Positions 1-54,560 of a DNA stretch of 54,560 bases are shown piece after piece. The notes beneath the pieces were generated by a model. That model was not told the DNA's origin, made no database searches, and saw only the letters and a list, made by a program, of their open reading frames with translations. Within the stretch, counting starts at the first letter, position 1, and the number at the start of each line of letters is the position of its first letter. Origin of the DNA: Myxococcales bacterium (GTDB lineage: Bacteria; Lernaellota; Lernaellaia; Lernaellales; Lernaellaceae); contig JAAYVF010000113.1 in the NCBI GenBank assembly GCA_012517325.1, positions 1 through 54,560 on the forward strand, written 5' to 3'. The position numbers and the translations under genes are program-made.

Positions 1-2
1 CC

Positions 3-1453
<1,451 letters not shown>

Positions 1454-1457
<4 letters not shown>

Positions 1458-3040
1458 GCCGGGTCGTGGCGATCGTCGGCGGCCGGTTGCAGCCGGAGGA
1501 CGTGGTCGCGGTCGCCCGCGAGGGCGCCAAGGTCTTTCTGTCGCCGGCGGGCGAAAAGCGGTTGGCAGCGGGCGCGGCGCGGCTGGCGCAAGTCGAGGCG
1601 GGGACCGGCCCGGTGCCGTTGTGGAAGTTGGCCGATCTGACCGATGACGCGGAACGACCCGCGCCGGCGGATCTCACGGCGCTGGCCCGGCACGTGATCC
1701 TCGACCACGCCGTCGCGGTGGGCCGGCCGTTGCCGACCGAACTCGTGCGCGCGGCCATGCTGGTGCGCGCCGACGTTTTCGCGCAGGGTTACAGCGGCGT
1801 CCGGCCGGAACTGGCCGAGCGCCTGGTGGACATGCTCAACCGGGAAGTGCATCCGATCGTGCCGGCGCACGGCCATTTTTCCGTGGCCGGCGACGTGGCG
1901 CCGCTCGCGCACCTGGCCCTGGTGCTGTGCGCCGGAAGCGACGATTACAGCGGCTCCGGGCAGGCGGCCCTCGGCTGGCACGAGGCCGGCGCGCCGATCC
2001 TGCCGGGCGGCGAGGCGATGCGCGCCGCGCGGCTCGAACCCGTGCGGCCGAATTTGAAAGAAGCCTTTTCGTTGATCGTCGGCCACAGCTTCGCCGCCGG
2101 TTGGGCGGCGCTGCTGATCGAGGAAGCCTGGCGTCTCTGGCGACTGGCCGTGGCCGCCAGCGCGTTGACGTGCGAGGCCCTTTTGGCTAACACCGCCGCG
2201 TTCGATCCGCGCCTGCTCGGACTCGGGCCGGGTCGCGAGTGGATCGTCCGCGTCGGCGAACGGCTGCACGGCTGGACCGCCGGTTCGCGCATGGCCGGCA
2301 ACCGCCAGCGCGCCGACGCGTTTTCGATCCGCTGCATCCCCCAGGTGCTCGGGGCGGTCGCTGGCGTGCTCGACCGCGTCGGGCAGGCGATCGGCGAGGA
2401 ACTGGGCCTGGCGAGCGACAATCCGGTCCTCATCGACGATCCGGAAGGGCCGCGCTGTCTGGACGGCGGCAATTTCCACGGCGCGCGGCTGTCGCTGGCG
2501 GTCGACAACCTGCGCCTGGCGATGGCCGAAATCGGGTCGCTGGCCGAGCGCCACGCGTTTCTGCTCACCAACGGCAGCCGCAACTCCGGCCTGCCCAGCT
2601 TCCTGATCCGCCGCCACGGCCTGAACAGCGGCTTCATGCTCGCCCAGTACACGGCCGCGGCGCTGGTCAGCGAAAACAAGGCGCTGGCCTTGCCCTATGC
2701 GACCGACTCGATTCCGAGCGTGCAGGATTACGAGGACCACGCGGGCCTGTCCTTGCACTCCACCGCGGTGACCGACAAGCTGCTGACGAACGTCCGGCGC
2801 GTGCTGGCGATCGAATTTCTGCTGGCCGCGCAGGGCGTCGAGCTGCGCCTCGAGGAAGGCAAGCAGGCCGGTCGGCGAACCTTGCGGTTGCACGACGAAA
2901 TCCGCCGGACGATTCCGGTTTGGGAAGACGACACGGTATTGTCGCGGCGGATCGAGCAGGCCGACGCCCTGTGCCGGCCCGGCGGCGGGCTCGACCGCCT
3001 GGCCCGCGAAACGAGGGAGAACGACCATGACGACGAATAA
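1454..3040 (+). CDS. HAL/PAL-fold protein lacking the MIO triad (probable pseudoenzyme)
   Basis: 528-residue paralogue of the preceding lyase. The start at 1454 (ATGA overlap) is chosen over the upstream in-frame ATG at 1256, which would lie deep inside hutH. The fold is recognisable through AMLVRADVFAQGYSGVRP, FSIRCIPQVLGAV, GNFHGARLSLA and YEDHAGLS. The catalytic centre is rewritten. The MIO Ala-Ser-Gly is Val-Ala-Gly (residues 144-146, nt 1883-1891), so no Ser is available for MIO formation. The LALNNG segment is FSLIVGHS, which removes the catalytic Asn. The YSLRC Tyr is Phe. The N-terminal Tyr loop (YGINTGFG) is absent and replaced by unrelated sequence. The His after ILD and the Glu of YEDH are kept. 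Ammonia-lyase activity by the known mechanism is therefore unlikely. A regulatory or ligand-binding role, perhaps in a hetero-oligomer with the upstream lyase, is inference. The frame is intact, so this is not a decaying pseudogene. Confidence 0.85.
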
Positions 3041-4403
3041 AAAGGTGAAGCCCGCCCAACCCGGCGGGTTCAACGATTACGGCCCGGCGGCGATGATCGC
3101 GCGCGGCCGGATGATCGACACGATCCGCCGTGTGTACGAGTTGTACGGCTTCCAGCCGCTCGACACGCCGTGCGTCGAGTTCTCCGAGGTGCTGCTCGGC
3201 GACGGCGGCGAGACCGAAAAGGAAATCTTCCGGCTGACCGGTCCCGAGGAGGACAAGGAACTGGCGCTGCGCTTCGACCTGACCGTGGCGCTGTCGCGCT
3301 ACGTGGCGGCGAACACCGACCTGCTCATGCCGTTCAAGCGCTACCAGGTCGGCAACGTGTTCCGCGGCGAGAAGCCGCAGGCCGGCCGCTTCCGCCAGTT
3401 TCTGCAGGTGGACGCCGACGTCGTGGGCGCCAAGACCGGCCTGGCCGACGCCGAGATCATCGCCGTGACCGCCGCCGCGATGGCGGGTCTGGGCATCGAG
3501 CGCTTCGTCGTGCGGATCAACGACCGCAAGATTCACGACGGCCTCGCCGCCGCGGTGGGGATCGACGCGCGCGGGCCGCTGACGCGCGGCGAAATGGTCA
3601 ACGAACTGCTGCGGGTGCTCGACAAACTGGAAAAGATCGGCCGCCCGGGCGTGCGCGCCGAATTGATGAAAAAACCCGAATACGAGGCCGACCGCGCCTT
3701 GCACCTGTCCGCCGAGCAGGTCGCGCTGGTCGAGCGCTTTCTGGACATCGCCGGCGACAACGGCGAAAAATTGGCCCGCGCCGAAGCCCTGGTGCGCGGC
3801 GAAACCGGTGCGGCGGGCATCGCCGAACTGCGCGAGATTCTCGCCGACCTGCGGGCGCTGGGCTGGGACGAGCGCGTCGAGGTCGACCTGACCGTCGCGC
3901 GCGGCCTCGAATATTACACCGGCCCCGTGCTCGAAACGCGTCTTTTAGACCTGCCGGAGATCGGCTCGGTGGCCAGCGGCGGCCGCTACGACGAAATGAT
4001 CGGTCGCTTCCACGCCAACGCGATCCCGGCCGTCGGCACCAGCATCGGCTTGGACCGGCTGTTCGACGCGCTGCAACGGCTGCAACTGGTGACCACCGTC
4101 GAAAGCGAGGTCGACGCGCTGATCATCGTCTTCGACGCAAAGTACACCGCGACCTACCTCGACTACCTGCGGCGCCTGCGCGCGGCGGGCATCTCGGCCG
4201 AGATCTACCTGGGCAGCGACAGCGGCTTCAAGGCGCAGATGCGCTACGGCCTGCGCAAGGGCGTGAAGCACCTGGTGATCTGCGGCGAAGACGAGATCGC
4301 CCAGGGCGGGGTGCAGGTGAAAAACCTCGCGACCCGCAACCAGGAATTCGTGCCGGCCGAGCGATTGCTCGCTTACCTCCGCCAACCCGCCGTTTCGGCC
4401 TGA
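3027..4403 (+). CDS. hisS: Histidyl-tRNA synthetase
   Basis: Class II aminoacyl-tRNA synthetase charging tRNA-His; 458 aa. Motif 2 is the RYQVGNVFRGE region followed by GRFRQFLQVDADVVG. The histidine-binding signature is VARGLEYYTG, then SVASGGRYDEMIG; motif 3 is GTSIGLDRLF. A C-terminal anticodon-binding domain (DALIIVFDAKY to the end) is present, so this is a full HisRS and not the HisZ regulatory paralogue. The ATP/His pocket reads LRFDLTVALSRY, like the LRYDLTVP of eukaryal and archaeal enzymes, and not the LRPEGTA usual in bacteria. The start lies 14 nt inside the end of the upstream gene and has a GAGGGAGA Shine-Dalgarno, so it is coupled. An odd tRNA-His lies in the same window at 16640-16712. 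Confidence 0.93.
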   Translation: MTTNKKVKPAQPGGFNDYGPAAMIARGRMIDTIRRVYELYGFQPLDTPCVEFSEVLLGDGGETEKEIFRLTGPEEDKELALRFDLTVALSRYVAANTDLLMPFKRYQVGNVFRGEKPQAGRFRQFLQVDADVVGAKTGLADAEIIAVTAAAMAGLGIERFVVRINDRKIHDGLAAAVGIDARGPLTRGEMVNELLRVLDKLEKIGRPGVRAELMKKPEYEADRALHLSAEQVALVERFLDIAGDNGEKLARAEALVRGETGAAGIAELREILADLRALGWDERVEVDLTVARGLEYYTGPVLETRLLDLPEIGSVASGGRYDEMIGRFHANAIPAVGTSIGLDRLFDALQRLQLVTTVESEVDALIIVFDAKYTATYLDYLRRLRAAGISAEIYLGSDSGFKAQMRYGLRKGVKHLVICGEDEIAQGGVQVKNLATRNQEFVPAERLLAYLRQPAVSA

Positions 4404-4423
4404 TTCGCCGGCAAGGGAACGAC

Positions 4424-5239
4424 ATGCCCGTCGATTATCACATTCATACGGCGCTGTGCGGCCACGCGGCCGACGAAATGGAAGAGTACGTGGAACAGGC
4501 CTTGCGCCTGGGTTTGACCGAAATGGGTTTCGCCGACCACCTGCCGATGGAAGTCTGGGGCCAGGCCGATCCCTGTCTGACGATGTCGCTGGCCGATATG
4601 GAAATCTACCGGCGGCGCGTCGCGGATTTGCAGGCGCGCTATCAAGGGCGGATTCGCATCCGCTTCGGGCTGGAGGCCGATTACGTGCCGGGAAAGGAGC
4701 GGGTCATCGAGGATTTTCTGCGCCGCTACGATTTTGATTACGTGATCGGCTCGGTGCATTTTCTCGGCGCCGACGAGGTCGACTTCAGCCGCGACCACGC
4801 CCCCTGGACGACGCATCCGGTGGATGAAATCTTTACCGGCTACTTCGCGACGCTGCGCGATTGCGCGGCCTGCGGCCTCTTCGATTTTCTCGGCCACCCC
4901 GACCTGGTGAAGAAGTTCGGCCATCGCCCGAGCTTCGCGCTGGACGACTGGTATGACCGCATCGCCACCGTTTGCGCGGCGCACGGCATCGCCGCCGAGA
5001 TCAACACCAGCGGCCTGCACCGGCCGGTCGGCGAGCCGTACCCGCACGAGGATTTCGTCCGCGCTTTCGTGCGCCACGGCGTGCCGATGCCGATCAACAG
5101 CGACGCGCACCTGCCTCAGGAAGTCGGCCGCGATCGCGCGGCGGCGGAAGCGTTGGCGCGGCGGGCCGGCCTGCGGCGGACGCCGCTCTACGAAAAACGC
5201 CGCCTCGTCGGCTGGGACGAACTGCCGGTCGGCGAATAA
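4424..5239 (+). CDS. PHP-domain phosphatase, histidinol-phosphatase (HisK/HisJ) type
   Basis: 271-aa polymerase-and-histidinol-phosphatase fold metal hydrolase, probably dephosphorylating histidinol phosphate in histidine biosynthesis. Metal-binding motifs are visible in order: HIHT at residues 6-9, FADHLP, the Glu of GLEADYVPG, the His of GSVHFLG, GHPDLVKKF, and the C-terminal NSDAHLP. Length matches the HisJ/HisK family (~260-280 aa). The start is 20 nt after hisS, with AAGGG upstream. It is the last gene of the HAL/HAL-like/HisS operon, which supports a histidine-related role. Other PHP phosphoesterases share these motifs, so the substrate is inferred from length and context. Confidence 0.85.
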   Translation: MPVDYHIHTALCGHAADEMEEYVEQALRLGLTEMGFADHLPMEVWGQADPCLTMSLADMEIYRRRVADLQARYQGRIRIRFGLEADYVPGKERVIEDFLRRYDFDYVIGSVHFLGADEVDFSRDHAPWTTHPVDEIFTGYFATLRDCAACGLFDFLGHPDLVKKFGHRPSFALDDWYDRIATVCAAHGIAAEINTSGLHRPVGEPYPHEDFVRAFVRHGVPMPINSDAHLPQEVGRDRAAAEALARRAGLRRTPLYEKRRLVGWDELPVGE

Positions 5240-5327
5240 ACCCCGAGCGAATTTGATTTCACTTTTTTCCCGCCGTCCGCGTCTCGGCCGGATTTTTACC
5301 CTTCGGGTTGATTCGCGATTCGCCTTT

Positions 5328-7445
5328 TTACTCCGCTCGTTCGCCCAGCAGCCGCAGACCGTTGGCGATCACCAGCAGCGAAGCGCCCATGTCGGCGAAG
5401 ACGGCCATCCACAGCGTCGCGACGCCGCCGAGCGCCAGCAGGAAGAAGACCAGTTTGATGCCCAGCGCCAGGGCGATGTTGGCCCGCAGGCGGCCCATGC
5501 TCCGCCGGGCGAGGCGAAAGAGAAAGGCGAGCTTGCCCAGATCGTTCGCCAGCAGGGCGACATCGGCGGTTTCCAGCGCCTGGTCGGCACCCCGGCCCAT
5601 GGCGACGCCCAGGTCGGCGGCGGCCAGGGCGGGCGCGTCGTTGACGCCGTCGCCCACCATCGCCGTCGCGCCGTAACGAGCCTGCAACTCCTTCACGGCG
5701 GCCACCTTCTGGGCGGGCAGCAACTCGGCGCGCAAACCGTCGAGCGGCAGCCGCCGGGAAACGAGCCGCGCCACGGCCTCGTTGTCGCCGGTCAGCATGC
5801 ACAGGTGCGCGATGCCCGCGTCCTTGACCTCCCGCAAGCGGTGCGGCGCTTCCTCGCGCAGCGGATCTTCCAGGACGATGACCCCCTGCGGCGCGCCGTC
5901 GTAGCCGACGAACACCAGGCTGCCCGCGCCGTTTTCCAACCGCGTGGCCTGCTCGTGCAGGGTGCGCGAACACAATTCGCGCTCGTGAAAGAGGTGGTGA
6001 TTGCCGACGAACACCCGCCGCTGCTCGACCAGGCCGGTGGCGCCCAGGCCGGGCAGAAGCCGCACGTCGCGCGCCTCGGGAATCGCCAGGTCCGCGGCTT
6101 GCGCCCGGCCGACGATGGCCGCCGCCAGCACGTGTCCGGCGTGCTTTTCCACCGCCGCCGCCAGACGCAGCAGTTGTTGGGGGTCGATGCCGTCGAGCGC
6201 CACCACGTCGACCACCGCCGGTTGGCCGTGGGTCAGCGTGCCGGTCTTGTCGAACGCCACGGCGCGGATCCGCGCGGCTTTTTCGAGCGCGACGCCGCCC
6301 TTGATCAGCACGCCGGCGCGCGCCGCCGCGGCCAGACCGGAGACCAGCGTGATCGGCGTCGAGATGACCAGCGCGCACGGACAGCCGATGAGCAGCACCA
6401 CCAGGCCGCGGTAGAACCACTCGTGGAACGGCTGGCCGAAGGCGAGCGTCGGCACGGCGACGATCGCCGCCGCCAGCGCGATCACCACCAGTGTATAAAT
6501 CCGCGCGAAGGCGTCGATGAACCGCTGGGCCGGCGCTTTGGCGGCTTGGGCGTCGCGCACCAGGCCGATGATCCGGGCGAGGGTCGATTGCGACGCCGGG
6601 CGCGTGGCGCGAATCACCAACACCCCTTCGCCGTTGATCGATCCGGCGAACACCTCGTCCCCCGCCGCTTTGACGACCGGCAACGATTCGCCGGTCACCG
6701 GCGCCTGGTTGACCCCGCTTTGCCCCTGCTCCACCACGCCGTCCAAGCCGAAGCGCTCGCCGGGTCGCACGACGATGCGCGCCCCCGCCGGAACGCGCTC
6801 CGGCGAGACGCGCCGCTCGGTTTCGCCGTCGAGCCAGGTCACCTCGTCCGGCGCCAGCGTCAGTAGCGAGGCGACCGCCCGCTGCGCGCGGTTCATGCTG
6901 TAGGATTCGATCAACTCGGCCAGCGCGAACAGAAAAATCACCATCGCGCCTTCCGACCATTCGCCCAGGGCGATCGCGCCGGCCACCGCCAGGGTCATCA
7001 GGACGTTCATGTCCGCCCGTCGGGCGCGCAACGCCGCCCAGGTCTTGCGCACGGTCAGGGCGCCGCCCAGCACGATGCCGGCGAGAAACAGCGCCTCGAC
7101 GACCAAAAGCGGTGCGCCCAGCCGGCCCAGCAGGGTCGCCGCCAGCCAGGCCAGACCCGAAGCGCCCGCCAGCAGGTGGCCGCGCCGGCGCTTCCAGAAA
7201 GTCCGTTCAACCTTTTCACCGGCCAGCGTCGTCTGGTGGCCGAATCCGGCGATCGTCGCCTGCAACTTCGACGCGTCGACGGCGCGCGGGTCGTAGCGAA
7301 CCGTCAGGCGGCTGTCGAGCAGACGGTACGATTGCGCTTGCACGCCGGGCAGCGCCGCCACCGCGTCGAGGATCGATTGCGTGCAGTCCGGGCAGCTCAG
7401 GTCATGGATGATCAATTCCACTTCGCGGGTGGTCGGAGCGGGCAT
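5328..7445 (-). CDS. zntA: Zn/Cd/Pb-translocating P1B-type ATPase
   Basis: 705-aa inner-membrane metal exporter. The N-terminal heavy-metal-associated domain carries LSCPDC (CxxC). Next come the phosphatase segment TGESLPV, the TM6 metal site CPCALVISTP, the phosphorylation site DKTGTLTHG and the hinge VGDGVNDAPAL. The C-terminal helices carry NIALALGIKLVFF (Lys) and FADMGASLLVIANGLRLL (Asp), which are Zn/Cd/Pb determinants of the ZntA subgroup. The usual SEHPL motif of the nucleotide domain reads AGHVL: the His is kept but the Pro is replaced. It starts 4 nt after the ArsR-family gene upstream on the same strand, so it is presumably metal-induced from that promoter. No clear terminator follows; only a 4-bp hairpin with TAAAAA is seen. 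Confidence 0.95.
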   Translation of the reverse strand: MPAPTTREVELIIHDLSCPDCTQSILDAVAALPGVQAQSYRLLDSRLTVRYDPRAVDASKLQATIAGFGHQTTLAGEKVERTFWKRRRGHLLAGASGLAWLAATLLGRLGAPLLVVEALFLAGIVLGGALTVRKTWAALRARRADMNVLMTLAVAGAIALGEWSEGAMVIFLFALAELIESYSMNRAQRAVASLLTLAPDEVTWLDGETERRVSPERVPAGARIVVRPGERFGLDGVVEQGQSGVNQAPVTGESLPVVKAAGDEVFAGSINGEGVLVIRATRPASQSTLARIIGLVRDAQAAKAPAQRFIDAFARIYTLVVIALAAAIVAVPTLAFGQPFHEWFYRGLVVLLIGCPCALVISTPITLVSGLAAAARAGVLIKGGVALEKAARIRAVAFDKTGTLTHGQPAVVDVVALDGIDPQQLLRLAAAVEKHAGHVLAAAIVGRAQAADLAIPEARDVRLLPGLGATGLVEQRRVFVGNHHLFHERELCSRTLHEQATRLENGAGSLVFVGYDGAPQGVIVLEDPLREEAPHRLREVKDAGIAHLCMLTGDNEAVARLVSRRLPLDGLRAELLPAQKVAAVKELQARYGATAMVGDGVNDAPALAAADLGVAMGRGADQALETADVALLANDLGKLAFLFRLARRSMGRLRANIALALGIKLVFFLLALGGVATLWMAVFADMGASLLVIANGLRLLGERAE

Positions 7446-7448
7446 GGC

Positions 7449-7823
7449 TTACCTCGCGGTGTTGAGCCCGGCGGAATTTTCCCGCACGTGCGCCAGGCCG
7501 TCGCGGAACAGGTGCTCGATATGCTCGTCATCCAACGAATAGAGGGCGAGTTTGCCGTCACGCCGGTACTTGACCAGGTTCATCGTGCGCAGCAACCGCA
7601 ATTGCTGCGAGACGTTGGATTCGCGGGCGCCGAGCAGGCGGCTCAGGTCGCCGACGCAAAGCTCGGTGCGTGACAGGACATAGAGGATTTTCAAGCGCAG
7701 GGGGTCGCCCAGAACCTTGAAAGTCTCGGCCAGGCGTTGAAAAACCGGTTCGTCGGCGAGAAATGGGGTCAGATTCACGGCGGCGGTTCGATCGCCGAAG
7801 CGGAGATCCTGGGGCTGAGTCAT
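7449..7823 (-). CDS. ArsR/SmtB-family metal-sensing repressor
   Basis: 124-aa winged-helix dimeric repressor expected to dissociate from DNA on binding Zn(II) or a similar ion. The recognition helix is LLGARESNVSQQLRLL. The C-terminal helix has D99, H101, H112 and E115, exactly the D-x-H-x10-H-x-x-E alpha5 zinc site of SmtB/CzrA proteins. Cys56 (TELCVGDL) sits where SmtB has its alpha3 Cys. I start at 7823 because AAAAAGGA lies 7 nt upstream. The in-frame ATG at 7841 has no Shine-Dalgarno and lies inside a palindrome. It is co-transcribed with the P-type ATPase (3-nt gap) and is the obvious regulator of the pair. Confidence 0.9.
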   Translation of the reverse strand: MTQPQDLRFGDRTAAVNLTPFLADEPVFQRLAETFKVLGDPLRLKILYVLSRTELCVGDLSRLLGARESNVSQQLRLLRTMNLVKYRRDGKLALYSLDDEHIEHLFRDGLAHVRENSAGLNTAR

Positions 7824-7834
7824 GTTACAATCCT

Positions 7835-7872
7835 TTTTCATATGAAAAGGTATTGAAAACTATATATAGTTT
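7835..7872 (-). promoter_or_regulatory. Candidate ArsR operator: two AT-rich perfect palindromes
   Basis: Two perfect inverted repeats lie between promoter and start codon: AAACTATATATAGTTT at 7857-7872 and TTTTCATATGAAAA at 7835-7848, with centres 23 bp apart. ArsR/SmtB proteins bind AT-rich dyads overlapping the -10 or transcription start, so one or both are likely binding sites. The second contains the rejected upstream ATG of the repressor gene. Confidence 0.55.
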
Positions 7873-7895
7873 AGACGTGACGTTCAGGTTGTCAA
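7868..7895 (-). promoter_or_regulatory. Promoter of the arsR-zntA operon
   Basis: On the minus strand a perfect TTGACA (-35, 7890-7895) is followed after 16 nt by TAAACT (-10, 7868-7873). The -10 runs into the palindrome at 7857-7872, so repressor binding there would block RNA polymerase. TATATA further downstream could serve as the -10, but the spacer would then be 21 nt. Confidence 0.55.
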
Positions 7896-7935
7896 GAGCC
7901 ATTGCGGAACATAGGGGGAGATAGACGGGAAAAGA

Positions 7936-9534
7936 TCAGGACAAGCGGAGTTGGCCGTTGATGCGATGGCGTGCGGCAAAGATTTCTTCTCGGTCCTGAT
8001 CGGTTTCAGCCAATGCTTCCGCCTCGCGGAACAAAGGTTCCGCGTGTTCGTGGTCGTTCCACAAATCGAGGTAAATCCGGGCGTAAAAGAGCAAATCAGG
8101 CAGGCGAAAAAATTTGGTTTCGGAAAGGTTGGCGTAACCTTTTTCCAGACAGGCGCGGGCGCGTGGTTCATCGCCGAAAAACTCTTGCCAATCCTTGGCC
8201 AGCAGCCCTAAATCGGCATTCGTCAGGGTTGCGGTTGCCTCGATTAAAACCCGCCGCGCTTCGTCGGGACGATTGATTTTCATCCAGGCCGTGACGATCA
8301 AGTCCCAATTCATTCCCGCGTGAAACCAGTCATGTCGAGCCCGCTGCTCGGCTTCGAGAATGCCTTCGACGGCCAAATCCCGATCACCGAGGGTACTCAG
8401 AACTTCCTTGGCCCATTCCAGGTAATGCCAAGGTGGACGGCAGCTTCCGTCGTGCGGTTTGGCGGCAATCAGCAATTCCCGCGCGCCTGATTGGTCGCCG
8501 GTTTCGATCAACCAGTGCCAGGCCAAATCATACAATTCCTCGCGGGAACGAAAACCCGAGGCGCAACCGCGTAGGACGGCTACCGCTTTTTCGCGCGCGT
8601 CGAAAACATCGACCCAAGCCTTGCCGACGAGATAGGCGTCGAATCCATGAAGCCTTTTTTCCGCGATCGCGTCCAGACGGCGACGGACGGCAGATTCCTC
8701 GTCGGTAAAAAACAAAGCGGTCCGGGCCCGGTTCAGGCCAGCCGACAAGGTGGGCGACTCTTCTGCCAGGTTTCGTAGCGCGGCTTCAACGATGGGCCGG
8801 TTTTGGATCAGTAAAGCCAGTCTGGAATGAGCGACTATTTCATCGCCGAAAACCTGATTCCAATCGTATCCGCCTTGTCGCAGGCAATAGGCCGCTTGGG
8901 CGGTGTCACCCAGATTGCCCAGCCAGGCATCGGCCAGTGCCAACCAATCGTTTGGGCGTTTGCCGAACGCTTCGGCGCCGGCGAGGGTGATGCGGATTTG
9001 CTCCGGTGAAAAGCCGAGCCGCCATTGCAGATCGGCCGCGAGAATACGCAGGTACAGGTCGTTCAATGATTGGATTCGATTCAATTGATACAACGCAGCT
9101 TCGCGATCCTGCAAAACGTGCCAGGCCCAGTGCGCCAGAAACTGGTGCTCGCGACCGCCGCCTTCCGAATCGACCCGATCCTCGTAAGCCGTGCGCCAGG
9201 CGACGGGGTCGTTTTGCCGGGAGGCTTCACCTAAAATTTCCTCGGTCAAGGCTTCGTTCTCCAAAAAACCTCGAAAGACAGACGGCCATTCCTCGGGATG
9301 TCGATGACCCCAAATGTTGAAAGCGTGCACCGCATAGGCGTCCCAGACCTTGCGGCCGCGAGCGTAGCCGGGCCGCAACTCGTTCAACCCAGGAAGGTAT
9401 AGTTCCGCCAATCGTTCAGCGGCTTCTGGACCCAAGTCGGCGACTCCCTGATTTTCGGCGCGCAAGAGTGTCGAAATAGCGGCAAGCGATTTTCCCAGTT
9501 CAAGGCGGACAGCGGTGGGCGAGGCGGCGGTCAT
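7936..9534 (-). CDS. Helical-repeat (TPR-like) protein of unknown function
   Basis: 532-aa, largely alpha-helical soluble protein rich in W, A, L and E, with repeated helix pairs such as LALADAWLGNLGDTAQAAYC and LYDLAWHWLIETGDQSGARE, consistent with a TPR/SEL1-like solenoid. No catalytic motif, signal peptide or membrane segment is seen. The start at 9534 overlaps the stop of the upstream zinc-ribbon gene by 4 nt; the longer frame running to 9831 is only a shadow of that gene. The solenoid suggests protein-protein contacts, perhaps with the membrane protein encoded upstream. Function unknown. Confidence 0.72.
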   Translation of the reverse strand: MTAASPTAVRLELGKSLAAISTLLRAENQGVADLGPEAAERLAELYLPGLNELRPGYARGRKVWDAYAVHAFNIWGHRHPEEWPSVFRGFLENEALTEEILGEASRQNDPVAWRTAYEDRVDSEGGGREHQFLAHWAWHVLQDREAALYQLNRIQSLNDLYLRILAADLQWRLGFSPEQIRITLAGAEAFGKRPNDWLALADAWLGNLGDTAQAAYCLRQGGYDWNQVFGDEIVAHSRLALLIQNRPIVEAALRNLAEESPTLSAGLNRARTALFFTDEESAVRRRLDAIAEKRLHGFDAYLVGKAWVDVFDAREKAVAVLRGCASGFRSREELYDLAWHWLIETGDQSGARELLIAAKPHDGSCRPPWHYLEWAKEVLSTLGDRDLAVEGILEAEQRARHDWFHAGMNWDLIVTAWMKINRPDEARRVLIEATATLTNADLGLLAKDWQEFFGDEPRARACLEKGYANLSETKFFRLPDLLFYARIYLDLWNDHEHAEPLFREAEALAETDQDREEIFAARHRINGQLRLS

Positions 9535-9929
9535 GCCGGTCCCGGCCGATCGTTGACGATCGCAACGACGGTGTTTTGACCGCAACCGGGGCAGGAAACG
9601 AAAAGTTCGGGATGGTCGCCGAGCGCCACGCCGAGCGGGATATGCACCCGAAGGTTCGCGCCGCAACCGCCGCAGTTCAGCGAAAAACGGTCGCTGAACA
9701 AGCGCGAGGTTCCTCGGTAAAGGCGAAAAATAAGGAAAGCGGCGCCGATCGGCAGCGCGACCAGCGGCCACCAGATGCCGAAGAAAGCCGCGGCGAGAGC
9801 GCCCAAAAGCGTGGCCGCGAACAGGGTCCAACCGAAAGCGGCGGCGATTTTTCGGCGGACTTTTCGCTGCCGAACGATGGAGAGCGGCAATTCGTATTGG
9901 TGGTGAACGGTCGGACGATCGTCGGCCAT
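9531..9929 (-). CDS. Small zinc-ribbon membrane protein
   Basis: 132 aa. A charged N-terminus (residues 1-30) precedes two hydrophobic segments at about 31-70 (TLFAATLLGALAAAFFGIWW and PLVALPIGAAFLIF). A cytoplasmic zinc ribbon follows, with CGGCG and, about 30 residues later, CPGCGQ. The start is set by AAAGGA upstream of the ATG at 9929; the frame extending to 10277 is not supported. It is translationally coupled to the downstream helical-repeat gene. No known family recognised. Confidence 0.7.
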   Translation of the reverse strand: MADDRPTVHHQYELPLSIVRQRKVRRKIAAAFGWTLFAATLLGALAAAFFGIWWPLVALPIGAAFLIFRLYRGTSRLFSDRFSLNCGGCGANLRVHIPLGVALGDHPELFVSCPGCGQNTVVAIVNDRPGPA

Positions 9930-9974
9930 GCGAAATCCTTTCCGTGACGCGGTTTTTATTTTCCGATTCCGGAC

Positions 9975-10002
9975 ATTGTAAAATAAAGTGTAATTTGGTG
10001 AA
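9975..10002 (-). promoter_or_regulatory. Candidate promoter for the zinc-ribbon/helical-repeat pair
   Basis: Minus strand: TTCACC (9997-10002), a 16-nt AT-rich spacer, then TACAAT (9975-9980), about 45 nt upstream of the ATG at 9929. The AT-richness contrasts with the surroundings. Confidence 0.4.
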
Positions 10003-10145
10003 AGAAGTAGATTACTGGGCGCTAAGCGCCGGGGCCGGCCCGCGTTTCGGTCTGACACCGGATGCCGTTTTCGCCGCCGGTTGCCAAGCCCGCCGCTAAC
10101 CGCTAAAAGAATTACTCGAATCGAGCGGCACAGACCTGGGTACTT

Positions 10146-10163
10146 CGGCGCCGGCCGGCGCCG
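10146..10163. repeat. 18-bp perfect GC palindrome upstream of the PilZ gene
   Basis: CGGCGCCGGCCGGCGCCG is self-complementary with no loop and sits 6 nt before the AAGGAGG ribosome binding site of the PilZ gene. The same 18-mer forms the centre of the 44-bp palindrome at 16261-16304. Confidence 0.6.
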
Positions 10164-10187
10164 CAGGCAAGGAGGGGTTGTCGGGTC

Positions 10188-10856
10188 ATGTCTTCCTCCG
10201 TGAAACGCACCGAAAAACGGGTTGGGTTGCGGATGCCGATTTACTTCGGTTCGGATACCGCCGATTGCCTGGGGCATATCCGTAATATTTCACTGCAAGG
10301 CGTGGCGATTTCCTGCCGCGAGCTGGTAACGCCGCAAACGCCGCTGAAAATACGCATCGCCGTCCCGGAAGGCGAAATCCTGATTTCCGGCGAGGTGCGG
10401 TGGAGCCGCAAATTCCCGCTCGAAATCTCCTACGTCGACCATTGCGAGATGGGAATCCGCTTTCTTGAGCACAACGAGTTGCTGGAGGGTTTCGTCAATC
10501 GCATGATCAAGACGCTGGCCGATCACCGGCTGGAACCGCGCTTCGAGAAAATCTTCAATCTGCACCTGCCGTCCCTGGAAGCGGCGGTTGCCTACAATAT
10601 CAGCCGCCGCGGCATGTTCATCATGACCGCAAATCCGCCGTCGCTCAATTCGACGGTGGAGGTGCGGCTGCTGCTTTCCGAAATCGACGAGACGATCCAC
10701 ATCGAAGGGCAGGTGGTGCACGTCGTCGACGAGAAAACCGCCTTCGAGCGCGGGTTCGACCCGGGCTTCGGCCTGCGGTACCTGCGCATTCTGAGCAATA
10801 ATCAGGATATCTTTTTCCAGTACATCGACCGCCTGACCAACGCTTTTTACGGTTGA
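10188..10856 (+). CDS. Tandem PilZ-domain protein (c-di-GMP receptor candidate)
   Basis: 222-aa cytoplasmic protein made of two PilZ-like beta-barrels. The first (about residues 8-100) has the RxxxR motif RVGLR and NISLQG as the [D/N]xSxxG motif. The second (about 110-215) has RLEPR and NISRRG. Both c-di-GMP contact motifs are therefore recognisable in both halves. AAGGAGG lies upstream of the ATG with a rather long 12-nt spacing. It stands alone, so the downstream target (motility, exopolysaccharide or other) cannot be read from context. Confidence 0.82.
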   Translation: MSSSVKRTEKRVGLRMPIYFGSDTADCLGHIRNISLQGVAISCRELVTPQTPLKIRIAVPEGEILISGEVRWSRKFPLEISYVDHCEMGIRFLEHNELLEGFVNRMIKTLADHRLEPRFEKIFNLHLPSLEAAVAYNISRRGMFIMTANPPSLNSTVEVRLLLSEIDETIHIEGQVVHVVDEKTAFERGFDPGFGLRYLRILSNNQDIFFQYIDRLTNAFYG

Positions 10857-10882
10857 TGATTCGACTGCGGACAGGGGTGGGT

Positions 10883-10888
10883 TATAAT
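10883..10888 (+). promoter_or_regulatory. Candidate -10 box for the downstream phosphatase-fold gene
   Basis: A perfect TATAAT lies 28 nt before the GTG start at 10917. No good -35 is found at 16-18 nt, so the promoter is only tentative. Confidence 0.35.
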
Positions 10889-10916
10889 CCACGCCGAACG
10901 TGTAGCGAGGCGACGG

Positions 10917-12047
10917 GTGAACGGTCGATTGATCCGCCTTTTCCTGCTGGGGTTGTTCATGCTGGCCAATCCGGCGTGCCAGGGTTCCCGGGGCGAGCCG
11001 TCCGCGACCGGCGGCCGGCGCGATGAATTGAAGGTGCTGACCTACAATCTGTGGCACGGTCTCAACCCGACCGGCGTCTGGCGGTTCAGCGAATACGAAA
11101 CGCCCGCCGAACGCGAAACGCGGCTGCAAGGATTTTACCGCTACGCCCGGGCCTTCGATCCGGACGTGATGTTTCTGGAGGAGGTCAACCCGGCGCCCGC
11201 GCTGACCGCTCGCATCGCGCGCGACCTGGGATACGACTATTCCTTTGAAATCGACAACGCCGGAATGAAAATCGGCGCCTTCGGTCTGCCGATCAACCTG
11301 CGGTCCGGGCTGGCGATTCTGGCCAAGCCGGACCTCGGCTATCGGCCGCTGGGCGGCCGCAAATTGTCCGGTCCCTTCGGCTGGACCGGCCGTTGGAGTT
11401 GCCTGCAATTCGCCGAATTCCGCAAGGCGATCGCCGGTTCGATCGTGGTCAACGGCCGGCGGGTTCTGCTGATCGGCCTGCACTTGCACCATGGCCCCGA
11501 GGCCGACGAGGAGATCCGCGCCGCCCTGCAACGCCTGGTCGATGAACGGCGCCTCACCGCCGCGCGCGCCGCCGAAATCGTCGCGACCTTCAATCTGGCC
11601 TCGGCCCGCCGGCGCGGCGAATTGCAACAGGCGCTCGACTTGGCCCACCGACTCGATCCGACCGACGGCCCGCTGATCCTCGCCGGCGATTTTAACGCCT
11701 CGCCCGACGCGCCCGAAATGAAATGGTTGCGAGACGAACGCGGGTTTCGTTCCACCACCGCCGACGACGATCCCGGCCGCCTCCTGATGACCTGGGACTA
11801 CCGACGCAATCCCAATACGCACTTCTTCGCCGACTTCGTGCCGGTCAACCGTTTCGAGCCGGAGGTCATGCAGGTCTTGCAGGAGGTGATCGTCAAACAG
11901 ACCAAACGGTTGGATTATCTGCTCTACCGCCGCTTCGACGGCCTTTTCGCGGTGCGGGAATCCGGCCTGTTCGCCGACGAGCCGGTGGACGGCCGCTTCT
12001 GCTCCGACCACTTCGGAATCCAAGCCGCTTTCGCCGCCGGTCGCTGA
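10917..12047 (+). CDS. Exported endonuclease/exonuclease/phosphatase-family hydrolase
   Basis: 376 aa, GTG start preceded by GAGG. The N-terminus (LIRLFLLGLFMLANPAC) is a signal peptide. A Cys directly after it could be lipidated, but NPAC is a poor lipobox. EEP-fold motifs follow in order: LTYNLWHG (Asn), MFLEEVN (Glu), GLHLHHG, LAGDFNASPD (Asp/Asn), YLLYR and the C-terminal SDHFG catalytic Asp-His. The family includes DNases, sphingomyelinases and phosphoinositide phosphatases. An envelope location suggests a phosphodiesterase acting on extracellular nucleic acid or lipid; the substrate cannot be decided. Confidence 0.85.
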   Translation: MNGRLIRLFLLGLFMLANPACQGSRGEPSATGGRRDELKVLTYNLWHGLNPTGVWRFSEYETPAERETRLQGFYRYARAFDPDVMFLEEVNPAPALTARIARDLGYDYSFEIDNAGMKIGAFGLPINLRSGLAILAKPDLGYRPLGGRKLSGPFGWTGRWSCLQFAEFRKAIAGSIVVNGRRVLLIGLHLHHGPEADEEIRAALQRLVDERRLTAARAAEIVATFNLASARRRGELQQALDLAHRLDPTDGPLILAGDFNASPDAPEMKWLRDERGFRSTTADDDPGRLLMTWDYRRNPNTHFFADFVPVNRFEPEVMQVLQEVIVKQTKRLDYLLYRRFDGLFAVRESGLFADEPVDGRFCSDHFGIQAAFAAGR

Positions 12048-12065
12048 AAATCGCGATCGCGCGGG

Positions 12066-14864
12066 TCAGTTGTCCAGCGCTTCGCGGACCTGGCGGATGA
12101 GCGTCTCGACCGAAAACGGTTTCTGGACGAAATTCACTCCGGCATCCAGCACGCCGTGCCGGGCGACGGCGTCCTCGGTGTAGCCGGACATGAACAGCAC
12201 CTTGAGTCGCGGGCGGGAAGCCGCCAAGGTCTGATAGAGCTGCGAACCGTTCATTTCCGGCATGACGACATCGGTCAACAGCAGGTCGATCTTCAGATTC
12301 GGATCTTGCGCGGCGAGAATCGCCTGATGGCCGCCCTCCGCCGCGATCACCCGATAGCCCTGCCGCGCCAGAATCTTCCGCGCCAGGTTACGCACCATCA
12401 CCTCGTCTTCCGCGAGCAGAATGGTCTCGGAGCCGACCGGCAAGGTTTCGGATACCGGGCGTTTGGGCTGTTCGGCCTCGCCCGCGACGAGCGGCCAGTA
12501 AATGGTGAACGTCGTGCCGGCGCCGACCGCGGACTTCAGGCGAATCACGCCGTTGTTCTGCTTGATGATGCCGTAGACCATCGACAAACCCAGACCGGTG
12601 CCCTTGCCGCGTTCCTTGGTGGTGAAAAACGGCTCGAAGAGGTGTGATTGGACTTCCGCGCTCATCCCGCATCCCGTGTCGCTGACGGCCAGGCGGACGT
12701 ATTTTCCCGCCAGGGTGTCGAACGGTTCGCCCGCCGCGTCTTCGTGCATCTCGACGTTCGCCGTTTCGATCCGCAACGTGCCGCCGCCGGGCATCGCGTC
12801 GCGGGCGTTGACCGCCAGGTTGATCAACACCTGTTCGATTTGGTTGGGGTCGGCCTGGATCGTTCCCAGGTCGGGGCCGGGGTCGAAGACCAGGGTGATG
12901 TCCTCGCCGATGAGCCGTTGGATCATCCGCGTCGAATTCGTCAGCAGTTCGTTGAGGTTGATTTGTCGGGGCGCGATGATCTGCTTGCGGCTGAAGGCGA
13001 GCAATTGCGAGGTCAGCGCCGCGGCGCGCTCCGCCGAGTGCTTGATTTCGGTCACGTCGGTCGCCAACGGATCGTCGGGGTGCAGGCCGGCCAGGATCAA
13101 TTCGGCGTAACCGCTGATTCCCGTCAGGATGTTGTTGAAATCGTGCGCCACGCCCCCGGCCAGGCGGCCGACGGATTCCATCTTCTGGGCTTGGATCAGT
13201 TGGGCTTCAAGGCGTTTTCGTTCGGTGATGTCGCGCACGACGGAGAGGATCATCGGCTGGCCGTTTAATTCGAACAGCCGCGCGCTGACTTCGACCGGAA
13301 TGCGGCGGCGGTCCTTAGCCAGGTGTTCGGTTTCGAAGAGCGCCTGTCCCTCGGCGAACACCTGGGTGAGAATTTTCGGCAGTTTGGCCGCCTGTTCCGG
13401 AACGTCGATGGCTGCCACGGAGAGGGCGAGAAGTTCGTCGCGCGTATAACCGAGCATGCGACAGACCTGGTCGTTGACATCGACAATGGCGCCGGCTTTT
13501 TCCGGCGTGGCTTCGTGGACGTAGACCGCGTCATTGAGGTTCTGCAGCAGTAGCCGATAGCGCGATTCGCTCTGCTGCCGGGCATCCTCGGCCTGCCGGC
13601 GCCTGGCCAGCATGGTATTGGCCGATTCGCCCAGGCTGATAAATTCGGTGGTGATCAGCCGGCTGGTGTCGATCGGTTCACCGCCGGTTTCCATTTTGGT
13701 AAAAAAGGAAAGGAAGATCTCGAACTGTTTGCGGATAAAGTTCGAAAAAAAGTAGGACAAGGCGAAGGCCAGCGCTAAAAAACCGACCAAAATCAGAAAG
13801 AGGTAGAAGAAGTCGATGCGGGCATTGTGTTTGACGTCGGCTTCCTTGGCGGCGATGACGGATTCGACTTCGTCCACGTAGACGCCGGCCCCGACCATCC
13901 AGCGCCATTGCCGGAAGCCTTTGACGAAGGAAATTTTTGGCGAGATGGTTCTGGTGGTCGGTTTTTCCCAATGGTAGCGGATGAAATCGCCGTTCGGCGT
14001 TTCGGCGGCGCGGCGCTCCTCCTGAATGACCTTCACACCGTACGGATCGGTCATGTCCCAGATCGGTTTGCCGATCAGTTCCGGCTGGACGCCGTTCATC
14101 AGGGTCACGCCGTCGAAGCTGACGACGAAGATGTAACCGTCCTTGCCGAACCGGATCTTCCCGATCCGCCCCAGCACTTCCTGCTGAATATCCCGCTCCA
14201 CGTCATCCAGGTATTCGCCGGTGCCGATGAAGCCGTCGAGGGGGGCCGAATACTTCAGGTAGGCAATCTTCGGATAATCCTTTCCCGATTCGCCCGGCTT
14301 GGTCCAGGTGTAACGGTAATAGCCTTCGCCGTCGCGACGGACCAGATCGATCATCTCGCGGATGACGAAAGCCCCGCGGGTGTCCCGCATATTCATCAGA
14401 TCTTTGCCTTCCAATTCGGGGTGGTCGGCGAAGAGGATTTCCCGGCCGTCGAGGCCGGTGGCGAAAAAGTAGCCGCGCCCGTTGTTGAACCGGATCGGCC
14501 GCAACGCTTCGACGATCAAGCCGCGGATTTCCGCGGTGCTTTTTTTACCGGCGAATTTTTTTTGCAGGTTGGCGGCGATGGCGTCGGCCTCGTAGGTGCG
14601 GGCTTTGATGTTCGCCTTCAGCCGTTGCTCGGTCTGCGACCAGTTGTAATTGATGTAGTCGATTACCTTCTCGACCTCGTTTTTTACCTCGTATTTTTGC
14701 TGATTAAGGTAGTTTTCACGAAGGTGAGCGGCTTCGACGCGAAATTTGTCGGCGTCGCGGAAAAAAAGCAGCAAGCCGAAGGCGGCGATGATCAGGAAAC
14801 TCAGCGTGGTGAAGCCGCCCAGGAGCAAACGGCCGACGTTGATTTTGGTCCTGAAGGTTTTCAT
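12066..14864 (-). CDS. Hybrid sensor histidine kinase (Cache-PAS-HisKA-HATPase-REC)
   Basis: 932 aa. TM1 is at about residues 14-35. A periplasmic region (about 40-350) carries two related Cache-type modules, each with GYxFxxxxDG-like and IGTGEYLDDVE/VGAGVYVDEVE signatures, as in sCache_2/SMP_2 sensors. TM2 is at about 353-373, and a PAS domain at about 435-550 ends in DITERKR. HisKA has the phospho-acceptor H574 in GGVAHDFNN. HATPase_c has NLAVNARDAM, DTGCGM and GKGTGLGLSMVYG. A C-terminal receiver has its phospho-acceptor Asp at 865 (LLLTDVVMPEMNG). No separate response regulator is adjacent, so output probably passes through the fused receiver. Cache domains of this type often sense small carboxylates; that is family knowledge only. 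Confidence 0.93.
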   Translation of the reverse strand: MKTFRTKINVGRLLLGGFTTLSFLIIAAFGLLLFFRDADKFRVEAAHLRENYLNQQKYEVKNEVEKVIDYINYNWSQTEQRLKANIKARTYEADAIAANLQKKFAGKKSTAEIRGLIVEALRPIRFNNGRGYFFATGLDGREILFADHPELEGKDLMNMRDTRGAFVIREMIDLVRRDGEGYYRYTWTKPGESGKDYPKIAYLKYSAPLDGFIGTGEYLDDVERDIQQEVLGRIGKIRFGKDGYIFVVSFDGVTLMNGVQPELIGKPIWDMTDPYGVKVIQEERRAAETPNGDFIRYHWEKPTTRTISPKISFVKGFRQWRWMVGAGVYVDEVESVIAAKEADVKHNARIDFFYLFLILVGFLALAFALSYFFSNFIRKQFEIFLSFFTKMETGGEPIDTSRLITTEFISLGESANTMLARRRQAEDARQQSESRYRLLLQNLNDAVYVHEATPEKAGAIVDVNDQVCRMLGYTRDELLALSVAAIDVPEQAAKLPKILTQVFAEGQALFETEHLAKDRRRIPVEVSARLFELNGQPMILSVVRDITERKRLEAQLIQAQKMESVGRLAGGVAHDFNNILTGISGYAELILAGLHPDDPLATDVTEIKHSAERAAALTSQLLAFSRKQIIAPRQINLNELLTNSTRMIQRLIGEDITLVFDPGPDLGTIQADPNQIEQVLINLAVNARDAMPGGGTLRIETANVEMHEDAAGEPFDTLAGKYVRLAVSDTGCGMSAEVQSHLFEPFFTTKERGKGTGLGLSMVYGIIKQNNGVIRLKSAVGAGTTFTIYWPLVAGEAEQPKRPVSETLPVGSETILLAEDEVMVRNLARKILARQGYRVIAAEGGHQAILAAQDPNLKIDLLLTDVVMPEMNGSQLYQTLAASRPRLKVLFMSGYTEDAVARHGVLDAGVNFVQKPFSVETLIRQVREALDN

Positions 14865-15061
14865 TTTCTTTTTCGCTTCGCGCTTCGCAAGCTCATTTTT
14901 ATTTTAACCGATTTTCCGGCAATACAGGATTCTTCATATTTATCGTCGAACCGAATGATATCGATTACGTAAATTCCGACGATCGGTAAGGAATATATCA
15001 TTAATCGGACTAATTTGGAGAAAAAGCGGGGATCGGCCGAGGCGGTGTGCGCCGGCGGCCG

Positions 15062-16465
15062 TTATCCCAATAACAGGGCGAATTTCTTCGGATTTTTTGG
15101 GTCCGCCTTCAGGCCGATCGTCACGCCGGGTTGGAAATTGGGCTGCTGATCCGGGGTCATTAATAGTAATTCCGTGGCGCGGAATGGTTCCTGGTTCGGC
15201 AAAGTGATCAGCAGCTCGAATTTGTATCGCGGCACGTCATTGACGGTCCAACCCGTCGGGGTAACCGAAATGATTTCGGCTTTGCCGGCAATGCCTTCCT
15301 TCAACAACCGTTCGCGATCGGCGCTTTGGCCCAAAAATTTTCGCAGGAAGAATCCGGGCAAGGCGAAAGAGAACGACAGGATGATCAACGTGATGCCGAC
15401 CGTCAGCATCGCCTCGCGGAACGAATCGTTGTCGGGCAGGAACGGCAGGGAAACGAAATGCAGAACCAGGGCGACGACGCCGGCCAGCGGCAGGAGATAC
15501 CGGATCAGCAGGCGAAGCAACGAAAACTTTTTCGGTTTCGTTGCGGCCTGGACTTTTTCGGCCAGTGGGCCGAAGGATTGTTCACAGATCGGCAGATTCA
15601 AATCCTGGTAACGCGTCATGATATGGGTCAGCGTTTGCGGGCCGATATAGGACTTGGAGATCAGTTGTTCGATCTGGAGTCGTGCCTGATCGAGTTGCCC
15701 CATTTTTTCGAGGGCGTTGGCGCGCAGCATGCCGCAAACGGCGTCCGACGAGTCGGCGATCGGGATGGCGGTCAGGTTGTCGCCCAAAAGTTTCAGCACC
15801 TCGGGCCATTGTTTTTGGATGGTCAGCAAGTGGGCCTTGGAAAACCGGTATTCCGTGTCGGTTTGCAGATCGGCGGAGCGGTCGTTGCAAAGGCTCAACC
15901 ATTTCTCGGCCGCCTCCAAATCCTTGGAATTCGCCGCGGAACGCGACAGCAGGCAACGGACGATATCCATGTAGCGGGAATTCGCCAGCAGTTCCGAAGC
16001 CGTTTCGAGCAGCGCTCGGATCCGTAACACTTCCCGCTTGCTCGAATAATATTGGTAGAGCATCAGGGTGAGAAAATACAATTGTTCCGCGTCCGCCGCC
16101 GTAGGTTGGGCGACCAGGCGGCCGCGCGCGGCCTGCCATTCTTTCAGAGCCAGTTCGAGGTGATCCTCCGACAGCAGGCCGAGGCTCATCAGGTAACGCA
16201 GATTCGGCGGCGGCATCAAAGGTTTGCCGTCCTGGGCGCGCAAGGCCTCGAGCCGTCGGCCCTCGTCGTCGGCGGCGCCGGCCGGCGCCGCCGACGACGA
16301 GGGCGCGGTGGGAGTCGCCGGCGCCTGGCCGAGACGCGAACCGAGCATCATGTTGACGCCGCAGAAATTGCACTTGAACAAGCCGCCCTCCGGCTTGGCT
16401 TCGATCGGGGCGCCGCATTGCGGGCACAGCAACACACGCAGGTCATAGCTGAAGGTGTTATCCAT
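15062..16465 (-). CDS. Zinc-ribbon/TPR-like membrane protein
   Basis: 467 aa. An N-terminal zinc ribbon (CPQCG at residues 14-18, CNFCG at about 32-36) is followed by a low-complexity Ala/Ser/Pro linker encoded by the palindrome at 16261-16304. A helical TPR-like region (about 90-310) comes next, then two hydrophobic helices (YLLPLAGVVALVLHFVSLPF and MLTVGITLIILSFSFALPGFF), and a C-terminal beta-rich domain of about 80 residues. GAGG lies 5 nt before the ATG. Zinc ribbon plus solenoid plus membrane anchor recalls the gene pair at 7936-9929, but here the parts are in one chain. Function unknown. Confidence 0.75.
   Translation of the reverse strand: MDNTFSYDLRVLLCPQCGAPIEAKPEGGLFKCNFCGVNMMLGSRLGQAPATPTAPSSSAAPAGAADDEGRRLEALRAQDGKPLMPPPNLRYLMSLGLLSEDHLELALKEWQAARGRLVAQPTAADAEQLYFLTLMLYQYYSSKREVLRIRALLETASELLANSRYMDIVRCLLSRSAANSKDLEAAEKWLSLCNDRSADLQTDTEYRFSKAHLLTIQKQWPEVLKLLGDNLTAIPIADSSDAVCGMLRANALEKMGQLDQARLQIEQLISKSYIGPQTLTHIMTRYQDLNLPICEQSFGPLAEKVQAATKPKKFSLLRLLIRYLLPLAGVVALVLHFVSLPFLPDNDSFREAMLTVGITLIILSFSFALPGFFLRKFLGQSADRERLLKEGIAGKAEIISVTPTGWTVNDVPRYKFELLITLPNQEPFRATELLLMTPDQQPNFQPGVTIGLKADPKNPKKFALLLG
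16261..16304. repeat. 44-bp perfect palindrome inside a coding sequence
   Basis: Bases 16261-16282 are exactly the reverse complement of 16283-16304, with no loop and no mismatch. Pairing stops immediately outside. It encodes the Ser/Ala/Gly/Asp linker of the zinc-ribbon protein in frame. Its centre is the 18-mer also found at 10146-10163. Confidence 0.9.
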
Positions 16466-16587
16466 GAAAGCCTCACGACGGGGTAAAACTTTTCACGGTG
16501 CAAAATATCCGGGTGTTGATGGGATTTTTAGCATAGGGCAGGAAGCAAAGAAATAGTCGCGGCGGCCCGAGCGGCCGCGGCCGGCAG

Positions 16588-16626
16588 AAAAAACGAATCC
16601 CCGGGGTGAGATCCCCGGGGATTCGT
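16588..16626 (-). terminator. Rho-independent terminator of tRNA-His
   Basis: Read on the minus strand, a perfect 14-bp stem (arms 16613-16626 and 16593-16606) with a 6-nt loop is followed at once by TTTTTT. It starts 13 nt after the tRNA. Confidence 0.88.
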
Positions 16627-16639
16627 TCGCCTGGCACTG

Positions 16640-16712
16640 AGGGGTTGAAGGGGATCGAACCCTTGACACTCGGAGCCACAATCCGATGCTCTACCAACTG
16701 AGCTACAACCCC
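16640..16712 (-). tRNA. tRNA-His (GTG), without encoded G-1:C73
   Basis: A full cloverleaf folds on the minus strand: acceptor GGGGTTG/CAACCCC, D-stem GCTC/GAGC, anticodon stem TCGGA/TCCGA with loop TTGTGGC (anticodon GTG), T-stem AAGGG/CCCTT with loop TTCGATC. The base before G1 is T and the discriminator is T. Bacterial tRNA-His normally carries an encoded G-1 paired with C73. CCA is not encoded (TCA follows). Confidence 0.93.
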
Positions 16713-16730
16713 ACCGCTCCGCGAGGCTGC

Positions 16731-16760
16731 ATAATTAATGGAAGCAAGGGGCGATGTCAA
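16731..16760 (-). promoter_or_regulatory. tRNA-His promoter
   Basis: Minus strand: perfect TTGACA (16755-16760), 18-nt spacer, AATTAT (16731-16736), ending 18 nt upstream of the tRNA 5' end. Confidence 0.6.
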
Positions 16761-16808
16761 GCGAAGCGCCGGCGCGCCGATCGAGCGCGCCGCGGGGAGA
16801 TTCGTCGC

Positions 16809-18086
16809 CTATTCGCCCGCCTGAAATTTCAGCCGGCTGTGCAGATGACGGACGATTTTCTCAAAAAAATCGGCGATGGCCGCGGCATCCCAATCGGTGG
16901 CCGAGAGTTCCGACGCTTGCAGGGACCAACCGGCGTGAGCCTGGCTTTCCTCGTTGGCGAATTCCTCGGACTTTTCGACAATGGCGTTCAGCGCGGCGGT
17001 TTCCGCCTGAACGATTTCCTTCAACCGGGAAAAACGCGCGCGGCGATCCTTCTTGCCGCGCAAGCCGAAGGTAATATTGAGCCAATCGGCTGTGGGATCA
17101 TCCGGATGAAAGAAACCGATCTCCAGATAGATGCACAACCGCCCGACGGCTTCCAGATAAATTTCCAGGCCCAGTGAAAAGCCGCGCCAGATCCACGGCT
17201 GGCCGACGACATGCGCGGCGATCAAATCCGCCAGCCGATCGCCGAGCAACTGTCCGGCTTCTTTCAGCGGGGTTCGGTTCTGGCGGCCGAACCGGCGGGT
17301 CGCCGCCGCGATTTGTTGCGGGCTGTCGACCTGCACCACCACCTCGGGCTTCGGCGTACCTTCCTGGTAAATCACCGTGACTGCCGTCCGGCTGACGATT
17401 TCCGTCCGGGTCTGAATGGTCGGCAGGAACAAAATGTCGTCCGGCGAGCGATCGGAAACGTAGGGCTGCACCTCCACGAGCGACAAATCGAATCCCAGCG
17501 CCGATTGGCTGGCGACGCCTTCGACCAATTCGCGGATGCCCGGCGGGGCTTTGTCGCAGGCGATGCAAAGGTGCAGTTCGCCGTCGTGAAAACGGGCCAG
17601 CAGAAGCCGCGCCAGTTCTTCGGCGTCGAGGGCATCGGGGAATTGTCCGGCGATCCATTCGGGCCAGGACGCGGCCGCGCCAGCTGGCCCGTTCGCGTCG
17701 CGAAAAAGCCGCAGCAGTTCTTCCTCGTCGAGCCGGGCGAACGATCCGGCGTAATCCACCACCTGGGCGATCACCTGCCGGTCGCGCAACTCCGGATTCG
17801 AGCCGCGTTTGACCTCGACAACGATCGCCTGCCCGCCGGCGGTCAGAAAAACGATATCGGGACGGATCGAGCGGCCCTGCGGGGTTTGAAACGAGATCTG
17901 CCGAAAACCGCGGTATGGCCCCTGAATGCCGCTTTCCAGCGATTCCAGATCCAGCAGGCGGGGTTCCTGAAACAGGATTTCCTCCAGAAAGTCTTCTTTT
18001 TTACCCAGTTGGTCCAAGGTGGCCGGCCGCCAGCATTCGACGCCGGCGCCGTCGTTTTTCCACAGGCAAGGGTAGGTGCGGCTCAT
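16809..18086 (-). CDS. PD-(D/E)XK nuclease-like protein
   Basis: 425 aa. The start at 18086 is set by GGAGG 5 nt upstream; the in-frame extension to 18167 has no such site. The N-terminal part carries a PD-(D/E)XK core: the Asp of IRPDIVFL, then VVEVKRG (E-x-K), then QVIAQVVDYAG, a helix with the Q-x-x-x-Y-like pattern of Holliday-resolvase and Mrr-type folds. The C-terminal half (about residues 270-425) is a helical/beta domain with EIYLEAVGR and WLNITFGLRG that I do not recognise. It is a single gene between two tRNAs with no methylase or helicase nearby. It may be a DNA-repair or defence nuclease; the role is inferred from the core motif only. Confidence 0.68.
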   Translation of the reverse strand: MSRTYPCLWKNDGAGVECWRPATLDQLGKKEDFLEEILFQEPRLLDLESLESGIQGPYRGFRQISFQTPQGRSIRPDIVFLTAGGQAIVVEVKRGSNPELRDRQVIAQVVDYAGSFARLDEEELLRLFRDANGPAGAAASWPEWIAGQFPDALDAEELARLLLARFHDGELHLCIACDKAPPGIRELVEGVASQSALGFDLSLVEVQPYVSDRSPDDILFLPTIQTRTEIVSRTAVTVIYQEGTPKPEVVVQVDSPQQIAAATRRFGRQNRTPLKEAGQLLGDRLADLIAAHVVGQPWIWRGFSLGLEIYLEAVGRLCIYLEIGFFHPDDPTADWLNITFGLRGKKDRRARFSRLKEIVQAETAALNAIVEKSEEFANEESQAHAGWSLQASELSATDWDAAAIADFFEKIVRHLHSRLKFQAGE

Positions 18087-18197
18087 CGAAACCTCCGCGG
18101 GCGATTGAAGCGAAAAAAGAAGTTGCCGTGAAGAATAAAAGGCGAGCGGGGGGCAGTCAATTATCAAACCGGTTCCGATCCGGTTTGCCGGAACCGG

Positions 18198-19007
18198 CTA
18201 TTCCTTCTCTTTCACGGCCGGAAGGGTGACAACCAGGCCGACGCTCAGACCCCAGGCGAAGTCCTCGTCGTTTTGCGGAAAATCGAAGTAGGCCTGATTG
18301 ATCAATTCCAGGTTGTCGGTCAGCATCACGTTGTAACCGGCGGCCAGACCGCCGATTTCATTGCGCTCGTCGTTATCGACCGGGTTGTGATTGATCGCCG
18401 AATCCCATTCCAACAGGATTTGATGCCGCTCGGCGATGGTGACATAAGTGCCGGCGACGTAGTGAGTTTGCGGCGCCAGTTCGTGCTTGGTTTCGGTTTC
18501 GTCGACGTCGGTCGTCGCCGGGTCGTCGGGCGTCGATTCGTCGCGGCCTTGCAATACTTCCTCGACGCGGCCGTAAACGCCCCAAAGGCCCAGATCGGGC
18601 ACCAGGTCGAAATTGACTTCCAGACCGGGTGTCGCGGTCATTTCGTTGAAGGTTTCACCGCCCAGGCTGGTGTCGAGATAGAGATCGAGGTCGAAATGAT
18701 CGGTATCCACCGGCGCGCCGATCAGGCCGAACCCGAACGAGCCGGCGCCGTAAGTCAGGTATTCGTCGGATTCCATCGCCATGGCCGCATAACCCGAAAG
18801 CGCGGGTAAAAGGCCGTAGCCGAGCGCCAACTCGCTGTAGACCACTTTTTCGTATTTTTCCAGATTGATTCCATCCAGACCGGCGTACCACTCGAAATCG
18901 GTGGCGCCGACGTCATAAACTTCAATGGTATCAGCGGCTTGGGCAACCAGCGCCGATCCGAAAAAAACGATTAAAAAGATGGAAAATCGAATGGCCGTCT
19001 TGCTCAT
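18198..19007 (-). CDS. Exported beta-rich protein, probable outer-membrane barrel
   Basis: 269 aa with a clear Sec signal (FSIFLIVFFGSALVAQAA, cleavage after AQA at about 24). The mature part alternates hydrophobic and polar residues with many G, Y and aromatic positions (ELALGYGLLPALSGYAAMAM, GLAAGYNVMLTDNLELINQ), as in transmembrane beta-strands. An acidic loop (about residues 150-175) is rich in D, E and T. The last strand GLSVGLVVTLP is followed by a charged tail instead of a terminal Phe. No enzyme motif. A porin-like or envelope-structure role is inferred. Confidence 0.7.
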   Translation of the reverse strand: MSKTAIRFSIFLIVFFGSALVAQAADTIEVYDVGATDFEWYAGLDGINLEKYEKVVYSELALGYGLLPALSGYAAMAMESDEYLTYGAGSFGFGLIGAPVDTDHFDLDLYLDTSLGGETFNEMTATPGLEVNFDLVPDLGLWGVYGRVEEVLQGRDESTPDDPATTDVDETETKHELAPQTHYVAGTYVTIAERHQILLEWDSAINHNPVDNDERNEIGGLAAGYNVMLTDNLELINQAYFDFPQNDEDFAWGLSVGLVVTLPAVKEKE

Positions 19008-19267
19008 TTTCGCTGCAACCTCCGTGTGTTGTCGTTTTTACCATCGGCTATGGACCTGAAAGGCCAAAGCAAATAACCGGGTGAGTGATTTTTACGTTGA
19101 ACGCCGGTATTATGAAATTAAATTTCGTATTACGCAACCGAAAAACCATTTTTTCGTTTCTTCCAGATGGGTGCACTGGCCGCTGTACCGGTTCGAAACT
19201 GAAAAGCACTGTTATTTCGATTCCTTCGCCGATGCGTTGCCGCGGCGTGGGGGGATGGGAAAAGCGC

Positions 19268-19295
19268 TGGACAGGTAAAACGTTATGAGTATAAT
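19268..19295 (+). promoter_or_regulatory. tRNA-Thr promoter
   Basis: TGGACA (19268-19273), 16-nt spacer, perfect TATAAT (19290-19295), 10 nt before the tRNA. The rest of the gap from 19008 is AT-richer than average and shows no credible gene. Confidence 0.75.
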
Positions 19296-19305
19296 ACACG
19301 TCCGC

Positions 19306-19378
19306 GCCACCGTAGCTCAGTTGGTAGAGCAGGCGATTCGTAATCGTCAGGTCAGGAGTTCAAGTCTCCTCGGTGGCT
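19306..19378 (+). tRNA. tRNA-Thr (CGT)
   Basis: Cloverleaf: acceptor GCCACCG/CGGTGGC, D-stem GCTC/GAGC, anticodon stem GGCGA/TCGTC with loop TTCGTAA (anticodon CGT), T-stem AGGAG/CTCCT with loop TTCAAGT. The discriminator is T and CCA is not encoded; a TTTTTTCTTTT tract begins at the end of the gene and may end transcription. Confidence 0.95.
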
Positions 19379-19475
19379 TTTTTCTTTTAATTCCGGGTCG
19401 TCAGCCGGTTTTGGGGGAACCCGGGATAGACATGCGGCGTCTACTCCTCGGGAGATCGAAGCCTACGGAGAACAG

Positions 19476-21863
19476 ATGGCTGGCCGGCAACCCAACAAGA
19501 AAAAAGATAGCGCCCCGCGCGACCGACATTCCCGCCGTTGGTGGCAAATCCTGCTTTGGTGGTGTTTTGAGCTCGGAATCTGGATCACGCTGGCGGCTGT
19601 CGTGGCCGGCGGGATCTACGCCTTCACCATCGATCAGGATCTGCGGGCGAAGTTCGAGGGCAAGCGCTGGAAGCTTCCCAGCCACGTCTACTCGGACGCG
19701 CTGACCATTCTTCCGGGCATGCTGCTGGAGCCTTCGGGCCTGGTGGACCGCCTGACCCGCCTGAATTACCAAGCGGTCGATCACTCGCCGACCCGGCCCG
19801 GTGAGTATTATCGCTCCACGCACGGTCTGGAGGTTTATCTGCGCGAGTTCGCCTATCCGGGTGAAAAGGTGCCGCCGCGGCTGGTGCGTCTCTCGCTGGC
19901 CGGCGACGCAATTTCCAAGATCATCGACCTGACCAAGAACGACGAGCTGGTCATGCTGGAAATCGAGCCCGAGATGATCGGCCGGTTCTTCGGCCAGGTA
20001 CAGGAAGAGCGGCGCATCGTGCCGTGGGAAGAGATTCCGAAAAGCCTGATCTGGAGCGTGGTGGCGATGGAGGACGCGGCGTTTTTCCGGCACCACGGCA
20101 TCAACTTCAGGGGAATTTTCCGCGCCGGCTTGCGGGGTTTGTTCAATTTCAGCTTCCGCGAGGGCGGCAGTTCCATCACCCAGCAATTGGTGAAAAACCT
20201 CTATCTTTCGCCGGAGCGCACCATCACGCGCAAGCTCAAGGAAGCGGTGATGGCGGTCGTGCTGGAGATGCACTACCCGAAGGAAAAGATCTTCGAGGTC
20301 TACATCAACGAGATCTATTTCGGCCAATCGGGCACGGTGTCGATTTGCGGCCTGGGCGAGGCGGCGCAGTTTTACTTCGGCAAAAATCCGGCGGAACTGA
20401 CGCTGGCCGAGTCGGCGCTGCTGGCCGGGTTGATCCGCAGCCCCGCCGGCTACAATCCGCGCAAATACGTCGAGCGGGTGAAAATCCGCCGCGATTACAT
20501 TCTGGATCGCCTGGCGAAGATGCCCAAGGCCATGGCCGAACTGGGCATTAAAAAAGAGGATCTGATCAAGGCCAAAAGCCAGGAACTGTCGGTCAACAAG
20601 CATTTGCCGCCGCGCACGATCGCGCCGTATTTCATCGACTTTCTGCGGCAGCAACTCGAGGCGACCTACGGCGAGGACGTGCTGCAGGGCGAGGGGCTGC
20701 GCATCTTCACGACGCTCGACGTGCCGTCGCAACGGTTGGCGGAAGCCGCGATCCAGCAGACGCTGGCCGAACTGGAGACGAACAACAAATCGCTGCAGGT
20801 GCACGACGACAACGTGTTGCAGTCGGCGATGGTGGTGATCGAGCCTTCCACGGGTTACGTTCGCGCCATGGTCGGCGGCCGCGATTACAAAACCAGCTCG
20901 TTCAACCGGGCGGTGCAGATGCAGCGGCAGGTCGGCTCGACCTTCAAGCCGTTCGTGTATACGGCGGCATTTTTGCGGGCCTACGAGGACAAGGATTTCC
21001 CCTTCACCGGCGCCACCCTGGAGAAGGACGAGCCCTTCTCGATCATGAGCGGCGGCAAACCCTGGTCGCCGCAGAATTACGACAACAAGTTCGAGGGCGC
21101 GATCACCGTGCGGCGGGCGCTCGAGGGCAGCCGCAACGTCCCGACGGCGCGTGTCGCGCTCCAGGTCGGCATCGAACGCATCATCGACACGTCCCGCCTG
21201 ATGGGCGTCACCGCCGATCTGCCGCCGTATCCGGCCCTCTCGCTGGGCATCGCCGAGATGAGCCCGCTCGAACTGGGCAGCGCCTTCGCGACCCTGGCCA
21301 ACCAGGGCTATTACAACGAACCGATCGCCGTGCGCGACGTCGTCAACCGCGACGGCAAGGTGCTCGAAAAGCGCAGCGTCAAGCCGCGACGGGCCTTGCC
21401 CGCCCAGGTCGCCTACCTGGTGACGCACCTGCTCGAAGGCGTCGTCGATCGCGGCACCGCCGCCGGCGCCCGCCGGTTGGGGTTGTCGGTGCCGGCCGCC
21501 GGTAAAACCGGCACGACCAACGACGCCAAGGACGCTTGGTTCGTGGGCTACACGCCATCGGTGCTGTCGGCCGTCTGGGTCGGCTTCGACCGCGAACGGA
21601 ACGTCGGCCTGACCGGCGCCGGCGCGGCCCTCCCCGTCTGGGCGCGTTTTATGGTAGGGTATTACCGCGGTCAGAAGGGCGAGGCTTTCGAACCGCCGCC
21701 GGGCATCGTTTTCCGCAAAATCTGTCAGAAGACCGGTCTTCTGGCGCATTACAACAGCACCGACGTCGAGGAAGAAGCCTTTATCGAGGGCACCGAGCCC
21801 GCGGCGGAAAGTTCCGCCGACCGCGACAGCGTAATCGATTTCTTCCGCCGGAAGGACCATTGA
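19476..21863 (+). CDS. mrcB: Bifunctional penicillin-binding protein 1B (glycosyltransferase/transpeptidase)
   Basis: 795 aa inner-membrane peptidoglycan synthase. A basic cytoplasmic N-terminus and one TM (about residues 26-50) are followed by a UB2H-like domain (about 65-140: LTRLNYQAV...PGEYYRS...LREFAYPG), the regulator-binding insert that defines PBP1B. The GT51 domain has MEDAAFFRHHGI (catalytic Glu), GGSSITQQLVKNLYL and VYINEIYFG. The transpeptidase has GSTFKPFVYT (SxxK nucleophile), SRN and KTGTT. GGAG lies 5 nt before the ATG. The next gene, a TPR lipoprotein, starts 2 nt after the stop and is a candidate outer-membrane activator. tRNA-Thr lies just upstream. Confidence 0.94.
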   Translation: MAGRQPNKKKDSAPRDRHSRRWWQILLWWCFELGIWITLAAVVAGGIYAFTIDQDLRAKFEGKRWKLPSHVYSDALTILPGMLLEPSGLVDRLTRLNYQAVDHSPTRPGEYYRSTHGLEVYLREFAYPGEKVPPRLVRLSLAGDAISKIIDLTKNDELVMLEIEPEMIGRFFGQVQEERRIVPWEEIPKSLIWSVVAMEDAAFFRHHGINFRGIFRAGLRGLFNFSFREGGSSITQQLVKNLYLSPERTITRKLKEAVMAVVLEMHYPKEKIFEVYINEIYFGQSGTVSICGLGEAAQFYFGKNPAELTLAESALLAGLIRSPAGYNPRKYVERVKIRRDYILDRLAKMPKAMAELGIKKEDLIKAKSQELSVNKHLPPRTIAPYFIDFLRQQLEATYGEDVLQGEGLRIFTTLDVPSQRLAEAAIQQTLAELETNNKSLQVHDDNVLQSAMVVIEPSTGYVRAMVGGRDYKTSSFNRAVQMQRQVGSTFKPFVYTAAFLRAYEDKDFPFTGATLEKDEPFSIMSGGKPWSPQNYDNKFEGAITVRRALEGSRNVPTARVALQVGIERIIDTSRLMGVTADLPPYPALSLGIAEMSPLELGSAFATLANQGYYNEPIAVRDVVNRDGKVLEKRSVKPRRALPAQVAYLVTHLLEGVVDRGTAAGARRLGLSVPAAGKTGTTNDAKDAWFVGYTPSVLSAVWVGFDRERNVGLTGAGAALPVWARFMVGYYRGQKGEAFEPPPGIVFRKICQKTGLLAHYNSTDVEEEAFIEGTEPAAESSADRDSVIDFFRRKDH

Positions 21864-21865
21864 GC

Positions 21866-22690
21866 GTGCGTCACTTTTGGCTCGTCGCCGTTTTGGCGCT
21901 CTGGACCGTCGTTGCCGCCGGTTGCGCCGCCCGCTCGCTCGGACCGGACATCGCCGAACGCGATCTGAACAACGAGGACGAGGTCACGCCGACGCCCGAA
22001 CCGGAATCCGCGGCCGACGCGGCCGGCGAGGACGAGCTGGCGCGGCTGTTGCAAAAGGAAATGCAGCAGCCGTTCGAAAAGGGCGCCAAGCCGCAAAAAC
22101 CGGCGAAACCGGAGAAGCCGGCGAAACCGGAAAAAGCCGCCGACGAAGCGGCGGACCGGATCAGCGAACGCGACCTGCCGGAAGAACCGGCCGCCCCGCC
22201 GCCGGCCGAAAGCCAGAGCGAACCCCTCGGCAAGCAGGGACCGCTCGACAGACCCGACAGCCGGGAATTGGATGCGGCATTGGCCGGCACGGGCGGCAGC
22301 TCGCGCGCCAAGGCCGCCTTGTCGCTGGCGCGCGAAGGCCGGCAATTGGTCGAAAAGCGGGATTACTACCTTGCCGAGAAACGCTTCGAGCGCGCCTTGT
22401 CGATCGACGCCGGTTGCGGCCAGGCCTATCTGGGTCTGGCGGAGGTGCGTTTCTCGCGGGAACAATGGGATCAGGCGGCGGACCTGGCCACCAAAGCCGC
22501 CTTGCGCCTGGGCAAACAGTCGTATTTTCTTTCGCGTGCCTACCTGCTGGCCGCCAAGTCGTTCGCCAACGGCGGCAAACTGCAACCCGCCTACGTGCAA
22601 GTGCAAAAAGCGCTGGCCGTCGAAGAGGGCAATGCCGAAGCAAAGGCGTTGAAGCTGGAATTGGAAGCGCGGCTGGGTGTCAACCGTTAG
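21866..22690 (+). CDS. TPR lipoprotein, candidate PBP1B activator (LpoP-like)
   Basis: 274 aa, GTG start 2 nt after the PBP1B stop with AAGGA upstream; an in-frame TTG at 21860 is an alternative. A lipoprotein signal ends in the lipobox VVAAGC, with Cys20 as lipid anchor. A disordered, charged and proline-rich linker (about 25-140, with PEKPAKPEK-type repeats) could span the periplasm. A C-terminal TPR-like module (about 150-270) contains YYLAEKRFERALSIDAGCGQ and AYLGLAEVRFSREQWDQAAD. Lipoproteins of this layout activate bifunctional PBPs (LpoA, and TPR-containing LpoP with PBP1B). Function here is inferred from layout and coupling to the UB2H-bearing synthase. Confidence 0.8.
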   Translation: MRHFWLVAVLALWTVVAAGCAARSLGPDIAERDLNNEDEVTPTPEPESAADAAGEDELARLLQKEMQQPFEKGAKPQKPAKPEKPAKPEKAADEAADRISERDLPEEPAAPPPAESQSEPLGKQGPLDRPDSRELDAALAGTGGSSRAKAALSLAREGRQLVEKRDYYLAEKRFERALSIDAGCGQAYLGLAEVRFSREQWDQAADLATKAALRLGKQSYFLSRAYLLAAKSFANGGKLQPAYVQVQKALAVEEGNAEAKALKLELEARLGVNR

Positions 22691-22693
22691 CGG

Positions 22694-23434
22694 TTAAAAA
22701 CTGCGCGGCCGCCGTAGCGGCGGCGGTTCCAACCTTTCCACGAAAAACGGCAATTCGAGGCTCAGTTCCGTCGCGGAGATGCCGATCGTCACGTGGCCGA
22801 CCAGTTTGACGCCCGGGCGGGTCAATTCGGCGTGAAAGCGCAAATCGGCCGATTCGCCGGCCGCCAGGGTGAACGGCAATTGGCGATCGACGAAAACGGC
22901 GGCCAGATGGTCCGCCGGTTCGATTTCCAAGCGGTTGATCGCCAACGAGTCGTCGGAGGAATTGACGACTTTCACGGTGGTCTCGTAAACGTCCTCGTTC
23001 AACTTCGCCTGGATGCGCCGTGGTTCGCAGCGCAGGCGTTCGCGGACCACGCCTTCGATGGTCAGGCGAATTTGCCGGCGCTGCGGATCGTTGGTGTCGA
23101 GGATCACGCTCTTGCTTTGCGGCCCCCACAGGCGGCTGGTGTCGAGAATCAACCAGAACGACAGCGAGCCGTTCGGGCGGATGGTGGTTTTCGAAGCGAT
23201 CGTGGTGGTGCAGCCGCAGATGTTTTCCACCTCTTCGATCGACAGTTGATAAGGCGCGGGGTTGAGGATCATAAACTCGACGCGGATTTTTTCGCCTTGG
23301 TAGACCTCGCCGAAACCGTAACGGGCATTGACGCCTTCAACCGGAATCGCCGTCGCCACGCGGTCGGTGGGACGGGCCGAGGCGCAAGCCAGGGAGGCCA
23401 GCAGACAGAAGACGATCAGGAGATGATTTTTCAC
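22694..23434 (-). CDS. DUF1573-type exported protein
   Basis: 246 aa with an N-terminal signal (LLIVFCLLASLACAS) that could also be a lipoprotein signal with Cys in LASLAC. The DUF1573 hallmark appears as NICGCTT in the first immunoglobulin-like beta domain, followed by a second beta-sandwich (about 130-235). These proteins are periplasmic or surface beta-rich modules of unknown role. The start is a GTG at 23434 without a convincing Shine-Dalgarno, so it is uncertain. It converges on the lipoprotein gene with only 3 nt between stops. Confidence 0.78.
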   Translation of the reverse strand: MKNHLLIVFCLLASLACASARPTDRVATAIPVEGVNARYGFGEVYQGEKIRVEFMILNPAPYQLSIEEVENICGCTTTIASKTTIRPNGSLSFWLILDTSRLWGPQSKSVILDTNDPQRRQIRLTIEGVVRERLRCEPRRIQAKLNEDVYETTVKVVNSSDDSLAINRLEIEPADHLAAVFVDRQLPFTLAAGESADLRFHAELTRPGVKLVGHVTIGISATELSLELPFFVERLEPPPLRRPRSF

Positions 23435-23488
23435 CGCGTTAGGATGTCAAAAAGCCTCGGCGATCGCAAGGGTTATTCGCAACCAAGC

Positions 23489-23516
23489 AAAAAGGGCGGC
23501 CGAACGGCGGCCGCCC
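23489..23516 (-). terminator. Rho-independent terminator after the SCP2-like gene
   Basis: Minus strand: 9-bp GC stem (arms 23508-23516 and 23494-23502), loop of 5 nt, then TTTTT. It lies 21 nt after the stop of the gene at 23537-23980. Confidence 0.8.
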
Positions 23517-23536
23517 CGGAATCACGAACGAGCGGG

Positions 23537-23980
23537 TTAGATGTCGAATTCGGTGACGTCCAGGCCGACCGTCTTGAGCACGTCTTTCAGGCCGTCTTCG
23601 CCGGTCTTCACGCGCTTGAAGAAACTTTCGGTTTTCTTCACGTTTTTCGGGTTGAACGGCTCGATGCCGATTTTGCCCATCATCATCGACATCATGGCGC
23701 TGCGCGGGCCGCCGGACAGGCCGTCGAGCATGAAGCCCAGCATCGTGTTCACGCCGCCCATTTTCAGCACGAAGGTGATGGCCTCGGGGGACGCATCGTG
23801 GCCTTCGCCGCAGGAGATTTTACCGTCCGCATCGAACGCCATGTGCCAATGGGGCGAGGGCACGCGATCGCCTTCGACGTCGGTCGTGAGGTTGAAGACC
23901 ACCGGATCGCCCGCCAGACCCAGGGAGAGCTTCGGCAGTACTTCCATCAATTTCTTCATGGGGACTTCACTCAGCTTCAT
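23537..23980 (-). CDS. SCP2-like lipid-binding-domain protein
   Basis: 147 aa. The ATG at 23980 has GAGGAGG 9 nt upstream, so the in-frame extension to 24079 is rejected. The pattern matches the sterol-carrier-protein-2 fold: FNLTTDVEGDRVP, then HMAFDADGKISCGEG, then ASPEAITFVLKMGGVNTMLG, and finally MSMMMGKIGIEP, resembling the usual GKLKIxG strand. SCP2 domains hold hydrophobic ligands in the cytoplasm. It is a single-gene unit with its own terminator. The assignment rests on motif pattern, not on a strong signature. Confidence 0.6.
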   Translation of the reverse strand: MKLSEVPMKKLMEVLPKLSLGLAGDPVVFNLTTDVEGDRVPSPHWHMAFDADGKISCGEGHDASPEAITFVLKMGGVNTMLGFMLDGLSGGPRSAMMSMMMGKIGIEPFNPKNVKKTESFFKRVKTGEDGLKDVLKTVGLDVTEFDI

Positions 23981-24312
23981 GATGACTCGCCTCCTCGTAA
24001 TGCGCCATGCGCGGTTTGATCTTTTGGTTGCACTCGCAACTGTCGAATCCTGCTTCGGTGCGGAATGGATTGTTGGCATACACTACCAACCCTCAGTATA
24101 GCCCTTCGGGGGGGCGGAGGCAAGGGATGAATGAATCGCCATTCAGTGACCGGAAGGGGCCGGGAACGAGCCGGGAACGAGCCGGCGGCCGGATGGAAAA
24201 ATCACCGGCCCCCACTATCTTTTGGCGGCGGATACCCTATGCTTGGGCGATCAAAAAGCCGCCGACGGAACAAGGCCGCCGGGCCTGGGCATTAACCGAC
24301 AAAGGACCCACG
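23981..24312. other. Divergent intergenic region between SCP2-like and MEMO-like genes
   Basis: 332 nt without a credible gene. The long frame reaching back to 24007 has no ribosome binding site. It holds an 11-bp tandem duplication (GCCGGGAACGA twice, 24159-24180). No clear promoter could be fixed for either flank. Confidence 0.5.
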
Positions 24313-25557
24313 ATGAACCCGAACGACGTTTTGCCGATCTTACGCCCGGTTGAAGTCATTCCCCTCGGCGAGGACGAAAACGAATCCTTTCTGCTGCGCG
24401 ATCCGCAACGGCTGGCCGATCACATGATCACCATTTCCCGGCCGGTCCTGTTCTGCCTCCAGTATTTCGACGGCCAGACCCAAGCGGCCACCCTGGCCGA
24501 TCTCTGGCGCCAGATTTCCGAGGGCCACGAACTGCCGATGGATCAACTGGAACAGGTGATCGCCGAACTCGACCGCGTCTACCTGCTCGATAATCCCAAC
24601 AGCCAGGCCCGCGAAGCGGCCGTGCGGGCGGAATTCCAGGCGCTGGCCGTCCGGCCGCACCGGTTCGGTGATGCCGTCGAGGAGGTCGCGGCGGTCCTGA
24701 ACCGGGGTTACGAAGCCGCCGGTTTGCCCGCGCCGGCCGCGATCGCCAACGAGGGCGACGATCTGGCCGGCCTGGTGGCGCCGCACATCGATTACCTGCG
24801 CGGCAGCGCCGCCTGGGGCAAAGCCTATGCCTTGGCCAAACGGCGGTTCGCCGGCGACGTCGTGGTGGTGCTGGGCACCAACCATCAATCGCACGGCCAC
24901 CCGCTCGCCTTGACCCGCAAACACTACGACACGCCGTTCGGCGAGGTCCGCACCGCGATCGACCTGGTGGACGAACTGGCGGCCGCGCTGCCGTTCGACG
25001 CCTTCGCCGACGAGTTCTGTCACCGCGACGAGCACAGCATCGAGCTGGCGGCGGTGGCGCTGAAACACGCTTTCGGCGACCGTTGTCCGGCGATCGTGCC
25101 GGTGATTTGCGGCAGCCTGGACGGCTTCGTGCAGCAAAAACTGCATCCGGCGAACGTCGAGTTCGTCAGCGCCTTTCATCAGGCGCTGCGCCGGATTATC
25201 GACCGCGAGGGGAAGCGCGTCCTGGTGCTGACCAGCGTCGATTTCGCCCACCTCGGTCCGCAGTTCGGCGCGGCCGAACCGATCGAGGACGCCGCTCTCG
25301 AGACCTCGCTGGCCCGCGACCGGCGGCTGCTCGAACTGATCGGCCAGGGCCGGGCCGAGGAGCTGTTCAACGCCATCATCGCCGAGGAAAACGAGCGCAA
25401 TGTGTGCGGCGTGGCGCCGTTGTACCACGCGCTGCAATGCCTGTCGGAGATCGAAGGCCGCGAACCCAGCCTGCATTGCTGGAAGGCTGAGGACGGTTCG
25501 GGCGCGGTCAGCTTCGCCGTCCTAGGACTGATACGAAAAGAAGCTACGCCCAGGTAA
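24313..25557 (+). CDS. MEMO1-family protein with N-terminal PqqD-like domain (AmmeMemoRadiSam B)
   Basis: 414 aa, AAAGGA 6 nt before the ATG. The C-terminal two thirds is the MEMO fold, related to extradiol dioxygenases, with APHIDY (H158), LGTNHQSHG (H191), DEHSIE (H241), SVDFAHLG and NVCGVAPLY supplying the expected His/Cys cluster. The N-terminal ~100 residues (LLRDPQRLADHMI, LQYFDGQTQAATLADLW, LEQVIAELDRVYLLD) look like a PqqD/RRE-type winged helix. MEMO proteins occur with AMMECR1 and a radical SAM enzyme in the AmmeMemoRadiSam set, but neither partner is adjacent. The last 14 nt overlap the convergent phosphorylase gene. Confidence 0.82.
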   Translation: MNPNDVLPILRPVEVIPLGEDENESFLLRDPQRLADHMITISRPVLFCLQYFDGQTQAATLADLWRQISEGHELPMDQLEQVIAELDRVYLLDNPNSQAREAAVRAEFQALAVRPHRFGDAVEEVAAVLNRGYEAAGLPAPAAIANEGDDLAGLVAPHIDYLRGSAAWGKAYALAKRRFAGDVVVVLGTNHQSHGHPLALTRKHYDTPFGEVRTAIDLVDELAAALPFDAFADEFCHRDEHSIELAAVALKHAFGDRCPAIVPVICGSLDGFVQQKLHPANVEFVSAFHQALRRIIDREGKRVLVLTSVDFAHLGPQFGAAEPIEDAALETSLARDRRLLELIGQGRAEELFNAIIAEENERNVCGVAPLYHALQCLSEIEGREPSLHCWKAEDGSGAVSFAVLGLIRKEATPR

Positions 25558-28096
25558 TCACGCCCAGGTCGAAATTCGTCACCAGATCCTCGTGCGCGGG
25601 CAGCACCCGCACCCCGAACCCTTGCCGGCCGGAGGCGGAGCAGGGGATTTCCCGGTGATAGAGGTAGAGGCCGCTTTCCAACCGGGAGCCGTTTATCAAC
25701 TGAACCGTCTGGCCTTGGGTGATTTCGCCGTTCTCGTTCAGGGCGCCGATGTAGATTTCCACCGCGACGTCTTGCGGCTCGAGCGTGCCCAGGTTCATTT
25801 CCACCTTGACGCTGAGTTGATCGCCCACCTGGAAGATGCGGCTTTTGTCCCATTCGACCCTGGTGATGGCGATTTCCTTCCAGTGCTTGCCGATCTTGGC
25901 TTTCCAGGCCGCCAATTCGCGGGATTTTTCGAACTGGTTGGCCGAGAGGCGATGGTAACGGGCGAGCGCCGGCCGGTAGAATTTTTCGGTGTATTCCTCG
26001 ACCATGCGGTGGGTGTTGAAATACGGCACCAGTTCCATCAGCGAACGCTTCATCATCTGGATCCAGCGCCGCGGCAGCCGATCGGACGACATTTCGTAGT
26101 AGAGCGGCACGATTTCGTTTTCCAGCAGGTTGTACAGCGCGTTGCCTTCAACGTGATCCTGGGTCGCGTAATCGGTGTAGTCCTCGCCCTTGCCGATGGC
26201 CCAGCCGACGTCGGGGGTGTAACCCTCGTCCCACCAGCCGTCGAGCACCGACAGGTTCAGGCCGCCGTTCGCCGCCACCTTCATGCCCGACGTGCCGCTC
26301 GCCTCGAGCGGCCGGCGCGGGTTGTTCAGCCACACGTCGACGCCCTGCACCAGGTAGCGCGCCATGCTCAGGTCGTAGTCTTCCAGGAAAACGAACCGTT
26401 TGCGCACGTTCCCTTCGCGGGCGAAGTGGATGATCTGCTTGATCAGTTCCTTGCCGTGCACGTCCTTCGGGTGTGCCTTGCCGGCGAAGATGATCTGGAT
26501 CGGCCGGTCCTCGCTCAACAGCAGGCGGCGCAGGCGTTCGGGATTGCGCAGGATCAGGTTGGCGCGTTTGTAGGTGGCGAACCGGCGCGCGAAGCCGATG
26601 GTCAGCGCGTTGGGGCTGAGCACTTCCAGGGCTTCGTCCAGTTCGGTCCGGTTGGCGCCCCGGCGGCGAAGCTGATCGACCATGCGGCGTCGGGTGTAGG
26701 CGACGAGCCGTTCGCGGCGGCGGACGTGGTTGCGCCACAGTTCCTCGTCGGGGATCTGTTCGATCCGTTTCCAGATGGATTTGTCGTCCGGATCCTCGTG
26801 CCACTGGCTGCCGAGGTAAGTGTCGAGCAGGTCGGCCATTTCCCGGCTCAGCCAGCCGCGCAGGTGGACGCCGTTGGTGATGGCGTGAATCGGGATTTCG
26901 TTGCGCGGGATGTCGCGCCACTGGTCCTTCCACATTTCGCGGGTGACTTCGGCGTGGAGCTTGGAGACGCCGTTGATGTAGCTGGCCTGCCGGCCGGCGA
27001 GCATCGCCATGTTGAAGCCTTCCTCCTGGTTTTCCGGGTCTTTGCGGCCCAGGGCGTAGAAGGCTTTTTTAGACAACTCGATGCGCTCGGGATAGTCGCG
27101 CATGTACTTTTCCATCAGTGCCGGGCCGAAAATGTCGAAGCCGGCCGGAACCGGGGTGTGCGTGGTGAACACGTTGGCCGAACCGATGGCTTCGCGGGCT
27201 TCGTAATATTTCAGCCCGGTTTTTTCGCGCAATAGCCGGATGCGCTCGAGGGTCAGAAAGGCGCTGTGACCCTCGTTCATGTGGCAGACCGTCGGGGTGA
27301 GGTTCAGCGCTTCCAGCATGCGGATGCCGCCGATCCCCAGCACGACTTCCTGCTGGATGCGCATTTCCTGGTCGCCGCCGTACAGGGTGTCGGTGATTTT
27401 CCGGTCGGCCGGATCGTTTTCCGGGCAGTTGGTATCCAGCAGGTAAAGCGGCACGCGGCCGATCTGGACGAGCCACAATTGCATCATCACCGTCCGGTGA
27501 GGGAACCAGATCGGCGCTTTGACGAGGTTGCCCTCGGCGTTATAGACCGGCTTCATCGGCAGATTGAAAAAGTCGTTGGTCGGGTACTGCTCCTGTTGCC
27601 AGCCGTCGATGTTGAGGTATTGCCGGAAATAGCCCTGTTGATAAGCCAGGCCGACGCCGACGAACGGCAGGCCGAGGTCCGAGGCGCTTTTCATCGTGTC
27701 GCCCGACAGGACGCCCAGGCCGCCGGAATAGATCGGCAGGCATTCGGTCAGGCCGAATTCCATCGAAAAATAGGCGATCAGATCGTTGGTGTCGCCATAA
27801 TGTTTGTGATACCAACCTTTGTTGTTCAGGTAAGTCTGCAGATCCTTGTAGACCCGCTCGAGGTGCGAGGTGAAGCCGTCGTCGTTGGCCAGTTCTTCCA
27901 ACCGCGCTTGGCTGATGCGGCCCAATAGCAACACCGGATTGTGGTTGTATTCCTCCCACTTGTCGCGATCGATGCGCCGGAACAGGGCGATCGCGTCGTG
28001 ATTCCAGGTCCACCAGATGTTGTAGGCGATGTCCATCAAGGTCGAGAGTTTTTGCGGCAGTCGTGGAACTACTTCATAGGTATAAACAGTCGGCAT
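25544..28096 (-). CDS. glgP: Alpha-glucan (glycogen) phosphorylase
   Basis: 850-aa GT35 enzyme releasing glucose-1-phosphate from glycogen or maltodextrin with PLP. It has the N-terminal DUF3417 segment (TLMDIAYNIWWTWNHDAIAL) typical of the shorter Thermotoga-type phosphorylases, and the active-site stretches CHMNEGHSAF, FTTHTPVPAG and GFARRFATYKRA. The PLP-lysine region is GTSGMKVAANGGLNLS. The C-terminal ~150 residues form a beta-rich extension. AAGGAG lies 5 nt before the ATG. It is monocistronic and convergent (14-nt overlap) with the MEMO-like gene. Confidence 0.95.
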   Translation of the reverse strand: MPTVYTYEVVPRLPQKLSTLMDIAYNIWWTWNHDAIALFRRIDRDKWEEYNHNPVLLLGRISQARLEELANDDGFTSHLERVYKDLQTYLNNKGWYHKHYGDTNDLIAYFSMEFGLTECLPIYSGGLGVLSGDTMKSASDLGLPFVGVGLAYQQGYFRQYLNIDGWQQEQYPTNDFFNLPMKPVYNAEGNLVKAPIWFPHRTVMMQLWLVQIGRVPLYLLDTNCPENDPADRKITDTLYGGDQEMRIQQEVVLGIGGIRMLEALNLTPTVCHMNEGHSAFLTLERIRLLREKTGLKYYEAREAIGSANVFTTHTPVPAGFDIFGPALMEKYMRDYPERIELSKKAFYALGRKDPENQEEGFNMAMLAGRQASYINGVSKLHAEVTREMWKDQWRDIPRNEIPIHAITNGVHLRGWLSREMADLLDTYLGSQWHEDPDDKSIWKRIEQIPDEELWRNHVRRRERLVAYTRRRMVDQLRRRGANRTELDEALEVLSPNALTIGFARRFATYKRANLILRNPERLRRLLLSEDRPIQIIFAGKAHPKDVHGKELIKQIIHFAREGNVRKRFVFLEDYDLSMARYLVQGVDVWLNNPRRPLEASGTSGMKVAANGGLNLSVLDGWWDEGYTPDVGWAIGKGEDYTDYATQDHVEGNALYNLLENEIVPLYYEMSSDRLPRRWIQMMKRSLMELVPYFNTHRMVEEYTEKFYRPALARYHRLSANQFEKSRELAAWKAKIGKHWKEIAITRVEWDKSRIFQVGDQLSVKVEMNLGTLEPQDVAVEIYIGALNENGEITQGQTVQLINGSRLESGLYLYHREIPCSASGRQGFGVRVLPAHEDLVTNFDLGVITWA

Positions 28097-28205
28097 GATG
28101 GCTCCTTGAATAAGCTAGCCGTCCGGTATTACGCCCTCGCCGGCCGAATGCCGACGAGCGATGAAGGATAGTTACCACTGTTCGCTAAAAGAAAAAAGCG
28201 GATTT

Positions 28206-29198
28206 TTACTTTTTCCAGACATGTTCCCGGTACCACCGGGCCGCTTCGGCAAAGGTTTCCAGGGTGTCATAGCGCGCCCGCCAGCCCAACTCGGCCAGGG
28301 CGCGGCCCGTGCTGAAACACGTGTGGCGGAACGGATTTTGGGCCTGTTCGGGGTCGATCAGCGGCCGGCCCGCCATCCGGCCGAGGCGATCGGCGAGCGT
28401 CAGGACCGCCGGCGGCACCGGGGTCAAAAAACTGCGGCTGCCCAGCGTTTCGATGACGGTTTGGACGATGTCGCGGATCGTGGCGGCGCCGCGGCCCGCC
28501 GCGTTGTAGATCCGGCCACCGGCCTGGGGTCGGGCGAGGCAGCGCTCCGCCAATTCGGCCGCGTCCCGCGCGTGCAGGCAGTGTTTCAACAGATGGCCGT
28601 TGCCCGCGACCGGAATCGGCAGATGCCGGAGCGCCAACTCGAAGAAACGCCGGATGACGGCTTCCCGGGGGTAAAACGGCCCCAGAATGGGCGCCAACCG
28701 CAGAATGACCGAATCCAGTTCGCCGCGGCGCTGCATTTCCAGCAGCATCAGTTCGGCTTCCAGTTTGGAGCGGCCGTAGGGACCGTGAGGCTCGGTCGGC
28801 GCCTGTTCGCTGCAGGGATATTCCGGCGGCGGCGGTCCGTAGACGCTCTCGGACGAAGCGAACAGAAACCGGCCGACGCCGGCATCGCGCGCCGCTTCGG
28901 CCAGCCGGCGTGTGCTTTCCAGGTTCAGGCGAAACAGTTCCTTGTCGTAATCGGGCGAGCGGAAATCGCATAAGCGACTGTCGCCGGGGCGCGCTTCGGC
29001 CAGATGAACGACGGCCTGGGCGCCGCGGACGGCGCGTTCGATCGTCGGCGGGTCGTACCAATCGCCGAGCACCATCTCGCAACCCGCGAACCAGGGCATT
29101 TCGAGTCGGTCGATCGCCCGCACGGGTTGATTTTTTTCACGGAACATTCCGATCAGTTCACGGCCGAGCGGCGTCGCCGCGCCGGTAATAGCAATCAC
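28206..29198 (-). CDS. NAD-dependent epimerase/dehydratase (extended SDR)
   Basis: 330 aa, GTG start with AAGGAGGG 6 nt upstream, overlapping the upstream stop by 4 nt (GTGA). The Rossmann start is ITGAATPLG, with the middle Gly of GxxGxxG replaced by Thr. The catalytic set is SSESVYG and YGRSK (YxxxK). HCLHARDAA and the C-terminal LAELGWRARYDTLETF match nucleotide-sugar epimerases. The sugar substrate is undetermined. It is paired with the TIM-barrel gene just upstream, suggesting a common carbohydrate pathway. Confidence 0.88.
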   Translation of the reverse strand: MIAITGAATPLGRELIGMFREKNQPVRAIDRLEMPWFAGCEMVLGDWYDPPTIERAVRGAQAVVHLAEARPGDSRLCDFRSPDYDKELFRLNLESTRRLAEAARDAGVGRFLFASSESVYGPPPPEYPCSEQAPTEPHGPYGRSKLEAELMLLEMQRRGELDSVILRLAPILGPFYPREAVIRRFFELALRHLPIPVAGNGHLLKHCLHARDAAELAERCLARPQAGGRIYNAAGRGAATIRDIVQTVIETLGSRSFLTPVPPAVLTLADRLGRMAGRPLIDPEQAQNPFRHTCFSTGRALAELGWRARYDTLETFAEAARWYREHVWKK

Positions 29199-30037
29199 CA
29201 GGAACCCTCCTTTTGCAACGTCTCGCGGATCGCGGCCAGGTGGACGAAACTCCGCCGGACCCATTCGTCCTCCCGCCGGCTTTGCCGCCACGGCGCGTCG
29301 ATCCGGACGCCGCAGAAGCCGCGGTATTCCAACCGCCACAAAAGGCGCAGCAGCGCTTTGAAATCGATTCGCCCGTCGCCGAGCGGCAGCTCGCCTTCCT
29401 TGGCGCCGGCCCGCGCCATGTCGCCGCAGCGCAGGTAGACGATCCAGGGCGCCAGCAAGGAAACGCGCCGATAGGGATCCTCGCGGCCGCCGGCATGCGT
29501 GCCGACGGACAGGCCGAGGTTCGGGCAATCCGCCGCCTCGACGATTTCCCGCAGGGTTTCCGGGGCGATGCCGGGATCGTCGGCGATCGCCACGCGCAAG
29601 TGCCGGTCGGCGGCCAGTCGGCACAATTTCTGCAAATGCCGCACGGACCGGCGAACGAGCTGGCGGTCGGTCAGCGGCAGGGTCAGGCCGGGGCCGGTCG
29701 GCAGCGGGTGGACCTCCCGGACTGGCAGGCAGATGAACGGGCTGGAGAGCGCGGCGGCCAGCGACAGGCAGGCCTTCAGGTGGCGGCCGTACCAAGCCCA
29801 GGTGGTCGGTAACGCGGTCAGGGGGATGCCGAACGACAGCAGATATTGAAGTCGCATTTCGCTTTGCAGCGAAAGCAGTCTGACGGGTTGCGGCTGCCAG
29901 TCGGCCGGCAAGGCGAAATATTCGAGGGCGACGCCACTCGCGCCCAGTTCGGCGGCGCGGCGAATCATGGCCACGTAGTCGATTTGACGTTGCCGCAACG
30001 AATGATGGTAACTCCACCAATCCAGGGCCAATTGCAT
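29195..30037 (-). CDS. Sugar phosphate isomerase/epimerase-like TIM-barrel protein
   Basis: 280 aa; the ATG at 30037 has GAGGTG upstream and gives a better start than the frame from 30103. The pattern is that of AP-endonuclease-2/xylose-isomerase-like barrels (RRAAELGASGVALEYF, LGLSVGTHAGG, YRGFCGVRID). The metal site looks incomplete: the usual Glu strand reads VAIADDPG, and the D..H motif is represented only by SVGTHAGG. Either activity is altered or the metal ligands are shifted. It is coupled to the epimerase gene. Confidence 0.7.
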   Translation of the reverse strand: MQLALDWWSYHHSLRQRQIDYVAMIRRAAELGASGVALEYFALPADWQPQPVRLLSLQSEMRLQYLLSFGIPLTALPTTWAWYGRHLKACLSLAAALSSPFICLPVREVHPLPTGPGLTLPLTDRQLVRRSVRHLQKLCRLAADRHLRVAIADDPGIAPETLREIVEAADCPNLGLSVGTHAGGREDPYRRVSLLAPWIVYLRCGDMARAGAKEGELPLGDGRIDFKALLRLLWRLEYRGFCGVRIDAPWRQSRREDEWVRRSFVHLAAIRETLQKEGSW

Positions 30038-30150
30038 GGCAGACCGCACCTCGTTCGGGGCGGTCACGATACCAAAAAAAAGTGGGGGTGCAAACGGCGG
30101 CAAATGCGTTAAAGTAAGCCCGTATTCAACCGCGGGCGGAGAAATCGGGC

Positions 30151-30852
30151 ATGTTGAACGTGGCCATTGTCGTGGCGGGTGGCCGGGGACGGCGCATGGC
30201 GGCGGCCGTGCCGAAACAGTATCTCGATCTGGGCGGTCGGACGATCCTGCAGCGCACCCTGGAGGCGGTCAGCGCCGCCGAAACGGTGCACCGGATCGTG
30301 CTGGTCGTGCCGCGGGGCGACGTGGTCTATTGCCGCGACGAGATCGTCGAACGCCAGGGATTGAGCAAGGTCGAACGCGTCGTCATGGGCGGTAAAACGC
30401 GGCAGGAGTCCGTCTGGAACGGCCTCCAGGCGATCGAGAAAATGCGGCTCCTGCCCGACGTGGTCGCCGTGCACGACGGCGTGCGCCCGTTCGTCGAACC
30501 GGCGCTGGTCGACCGGGCCGTCCGCACCGCCGCCAATTTCGGCGGCGCCCTGGTCGCCGCGGCGGTCAAGGAAACGATCAAGGCCATCACCGACGACGGT
30601 TTCGTGCGCCTGACGCCCGACCGGCGCTGGCTGTACGCCGCCCAGACACCGCAGGCGTTTCACTACCTCACGCTGGTCGACGCTTATCGCCGGGCGCGCG
30701 CGGAAGGATTTGTGGGCACCGACGACTGCCAGTTGATCGAACGCGCCGGCGGCCGGATCGTCATCGTCGAAAGCGACGACCGCAACATCAAAATCACCAC
30801 CCCCACCGACCTGCTGTTGGCGCGGGCCCTGTGGGCGGAGAAGAAAAAATGA
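30151..30852 (+). CDS. ispD: 2-C-methyl-D-erythritol 4-phosphate cytidylyltransferase
   Basis: 233-aa MEP-pathway enzyme joining CTP and MEP to give CDP-ME. Nucleotide-binding start [10 protein letters not shown]...PKQYLDLGG, then VHDGVRPFV (usually VHDAARP), [15 protein letters not shown] and [13 protein letters not shown] precedes the ATG. Its stop overlaps the ispF start (ATGA). First gene of ispD-ispF-gltX. Confidence 0.95.
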
Positions 30853-31331
30853 ACCTGCGCGTGGGACACGGTTATGACGTGCATCGTCTGGTCGAGGGGC
30901 GCCGGCTGATTCTCGGCGGCGTGACCGTCCCCTTCGAAAAAGGGTTGCTCGGCCACTCCGACGCCGATGTGCTGGCGCATGCGATCGCCGACGCGGTGCT
31001 CGGCGCCGCCGGCCTGGGCGACATCGGCCGCCACTTCCCGGACACCGACCCGGACTACAAAAACGCCGACAGTCTGCGGCTCTTGAGCATTTGCGTCGAG
31101 CGGGCCCACGCGGCCGGCTGGCGGGTGGGCAACGTCGACGCCACCGTCGTCGCGCAGAGGCCGCGCCTGGCGCCGTTCGTCGAGGCCATGCGCGAGCACC
31201 TCGCCGCCGTGCTGAAAACGGCGCCGGAAGCCGTCAACGTCAAGGCGAAAACCGAGGAAGGCCTGGGCTTCACGGGAACCGGCGAAGCCATCGCCGCCCA
31301 TGCCGTCGTTTTATTGGAGCCAGTGAAATGA
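30849..31331 (+). CDS. ispF: 2-C-methyl-D-erythritol 2,4-cyclodiphosphate synthase
   Basis: 160 aa trimeric zinc enzyme of the MEP isoprenoid pathway. It has the N-terminal metal motif GHGYDVHRL (DxH), [31 protein letters not shown] and [19 protein letters not shown]. The start at 30849 is taken from the 4-nt overlap with ispD. It is followed by a 4-nt overlap with gltX. Confidence 0.96.
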
Positions 31332-32752
31332 CCGATCCAGTGCGCGTGCGTTTTGCGCCCAGCCCGACGGGTCCGTTGCATATCGGCAACACGCGGGCGG
31401 CGCTGTTCAATTACCTGTTCGCCCGCCGGCACGGCGGCGTGTTCATCCTGCGAATCGAGGACACCGACACGACCCGCTCCGAAGCCCGCTACGAGCGACA
31501 GATCTACGACACCCTGCGTTGGCTGAAGATGGATTGGGACGAGGCGCCCGACGTCGGCGGTCCTTTCGCGCCCTATCGGCAGTCGGAACGGCGCTCGTAC
31601 TATCGGGACGCCGTCGAAAAAATGATTGCCGCGGGAAACGCCTATCCGTGTTTCTGCACGGCCGAGCGGCTGGACGAATTGAAGCGGCAACAGGCCGCCG
31701 CCAAACTGCCGCCGCGCTACGATGGCCGCTGCCGCGATCTGCCCGCCGAGGAGCGGCAGGCGCGGTTGGCCGCCGGCGAGGCGCACACGATCCGGTTCCG
31801 CACGCCGCGGTTCGGCGAAATCGAGTTCCGCGACCTGGTGCGCGGCCGGGTGAAAGTGGCGCTGAAGAACCTCGACGATTTCATCATGGTCCGCTCGAAC
31901 GGCGATCCGGGCTTCATCCTGGCCGGCGCGGTCGACGACATCCTGATGAAAATCACCCACGTGTTGCGCGGCGAGGATCACCTCACCAACACGCACCGGC
32001 AATTGCTGATCTTCCAGGCGCTGGGTTCGCCGCCGCCGGCCTTCGGCCATCTGCCGTTGATCGTCGGCGACGACGGCAAACCGCTTTCCAAGCGATTGGG
32101 CGATCTGGGCATTTTCGATTTGCGCGACCAGGGATACGTCCCCGAGGTGCTGACCGCGCACATGGCGCGGCTCGGTTGGGCGGCGCCGGCCGAGGCGCGG
32201 AACCTGGCGGAGCTGGCGGCGGCCTTCGAGGTCGAGACGCTGGCGAAAAAGCCGGCGCGGTTGGGACTGCCCGACCTGAAGCACAGCCAGGCGCGCTGGA
32301 TTCGCCGGGCGACGCCGGACCAGCGGGCGGCGGCGTTGCGGCCTTTCCTGGGCGACCGGCAGCCGGCCGGGTTGGATGATCGCCTGGCTCTGTTCGCCGA
32401 GGAAGCGGGCACGCTGCGCGAACTGGCCGAGAAGATCGCCGCGCTCGATGTGCCGCCGGATTTCGACGCGGCCGAATTGCAGCTATTGCGGACCACGGGA
32501 TCGCGCGACGTGCTCAACACCTTGGTGGCGAAGATCGAAACGTCCGCCGATTTCGACGCGGCCGTAATGACGGCCGCGATCGCTGCCGCCGGTGAGCGGA
32601 CCGCCGCGAAGGGCAAGCAGCTCTATCAGCCGATCCGCCTGGCGTTGCAGGGCGATTTGCACGGGCCGGAACTGGCGCAACTCGCGGCGGTTCTCGGCCG
32701 GGGCGAGACCCTCACGAGACTTCGTCGGGCTTTGGCGGCCGCCGAGGGATGA
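31328..32752 (+). CDS. gltX: Glutamyl-tRNA synthetase
   Basis: 474-aa class I synthetase. HIGH motif in [20 protein letters not shown], zinc-binding CFC...YDGRC in the connecting region, [16 protein letters not shown], and KMSKS motif as [10 protein letters not shown]-terminal helical anticodon-binding domain is present. It is the third gene of a fully overlapping operon with ispD and ispF; ispDF next to a class I synthetase is a common bacterial arrangement. The stop is 1 nt from the stop of the convergent membrane gene. Confidence 0.95.
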
Positions 32753-32753
32753 A

Positions 32754-34784
32754 TCAATTGCCGGCGGAAATGCCGAGCGACGCCAGGTAAACCATCCGGA
32801 AAAACAGCGAAAACGCCGCGACCGCCAGTAGGCCGTGAACCCAGGCCTTGCCGCGTCGCAAGGGTAGGGTCAGCGAGAGGATGATACCCGGCGCCGCCAG
32901 GACCGGCGGCACCGAATACGGGCCGATAATCGCAACCGCGATCAGGACGGCCGCGCCGGCGAACGCCGCCGGCAGGCGGATGGATCGTTGCGGATAGGCC
33001 AGCGCGAGTGAAAATCCCGCCACCAGAAACAGCCAGAGCAAAACCCCCGCGTACCCCGCCAATCGCCAGGCGACTTCGCCGAAAAAGGCGGTGGTTCGGT
33101 CGTTGTACTTTCCCGGCGGTAGGGCGGCATCGAGAAAATTGAAATCGCGCCATTCGGGCTGTTCGAGCGCGGCGGCTAGTACCGCCGGATCGCGGTCGAT
33201 CGCGTAGAGCCGGACGAAACGCCCGCCCTTGATTTCGTGCAGGAACGGCAGCGCGGGGAAGCGGAAATCGTCTACGGGGAAGCCGTAGAGAAAATAGCCG
33301 ACGCCGTAATGTCGCACGACGGTTTCGAGATTCGCCAGCGGGCCGTACGGTGGCGGCACCGTGTGCCGGTCGGCCAGGAAGTGCGGCGACCACAGGGGGA
33401 AGGTCATGATGACCGCGTCGCGCGGCGAGTTCTCCCGCAGATAGGCGATGGTCTGCGCCCATTCGGCCTGGAACTGCTTCTCCTCCGGCCGAGGCGTGCG
33501 GACCAGCCCGTTCATCAAGGCGAAGAACGATTCGCCGGCCAGCATCACCGCCAGCAGCGCCGGTCCGAACTGCCGGACCGACAGCCGTTCTGCGGTCCAC
33601 AACACGCCGTCGGCGGCCAGCGCGAACAGGAACGGGAAAAACAGCAGGTAAAAACGGTCTTCGTAAGCGCTCAGGATCGCGGCTACGAAGAAAAGATGAC
33701 CGGTCAGCCAAATGATTAGGATCCGGCCCGGCGTGGAACCTAGTTGTCGATATAATCCGATCAAAACGAAAGGCGCCAACAAATAAAATAGTATGGCGGG
33801 CAAACCCGGATAGGAGGTCACTCGGCTGTTTACCCCACGGAGGACTTTCGGCAGGTTGTAACGGAGAAAAGTCAACCGTTCGGTCAGCGAGAAAGCGGGA
33901 TTCAGGTCTTCATCCAACGGTTTGGTTTCCAAACTTAGAATATGCTGCAAAATGAAATCGCGCCGATGCTGCTCGACCGCTTTGGCGCCGCTGCCGCGCG
34001 GCGAGGTGAACTGATCGGAATAAAACGGGTTGCCGAACAGCAGGGCGTTGCGGATGAAGATCAGCGAAAACAACAACCCCGCGATCGCCAACCCGGCCCA
34101 TAGGCGAGGATTGCGCAGCTCCTTCCGATCCTTGCCCAAAACCAGACCGGCCAGCAGTAAAAACGGCGTCGCCAGGTGATTGAGGCGGAAAAGAAAAGCG
34201 CCCCCGGCGAACAGGCCGGAACGCAGGTATTTCTTTTGCAAAAAGCAGTCGAGCGCGGGCAGCGCTAACAGCAGCACCCACAAATCGGGCGTGGCGGCGT
34301 CCTCGCTGGTCGCGTAGGCGATCAGTCGCGGGTGAAGCATCATGGCCACGGCGGCGAACCACGCGGCGCCTTCGCCGATCCAACGCCGGGTGAAGCGGAA
34401 AACAAGCAGCGGCAGGAAAAAAAGCGCGACGAGCAGCGGCGCGTATAACGTCCAATAGGTATCGCCGAAGATCAAATACGACGGCGCCAGAATGATCGTC
34501 AACAGGTTGGCTCGATCCCAGGCCGGCCGGACCAGCGGCGGCAAGCCGGAAAAATATCCCTGCACGTGACTGGTCAGCATGGCGCCTTCGCGGACCAGAT
34601 TGCGGGCCGCCGAAGCGTATTCGAAGGCATCGCCGTCAAACGGCGGGAATAGAAAGAGCAGGCGGAGATGGATCAGGGTGACTAGAAGGGAAAGGAAAAG
34701 GACGGTGAACGTCGGGTGTGTTTGCAGCCAGACGACGCCGTTTGTCGTTTGCCGCTGCATGGCGTGCAGCCTGACGCGCAGCAT
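32754..34784 (-). CDS. Polytopic membrane protein, GT-C (PMT/ArnT-like) glycosyltransferase candidate
   Basis: 676 aa with about 12 hydrophobic helices. The first periplasmic loop has FPPFDGDAFEYASAARNL, where acidic residues occupy the position of the GT-C catalytic Asp. A soluble segment (about 450-570) carries a nucleotide-sugar-transferase-unlike alpha/beta pattern. GT-C enzymes use polyprenyl-phosphate sugars on the outer face of the inner membrane. It lacks the C-terminal FVP...DGDR domain of the three GT-C paralogues at 45.4-51.4 kb. It is divergent from the cytochrome gene at 35026. Confidence is in the membrane GT-C-like class, not in the substrate. Confidence 0.72.
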   Translation of the reverse strand: MLRVRLHAMQRQTTNGVVWLQTHPTFTVLFLSLLVTLIHLRLLFLFPPFDGDAFEYASAARNLVREGAMLTSHVQGYFSGLPPLVRPAWDRANLLTIILAPSYLIFGDTYWTLYAPLLVALFFLPLLVFRFTRRWIGEGAAWFAAVAMMLHPRLIAYATSEDAATPDLWVLLLALPALDCFLQKKYLRSGLFAGGAFLFRLNHLATPFLLLAGLVLGKDRKELRNPRLWAGLAIAGLLFSLIFIRNALLFGNPFYSDQFTSPRGSGAKAVEQHRRDFILQHILSLETKPLDEDLNPAFSLTERLTFLRYNLPKVLRGVNSRVTSYPGLPAILFYLLAPFVLIGLYRQLGSTPGRILIIWLTGHLFFVAAILSAYEDRFYLLFFPFLFALAADGVLWTAERLSVRQFGPALLAVMLAGESFFALMNGLVRTPRPEEKQFQAEWAQTIAYLRENSPRDAVIMTFPLWSPHFLADRHTVPPPYGPLANLETVVRHYGVGYFLYGFPVDDFRFPALPFLHEIKGGRFVRLYAIDRDPAVLAAALEQPEWRDFNFLDAALPPGKYNDRTTAFFGEVAWRLAGYAGVLLWLFLVAGFSLALAYPQRSIRLPAAFAGAAVLIAVAIIGPYSVPPVLAAPGIILSLTLPLRRGKAWVHGLLAVAAFSLFFRMVYLASLGISAGN

Positions 34785-35025
34785 TTTGGGCAGACCGGCG
34801 TTGAGGGTGTTGATTTTCCGACTCCTGTGAACAACAAAACTCTTTTACAATATTTGCCGGAAAGCGGGAAGCGAGAATGCGGCCCGCCGCGTGGATGATC
34901 GGCGAACCGGCGGAAATTCAATCTGCTGATTGTCTTTCTTCGGCGGGCCGGGATAAACTCGCGGCGATAACCGGAAGTTCCCTAGGAAATTTCGCGGACG
35001 CAAAAATCGAAGGCACGAAACGGCA

Positions 35026-37053
35026 ATGAACGACGAGCAAAACTTCATCGCCCTGAATCCGGGGAAAAAAGCGCACCGGTTGCTTTTGGTGTGTTTTGTC
35101 TCTGGAAATATCTTGTTTCTGCCGCCGTCCTGGAGCCTGCTCTATAAGATCAACCTCTTCTTTCACCCCTTGGCCAGCCTGATCGTCACGATCTGGCTGC
35201 TCAAAAACGTGGGCGCTTCCCTGCGCCCGCTGTGGGAGGAAAATCGCGCTTCCCGGATCAGAAAATGGGGAATGGTGATTGTTTTGGCGGCGGCGTTTTT
35301 CGCCGGTTGGTACAAATTGGCCCCTTCGCCGCGCCTGACCGCCGCTTATTGGGTGATTCTGATTTCGCTCTGGATCTGGCGGCGGAGCCTCGTGCTCAAG
35401 GTCGATACGCTGCTGTCGATTTCCGCCGGTTGGTACGTTCTGGCCGCGTTGTCCGGCCTGATTTTCATGGCCGGAGGCGGCGGGCGCAAACTGATCGTCT
35501 TTCTGTTGCTGCACCGCCTGTCCAGTCTGTTGGTGCTGGCCGGTTATGCGGGTTTGGTGTTCCGGCAACGCCGGCGTGGCCCCGGCGCCTGGGGAAAAAC
35601 AGGGCTCCGCGCCCTGCAAATCGGTTGGCCGGCGCTGCTGTTTTTCTTCGTGATGGCCGCCGATTCCTCTGCGGGTCTGCCCAAGCTGGCCAATCGCCTG
35701 CATCTTTCGACGCTGCCCCTGGAAAAGCGGACGGCGGATGAGCAAGACCGGATCGCGCAAAGCGGCCCGCAATACCGGCGCTACGTCGAAAAAATCGACT
35801 CGTGCGGCAAGGTGCCGGGTTGCCACCCGGCGATCGTCGACGACCATCGGATATCCGCCCACAACATTGCTTTGCGGACGCATCATTTTCAGAAAAACCT
35901 GCGGTTGCTGGAAGACGAGATCGGCGAACGGAACATTCCCATTTGCGCCGGATGCCATTATCCGGGTTTGCTGTTCGATCCGCAAACGAAGGTCCAGTCG
36001 TACTATGAAGCGGACGACATGGGTTGCACCTTCTGCCACCAGTTCACGGAGGTCGAGTTTCCCCAGGATCCGCGGAAAACCTTCGTTACCCTGAAATTCC
36101 AGATGAACCATCTGGCCATGTTCGATCGGTACGAAAAGGACGCGATCAGCGGTTGGAACCGGCTGTTGATCAACTTGAATCCGACCGGTCACGGTGCGGT
36201 CTTCACGAAAAAACTGTACCGCCAGGACGAATTCTGCCAGGCCTGCCACCGCCTACAGATCCGCCAACAAGTGGAAAAGGAGTTCGAAAAACCCCGGTGC
36301 GCCGATTGCCACATGCAGCCGCGTTACGTCATCGGCGAGGAAGGCCGGCAACGCAACCATTTCTTCCCCGGCGCGAATCTGGCCCTGTTCACCACGGCCA
36401 ATGTCCCCAAGGGATACGAGATCACCGAGCGCTACGCCATGGGCGATCTGCCGCTGACCCTCAAAGGCTGGGGAAGTTTCTGGGAATTGCGCGACCGGAC
36501 GCACGGCGACAAATCGGTCTGGTTGCAGATGCGGATCATGCCGGCGGACGATCCCCGCGCCGGACAGCCTTTCCGGTTTTCCATCATCACGCTGAACGCC
36601 GGCATCGATCATCCGTTCCCGGCCGCGCCGCTGGATTTGATCGACGTCTGGCAGTCGGTCGTCGTCAAGGACGCGACCGGGCGGGCGCTTCTCACGATCG
36701 GCGAACTCCAGGAGGATTTCTCGGCCGACCCGGCCGCGCACCGGCTCGGCGGCGTCATGATGGGCTTGGACGGCAAGCCTGTCGAGCGCAACCGGGTCTG
36801 GCAGATCAAATCGAAAACGATCCGGCGCGATATTCCGTTCCACACCGATACGGTCGACGAGTATACCCTCGATCTGCCCGCGGATGTCGCGGGCCCGCTG
36901 GAAATTTCCGCCTGGTGGAACTATCGCAAGCTCAACCAGCGATTCGTGGATTGGGCTTATGGAACTTGGAATTTGCTGCCGATTCTTAGGATTGCCGAGA
37001 TTCGGACGAGGGTGCCGATTCCGTCCCCTCAAACCGACCCGCCGCAAAACTGA
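35026..37053 (+). CDS. Membrane-anchored multiheme cytochrome c
   Basis: 675 aa. Five to six hydrophobic helices (residues 18-210) are followed by a periplasmic domain with four canonical CxxCH heme sites (C307-H311, C334-H338, C404-H408, C425-H429) and an unusual C260-x5-C266-H267. Several further His residues (274, 279, 286, 287, 362) could be distal ligands. The remaining ~230 residues are beta-rich with no more hemes. The heme region resembles NapC/cytochrome-c554-like electron carriers, but membrane part plus C-terminal beta domain is a combination I do not recognise. No Shine-Dalgarno is obvious. The 3' end overlaps the convergent gene by 68 nt. Confidence 0.8.
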   Translation: MNDEQNFIALNPGKKAHRLLLVCFVSGNILFLPPSWSLLYKINLFFHPLASLIVTIWLLKNVGASLRPLWEENRASRIRKWGMVIVLAAAFFAGWYKLAPSPRLTAAYWVILISLWIWRRSLVLKVDTLLSISAGWYVLAALSGLIFMAGGGGRKLIVFLLLHRLSSLLVLAGYAGLVFRQRRRGPGAWGKTGLRALQIGWPALLFFFVMAADSSAGLPKLANRLHLSTLPLEKRTADEQDRIAQSGPQYRRYVEKIDSCGKVPGCHPAIVDDHRISAHNIALRTHHFQKNLRLLEDEIGERNIPICAGCHYPGLLFDPQTKVQSYYEADDMGCTFCHQFTEVEFPQDPRKTFVTLKFQMNHLAMFDRYEKDAISGWNRLLINLNPTGHGAVFTKKLYRQDEFCQACHRLQIRQQVEKEFEKPRCADCHMQPRYVIGEEGRQRNHFFPGANLALFTTANVPKGYEITERYAMGDLPLTLKGWGSFWELRDRTHGDKSVWLQMRIMPADDPRAGQPFRFSIITLNAGIDHPFPAAPLDLIDVWQSVVVKDATGRALLTIGELQEDFSADPAAHRLGGVMMGLDGKPVERNRVWQIKSKTIRRDIPFHTDTVDEYTLDLPADVAGPLEISAWWNYRKLNQRFVDWAYGTWNLLPILRIAEIRTRVPIPSPQTDPPQN

Positions 37054-39103
37054 GGCCGACGCCGGCCGACAGCCAGACCGCCAACAACCCCATGGCGAGG
37101 CGAAATCCGTAATGCGAGACGGCGGAACGCGCGAGAATCAACGTGATGCCTTGCGCCAGGAAGAACAATCCCAGCCAGCGGCTGGTCGCCGCCGCGCGGC
37201 GCCAATTGGTTCCCATGAACAAGCCGCCGCCCGCTCCGGCCAGCGCCGCCGCGAGCAGAAACCAAAGCCATTGTCCCGCGGTGAAATTGGCGGCGATTCC
37301 CGCGCCCAGGATCAGAGCGCCCAACAAAGCGCCGGCGCGGCGGTCGCGGGGAGAAAAGAGCAGGCCGATGACCAGGCCAAATGGGAAAACCAGGTCCGCC
37401 GCCGTCCAGAGCGGCAACGGCAACGGCGAGGTCAGGAGCGGATCGTGGCCGGCAATCAATGTCTGGCCGATGCAGACGGCGCCGCCGGCCAGAATGGCGG
37501 CCGCGCCGGCGCCGGCGGTTGAACGGCCAAGCGGCGCGAGCGCCCGCCAAAGCAGCCAAAGGAGAATCAACAAGGCGGGTATCTGCGCCAGGAGCAGCGC
37601 CGTTTCGAGATCGAAGTTGTGCAAGGGCTTGTCGTCGGTGAAAGCGTATCGCGGGTGAATGCGCGTGAACTCGATTTCTTCGAAATGCGTCGCGCGCTTG
37701 ATTTTTCGCACGGCCTCGTCCAGCCGCGCTTTGTTTTTCGAGGCGAGGACGATGAAAATCGGATTTCCGGAAAGCGGGTAGTTGGTAAAGGTCACCCAGA
37801 AGACGTGCGAATACACGTCGGCCGGCAGGTTGGCGATGAAATGCTTGCCCTCGTCGGCTTCCGTGCTGCCCCAATCGAGCATCCACAAACCGTCGGGCGC
37901 GAGGCGCCGGGAGAAAATCGTCGTCAGCGCCTCCCGGGTCATCAGGTAGTTTTCGACGAAAATCCCGCTGCGAGGCAGTAGGTAGAGCTTGGTGCCGATG
38001 CCGTTGTAGAAGATCAGGTCGTAGGTTTCGTCCAGTTGTTCGATGTTGGTCCGCAAATCGCCGAGCAGCACGCGGTTGCCGGGTCGGTGGAAGAAGCCGC
38101 CGTTGAATTCGGTCAACCGGTCGTAGAGCGGCCGGCCGAGCGCCGCGTCGAATTCCAGCGCGGTCCACGCGGCGGGTTGTTGCTGAAGTCGCTCCACCAG
38201 CAGCGGGTAATCGCCGACCGAGCGGCCGACGATCAGCCCGCGCTTGACCGGCTGGCCCTCCAAAATGCCGTTCATCAGGTAAACCAATTGGCGGGAGATG
38301 TTTTCCAGATCCTTGCAGAGGTAGTTCATCATCATCCCGTCGGCGACGATGCCGAGGCAGCGGTCCTGGTCGAAGGTGATGAAATCCGCTTTGACGTCGT
38401 AACCCCATTGGTGGTGAATCCGCTGCACGGGCTGAATGCCCCAGACGAAAAATTTGGCGTCGCTGATCTGCAGGGAGCCGAAATACAGCACCGCCAGGCT
38501 GACGATGCCGGCCAGCGCCAGCCGCGGGGTCAGCAGAATGGCGGCGCAAAGCGCCAGCGCGGCGGCCAAAACGAGCAGATGGCTTACGGGCAGCGCCGCG
38601 GTGGCCGCCAGCGCGCCGAGCGCGCCCCCCGAGAAAAACAGGAGCGCGGCCGGTTTGAATTTCGCGCCGGTGAAAAGCCGGCCGGCGCGTTGGCCGAGAT
38701 AAAAATGCAGCGCTCCCGAGCCGAGGAAGAAGACGAGCAGCGCCACGGCGTGCCAATCCCCGTGCCGGGGCAGCGGATAGGGATAATAGGCGAAACCGAT
38801 CAGGGCGATGGAGGCGAAATCGCGGTTGAAGATGGCGGCGCCGCAGGTCGCGACGATCAGAAAAAACAGCAGCAGGCTTTGCCGGGCGCGCAGCGGATTT
38901 TTCACTTGTCCGCAAGCGACGAACCCGCTGCCCAACAAGCCAAGGTTCAGCGCCAGCAGTGGCACCGAAAAGAGGTTGACCACCATCCGCATCTCGATCG
39001 TTTTCATGACCGCCGCCGAGAGGGCGAAGATCGCCAGACCGGCGAAGAAGAGGCGGAAGCCGGTGAAACGGGCGGTAGCGGCGGGCGCGTCGGTCACGAT
39101 CAT
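36986..39103 (-). CDS. Membrane-bound spermidine-synthase-like protein
   Basis: 705 aa; the start at 39103 has AAAGG 7 nt upstream. N-terminal helices (about residues 13-210) and C-terminal helices (about 515-690) enclose a soluble Rossmann domain of the spermidine synthase/SAM-methyltransferase fold (about 240-500: YLMNGILEGQPVKRGLIVG, GDLRTNIEQLDETYDLIFYN). The cofactor loop is degenerate: GRSVGD stands where spermidine synthases have GGGDG. The Asp of the usual catalytic position is not clear. Such SpeE-like membrane fusions are common in deltaproteobacteria and rarely make spermidine. It is divergent from the beta-propeller gene at 39306. Confidence 0.68.
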   Translation of the reverse strand: MIVTDAPAATARFTGFRLFFAGLAIFALSAAVMKTIEMRMVVNLFSVPLLALNLGLLGSGFVACGQVKNPLRARQSLLLFFLIVATCGAAIFNRDFASIALIGFAYYPYPLPRHGDWHAVALLVFFLGSGALHFYLGQRAGRLFTGAKFKPAALLFFSGGALGALAATAALPVSHLLVLAAALALCAAILLTPRLALAGIVSLAVLYFGSLQISDAKFFVWGIQPVQRIHHQWGYDVKADFITFDQDRCLGIVADGMMMNYLCKDLENISRQLVYLMNGILEGQPVKRGLIVGRSVGDYPLLVERLQQQPAAWTALEFDAALGRPLYDRLTEFNGGFFHRPGNRVLLGDLRTNIEQLDETYDLIFYNGIGTKLYLLPRSGIFVENYLMTREALTTIFSRRLAPDGLWMLDWGSTEADEGKHFIANLPADVYSHVFWVTFTNYPLSGNPIFIVLASKNKARLDEAVRKIKRATHFEEIEFTRIHPRYAFTDDKPLHNFDLETALLLAQIPALLILLWLLWRALAPLGRSTAGAGAAAILAGGAVCIGQTLIAGHDPLLTSPLPLPLWTAADLVFPFGLVIGLLFSPRDRRAGALLGALILGAGIAANFTAGQWLWFLLAAALAGAGGGLFMGTNWRRAAATSRWLGLFFLAQGITLILARSAVSHYGFRLAMGLLAVWLSAGVGLSFAAGRFEGTESAPSSESRQS

Positions 39104-39216
39104 CAGCCAACCTTTCGAAAACGGCGCGGCCGGACGAGGCGCGCCAACGATCGCCGCAAGTCTAGCATCCGATTCCCGGTAGCCGCAAATCGTCGCGGGG
39201 CGGCGCCGCATTTGGC

Positions 39217-39246
39217 TTGACGGTATTTTGACCGATCCTCTATACT
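39217..39246 (+). promoter_or_regulatory. Promoter of the membrane beta-propeller gene
   Basis: TTGACG (39217-39222), 18-nt spacer, TATACT (39241-39246), giving a start near 39253. This excludes the upstream TTG at 39228 as start codon and supports the ATG at 39306. Confidence 0.6.
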
Positions 39247-39305
39247 TTTTCCGCCCAGCCACCCCGATCCGGACCGAGAAAAAATTGAACGACAGCCCCC
39301 GGACG

Positions 39306-41039
39306 ATGCCTGACCGGAAGTTAGCCTCGGCGAAGCCGTGGGCCGGTTGGCTTTTCCTGTTTTTCGATCTGCTCGCTTTCAACGCGCTGTTTTATTGTTT
39401 TTTAAAGTCGCTGCTCTTTTTGCCGCTGGGTTATTCCGGCCCGGCCGCCGTTTTAACGTGGGGCGCTTTGTTCACGCTGGAACTGTACCTGGCGAGCCGG
39501 GTCCGGCTGTTGGGCAAACGGCTTTCGCTCGGCGGTTTTTTCGCGCAGGCGGCGCTTTTTCTCGGCGTGGCCGGGGTGGTTTCCCTACTGGCGCGGATCA
39601 CGCCCACCGGGGTCGATACCGACTGGTCGTGGCTGGTCCCGGAAATCATCAAGACGCCGCTCTGGTTTCGGATGTTCGCGAAAAATTCCTGGTTGTTTAC
39701 CGGCGCCGTGAGCGCCGTCATCCTCGGTCTGATGTGGACCGCCGTCCGCTCGCCGCGCAGCCGGTACCTCCGCGTCATTCCGCTCGCGGCGCTGCTGCTG
39801 GTCGCCTGGAGAATCCGGATCGCCTTCGGCGAAACCGAAAAAGACGATCCGGTTTTGTACCTCGTGTTTTTCGCCGGGCCGGTGCTGGTCTTCGCCGTTC
39901 TCTGTTTTTTCCGCTGGTATCGGCTGGCGTTTCGCGCGGCGCCGATCATGTTGCACCTGTTGCTGGTCGGCCTCAATTACATCGGCGTGTTGCCGGTGAA
40001 TTCCGTTTACGATTGGGTGCCGTCCCATGACGGCGGCAAGTCTTACGTCGAACGACTGCCCGGCGCGACGCGACTGTACGCGCCGACGCCGCAAGAGGCG
40101 CGGACCTCGTTTCTCTTTGCGCGCCGGATTTTTCCGGTCGGCGAGCGCCTGATTTTCAGTTACGGCCCGATGGGCATGACCGGTATTTTTTCGCTCGACC
40201 TGAAGTCCGGCGCGGTGAATCGCGCGACGCTGGCCGGACTGGTGCGCGACTTGAAGCCTTCGCCCGATGGCCGGACGCTGCGGGGCGTGAACTGGCAGGA
40301 AGCGAAATTTATCCTGTTGAATGCCGAAAATTTGCGGCCGGAATGTGCGTGCGACCTGAATCCGTTTCGGCTGAAAACTCCCTGGGAAGCCGAGTTCGAC
40401 GGCGATCGGGCGTACATCTCCAACGTCACGTTTCCGATTTTGACCGAGCTGGCCGTCGGCGAGAATCAAAATCCCTGCGCGCTGACGCTGCGGCGCACCA
40501 TCGACTTTCACGCGCAGGGCTATACGCGTTTCACCGACGGCGCCTTCGACATTTACGTGGATGCGGCGCGCCGGCGGCTCTATCTCCTGGTGGGCATGCT
40601 CGGCGGCGAATACCAGATGGGATTGGTCGAAGTGGACCTCGACGAGTTTCGCGTTTTGCGCGACCTGCGCCTGCCGGCGGGCACCGCCATTCTGCCGGTG
40701 CCGGAAAAGGGCACGCTGCTTTTGCCCAGCTACTACTACGATCGCCTGTTCGAGGTTTCACCGACGGAAATGAAAGTCCGGCGCGTTATCGCAGCCGACC
40801 CCAGCGTTTTTTCCCTCGCCTTCGATCCGCAACGAAACCGGATTTACACGGCTTCGCGCACGACCGGCAAACTGGCGGTGATCGACTACGACAGCGGCCG
40901 AACCTTGAAACACGTGCCGATCGGGGCCAAGCCGGAAGCGCTCTACCTCGATCGCGCGGCCGACTGCCTCTATCTCGGCAGCCAGGCCGGCATCATCCGC
41001 ATCGATCTGGCGGCTTTTCTCGACGCCGCGGCGCAATAA
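39306..41039 (+). CDS. Membrane protein with C-terminal YVTN-type beta-propeller
   Basis: 577 aa. Seven or so hydrophobic helices (about residues 10-235) are followed by a long extracytoplasmic region containing WD40/YVTN-like blades, clearest near the end: FSLAFDPQRNRIYTASRTTG, LAVIDYDSGRTLKHVPIG, ALYLDRAADCLYLGSQAGII. No enzymatic motif. The ATG at 39306 is favoured because the promoter at 39217-39246 rules out the longer frame; the Shine-Dalgarno is weak. It ends 7 nt from a convergent membrane gene. Function unknown; propellers commonly bind proteins or glycans. Confidence 0.7.
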   Translation: MPDRKLASAKPWAGWLFLFFDLLAFNALFYCFLKSLLFLPLGYSGPAAVLTWGALFTLELYLASRVRLLGKRLSLGGFFAQAALFLGVAGVVSLLARITPTGVDTDWSWLVPEIIKTPLWFRMFAKNSWLFTGAVSAVILGLMWTAVRSPRSRYLRVIPLAALLLVAWRIRIAFGETEKDDPVLYLVFFAGPVLVFAVLCFFRWYRLAFRAAPIMLHLLLVGLNYIGVLPVNSVYDWVPSHDGGKSYVERLPGATRLYAPTPQEARTSFLFARRIFPVGERLIFSYGPMGMTGIFSLDLKSGAVNRATLAGLVRDLKPSPDGRTLRGVNWQEAKFILLNAENLRPECACDLNPFRLKTPWEAEFDGDRAYISNVTFPILTELAVGENQNPCALTLRRTIDFHAQGYTRFTDGAFDIYVDAARRRLYLLVGMLGGEYQMGLVEVDLDEFRVLRDLRLPAGTAILPVPEKGTLLLPSYYYDRLFEVSPTEMKVRRVIAADPSVFSLAFDPQRNRIYTASRTTGKLAVIDYDSGRTLKHVPIGAKPEALYLDRAADCLYLGSQAGIIRIDLAAFLDAAAQ

Positions 41040-41046
41040 TAGAAAT

Positions 41047-42636
41047 TCAATTCGCGGGGGGCGCGGGCTCCGGCGCCGGTCGCCGCTTCATCACCAAGAG
41101 GCGGTCGCCGAGGTATTGCTGCTCGAAGAGCGGCGCGGCGCGATCGGCGATTGCCGCGAGGTTTTCCCGTTGGCCGGTGGCCACCAGGTGCGAATAGCGC
41201 CCCGCCGCCTGCGGATCGTCCAGGTGCCACAAGCGCGTCACTTCCGGCAGCAGTTCGGCCTCGCGGCGCACCCGGACGATGCCCGTGCCGAACAAGGCCC
41301 GTAAATAGCCGCCGTGCCGGATCACGATGCAGTACGGCAGGTAGCGGTGCGGGTTGACTGAATTGGGGTAGGCGTAAGGGTCGGCCAGCTTGGCGCGGTA
41401 GCTGCGGTTTTCGCGGAAGTGAAAATGCGAATCGGCCAGCACCAGCATGCGCGAATCCCGGCCGATCAACCGTTCCAGTACATTCAGATCCTGGCGATCC
41501 ACGGCCGCCGCCTGGAACCACCACGCCGCGTTCCAGAGCAGCAACGCCCCGAGGGCGGCGGCCAACCGGCGGAACCGGCGCGGATCGAACGGCCGGGCGG
41601 GCAGAATAGTCGCCGGCAGAATCAGCAGCGCGGCGAAGATCAGGCGTTGGCCCGGGCGCAGCAGTTCGTAGATGCGCGTCGGCGCGGCCAGGCCGATCGC
41701 CAGTAGCGCCGCGGCGGTCCAGGCCCAGGGCGAGCGCCAGTCGATCCGCCGCTTCCACGCGGCGTAGCACACCAGGCCGCCGACGGTCAGGATCGTCGCG
41801 GCGTTGATCGCCACGTTGATCCACACCGCCCAGTTCGGCGTCAGCGGGTAATAGCTCGAGGCGATCGCCCACGGCCCGACCTGATACCACGTGTAATAAA
41901 GCGGATTGTGAAACGCGTAGTGAAACCAGAACTGCCCCGCGCGCGACTGGGCGTACCAAGCCAGGCCCAGCAGCGACGGCGCGAAGGAAACGACCAGCGA
42001 CCCGTAGCGCCGTCCGGCGCGCCGGTAAGTCAGGACGGCGTAAATCAGGCAGCCCAGGCCGAGAATGGCGAAGGCCAGGAAGTGGCTGAGGTAGACGGCG
42101 GTCGCCAGCAGGAGGAACGGCGGCCAATGGCGAAGCGGTTTTTCGCCGTGGCGCCGCAACCAGCCGAAAGCCAGGAAGACGAGCGCCAGTCCGAGGATGA
42201 AATTGAAGAACCCCATCAGGAAAAAATGATTGGCCGCGTACAGCGGCGCCAGCAGCTCGGCCGCCGGATAATCCCGCTCGCCGGAGCGCAGGAAATAGAC
42301 CAGCGCCGCGATCCACAAAAGCAGGTAGGCCGCGTAAACCACCGCCGCCGCGGTGAAGACGGGCAGGATTTTCGCCAGGCCGGCGATCAGCACCGTGCCC
42401 AGAATGTTGGGCACGGGACGCCAGATCACCTCGTAATTGCCGGTCCAGCCGGCCTGGGCGGGCGCGGCGATGATCTTCGCCTGCAAGACCCAATCCATCT
42501 GGTCCTGCAGCGGCGACACGTCGGTCAGCAGCGGCCAGGCGGCCACGAACAGCGCGAACGCCGCCAGCAGCCGGTTGCGCCGCCGCCGGGCGTCCCGCCG
42601 TTCGGTCGCGAGGGGTTCGGGCAGTTGATCCTTCAT
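41047..42636 (-). CDS. Polytopic membrane protein, GT-C-like
   Basis: 529 aa with about 11 hydrophobic helices. The first extracytoplasmic loop has DVSPLQDQMDWVLQAK, a possible acidic catalytic loop. The C-terminal ~120 residues form a soluble domain (SRMLVLADSHFHFRENRSYR to YLGDRLLVMKRR) rich in Arg and His. The start at 42636 is an ATG beginning MKDQLPEP; the frame continues open far upstream to 44841, but that part is antisense to the radical SAM gene and is not coding. It resembles other uncharacterised membrane glycosyltransferases in polysaccharide regions. Divergent from the barrel gene at 42760. Confidence 0.65.
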   Translation of the reverse strand: MKDQLPEPLATERRDARRRRNRLLAAFALFVAAWPLLTDVSPLQDQMDWVLQAKIIAAPAQAGWTGNYEVIWRPVPNILGTVLIAGLAKILPVFTAAAVVYAAYLLLWIAALVYFLRSGERDYPAAELLAPLYAANHFFLMGFFNFILGLALVFLAFGWLRRHGEKPLRHWPPFLLLATAVYLSHFLAFAILGLGCLIYAVLTYRRAGRRYGSLVVSFAPSLLGLAWYAQSRAGQFWFHYAFHNPLYYTWYQVGPWAIASSYYPLTPNWAVWINVAINAATILTVGGLVCYAAWKRRIDWRSPWAWTAAALLAIGLAAPTRIYELLRPGQRLIFAALLILPATILPARPFDPRRFRRLAAALGALLLWNAAWWFQAAAVDRQDLNVLERLIGRDSRMLVLADSHFHFRENRSYRAKLADPYAYPNSVNPHRYLPYCIVIRHGGYLRALFGTGIVRVRREAELLPEVTRLWHLDDPQAAGRYSHLVATGQRENLAAIADRAAPLFEQQYLGDRLLVMKRRPAPEPAPPAN

Positions 42637-42759
42637 GGCATTTCCGCTTTTGCCCGAAAGCGGCGCGTCTGACAAGGCCGGCCGGTCGCCCGCCGATAAA
42701 AACTTGCGGTGATCGTCGCCTGTGGAGTAGGATGCGGGCAAAGCACCGGTGGAGGGATC

Positions 42760-43449
42760 ATGCGAAAGCTGGCGCTGGTGGTGTCGGCGTTGCTGCTGGT
42801 CGGCCTGACAGGCGCTTTGGCCTCGGCGGCGGAAAAGAATTTCGGCCTGGGCGTCAAACTCGGCTATCACAATTTCGTGCGCTACAACCCGACCGACGAT
42901 CCGGACGGCGACGGCGCGCTCGAGGACGGCGAAATCGACTACGCCATCGATTCCGGCGCGTTCGACGGCTTCACCTTCGAGACCGATTTCGAATACAAGT
43001 TTTCGCCGCACTTCGCCCTGGGCGGCGGGTTGCAATGGTACGGCGCCAACGTCAACGTCGACGCGGTCGCCGACCAGAGCCGCGTGCAGGGCGACATCGC
43101 GATGAGCATCACCGGCCTGACCGTGACGCCGAAGTTCATTCTGCCCGTGAACATCGTCAACCTTTACACCGGCGCGGGCCTGGGGCTCTACTGGCGTGTC
43201 ATGGGCTCGTCGTACAAGGTCACCGACCAGTACGGCAACCACACCAGCGAATCCAACGCCGACAGCCAGGGGGCGCTCGGCTACCACGCCCTGCTGGGCC
43301 TGGAGATTTCCGTGCGCGACTGGATCGGCATCGTCCTGGAGGACCGTTTCGCCTTCGTGCACTTCAAGGGCCAGGACCCGGAAACCGATCTGGACGACAG
43401 CGACGCGGGCGGCAATACCGTCTTTCTCGGCACGAGGTTCCATTTTTAA
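42760..43449 (+). CDS. Outer-membrane beta-barrel protein (OmpA/OmpW-like)
   Basis: 229 aa, GGAGGG just before the ATG. Sec signal of about 23 residues (LALVVSALLLVGLTGALASA). The mature protein has about eight amphipathic strands (FGLGVKLGYHNFVRY, FALGGGLQWYGANVNV, LYTGAGLGLYWRVM, YHALLGLEISVRDWIGIVLE). It ends in TVFLGTRFHF, whose final Phe is the BAM recognition signature. An acidic, D-rich loop follows strand 1. The next gene starts at the base after its stop, so it may be cotranscribed with the radical SAM/GT-C block. Confidence 0.85.
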   Translation: MRKLALVVSALLLVGLTGALASAAEKNFGLGVKLGYHNFVRYNPTDDPDGDGALEDGEIDYAIDSGAFDGFTFETDFEYKFSPHFALGGGLQWYGANVNVDAVADQSRVQGDIAMSITGLTVTPKFILPVNIVNLYTGAGLGLYWRVMGSSYKVTDQYGNHTSESNADSQGALGYHALLGLEISVRDWIGIVLEDRFAFVHFKGQDPETDLDDSDAGGNTVFLGTRFHF

Positions 43450-45438
43450 ATGCCCTCCCGGCCGCTTTTGTTTTGCGGAATCACCGCGGTCCATCCCACC
43501 GACCGCGCCCACTACCAGCCGCTGTGCTTTGCTTATCTGGCCGCCTACGCGCGGCGCCATGAACTGCCCGTCCGCGTGATCGTCGCCGCCACGGCCGCGG
43601 AGGCCGTCGCGGCCCGGCCCGATGTGATCGGCGTCAGCGCCAGCAGCGTCAACTGGAGCGCCGCGCGCCGCCTCGGTCGGACGCTGCGGGACGAACTGGG
43701 CGTGCCGGTGCTGGCCGGCGGGCCGCACATCAGCGCGCTGCCGGAAACCCTGCCGCCGGAATTCGCCGCCGCCGTGCTCGGCGAGGGCGAGGAAACGTTT
43801 CGCGAGCTGCTGACGGCCTTCGCCGCGCGCGGCCGTTGGCCCGCCGAGGACTTGCCGCGGATCGCGGGGCTGGCCTACCGCGACGGCGCGACGGTCCGCC
43901 GGACGCCGCCGCGCCCGCCGATCGCCGATCTGGCCGCCGTGCCGCCGCCCGACCGTTCGGTGTTTCCGGATCACGGCGCGCAGGCGCACCTGATGTCGAG
44001 CCGCGGTTGCCCGTACAACTGTCGATTCTGTTCGAGCCGAAGCTTCTGGGGCGGCTGGCGCGCCTTCCCAGTGGCGACGGTGCTGGCGGAGGTCGAGGAT
44101 CTGGTCGAACGGCGCGGCGCGCGCGAAATCCACTTTTTCGACGATCTGTTCGTCGCCGATTATCCCCGCCTGGAAGCGATCGCCGCCGGGCTCGAAGCGC
44201 GCGGCTATCCGGGGCGGATCGAATTCTCCTGCGCCATCCGCGCCGAACTGGCGAGCGAACCCGTCTTCGCGCAACTGGCGCGGCTCGGCTGCCGCCGCCT
44301 GACCTTCGGCGCCGAAAGCCAGGCCCCGCGCATCCTGCGTTGGCTCAAGGGCGACGCGGCAAATATCGGGGCCAACCAGCGGACCCTCGACCTGGCCCAA
44401 CGCCACGGCATCGCCTGCCGGCCCAGCTTCATCAAGGGATCGCCCGGCGAAACCGGCGACGAACTGCTGGCGACCTACGACTTCCTGCTGCGCGGCATCC
44501 GCGAGCGGCGCATCGACTATTTCGAGGTTCATTGCCTGACGCCGTTTCCCGGGACGGCGGTCTGGGATCTGGCGCGCGCGCGCGGGCTGGTCGGCCCGGA
44601 GATGGATTTCGACGAACTGCGCACGCCGTGGGAACGGCTTTACCTCAACGAGGCGATGCCCAAAACCAGCTTCTATTTTTTCGAGAACCTCACGCAAACC
44701 GGAACGCGCTGGCTCGGATTGAGCCGGCGGCGGCTGGTCGGCCTGATCGATATTTCGCACGGCGTCGACCGGCTCGCGGAACTGCAACAAGCGTTGACGG
44801 AAAGCCGTTTTCTCGACGAATGGCGGGCGATCGTCTTTCACGGCGACGTCGATCCGCGGGCGGTGGACATCGCCGGTTTAACGGCCGGCGGGCGCGAACT
44901 GCTGGCGCCTTACCTGACAACCGACGACCCGGCGCTGTTGTTCGTCTATCTGCGGCCCGAGGAAGGGATCGACGTGGACGCCCTGCGCCGCATCGTCTGG
45001 AGTCATTTCGACCGCGACGCCGATCTGACCCTGCACAGCGCCTTCCGCCATTTCGCGCCGGCTTCGCCGTTCGAACGGTCGCTCGCCGTCGGCAACCAGC
45101 GCGGCCTGCGCGCCGGCCTCGAGGCGTTTACCGGCGCCGCCGGCGCGCTGGAGCGATTGCGGCAAAGCGGCCTGCGGATCGAGACGTACCGGCCCGACGA
45201 CGACCCGTTCACGCCGCGCTCCCTCGCCGCGCATTATTTCGCCGCTACGCTGGCCCGCGATTTTCGCATCGATCGGCCCAGGGCGGGCCGCGAACGGCAG
45301 TGGGCCGCCGTCGAGGAGCGCATCGTCACCGACGCCGCCCAAATGCAGGAACGCGCCGCCGCCGGCCGGCGGCCGACGCTGGCTGCGGCCTGCCGGGCGG
45401 CCTGGCGGCGGTTGACCGGTCCCGGCCGTCGGAGTTGA
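43450..45438 (+). CDS. B12-binding-type radical SAM protein (copy 1)
   Basis: 662 aa. The N-terminal Rossmann region (about 25-130) is the cobalamin-binding type (PDVIGVSASSVNW, VLAGGPHISALPE, VLGEGEETF) without an evident DxHxxG His. The radical SAM core has C187, C191 and C194 (GCPYNCRFC) for the 4Fe-4S cluster, then IHFFDDLFVAD, TFGAESQAPRIL, IKGSPGET and TPFPGTAVW. A C-terminal extension of about 240 residues (420-662) is unrecognised. It is the first gene of a five-gene coupled block (3-nt spacing or overlaps) with three GT-C proteins and a paralogous radical SAM enzyme at the far end. Methylation or rearrangement of a lipid or glycan intermediate is inferred from the class (BchE/HpnP-like). 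Confidence 0.84.
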   Translation: MPSRPLLFCGITAVHPTDRAHYQPLCFAYLAAYARRHELPVRVIVAATAAEAVAARPDVIGVSASSVNWSAARRLGRTLRDELGVPVLAGGPHISALPETLPPEFAAAVLGEGEETFRELLTAFAARGRWPAEDLPRIAGLAYRDGATVRRTPPRPPIADLAAVPPPDRSVFPDHGAQAHLMSSRGCPYNCRFCSSRSFWGGWRAFPVATVLAEVEDLVERRGAREIHFFDDLFVADYPRLEAIAAGLEARGYPGRIEFSCAIRAELASEPVFAQLARLGCRRLTFGAESQAPRILRWLKGDAANIGANQRTLDLAQRHGIACRPSFIKGSPGETGDELLATYDFLLRGIRERRIDYFEVHCLTPFPGTAVWDLARARGLVGPEMDFDELRTPWERLYLNEAMPKTSFYFFENLTQTGTRWLGLSRRRLVGLIDISHGVDRLAELQQALTESRFLDEWRAIVFHGDVDPRAVDIAGLTAGGRELLAPYLTTDDPALLFVYLRPEEGIDVDALRRIVWSHFDRDADLTLHSAFRHFAPASPFERSLAVGNQRGLRAGLEAFTGAAGALERLRQSGLRIETYRPDDDPFTPRSLAAHYFAATLARDFRIDRPRAGRERQWAAVEERIVTDAAQMQERAAAGRRPTLAAACRAAWRRLTGPGRRS

Positions 45439-45440
45439 CG

Positions 45441-47540
45441 ATGGCCGGGCGCCGGGCGCTGACGGAAAAGTGGGGCGTCGCGGCGCTGTTCGGCCTGGCG
45501 CTGTTCCTGCGTTTCTGGCGGCTCGCCGCGCAGAGTCTCTGGGACGACGAGGTCGCGACGTTCCGCGCCGCCGCGCTGTCCCTCCGGCAAATCTGGACCG
45601 ACATTCCGCTCATCGATTCGAATCCGCCGCTCATCTACACGGTGTTGCATTTCTGGCGGGCGCTGGGCGAAAGCGAGTTCACCTTGCGCAGCCTGCCGGC
45701 CTTGCTGGGCGCGATCGCCGTACCCGTCGCCTACCTGGCCCTGCGGCGGCCCTTGGGGCGCGCGGCCGCCGGCCTCGCGGCGTTTTGGCTGGCCGTCAAC
45801 CCGCTCGCCGTCTATTGCGGGCAGGAGACGCGCTACAACACGCTGGTGACGCTGCTGGTGCTGCTGGCCGTCTGGGCGCTCACGGCGACGCTCGCCGCGC
45901 CCCGCCGCGCGACGGCGCTGGGCCTGGCCGTCGCCGCCTCGCTGGCGATGTACAGCCACTATTTCTCGTTTTTTCCGCTGGCGGCGCTGGCGCTCTTTTT
46001 GGGGTTGTCGGCCGCGCGGTTGCGGCGTTGCGAAGGGCGGAACGCGACGGCCGAAACCCGGCTGGTTTGGCTCGCCTATTATTCGCGGTCGGCGGTGACG
46101 CGATGGGAGGCCCTGGCGGCGCGCGCGGCCTATCGCGAGGCGATCGGCCGGCAGTGGCGCGGGCTCGCGCTGGCGGCCGGCGCGCTCGTGGCGGCCGCGC
46201 TGTCGTTCGCGCCGTTTCTGAAGTTTTTCACCATTCAGTTGTTGCGCGGCGTGCATTGGCGCGAGTCGTTAGGTACGGCGGAAGTGCTCGAGCGCGCGGC
46301 GGTCTGGACGTTCGTCGGACATAGTGTAACGGCGCCGCCGACCTTTTTCGCGGCGTGGAACCCATGGTTCGCCTTGCATCCGGCAAGGCATCTGGCCCTG
46401 CTGTTCGCGGCGGTGCTGCCGGCGATTGCACTGGCCCTGTACGGCATGACGGCACGCCGCGACGGTGCGCGGCCCTTGGCCTTGCCGGTGCTGGCGCTGG
46501 CACCGGTGGCCGGCGTCACGGCGCTCAGCCGCCTGACGCCGATCTTCGATCCGCGCTACCTGTTGCCGCTGGTGCCGTTCTGGCTGGCCGCGTCGGCGGC
46601 CGGGATGGTCGAGCTGTGGCGGCGTCGCCGGCGGGTGTTGCCGGTCGTCGCGGCGCTCTGGCTGCTGTCGCTGACGGCGCTGAGCCTGAAGGATTACTAT
46701 TATTCGCCGGCGCATTGGCGGCAGGATTGGCGCGGCCTGGCGGCTCGCGTCGCCCGCGAGGCCGAGCCGGACGCCGCCGTGCTGTTTTACAATTTTTACA
46801 CTTCGCTGGCGTTTCTGCATTATTACGAAAAAGCGCCGGCCCGGCCGCCGGTGCAGTACCTGTACGTGCTGGAGGAGCGCTTCGGGCCGCTCGACGACCG
46901 GCGCCGTCGCGTCGCGCAGGTGCTCGACGGCGTCGCGCGCGAATCGCGCCCGGTGTGGTTGATCGACTACCACGGCTACATGGACGATCCGTACGACGAC
47001 GTGCGCCAGGGCTTGCGCGCCCGGCAGTATGCGCTGCTCTTGCGCGAGTGCCGTCTGCCCGGCTTGTGGCGGTATTGCCTTGAACGCTGGGTGTTCGGCG
47101 AGTCGCGCCGGCTGGCCGCGCTGGCTGACGATTTCGATTTCGAAACCCGGCCGCCGGTCGATTGCCAACTGGCCGCCGGCTGGTATCCCGGCGAAGGCCG
47201 CCGCTGGATGGGCGAACGCGCGGAACTCCTTTTTCGGCGACCGGCCGGCCGGGCGCGGCTGCGGCTGCAATTCTTCGTCAACCAGGATTATCTGCGCGGG
47301 CCGCTGACCCTGCGCGTCGCCGCGGCCGGGCAACCGATCGGCGAGGTGACCGTGACCGACACGCGCGACGTGGTCTGGACCAGCCCGCCGTTCGCGGCGC
47401 CGCCCGGCGACGAACCGACGATCCGCTTGTCGCTGGCGGTCGATCGGGTGTTCGTTCCCGATGATGTCCGGCACGACGGCGACCGCGCGGCGAAAAGCAT
47501 TCTCGTCAAAGCGGCGGCCTTGGAGGCGGCGGATGAATAA
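45441..47540 (+). CDS. GT-C membrane glycosyltransferase paralogue 1
   Basis: 699 aa; the ATG at 45441 is 2 nt after the radical SAM stop. About 11 helices with GT39/GT83 signatures: SLWDDEVATF (D35-D36-E37, putative catalytic loop), QETRYNTLV, MYSHYFSFF and DPRYLLPLVP. It has an extra ~45-residue charged cytoplasmic insertion (RRCEGRNATAETRLV onward) absent from its two paralogues. A soluble alpha/beta segment follows the helices. A C-terminal beta-rich domain ends in VFVPDDVRHDGDRAAKSILV, shared with the next two genes. Donor would be polyprenyl-phosphate sugar; acceptor unknown. The stop overlaps the next gene by 8 nt. Confidence 0.82.
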   Translation: MAGRRALTEKWGVAALFGLALFLRFWRLAAQSLWDDEVATFRAAALSLRQIWTDIPLIDSNPPLIYTVLHFWRALGESEFTLRSLPALLGAIAVPVAYLALRRPLGRAAAGLAAFWLAVNPLAVYCGQETRYNTLVTLLVLLAVWALTATLAAPRRATALGLAVAASLAMYSHYFSFFPLAALALFLGLSAARLRRCEGRNATAETRLVWLAYYSRSAVTRWEALAARAAYREAIGRQWRGLALAAGALVAAALSFAPFLKFFTIQLLRGVHWRESLGTAEVLERAAVWTFVGHSVTAPPTFFAAWNPWFALHPARHLALLFAAVLPAIALALYGMTARRDGARPLALPVLALAPVAGVTALSRLTPIFDPRYLLPLVPFWLAASAAGMVELWRRRRRVLPVVAALWLLSLTALSLKDYYYSPAHWRQDWRGLAARVAREAEPDAAVLFYNFYTSLAFLHYYEKAPARPPVQYLYVLEERFGPLDDRRRRVAQVLDGVARESRPVWLIDYHGYMDDPYDDVRQGLRARQYALLLRECRLPGLWRYCLERWVFGESRRLAALADDFDFETRPPVDCQLAAGWYPGEGRRWMGERAELLFRRPAGRARLRLQFFVNQDYLRGPLTLRVAAAGQPIGEVTVTDTRDVVWTSPPFAAPPGDEPTIRLSLAVDRVFVPDDVRHDGDRAAKSILVKAAALEAADE

Positions 47541-49440
47541 GCGGGTGCTCGAGGCGGTGATCGGCGTGGGCCTGTTCGGCGCGGCGGCGGGCCTCGGGCT
47601 TTATCACGGCGCGGTGCGCGGCACCTGGACCGACGAGGCCGCCACGGTCTACCTGCTGACCAAGTCGTGGGGCGAGATCTGGCGCATCGCGGTGACGCAC
47701 GACGTGAACCCCTTCGGCAGCTATTTGTTGTGGCGGCTCTGCCGGCTGGGCGGCGATTCGCTGTTTTATCTGCGCGGGTTGTCGGCGCTTTGTTTCGCGA
47801 TCAGCACCGTGTTGCTGTACCGGCTCGGATTGCGGGTCGGCCGGCGGGCCGCGGCGCTCTGGGCGGCGCTCTTTTTCCTGGCGACGCCGCTCGCGCAGTT
47901 CCTGTCGGCCCAGGTTCGTTACCCAATGTTGCTGACCGCCGTCGTCCTGGCGTCGGCGCTGGCGCTGCTGCGGCTCGTCGAAACCGGCCGGACCGGCGCC
48001 GCCGTCGCCTGGGCGCTGTTCGGCGCGGCCTCGTTCCACGTGCACTACTTTGCCGGGTTCGTCTTGCTGGCCGAAGGATCGTTCGCGCTGTTGGCGGCAC
48101 GGCGCTCGCCTTGGCGAAAAAAGATTTTCCTGGCGGCGGCGGGATTGGTTGCCTTGATTTTGCCGTGGCTGCCGGTGCTGATCGGCCAGCTCATCGGGCG
48201 CGAGGCGGCCGGCGGCGGCGAACCGGTGCGCTGGACCCTCTTGTCGCCGTTGACGCTCGTTTATCTGACGCAGGGTTTTCACTACTGGCAGTTGCCGCGC
48301 TTCTGGGCCGATCGGCTCGCGCCGCGCGCCGATTATCTGCCGCTCGTTTTGGCCTTGCCGTTTTTAACGGCGCTTGTTCTGGGCTCGTTGCCTGGCGGGC
48401 GCGAGCCGGACAAACGCCGGTTGCTGCTGTGGCTGGGATGGGGGCCGATGGCCGCGTTTTTAGCCGTTTCGCTGGTGTTGCAATTGTTCAGTCCGCATTA
48501 TTTTCTGCCGTTTCTGCCGTTCCTGACGCTGCTGGCCGGCAACGGTTTGACCTGGCTTTGGGCGCGCTCCAAGACGGCGGCGGGCCTGCTGGCGGTGGCG
48601 GTGACGGTCGTCACCCTCGGCGGCGCAGCGGAGTTGTGGCAGCACCCTAATTGGCCCGAGGGGTGGCGGCCGATCGCGCGGACGATCGCCGCGGCGGCCG
48701 CGCCCGGCGACGTGGTCGTGCTGCCGAATCTGCCGGCGCGCCTCTGCTACTCGCTGGAAAAGCGGGATTCGCTGCCGGTGTTTCACCTGACGCAAGGTAC
48801 GCCGGGACGGCAGATCGTCGCGCCGCGGGCGGCCGCGGAGGCGATGGCGGCGCTCGCCGCGCGGTATCGCCGGGCGCTTTTCGTGACCTACTATCCGTCG
48901 CGTTTCGATCCGACCGGAGCGGTGGCGCGCGAGGCGGCGCGGCAAGGCGCCACGGTCACGCCCGTGCCGGGATTCGCCGATCCGCGGGTCGGGCTGCAAT
49001 TCATCTATTTCCGTTCGCCTTTCGAACCGGGCGGCATGGCGCCGCAAATCCGCTTCCCGGCCGGCGCCCAGCACCCGCTGCAACTGGCGGCAGGGTTTTA
49101 TCCCGATCCGGCCGCCGAATGGTGGACCGCCGGCGAGGCGCAGGTGTTGTTGCCGCGGCCGCCCGACGGCGCGCGCCTGGAGATCGACGCGACCGTGCCG
49201 TTGACCTTGTTCGATTCGGCGCTGCCGACGATTACGGTTGCGATCAATAGCCGGCCGGTGCCGACGCTGGTTATGCCGGAAGGCCGCCTGCGACTCGGGC
49301 CGATTCCGGGCCCGTTCGCCGAACCGTGGGTGGTGGTCGATTTGTCCTGCCGTCCGACGTTCGTGCCCGATGTGCTGTTCCACGACGGCGACCGGCGGCC
49401 CAAGTGCCTGCTGGTCCGGTCGATCGGCTGGAGCCGCTGA
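47533..49440 (+). CDS. GT-C membrane glycosyltransferase paralogue 2
   Basis: 635 aa; the start at 47533 lies in the last 8 nt of paralogue 1, with GGAGGCGG upstream. Signatures align with its neighbours: TWTDEAATVY (D34-E35), QVRYPMLL, FHVHYFAGF and SPHYFLPFLP. After about 11 helices a soluble segment (about 380-500) and a C-terminal beta domain follow, with TFVPDVLFHDGDRRPKCLLV near the end. No cytoplasmic insertion. The stop shares one base with the next start (TGATG). Confidence 0.82.
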   Translation: MNKRVLEAVIGVGLFGAAAGLGLYHGAVRGTWTDEAATVYLLTKSWGEIWRIAVTHDVNPFGSYLLWRLCRLGGDSLFYLRGLSALCFAISTVLLYRLGLRVGRRAAALWAALFFLATPLAQFLSAQVRYPMLLTAVVLASALALLRLVETGRTGAAVAWALFGAASFHVHYFAGFVLLAEGSFALLAARRSPWRKKIFLAAAGLVALILPWLPVLIGQLIGREAAGGGEPVRWTLLSPLTLVYLTQGFHYWQLPRFWADRLAPRADYLPLVLALPFLTALVLGSLPGGREPDKRRLLLWLGWGPMAAFLAVSLVLQLFSPHYFLPFLPFLTLLAGNGLTWLWARSKTAAGLLAVAVTVVTLGGAAELWQHPNWPEGWRPIARTIAAAAAPGDVVVLPNLPARLCYSLEKRDSLPVFHLTQGTPGRQIVAPRAAAEAMAALAARYRRALFVTYYPSRFDPTGAVAREAARQGATVTPVPGFADPRVGLQFIYFRSPFEPGGMAPQIRFPAGAQHPLQLAAGFYPDPAAEWWTAGEAQVLLPRPPDGARLEIDATVPLTLFDSALPTITVAINSRPVPTLVMPEGRLRLGPIPGPFAEPWVVVDLSCRPTFVPDVLFHDGDRRPKCLLVRSIGWSR

Positions 49441-51401
49441 TGGACCGCGGGCTGCCGTACGACGCGATTTTCGGCGAACGCGAAGCGGCGCTGAAGGTGA
49501 CTTTTTTAACCGGCCTGGCGTTGCTGCTGCGCTATTTATGGTTTGATGCTCAGCCGCTCTGGACCGACGAGGCGATCACCTGGGAGTTCGCGAAGACCGA
49601 CTTCGGCGGCCTGCTTTTGCGGCAGCTTTACGACGCCAGCCCGCCCGGTTTTTACCTGTTGCTCAAGGCCTGGCTCGGCCTGGCGCGGTCCAACGAGGAG
49701 ATGCGCTGGCTGACCGTCCTGCTGGGCGCGGCGACGGTGCCGGCGACCTACCTGCTCGGCGCCCGCCTAAAAAACCGCGCGGCGGGCCTGCTGGGCGCGT
49801 GGCTGGTGGCGATCAATCCGCTGCATTTCTATTACAGCCTGGAAGTCCGCTACCCGGTGCTGCTGACTTTGCTGCTGACCCTGCAAATCCTGCTGTTCGG
49901 CGAATGCCTCCGTGACGGCGCCCGGCGCCGCTGGATCGCCTGGAGCGCCGTGACCGCCCTGGCGTTGTGGGTCCAGTATTTCACCGGCTTCGTCGTCCTG
50001 GCCGAGGTCGTCTACCTGCTGCTGGATCGCGAGCGGCGGCGGTCAACCGGGCGCCTGGCTGTTTCGCTGCTCGCGGTGGCGCTGCTTTTCCTGCCGTGGT
50101 GGACGGAATTCACGCTGCAACTGACGCGCGGCAAACCGACGCGGCAGTTTTTCGGTTGGTTCGAGCGGCTTTTCCTCGGGCCGGCGTTCCTGACGCTCGG
50201 CGGATCGGAATGGAGCCTGCCCTCACTATTGGGCCGGCTACCCGACGACCGCGGCTATCTGGCTGTCGCGCTGCTCCTGATGGCGCCGTTCGCCGTTGCC
50301 CTCGGACTGGGCATCCGGCGGGAAAAGCAGGAGCGGTCGCGCTACCAACTGACGTTCATCGTCGCGGCGACCTTCGTCGCGTTTCTGGCCGCGGCTCAAT
50401 TCCTGCCACTGTTCCGGCCGAAGTACCTGTTGCCGCTGCTGCCCCCGGCGGCGGTGCTGGCGGGCGACGGCCTGTCCCGGCTCGCCGGCCGGCGGCGATG
50501 GGCGGCATGGCTTCTGTTCCTGGCGATCTCGGCCGTCTCGCTGCACGGCGTCGCGGCGGTGGCCACCGATCCGCTGCTGGGCAAGGAACCGTGGCGGGAG
50601 GTGGCCGACCGGCTGGGTCGCGACGGGCGGGAGGGCGACGTGATCGCGGTGCCGAATCGCTATTATGCCCTGGCGCTGGAACTGGCGGTCGCCGATCGCT
50701 GGCCGATCGTTTCAATCGTGGGCGACTCGCCGTACGAGCAGCTGGCGCGTCCGGACCAGGTGGCGCGGATCGCCCGGCGCCTGTTCGCGCGGGCGGAACG
50801 CGTCTGGTACATCGATCACGATTGGCGGTTGTTCGATCCGCGCGAGGTCGTGCCGGCGACCCTCGGCGAGATCGGGCGGGAGGCGACGCGGCTTGTGTAT
50901 CCGCGCGGACGGCATTTTTCGTTGCGGCTGTTCGCGCGCGACGAGGCGGCTGCCCGCGACAGTCGGAGCGGCGTCGTCGATTTCCAAACCGGCGATTACA
51001 CGCCGGAGCAGTCGCTCGACGGTTGGTCGCCGGGCCCGCCCGGTTTTCGCTGGCTGAGCGAAAGCGCGGCGGTGCGGGTGACGCGCCGCTGGGGCGAGGA
51101 TCTGGCGTTCGCCTGTTTTTACGTCCACCGGCCGTACTTTACGGACGGCCCGCCGACCTTTAGGTTGTGGGTCGACGAGCAGGAGGTCGCGGCGCGCCGG
51201 GTGGACGAAAGCGATCTGATCTGTCTGGAAGGCATGCTCGGGCCGGCCGCGCGCGAGCGGCGCGAGGTCGTGCTGCGCCTGACGACGGACCGGACGTTCG
51301 TTCCGGCGGCGGTCCGGGGCGACGGCGACCGGACGCCCCGGAGCGCCCTGGCGGCGCGGCTGGGATTGCACCGCACGGGATTTTGTTGGGAGAAGCCATG
51401 A
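49440..51401 (+). CDS. GT-C membrane glycosyltransferase paralogue 3
   Basis: 653 aa; the start at 49440 is set by the TGATG junction and excludes the longer frame from 49326. Same plan as its neighbours: LWTDEAITW (D43-E44), LEVRYPVLL, LWVQYFTGF and RPKYLLPLLP, then a soluble segment and the C-terminal domain ending TFVPAAVRGDGDRTPRSALA. The presence of three tandem copies suggests sequential addition of different sugars, or one sugar at different positions. The stop overlaps the second radical SAM gene by 4 nt. Confidence 0.82.
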   Translation: MDRGLPYDAIFGEREAALKVTFLTGLALLLRYLWFDAQPLWTDEAITWEFAKTDFGGLLLRQLYDASPPGFYLLLKAWLGLARSNEEMRWLTVLLGAATVPATYLLGARLKNRAAGLLGAWLVAINPLHFYYSLEVRYPVLLTLLLTLQILLFGECLRDGARRRWIAWSAVTALALWVQYFTGFVVLAEVVYLLLDRERRRSTGRLAVSLLAVALLFLPWWTEFTLQLTRGKPTRQFFGWFERLFLGPAFLTLGGSEWSLPSLLGRLPDDRGYLAVALLLMAPFAVALGLGIRREKQERSRYQLTFIVAATFVAFLAAAQFLPLFRPKYLLPLLPPAAVLAGDGLSRLAGRRRWAAWLLFLAISAVSLHGVAAVATDPLLGKEPWREVADRLGRDGREGDVIAVPNRYYALALELAVADRWPIVSIVGDSPYEQLARPDQVARIARRLFARAERVWYIDHDWRLFDPREVVPATLGEIGREATRLVYPRGRHFSLRLFARDEAAARDSRSGVVDFQTGDYTPEQSLDGWSPGPPGFRWLSESAAVRVTRRWGEDLAFACFYVHRPYFTDGPPTFRLWVDEQEVAARRVDESDLICLEGMLGPAARERREVVLRLTTDRTFVPAAVRGDGDRTPRSALAARLGLHRTGFCWEKP

Positions 51402-53287
51402 AACGCATCGTTTTTCACCTGGTCAGCGGCCCCGACGATTTGCGGGATTACGCCCCGCTGGGGTTCGGCTATCTGGCGGCATTTCTGGACAAGATGGAGT
51501 TCGCGGCGCGCTGCACGGTCGAGGACGATCTGGAAGCCATCCTGGCTATCAATCCGGACGTGATCGGCCTTTCCTGCGCCTCGCAGAATTACGGCCTGGC
51601 GATCGAACGCGCGCGACTCTTGCGGCAACGCACCGGCGCGAAGCTGGTTTTGGGTGGCGCGCACATCTCCTGTCTGCCGGAAAGCCTGGATCCGGCGTTT
51701 CATTGCGGCGTGGTCGGCGAGGGCGAGGACACGTTTCATCACCTGATGCGCGTGCTGGAAAAAACCGGCGACCTGGCGCCCGCCGATCTGGCCGAGGTTT
51801 ACGGCTTGGTCTATTGGCGGGACGGCCGCCTCGTCCGCACCGAGGACCGCGCGCCGATCGACCCGCTCGATTCCGTCCCGCCGCCCGACCGGTCGATTCT
51901 GCCGCCGGCGCGGTTGACGCACCTCATGACCGGCCGCGGCTGCCCCTACGACTGCCGGTTTTGCGCCAGTAACCGCATGTGGGGCGGTTATCGCGGCTTC
52001 AGCGCCGAGCGCGTGGCCGCCGAACTGATCGATTTGATCGAAGACGGCCACCGGCGCATCTACATTCACGACGACCTGTTCGTCGCCGATCCGTACCGCC
52101 TGATCCAGGTGGCCGATATCCTCGAGGAAAAGGAACTGCTGGGCGCGGCCGAACTCAGTTGCACCGTCCGCGCCGACCTGGTGGACGACGACCTGTGCGA
52201 GATTCTCTTTCGCCTCGGCGTCACCGCGGTCACCTTCGGCTTCGAAAGCGCCGACGACGACACCCTTGAACGCTTAAACAAGCGGCAGACGGTCGACCAG
52301 GCGCGCGCGACCCTGGCCACGCTCGACCGTTACGGCATCGAATGCGCCGTTTCGGCCATCGTCGGCGAACCGGAAGAAACGCTGGAATCCATCCGCGCCA
52401 CCTATCAGTTCCTGGCCGACGAGGCGGTGCGCGGCCGGCTTTCCGAGGGCGAGGTGAATATCCTGGCGCCGTTCCCCGGCACCGAATATTGGGACCGCGC
52501 GGTGAAGCTCGGCCTGGTCGGCGACCCGCTAAAATTCGATTGGTCCCGAGTGGGTTCGCCGTGGCGCGGGCTGTTGCTCAATCCGCTGATTGCGAAGGAG
52601 GCGGCGCGTCTGATCGGTTGGGATCATCGCCTGCGGGGGATTTTCGCGGCGCTGGCGCGGCCGTTGGTGTTGCTGGCGACCGACGAGGCCGACCTCGATC
52701 TGGACATCGATCCGCGGCTGGTCCGGGCGATTTTCCTGTTGTCCGATGAGGAAGGCGTCGCGGAAGTGGTTTCGGAGGGCGAGGTGACCCTGCTGCGATA
52801 CGGGCCCGACGAATTTCTCGACGAGTTGGCCCGCCTGGCCGACGAATACGGCGACTCGCCCCTGGTGCTGTTCGCGCCGGAACCGGAGCAGGCGACGATG
52901 GCGGTCATCCGCGCCTGCAAACTCGGCGCGACCCTGCTCGGCAAACCGTTCGTGCGATCGCGCACCGGCGAGTTTCCGCTGATGGCTCGTTTGCAAAATG
53001 CGCTCGGCCTGGGCGGCGATCCGTTTCTCAGCCTCGTGGCCGGCGATGATGAATTCCTGCCGGAGATGGCGATCGCGGAACCGGCCAAACTGCGCGAATT
53101 GCCTTACAGCGACCTGGCCAAACCGGTTCCGCATACCGAGGATGCCGTCAAGCTGCTCGATCGGTATGCGGCGGAACTGCAGGCGCGCCGCAAGGAAGCC
53201 TTCGAATCCGCGATGCGAGAGCAGGAAAAAATCCGTCCGGTTCCTTCCGAGGAAGAAGAATACGAGGATGATATAGAGGAATTTTAG
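51398..53287 (+). CDS. B12-binding-type radical SAM protein (copy 2)
   Basis: 629 aa, paralogous to the protein at 43450. Cobalamin-type N-terminal domain (PDVIGLSCASQNYG, LGGAHISCLPE, VVGEGEDTF), cluster Cys182, Cys186 and Cys189 (GCPYDCRFC), IYIHDDLFVAD, TFGFESADDDTLE, VGEPEETLESI and APFPGTEYW. The C-terminal ~230 residues differ from copy 1: DEADLDLDID, PEPEQATMAVIRACK and LSLVAGDDEFLPEM, with a strongly acidic tail (PSEEEEYEDDIEEF). The start overlaps the upstream stop (ATGA). It closes the coupled block. Substrate unknown. Confidence 0.84.
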   Translation: MKRIVFHLVSGPDDLRDYAPLGFGYLAAFLDKMEFAARCTVEDDLEAILAINPDVIGLSCASQNYGLAIERARLLRQRTGAKLVLGGAHISCLPESLDPAFHCGVVGEGEDTFHHLMRVLEKTGDLAPADLAEVYGLVYWRDGRLVRTEDRAPIDPLDSVPPPDRSILPPARLTHLMTGRGCPYDCRFCASNRMWGGYRGFSAERVAAELIDLIEDGHRRIYIHDDLFVADPYRLIQVADILEEKELLGAAELSCTVRADLVDDDLCEILFRLGVTAVTFGFESADDDTLERLNKRQTVDQARATLATLDRYGIECAVSAIVGEPEETLESIRATYQFLADEAVRGRLSEGEVNILAPFPGTEYWDRAVKLGLVGDPLKFDWSRVGSPWRGLLLNPLIAKEAARLIGWDHRLRGIFAALARPLVLLATDEADLDLDIDPRLVRAIFLLSDEEGVAEVVSEGEVTLLRYGPDEFLDELARLADEYGDSPLVLFAPEPEQATMAVIRACKLGATLLGKPFVRSRTGEFPLMARLQNALGLGGDPFLSLVAGDDEFLPEMAIAEPAKLRELPYSDLAKPVPHTEDAVKLLDRYAAELQARRKEAFESAMREQEKIRPVPSEEEEYEDDIEEF

Positions 53288-53326
53288 CTAGTTATAAATA
53301 AATTCATCCGCCTTCAATCATTTCTG

Positions 53327-53354
53327 TAAAGTATCCGCCGCCCTGTTCCGATTA
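53327..53354 (+). promoter_or_regulatory. Sigma-28 (FliA)-like promoter of the flagellar-like miniprotein
   Basis: TAAAGTAT (53327-53334) and TCCGATTA (53347-53354) are separated by 12 nt. The enterobacterial sigma-28 consensus is TAAAGTTT-N11-GCCGATAA, so the boxes match at 7/8 and 6/8 but the spacer is 1 nt longer. It lies 29 nt before the ATG. Confidence 0.45.
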
Positions 53355-53383
53355 GAATATATAGAAGATATAGAAGGGGGTGG

Positions 53384-53620
53384 ATGAAAATGTCTCTGCT
53401 TCAGGCAATCAATAATGCGGTGTCGGGCATTCGTGTCGCCGGCGTCAGCGCCGAAAAAGCGGCCAGTGGGATTTCTCAATTTGGCATCAGCTCCAAGCAG
53501 GATACCATGCCGCAAGACATAGTGTCCTTGAAGATCGCCAAGGCTTCCGTCGAAGCGGATGTTGCGGTCGTGCGCAAAACCCAGGAAATGCATCAGGCTT
53601 TGCTCGATCTGGTGGTGTAA
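53384..53620 (+). CDS. Flagellar rod/hook-like miniprotein (Flg_bbr_C type)
   Basis: 78 aa. The N-terminal AINNAVSGIRVAGVSAEKAA resembles the start of FlgB/FlgC/FlgE rod and hook proteins. The C-terminal half (DIVSLKIAKASVEADVAVV, then RKTQEMHQALLDLV) matches their conserved coiled-coil C-terminal segment. The whole central domain is missing, so this is a minimal stand-alone version. GAAGG lies 6 nt before the ATG; a second ATG at 53390 is possible. No other flagellar gene is in the window. The sigma-28-like promoter upstream supports a motility link. Confidence 0.65.
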   Translation: MKMSLLQAINNAVSGIRVAGVSAEKAASGISQFGISSKQDTMPQDIVSLKIAKASVEADVAVVRKTQEMHQALLDLVV

Positions 53621-53626
53621 AAGCCA

Positions 53627-54067
53627 TCATTTACCGGCTTTAAATTTCTTTAATACCCAATGAAAAAAATGTTTAAAAATGGACAGGATACTTCTGAACC
53701 GTTTATCCAATGTTTGATCATAATACTTGACTTTCGTTTCGGTTCTTATTCTATTATCCGGCGAAAATTCAGTACTTATTGTCATTGAACTTAAGTTATC
53801 ATTAATTCTTTTATTTTCAATTATCAACTCAACATCATCGGAGATCATTTGTTTCCGCATTTTACTAAAATAGTCGGCCTCTTTGCAATAAGGCCCAATT
53901 TCGTTGTTGGATAAAAATATTGTGTTGTCAGAATCATTATTAGAATCAGGATCTTCCTCTTTTTGACTTATCATTTTAGTTCGGTCTTCAATACGGGAAA
54001 TGCCGTCTTGTTTCGAAGTGAAAAAAAACTTCGATTGCTCTTCTTCAATCCGGCTTTTCCTGGTCAT
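53627..54067 (-). CDS. Hypothetical protein in AT-rich island
   Basis: 146 aa, hydrophilic and rich in N, D, S, K and I, with a C-terminal amphipathic or membrane-binding helix (RSILSIFKHFFHWVLKKFK). GGGAGA lies upstream of the ATG. Codon use is AT-rich and quite unlike the preceding 53 kb, suggesting recent acquisition. It starts 4 nt after the stop of a small membrane ORF, so the two may form an operon. No family recognised. Confidence 0.5.
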   Translation of the reverse strand: MTRKSRIEEEQSKFFFTSKQDGISRIEDRTKMISQKEEDPDSNNDSDNTIFLSNNEIGPYCKEADYFSKMRKQMISDDVELIIENKRINDNLSSMTISTEFSPDNRIRTETKVKYYDQTLDKRFRSILSIFKHFFHWVLKKFKAGK

Positions 54068-54071
54068 TAGT

Positions 54072-54254
54072 CTATTCTCCCGCGCTCACTTCGACATTAT
54101 CTTTAATCAGCATAAATCCAGAAAAAATAGTAACGAAAACACGTCCAAATCCAAGGATGGATAAATAGCCAATGGTGTTGGATGAAAAAGCAAGAAATAT
54201 CGATTGAATGAAACGAATGAAAAAGACATATTCAATCATTTCTGGTGTTGTCAA
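54072..54254 (-). CDS. Small hydrophobic protein in AT-rich island
   Basis: 60 aa with two likely membrane segments (MIEYVFFIRFIQSIFLAF and YLSILGFGRVFVTIFSGFML) and an acidic tail. It is immediately upstream (4 nt) of the hypothetical gene at 53627-54067 on the same strand. Short length and atypical composition keep confidence low. It could be a small membrane partner, a toxin-like peptide or a chance ORF. Confidence 0.35.
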   Translation of the reverse strand: MTTPEMIEYVFFIRFIQSIFLAFSSNTIGYLSILGFGRVFVTIFSGFMLIKDNVEVSAGE

Positions 54255-54560
54255 GAATATTTTCCCTTTTCAGTAATCGTGTTTTCTACTAAAGCTAGAC
54301 CATGTGGAATGGGGACAGACTATATTGTACATCCAGGTGGTAAAAGGATAATTGGGGATTTAGCCGTGCGGGTTAAAGTGAATATATTCAGACAAGACAG
54401 ATAGGTGATAGATATGAAAACATACTGACCCCCTTTGAAGGCGAGACACCTGATAGAGTGATGTTGGGTCGTGTTGCGGTTGCGACGGACGGAGGCCGGA
54501 GGCCGACGGGAGCCGCAACCGCGACGGCCGCACCACCCGGGGGTATCGATGTCCAAGGAA
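54255..54560. other. Island edge without a credible gene
   Basis: 306 nt. The first ~170 nt are AT-rich with no supported ORF. It then switches sharply to GC-rich sequence at about 54420, containing the inverted repeat at 54476-54522. A stretch GGGGACAGACTA (54311-54322) resembles sequence I associate with REP/IS200-type elements, but no transposase is present in the window. Confidence 0.4.
54476..54522. repeat. Imperfect stem-loop: 9-bp inverted repeat
   Basis: GCGGTTGCG (54476-54484) pairs exactly with CGCAACCGC (54514-54522) around a 29-nt GC-rich loop that itself contains the direct repeat GGAGGCC. Possibly the terminus of a mobile element continuing beyond the window. Confidence 0.5.

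Follow-up and report, generated by a model that had tools for sequence, protein, structure and literature searches.

Histidine ammonia-lyases (HALs) are homotetramers, in whose structures His83 and Glu414 touch the imidazole and Arg283 the carboxylate. Elsewhere in histidine metabolism, an inactive enzyme paralogue, HisZ, acts as a regulatory subunit with HisG. In the characterised enzyme GkHAL, the variants Y52F, H82L, N194D, and E411D were each inactive, and Q274N, R280K, and F325Y had reduced activity (PMC11432326). The HAL superfamily also includes ergothionase, which is stated to have no MIO (PMC13405746, citing the structure paper).

The window, which is the whole stretch of DNA analysed here (54,560 nucleotides), contains a MIO-less HAL paralogue of 528 aa (pseudo-HAL) at 1454-3040 on the + strand, which was identified by its ORF, Pfam, AlphaFold2, and fold comparison. 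The frame is open from ATG to TAA over 528 codons, as the initial annotation had reported. Along its full length, pseudo-HAL falls within the aromatic amino acid lyase superfamily, with a Pfam Lyase_aromatic (PF00221) match of 392.6 bits covering residues 12-484, and its scores fall short of the curated NCBIfam HutH cut-offs (382.9 versus 524 bits and 365.6 versus 539 bits). Structure prediction gave it a HAL-like fold with high confidence: the AlphaFold2 model has a pLDDT of 91.4 and a pTM of 0.92, and its best fold matches are HALs of P. putida, T. cruzi, and T. acidophilum (Z 42-44), with Z 40 for the ergothionase fold.

Residues were numbered according to P. putida HAL using a phmmer alignment. 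The former MIO segment reads GHFSVAGD (1871-1894; HAL GSVGASGD), in which Val144-Ala145-Gly146 of pseudo-HAL (1883-1891) stands for HAL Ala142-Ser143-Gly144. MIO forms by cyclisation of an Ala-Ser-Gly triad (or X-Ser/Cys-Gly); since the triad here has no Ser, no MIO is possible. His141 and Ser143 of this segment in pseudo-HAL are new. The Tyr53 loop (YGINTGFG) is replaced, in both alignment and model, by VPLWKLADLT (1613-1642), which is four residues shorter (VPLW----KLADL versus VYGINTGFGSL), has Trp at the Tyr position, and is modelled at low confidence (pLDDT about 60). Catalytic Asn195 is Val209 (2078-2080), and in the segment ADAFSIR (2312-2332) Gln277 has become Ala287 and Tyr280 has become Phe290, with Arg283 kept. 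The alignment therefore agreed with the initial annotation on the Val-Ala-Gly triad and on the loss of Asn195, Tyr280, and the N-terminal Tyr loop, and it added Gln277 to the losses. His83, Arg283, Phe329, Met382, and Glu414 are kept; His83 lies within Asp84-His85 (HAL Ser82-His83; 1703-1708), Phe329 is Phe341 (2474-2476), and Glu414 is Glu427 (2732-2734).

Transferred to GkHAL, Tyr52, Asn194, and Gln274 are lost and His82, Glu411, Arg280, and Phe325 are kept, so that two of the four essential residues remain (His82 and Glu411), and these correspond to the imidazole contacts known from HAL structures. Because the parts needed for the reaction are lost and most histidine-holding groups are kept, pseudo-HAL is probably a partner or sensor rather than an enzyme. 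The pattern of loss, as read from the alignment, thus argues for the non-lyase role that had been proposed, and sensing or a subunit function is favoured over new chemistry.

The partner HAL is encoded immediately upstream (3-1457, + strand; PF00221, 542.8 bits). Its motifs SH, ASG, NNG, QDGYSLRC, and QEDH are all present, including every checkable catalytic residue, and it is MIO-competent (ASG). The initial annotation had described a 4-nt overlap with an intact HAL. The overlap is real, formed by the ATGA of the HAL stop and pseudo-HAL start (1454-1457), but the HAL is cut at its 5' end: window position 1 is contig base 1, so it lacks its first residues, probably about 40 if other HALs are a guide to its length. 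A Shine-Dalgarno-like GGAGG (1442-1446, + strand) precedes the pseudo-HAL start by 7 nt. At its other end, pseudo-HAL overlaps by 14 nt (3027-3040) with hisS, which encodes histidine--tRNA ligase (3027-4403, + strand; TIGR00442, 362.6 bits versus a cut-off of 286.75) and is the single HisS-family match in this genome. A histidinol-phosphatase gene of the HisJ family (PHP domain; 4421-5239, + strand, start approximate) follows, with scores of 176.7 versus 90.2 for TIGR01856 and 279.1 versus 202 for PRK07328. Elsewhere in the window, a heavy-metal P-type ATPase gene lies at 5331-7841 on the - strand with an ArsR-family regulator gene just upstream, and the region 47356-53284 (+ strand), where T strongly outweighs A (skew down to -0.30), contains a B12-binding radical SAM frame as well as two PMT_2 (mannosyltransferase-like) frames in succession.

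The window comes from an uncultured bacterial group, a small phylum for which seven genomes were covered. Pseudo-HAL has a 61% identical counterpart in a second genus of its family (G005, record PMZC01000297.1), represented by a genome from a fen metagenome that was deposited under Deltaproteobacteria and probably corresponds to GTDB lineage FEN-1099. Gene order is HAL, pseudo-HAL, hisS in both genera, and both overlaps (the same ATGA and 14 nt) are of equal length, from which pseudo-HAL would appear to be translationally coupled to, and co-expressed with, HAL and HisS. The second copy carries Met-Ala-Gly in place of the MIO triad and Ile at the Asn195 position, and shares with the first His83, Glu414, Arg283, the Ser82-to-Asp change, and the new His141 and Ser143. 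The survey of neighbouring genomes proposed in the initial annotation returned a second case of a MIO-less copy linked to HAL and HisS. Assembly error, sequencing error, or chance was ruled out by this shared state, and no stops or frameshifts indicative of neutral decay were found in either copy.

The same earlier account held that only the catalytic set had been lost, and this did not stand. The two pseudo-HALs were compared at the 144 columns in which 81 MIO-type homologues show at least 85% conservation: both copies keep 94 of these, 44 have gone from both, and 6 from one. The loss thus extends beyond the catalytic residues. Selection on the frame, which had also been proposed, was upheld. 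Using the NG86 method, which is crude and was applied at a dS near 0.9, dN/dS was about 0.37 for the pseudo-HAL pair, 0.30-0.35 for the HAL pair (two fragments), and 0.18 for hisS. Synonymous sites of the pseudo-HAL pair are well diverged (4-fold site difference of 0.44), and the observed protein identity of 61% compares with about 23% expected under neutral drift. By these measures the pseudo-HAL pair is under purifying selection near the level of the partner HAL. In a third genus of the family, HAL and hisS are neighbours without any pseudo-HAL, so the protein is dispensable in the family.

Conservation of the pocket was assessed in the stretches surrounding it, as set by the positions of the HAL residues named above. 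Between the two pseudo-HALs, 49 of 63 positions in these segments are identical (78%) versus 222 of 362 elsewhere (61%; Fisher p = 0.015). Against the partner HAL, pseudo-HAL is identical at 24 of the 63 (38%), the same as elsewhere, and in HAL-HAL pairs the pocket segments are far better kept than the rest of the protein. A pocket that is alike between the copies but unlike that of HAL fits one that was rebuilt once and then held by selection. It looks re-purposed and constrained on this sequence comparison, in which the effect is modest with two sequences.

Pseudo-HAL is known from these two sequences. Two peptide patterns, which diverged relatives may escape, were scanned against 85,000 species genomes and recovered it in the second genus only; all other matches keep a MIO triad. 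A profile search of 290 genomes, 92 of which gave strong matches, found none near the pseudo-HAL score, and the triad is kept in the 20 stretches that were inspected from it. MIO-less HAL-fold proteins are already known, but the genomes searched yielded no other case that combines loss of the Tyr loop with tight linkage to an intact HAL.

HAL and HisS genes are adjacent in five genomes of the phylum, in one of which HisZ and HisG are also beside them. Outside the phylum, one genome (L136) has HAL next to a frame that resembles HisS, as judged by eye. Of the seven genomes in the phylum, the six with HAL, and no others, have urocanase; since the two co-occur in this way, the partner HAL very likely degrades histidine, and on these genomic grounds it is most likely a true histidase within a histidine-balance cluster. 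HisZ-like and HisG genes beside HAL/HisS were noted in two genomes of the phylum (L017:2856-4193; L019:999-2174 and 82-1062), and the family to which the window genome belongs yielded no HisZ. The phylum also contains HALs of 729-732 aa with an intact MIO triad (L018:4615-6810 in G006 and L019:2156-4342 in G004), in which an additional, helical-looking segment of about 130 residues immediately precedes the QDDYSFRC motif; neither genome has a pseudo-HAL.

Taken as a whole, the reading to which we assign the most weight, at a rough probability of 45%, is that pseudo-HAL is a histidine-binding, non-catalytic HAL paralogue that acts with the co-translated HAL. It would keep the HAL fold with a rebuilt ligand pocket, be catalytically dead, and bind, but not turn over, histidine or a similar ligand. 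As a product of coupled translation from one mRNA, it would join the HAL oligomer and match HAL activity or stability to how much histidine is available. The cluster also provides for the charging of tRNA with histidine (HisS) and includes a HisJ-type histidine-biosynthesis enzyme. A more specific version is doubtful: HAL in this lineage would form mixed tetramers, half of whose sites have become non-catalytic and sense histidine, and histidine breakdown would be tuned by the dead twin, which shares its message with HisS. It counts against the partner reading that Gln277 and Tyr280, which should have been kept if pseudo-HAL fed residues into the partner active sites, are both lost. Reciprocal degeneration of the two proteins was also considered and rejected as weak, post hoc, and not specific. 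HAL has drifted in its C-terminal half and pseudo-HAL in its N-terminal half (Fisher p = 0.017, post hoc), a pattern that is weak because some unpaired HALs have the same skew, and the 13 of 18 HAL departures that fall where pseudo-HAL keeps the consensus are close to the base rate of 94/144. No report of a natural non-catalytic or MIO-less HAL partner was found in the open-access literature searched. If the dead twin does bind histidine and join the tetramer, this would be a simple case in which gene duplication gave an enzyme family a regulator of its own, and the pair would provide a natural test separating the HAL residues needed for binding from those needed for chemistry.

The main rival, itself unlikely, is that pseudo-HAL is a MIO-independent enzyme, whose rebuilt pocket (Trp57, Lys58, Asp84-His85, His141, and Ser143) would catalyse a different elimination, or a hydrolysis, of a compound derived from histidine. 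MIO-less catalysis on the HAL fold has a precedent in ergothionase, for which the lack of MIO is stated (PMC13405746), several of the new polar pocket residues are common to both copies, and the pocket segments are constrained. However, the replaced catalytic positions are conserved at 27 of 42, no better than the whole protein, there is no obvious general base in place of Tyr53 or Tyr280, and every ergothionase mark tested is absent. Pseudo-HAL does match the ergothionase structure 6s7j at 7e-29. Polaromonas and Rhizobium plasmid proteins have ergothionase as their best structure match, and the ergothionase-like set to which they belong, together with proteins of Sinorhizobium, Paracoccus, and Martelella, lacks one residue at the MIO site and carries motifs resembling LQDPLSxR. 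Membership of pseudo-HAL in the ergothionase family was rejected on these motifs, as it has none of the MIO-site deletion, LQDPLSxR, QK(T), or the YGL..GxG Tyr loop. The Tyr loop is kept in all seven other MIO-less homologue groups examined and is absent only from pseudo-HAL, which argues against lyase chemistry. Were pseudo-HAL active after all, it would represent another MIO-independent chemistry besides ergothionase, and one without the tyrosine that other MIO-less proteins keep.

Phylogenetic placement was evaluated with wider sampling. The best trees put pseudo-HAL inside the MIO-HAL radiation, in a group of 11 that includes the partner HAL (support 98/93). In AU tests, neither a grouping with ergothionases (p = 0.47 and 0.26) nor an origin as a recent, direct tandem duplicate of the partner HAL (p = 0.52 and 0.25) was rejected, and no excess of rare residues common to the pseudo-HAL pair and its HAL was found. 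The motif differences and the best tree point to an independent loss of MIO in pseudo-HAL.

It is also improbable that pseudo-HAL is a stand-alone histidine-binding or scaffold protein acting on HisS or gene expression rather than on HAL. The 14-nt hisS overlap conserved in two genera would suit such a role, as would the adjacency of HAL and HisS genes in five genomes of the phylum and at least one outside it. The HAL-hisS linkage exists without pseudo-HAL too, so linkage alone does not tie pseudo-HAL to HisS, and a Pfam domain search found no DNA- or RNA-binding domain in the protein. That pseudo-HAL is a relaxed duplicate being lost, retained solely because it sits between two genes that are needed, is very improbable and largely refuted: it evolves faster than hisS and is absent from one genus of the family, but its identity far exceeds that expected without selection, its dN/dS is close to that of the active HAL, both copies are free of stops and frameshifts, and the pocket segments are more conserved than the remainder.

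The preferred reading of a non-catalytic partner can be set beside the known systems. HAL itself (HutH; P. putida 1B8F, T. acidophilum 7TQR) shares with pseudo-HAL the whole-length fold, about 32% identity, and the five residues kept in the pocket; unlike HAL, pseudo-HAL has no MIO triad, Tyr53 loop, Asn195, Gln277, or Tyr280 and scores below the NCBIfam HAL cut-offs. Ergothionase (6S7J), a MIO-less trimethylamine lyase, has the same fold and likewise no MIO, whereas ergothionase-like proteins keep the Tyr loop and have the one-residue deletion and LQDPLSxR that pseudo-HAL lacks. Further MIO-less kinds are HutH-like proteins of a Klebsiella plasmid (L109) and a Rhizobium plasmid (L117). Both have the HAL fold without the MIO triad, L109 in a histidine-utilisation neighbourhood, and both differ from pseudo-HAL in having a deletion at the MIO site, the Tyr loop and Gln277 kept, and no adjoining intact HAL. 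The first (L109:3947-5479; Klebsiella pneumoniae plasmid NZ_CP092405.1) has the ASG segment deleted and carries the annotation aromatic amino acid ammonia-lyase; it lies in a hut cluster with hutU, hutC, hutD, hutF, and an ABC transporter, and is the sole HAL-superfamily place on the plasmid. Rhizobium plasmid genes at L111:3947-5452 and L117:3962-5455 are publicly annotated as hutH although the MIO triad is absent, and the best match of L111 among solved structures is ergothionase. Tandem hutH pairs (L128-L131) resemble the present locus in having two adjoining HAL-superfamily genes, but both members have an ASG, ACG, or TSG triad and the Tyr loop. The second member in L128, L129, L130, and L131 is of the YNHAAG / TGANFQGS type, unlike ordinary HutH, and a HAL-like protein of Martelella alba (L032:5608-7611) has Ala-Cys-Gly at the MIO site. 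HisZ-HisG has no sequence relation to the HAL pair, whose complex we infer, but by analogy the two may work alike, as a pseudoenzyme paired with its enzyme.

What the first reader, a model, noticed from the sequence alone, without database searches (positions are those of the whole stretch)
43450..53287. Radical SAM / triple GT-C / radical SAM operon: candidate new glycan or lipid modification system
Five genes in a row are coupled (2-nt gap, 8-, 1- and 4-nt overlaps). Two paralogous cobalamin-type radical SAM enzymes with different C-terminal domains enclose three paralogous GT-C membrane enzymes, and an outer-membrane barrel gene abuts the 5' end (0-nt gap). B12 radical SAM enzymes methylate or rearrange unactivated carbons, for example in hopanoids; GT-C enzymes transfer polyprenyl-linked sugars outside the membrane. 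A pathway making a modified polyprenyl-sugar or methylated surface glycan and attaching it at several positions would explain the set.
Basis: partly seen in the sequence, partly recalled or inferred. Interest (0 to 1): 0.82.

Follow-up and report, generated by a model that had tools for sequence, protein, structure and literature searches.

The report
Radical-SAM/triple-glycosyltransferase surface glycan operon
Five tightly packed genes, conserved in order in three of the seven genomes held of an unnamed bacterial phylum, pair two vitamin-B12-type radical enzymes with three membrane sugar-transferases and most likely make and attach an unusual modified sugar on the cell surface; no such gene set turned up in the papers searched.

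Summary
In detail: junctions and families are as described. The order rSAM1-GTC1-GTC2-GTC3-rSAM2 recurs in two related MAGs (49-63% identical in another genus; about 27-39% in another family, where every junction is a 4-nt overlap) and is absent as a set from the other four genomes held of this phylum. The barrel is a neighbour only within the window's family. In a fourth genome rSAM1 and the GT-Cs are gone and the rSAM2 orthologue survives as an open frame that lost all three cluster cysteines. Outside the phylum, seven fetched relatives of the rSAM clade all sit in polysaccharide loci; one is fused to a GT2 and to the GT-Cs' own C-terminal domain, another is coupled to a GT-C. Hopene cyclase was not found in any carrier, which speaks against hopanoids as substrate. 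Best reading: an envelope-glycan module in which the cytoplasmic rSAMs alter a sugar (C-methylation, deoxygenation or epimerisation) that the GT-Cs attach. Substrate, chemistry and acceptor are inferred. New variant of a known kind.

The parts
42760..43449 (+). outer-membrane beta-barrel gene; neighbour of the unit in family f1 only, membership uncertain
   Evidence: PF13505 35.9 bits; directly upstream of the unit in G000 and G002 and of the rSAM2 remnant in G001; in G003 unlinked, 31% identity
43450..45438 (+). rSAM1: B12-binding domain (residues 23-121), radical SAM domain (184-346, cluster cysteines 187/191/194), unassigned C-terminal extension of about 250 residues
   Evidence: orthologues L025:2281-4266 and L027:16201-18195(-)
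45441..47540 (+). GTC1: PMT_2-type GT-C glycosyltransferase with C-terminal soluble domain
   Evidence: PF13231 45.4 bits; W34/D36/E37 invariant across nine GT-Cs; orthologue group 95/95
47533..49440 (+). GTC2: PMT_2-type GT-C glycosyltransferase
   Evidence: PF13231 50.4 bits; orthologue group 85/89, not starred
49440..51401 (+). GTC3: PMT_2-type GT-C glycosyltransferase
   Evidence: PF13231 49.0 bits; orthologue group 94/96
51398..53287 (+). rSAM2: B12-binding domain (17-116), radical SAM domain (178-339, cluster cysteines 182/186/189), C-terminal extension unlike that of rSAM1
   Evidence: cysteines lost in the G001 orthologue

Best explanation
An envelope-glycan modification module of, probably ancestrally, six genes. 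Step 1 (inferred): in the cytoplasm the two soluble B12-type radical SAM enzymes act in turn or as a pair on a sugar, as nucleotide sugar or polyprenyl-phosphate sugar, and install a change such as a C-methyl branch, deoxygenation or epimerisation; their unlike C-terminal extensions would give different substrate or partner specificity. Step 2 (inferred from the GT-C class): the polyprenyl-linked sugar is flipped and three GT-C enzymes, each for a different acceptor or position, transfer it outside the membrane onto a surface glycan. Step 3 (inferred; gene absent from the window genome): a membrane SGNH enzyme adds or removes an acyl group. Shown: gene order, overlaps, conserved motifs, orthology by position, polysaccharide context of the rSAM clade, no hopene cyclase found. 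Not shown: substrate, chemistry, acceptor.
For: Five-gene order kept across two families, with translational-coupling overlaps. Sixth gene SGNH with Ser, RND and DxVHxN motifs, 4-nt overlap with rSAM2 in three relatives. rSAM cluster cysteines and GT-C WxDE motif invariant in the carriers. In G001, which lacks rSAM1 and the GT-Cs, the rSAM2 orthologue lost all three cysteines. rSAM clade relatives lie in polysaccharide loci: 7 of 7 fetched genomes plus the Woesearchaeota one; one is a GT2/rSAM fusion carrying two copies of the GT-C C-terminal domain, one is rSAM-GT1-PMT_2. Control with models from non-clade loci: 7/9 against 26/73 have a glycosyltransferase within 5 kb, p=0.02. Hopene cyclase found in none of G000-G003.
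Against: No substrate evidence. Both families are abundant in the genome. The unit is not obligatory as a whole: G000 lacks the SGNH gene and G001 keeps SGNH with a dead rSAM. The rSAM C-terminal extensions match nothing and were largely not modelled. 36% of other B12-rSAM loci also have a nearby glycosyltransferase. Only three anonymous draft MAGs carry the full order.
Confidence: 0.55

Rival explanations
1. The rSAM pair alters the lipid part: it methylates or rearranges a polyprenyl or acyl chain of an envelope glycolipid that the GT-Cs then glycosylate.
For: Both rSAMs hit lipid-acting families at sub-threshold scores: HpnJ, the ladderane-type TIGR04072, HpnR. An SGNH lipase/acylhydrolase-type gene is attached to the unit in relatives.
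Against: Those scores lie far below the curated cut-offs. Hopene cyclase not found in any carrier. The closest outside relatives sit among glycosyltransferases and one is fused to a GT2.
Confidence: 0.2
2. The rSAMs modify a peptide or protein (RiPP-like chemistry) and the GT-Cs O-glycosylate that protein, as PMT enzymes do.
For: Highest-scoring NCBIfam model for both rSAMs is ApyD, a RiPP enzyme; PMT_2 is named after protein mannosyltransferases.
Against: ApyD scores 122 and 98 bits against a cut-off of 750. No precursor-peptide gene lies inside the unit, and the junctions leave no room for one. I did not search for precursor peptides elsewhere.
Confidence: 0.1
3. Loose assembly: genes from two very abundant families became neighbours and are co-transcribed without one shared pathway.
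For: 58 B12-rSAM-like and 60 PMT_2 match places in the genome; parts are missing separately in G000 and G001.
Against: Order and overlaps are kept across two families at about 27-39% identity; rSAM2 lost its cluster ligands in the one genome that lacks its partners; a clade rSAM is fused to a GT2 and the GT-C C-terminal domain.
Confidence: 0.1

Closest known systems
Cobalamin-dependent radical SAM methylases, class B (TokK, CysS, TsrM, MgmA); fold relatives AprD4 and OxsB
   Same: N-terminal B12-binding domain plus radical SAM core; these are the best solved matches by sequence and by predicted fold
   Different: Core identity only about 17-22%; C-terminal extensions match nothing; cobalamin use and methyl transfer not tested. 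That AprD4 acts on an aminosugar is stated in its PDB title
Hopanoid radical SAM enzymes HpnJ and HpnR
   Same: Same superfamily (HpnJ 71 and 93 bits, HpnR 38 and 71 bits)
   Different: Far below cut-offs of 578 and 650 bits; hopene cyclase not found in the carriers
PMT_2 GT-C glycosyltransferases (PF13231; sub-threshold match to TIGR03663/Agl23)
   Same: PMT_2 domain above cut-off, multi-spanning by hydropathy, invariant W-x-D-E
   Different: No solved relative at E<=0.01 with the nine-sequence profile; donor and acceptor unknown; C-terminal domain absent from Pfam
Radical SAM-GT-C coupling elsewhere (G222 L190; Elusimicrobia L068)
   Same: B12-rSAM gene(s) coupled to a PMT_2 GT-C in a sugar locus
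   Different: One GT-C, not three; no enclosing rSAM pair; L068 rSAMs fall outside the clade

Membership tests
Cobalamin-binding radical SAM superfamily | B12-binding domain followed by radical SAM domain | tested here: met
   PF02310 and PF04055 above cut-offs in both
Cobalamin-binding radical SAM superfamily | CxxxCxxC cluster motif | tested here: met
   C187/C191/C194 in rSAM1 and C182/C186/C189 in rSAM2, invariant in G000, G002, G003; not met in the G001 remnant
Class B radical SAM methylase | binds cobalamin and transfers a methyl group | not testable with these tools
   fold match only; needs biochemistry
Hopanoid HpnJ / HpnR | score above the NCBIfam curated cut-off | tested here: not met
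   best 93 and 71 bits against 578 and 650
Hopanoid HpnJ / HpnR | host makes hopanoids (squalene-hopene cyclase present) | tested here: not met
   not found in G000-G003, found in G004 and G005, which lack the unit
ApyD-type RiPP radical SAM | score above the NCBIfam curated cut-off | tested here: not met
   122 and 98 bits against 750
PMT_2 GT-C glycosyltransferases | PMT_2 domain above the gathering score | tested here: met
   45-50 bits against 26.1
PMT_2 GT-C glycosyltransferases | acidic motif in the first external loop | tested here: met
   W34, D36, E37 invariant in nine sequences; loop placement is from knowledge of the fold, not modelled
SGNH hydrolase (sixth gene, relatives only) | catalytic Ser, block III Asn and Asp-x-x-His | tested here: met
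   GGSN, RND and DxVHxN in all three; PF13472 57-80 bits; no full-length orthologue in the window genome

The most novel reading that the evidence does not exclude
A dedicated pair of B12-radical SAM enzymes makes a radical-modified (C-branched, deoxygenated or epimerised) polyprenyl-linked sugar, and three separate GT-C enzymes place it at different positions of a surface glycan. In one relative the second enzyme survives as a cluster-less pseudoenzyme coupled to the SGNH gene.
Probability: 0.35. Interest if true: 0.65.

Novelty: new variant of a known kind. Interest (0 to 1): 0.5.

Why it matters
Many B12-radical SAM enzymes have no assigned substrate, and this genome alone has 58 matching places. 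A conserved unit that ties two of them to three GT-Cs, with outside relatives in polysaccharide loci and one fused to a glycosyltransferase, points to surface sugars as a substrate class that can be tested with single enzymes. The loss pattern in G001 (partners gone, cluster ligands gone) is a natural experiment on which parts depend on each other.

Tried and rejected
Hopanoid or HpnJ-like role: rejected for the carriers on missing hopene cyclase and low family scores; the genomes are drafts, so absence is not absolute. Private triplication of the GT-C trio: rejected (AU p=0.005). rSAM1 C-terminus as a degenerate GT2-like domain: suggested by eye, no support (hhalign probability 0.1% from small alignments; Pfam none for the window copy). 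Relatives by single-protein pattern scan: none in genome or viral contigs. Naming the phylum: not achieved; genome handles are anonymous and no near named relative came back. First glycosyltransferase-neighbour control used models built partly from the clade itself; replaced by models from non-clade loci only. Wzy_C family is in all seven genomes and does not discriminate. Literature: no paper held with radical SAM + GT-C + glycosyltransferase + cobalamin, B12-binding + radical SAM + O-antigen + exopolysaccharide, three of GT-C/polyprenyl/SGNH/glycan modification, or radical SAM enzymes + polysaccharide biosynthesis + genomic context; one off-topic paper.

Full report
Observation. Pfam confirms B12-binding plus Radical_SAM at both ends, PMT_2 in the three middle genes and an OMP beta-barrel upstream. 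Both rSAMs have no predicted TM segment; the GT-Cs have six to eight by a simple hydropathy count, which is a lower bound. The two rSAM C-terminal extensions show no relation to each other, and the window copies match nothing in Pfam; the rSAM1 extension finds nothing convincing in the PDB.

Base rate. The genome (5.25 Mb MAG, 134 contigs) has 58 B12-rSAM-like and 60 PMT_2 match places. Adjacency alone would be weak evidence, so conservation has to carry the argument.

Conservation. The phylum is represented by seven held genomes. The order rSAM1-GTC1-GTC2-GTC3-rSAM2 is present in the window genome G000, in G002 (same family, other genus; 49-63% identical) and in G003 (other family; about 27-39% identical). 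In G003 every junction of the unit is a 4-nt overlap; in G002 the junctions from GTC1 through the SGNH gene are 8- or 4-nt overlaps, while the start of G002 GTC1 is unclear because of N bases there. In G001, G002 and G003 the unit continues into an SGNH-hydrolase gene, with a 4-nt overlap and Ser, RND and DxVHxN motifs intact; G000 has no full-length orthologue. The barrel is a neighbour in family f1 only; in G003 the unit follows a MurJ-like gene (identified by eye) and the best barrel homologue is on another contig.

Natural experiment. G001 keeps barrel and SGNH and an open frame related to rSAM2 (37% identity; grouped with the f1 rSAM2 genes at 100/98, on a long branch), but shows no rSAM1 and only weak GT-C matches elsewhere. 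In that frame the CxxxCxxC cysteines are all replaced (GRGSPFEDGILGG), and the GxES-like and GxIxGxxE-like stretches are altered too (GE and GXIXGXXE motif names from PMC9692996). Loss of the partners goes with loss of the radical chemistry, as expected if rSAM2 catalysis serves the same pathway. This rests on one genome.

Phylogeny. Each GT-C position has a positional counterpart in the other family: GTC1 95/95 (starred), GTC3 94/96 and GTC2 85/89 (both unstarred). The nine operon GT-Cs are not one clade (AU p=0.005); GTC1 is sister to a GT-C of other loci (C71/C309/C48), and the C71 copy has no rSAM neighbour in the fetched stretch. rSAM1 and rSAM2 each form a supported group across the three genomes (99/98 and 95/93) and fall, with nine outside relatives, in one clade (97/98); their exclusive sister relation is only 71/63. 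The trio therefore did not arise by a private tandem triplication alongside the rSAM pair.

Outside relatives. A search of 386 genomes with the rSAM1 profile gave 12 genomes outside the phylum with a strong match (only the top three candidates per genome were scored, so this may be an undercount). The seven fetched all lie in polysaccharide-type loci: G277 has one 1056-aa protein made of GT2, the GT-C C-terminal domain, the rSAM, and that domain again; G222 has rSAM-GT1-PMT_2; G262 rSAM-GT2-GT1-GT1; G270 a Wzt-type ABC protein, pyruvyl transferase and capsule synthesis; G213 GT1-flippase-rSAM-methyltransferase-GT1; G325 a polysaccharide flippase directly before the rSAM; G035 PelG and a GT1 (PelF-like) beside the rSAM. 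The Woesearchaeota relative is near a GT1; the Sumerlaeota one has no such neighbour. In a control with models built only from non-clade loci, 7 of 9 clade loci against 26 of 73 other B12-rSAM loci have a glycosyltransferase within 5 kb (p=0.02). An Elusimicrobia contig outside the clade has rSAM-rSAM-PMT_2 in a sugar locus.

Substrate. Squalene-hopene cyclase was not found in the four genomes with the unit or its remnant, and was found only in two without it, which speaks against hopanoids. By sequence the best solved relative is AprD4, an aminosugar diol dehydratase by its PDB title, followed by B12-type radical SAM enzymes; Foldseek gives MgmA, TsrM, CysS, AprD4, TokK and OxsB. This fits a radical reaction on a sugar but does not prove it; methylation, deoxygenation and epimerisation are all open.

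Verdict. A real, conserved unit, best read as an envelope-glycan modification module. The component families are known; the combination was not found in the papers searched. Limits: few and anonymous draft MAGs, C-terminal extensions largely unmodelled, no biochemical evidence.

Noticed in passing
window 53400-54560: Sharp drop to 37-40% G+C after the unit (65-70% before), with a 146-aa ORF at 53627-54067(-) without Pfam match; possibly an insertion.
   Followed up: no
window 53390-53620; L026:16128-16358; L025:14308-14538: A 76-aa ORF of one conserved family (40-42% identical to the window copy) flanks the unit downstream in all three f1 genomes; by eye its end resembles flagellar rod/hook proteins.
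   Followed up: partly
G000:C64 (L172:5552-13944), G000:C74 (L175:4636-9270): Very long frames with several radical SAM matches each: a 2423-aa frame with four, followed by an SGNH-hit frame, and a 1544-aa frame with at least two.
   Followed up: partly
L189:8102-11272 (minus strand): One 1056-aa protein: GT2, a domain like the C-terminus of the window GT-Cs, a clade radical SAM, and that domain again.
   Followed up: yes
window 41047-42465 (minus strand): Membrane-protein-like gene without Pfam or NCBIfam match, 61% identical to the gene beside the barrel in G001.
   Followed up: no
L068:9929-14353: Elusimicrobia contig with two radical SAM genes and a PMT_2 GT-C overlapping in a row, next to GT2 and GFO/IDH/MocA genes.
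   Followed up: partly
G004:C78 and G005:C137: Within the held genomes of this phylum, squalene-hopene cyclase was found only in these two, which lack the unit.
   Followed up: no
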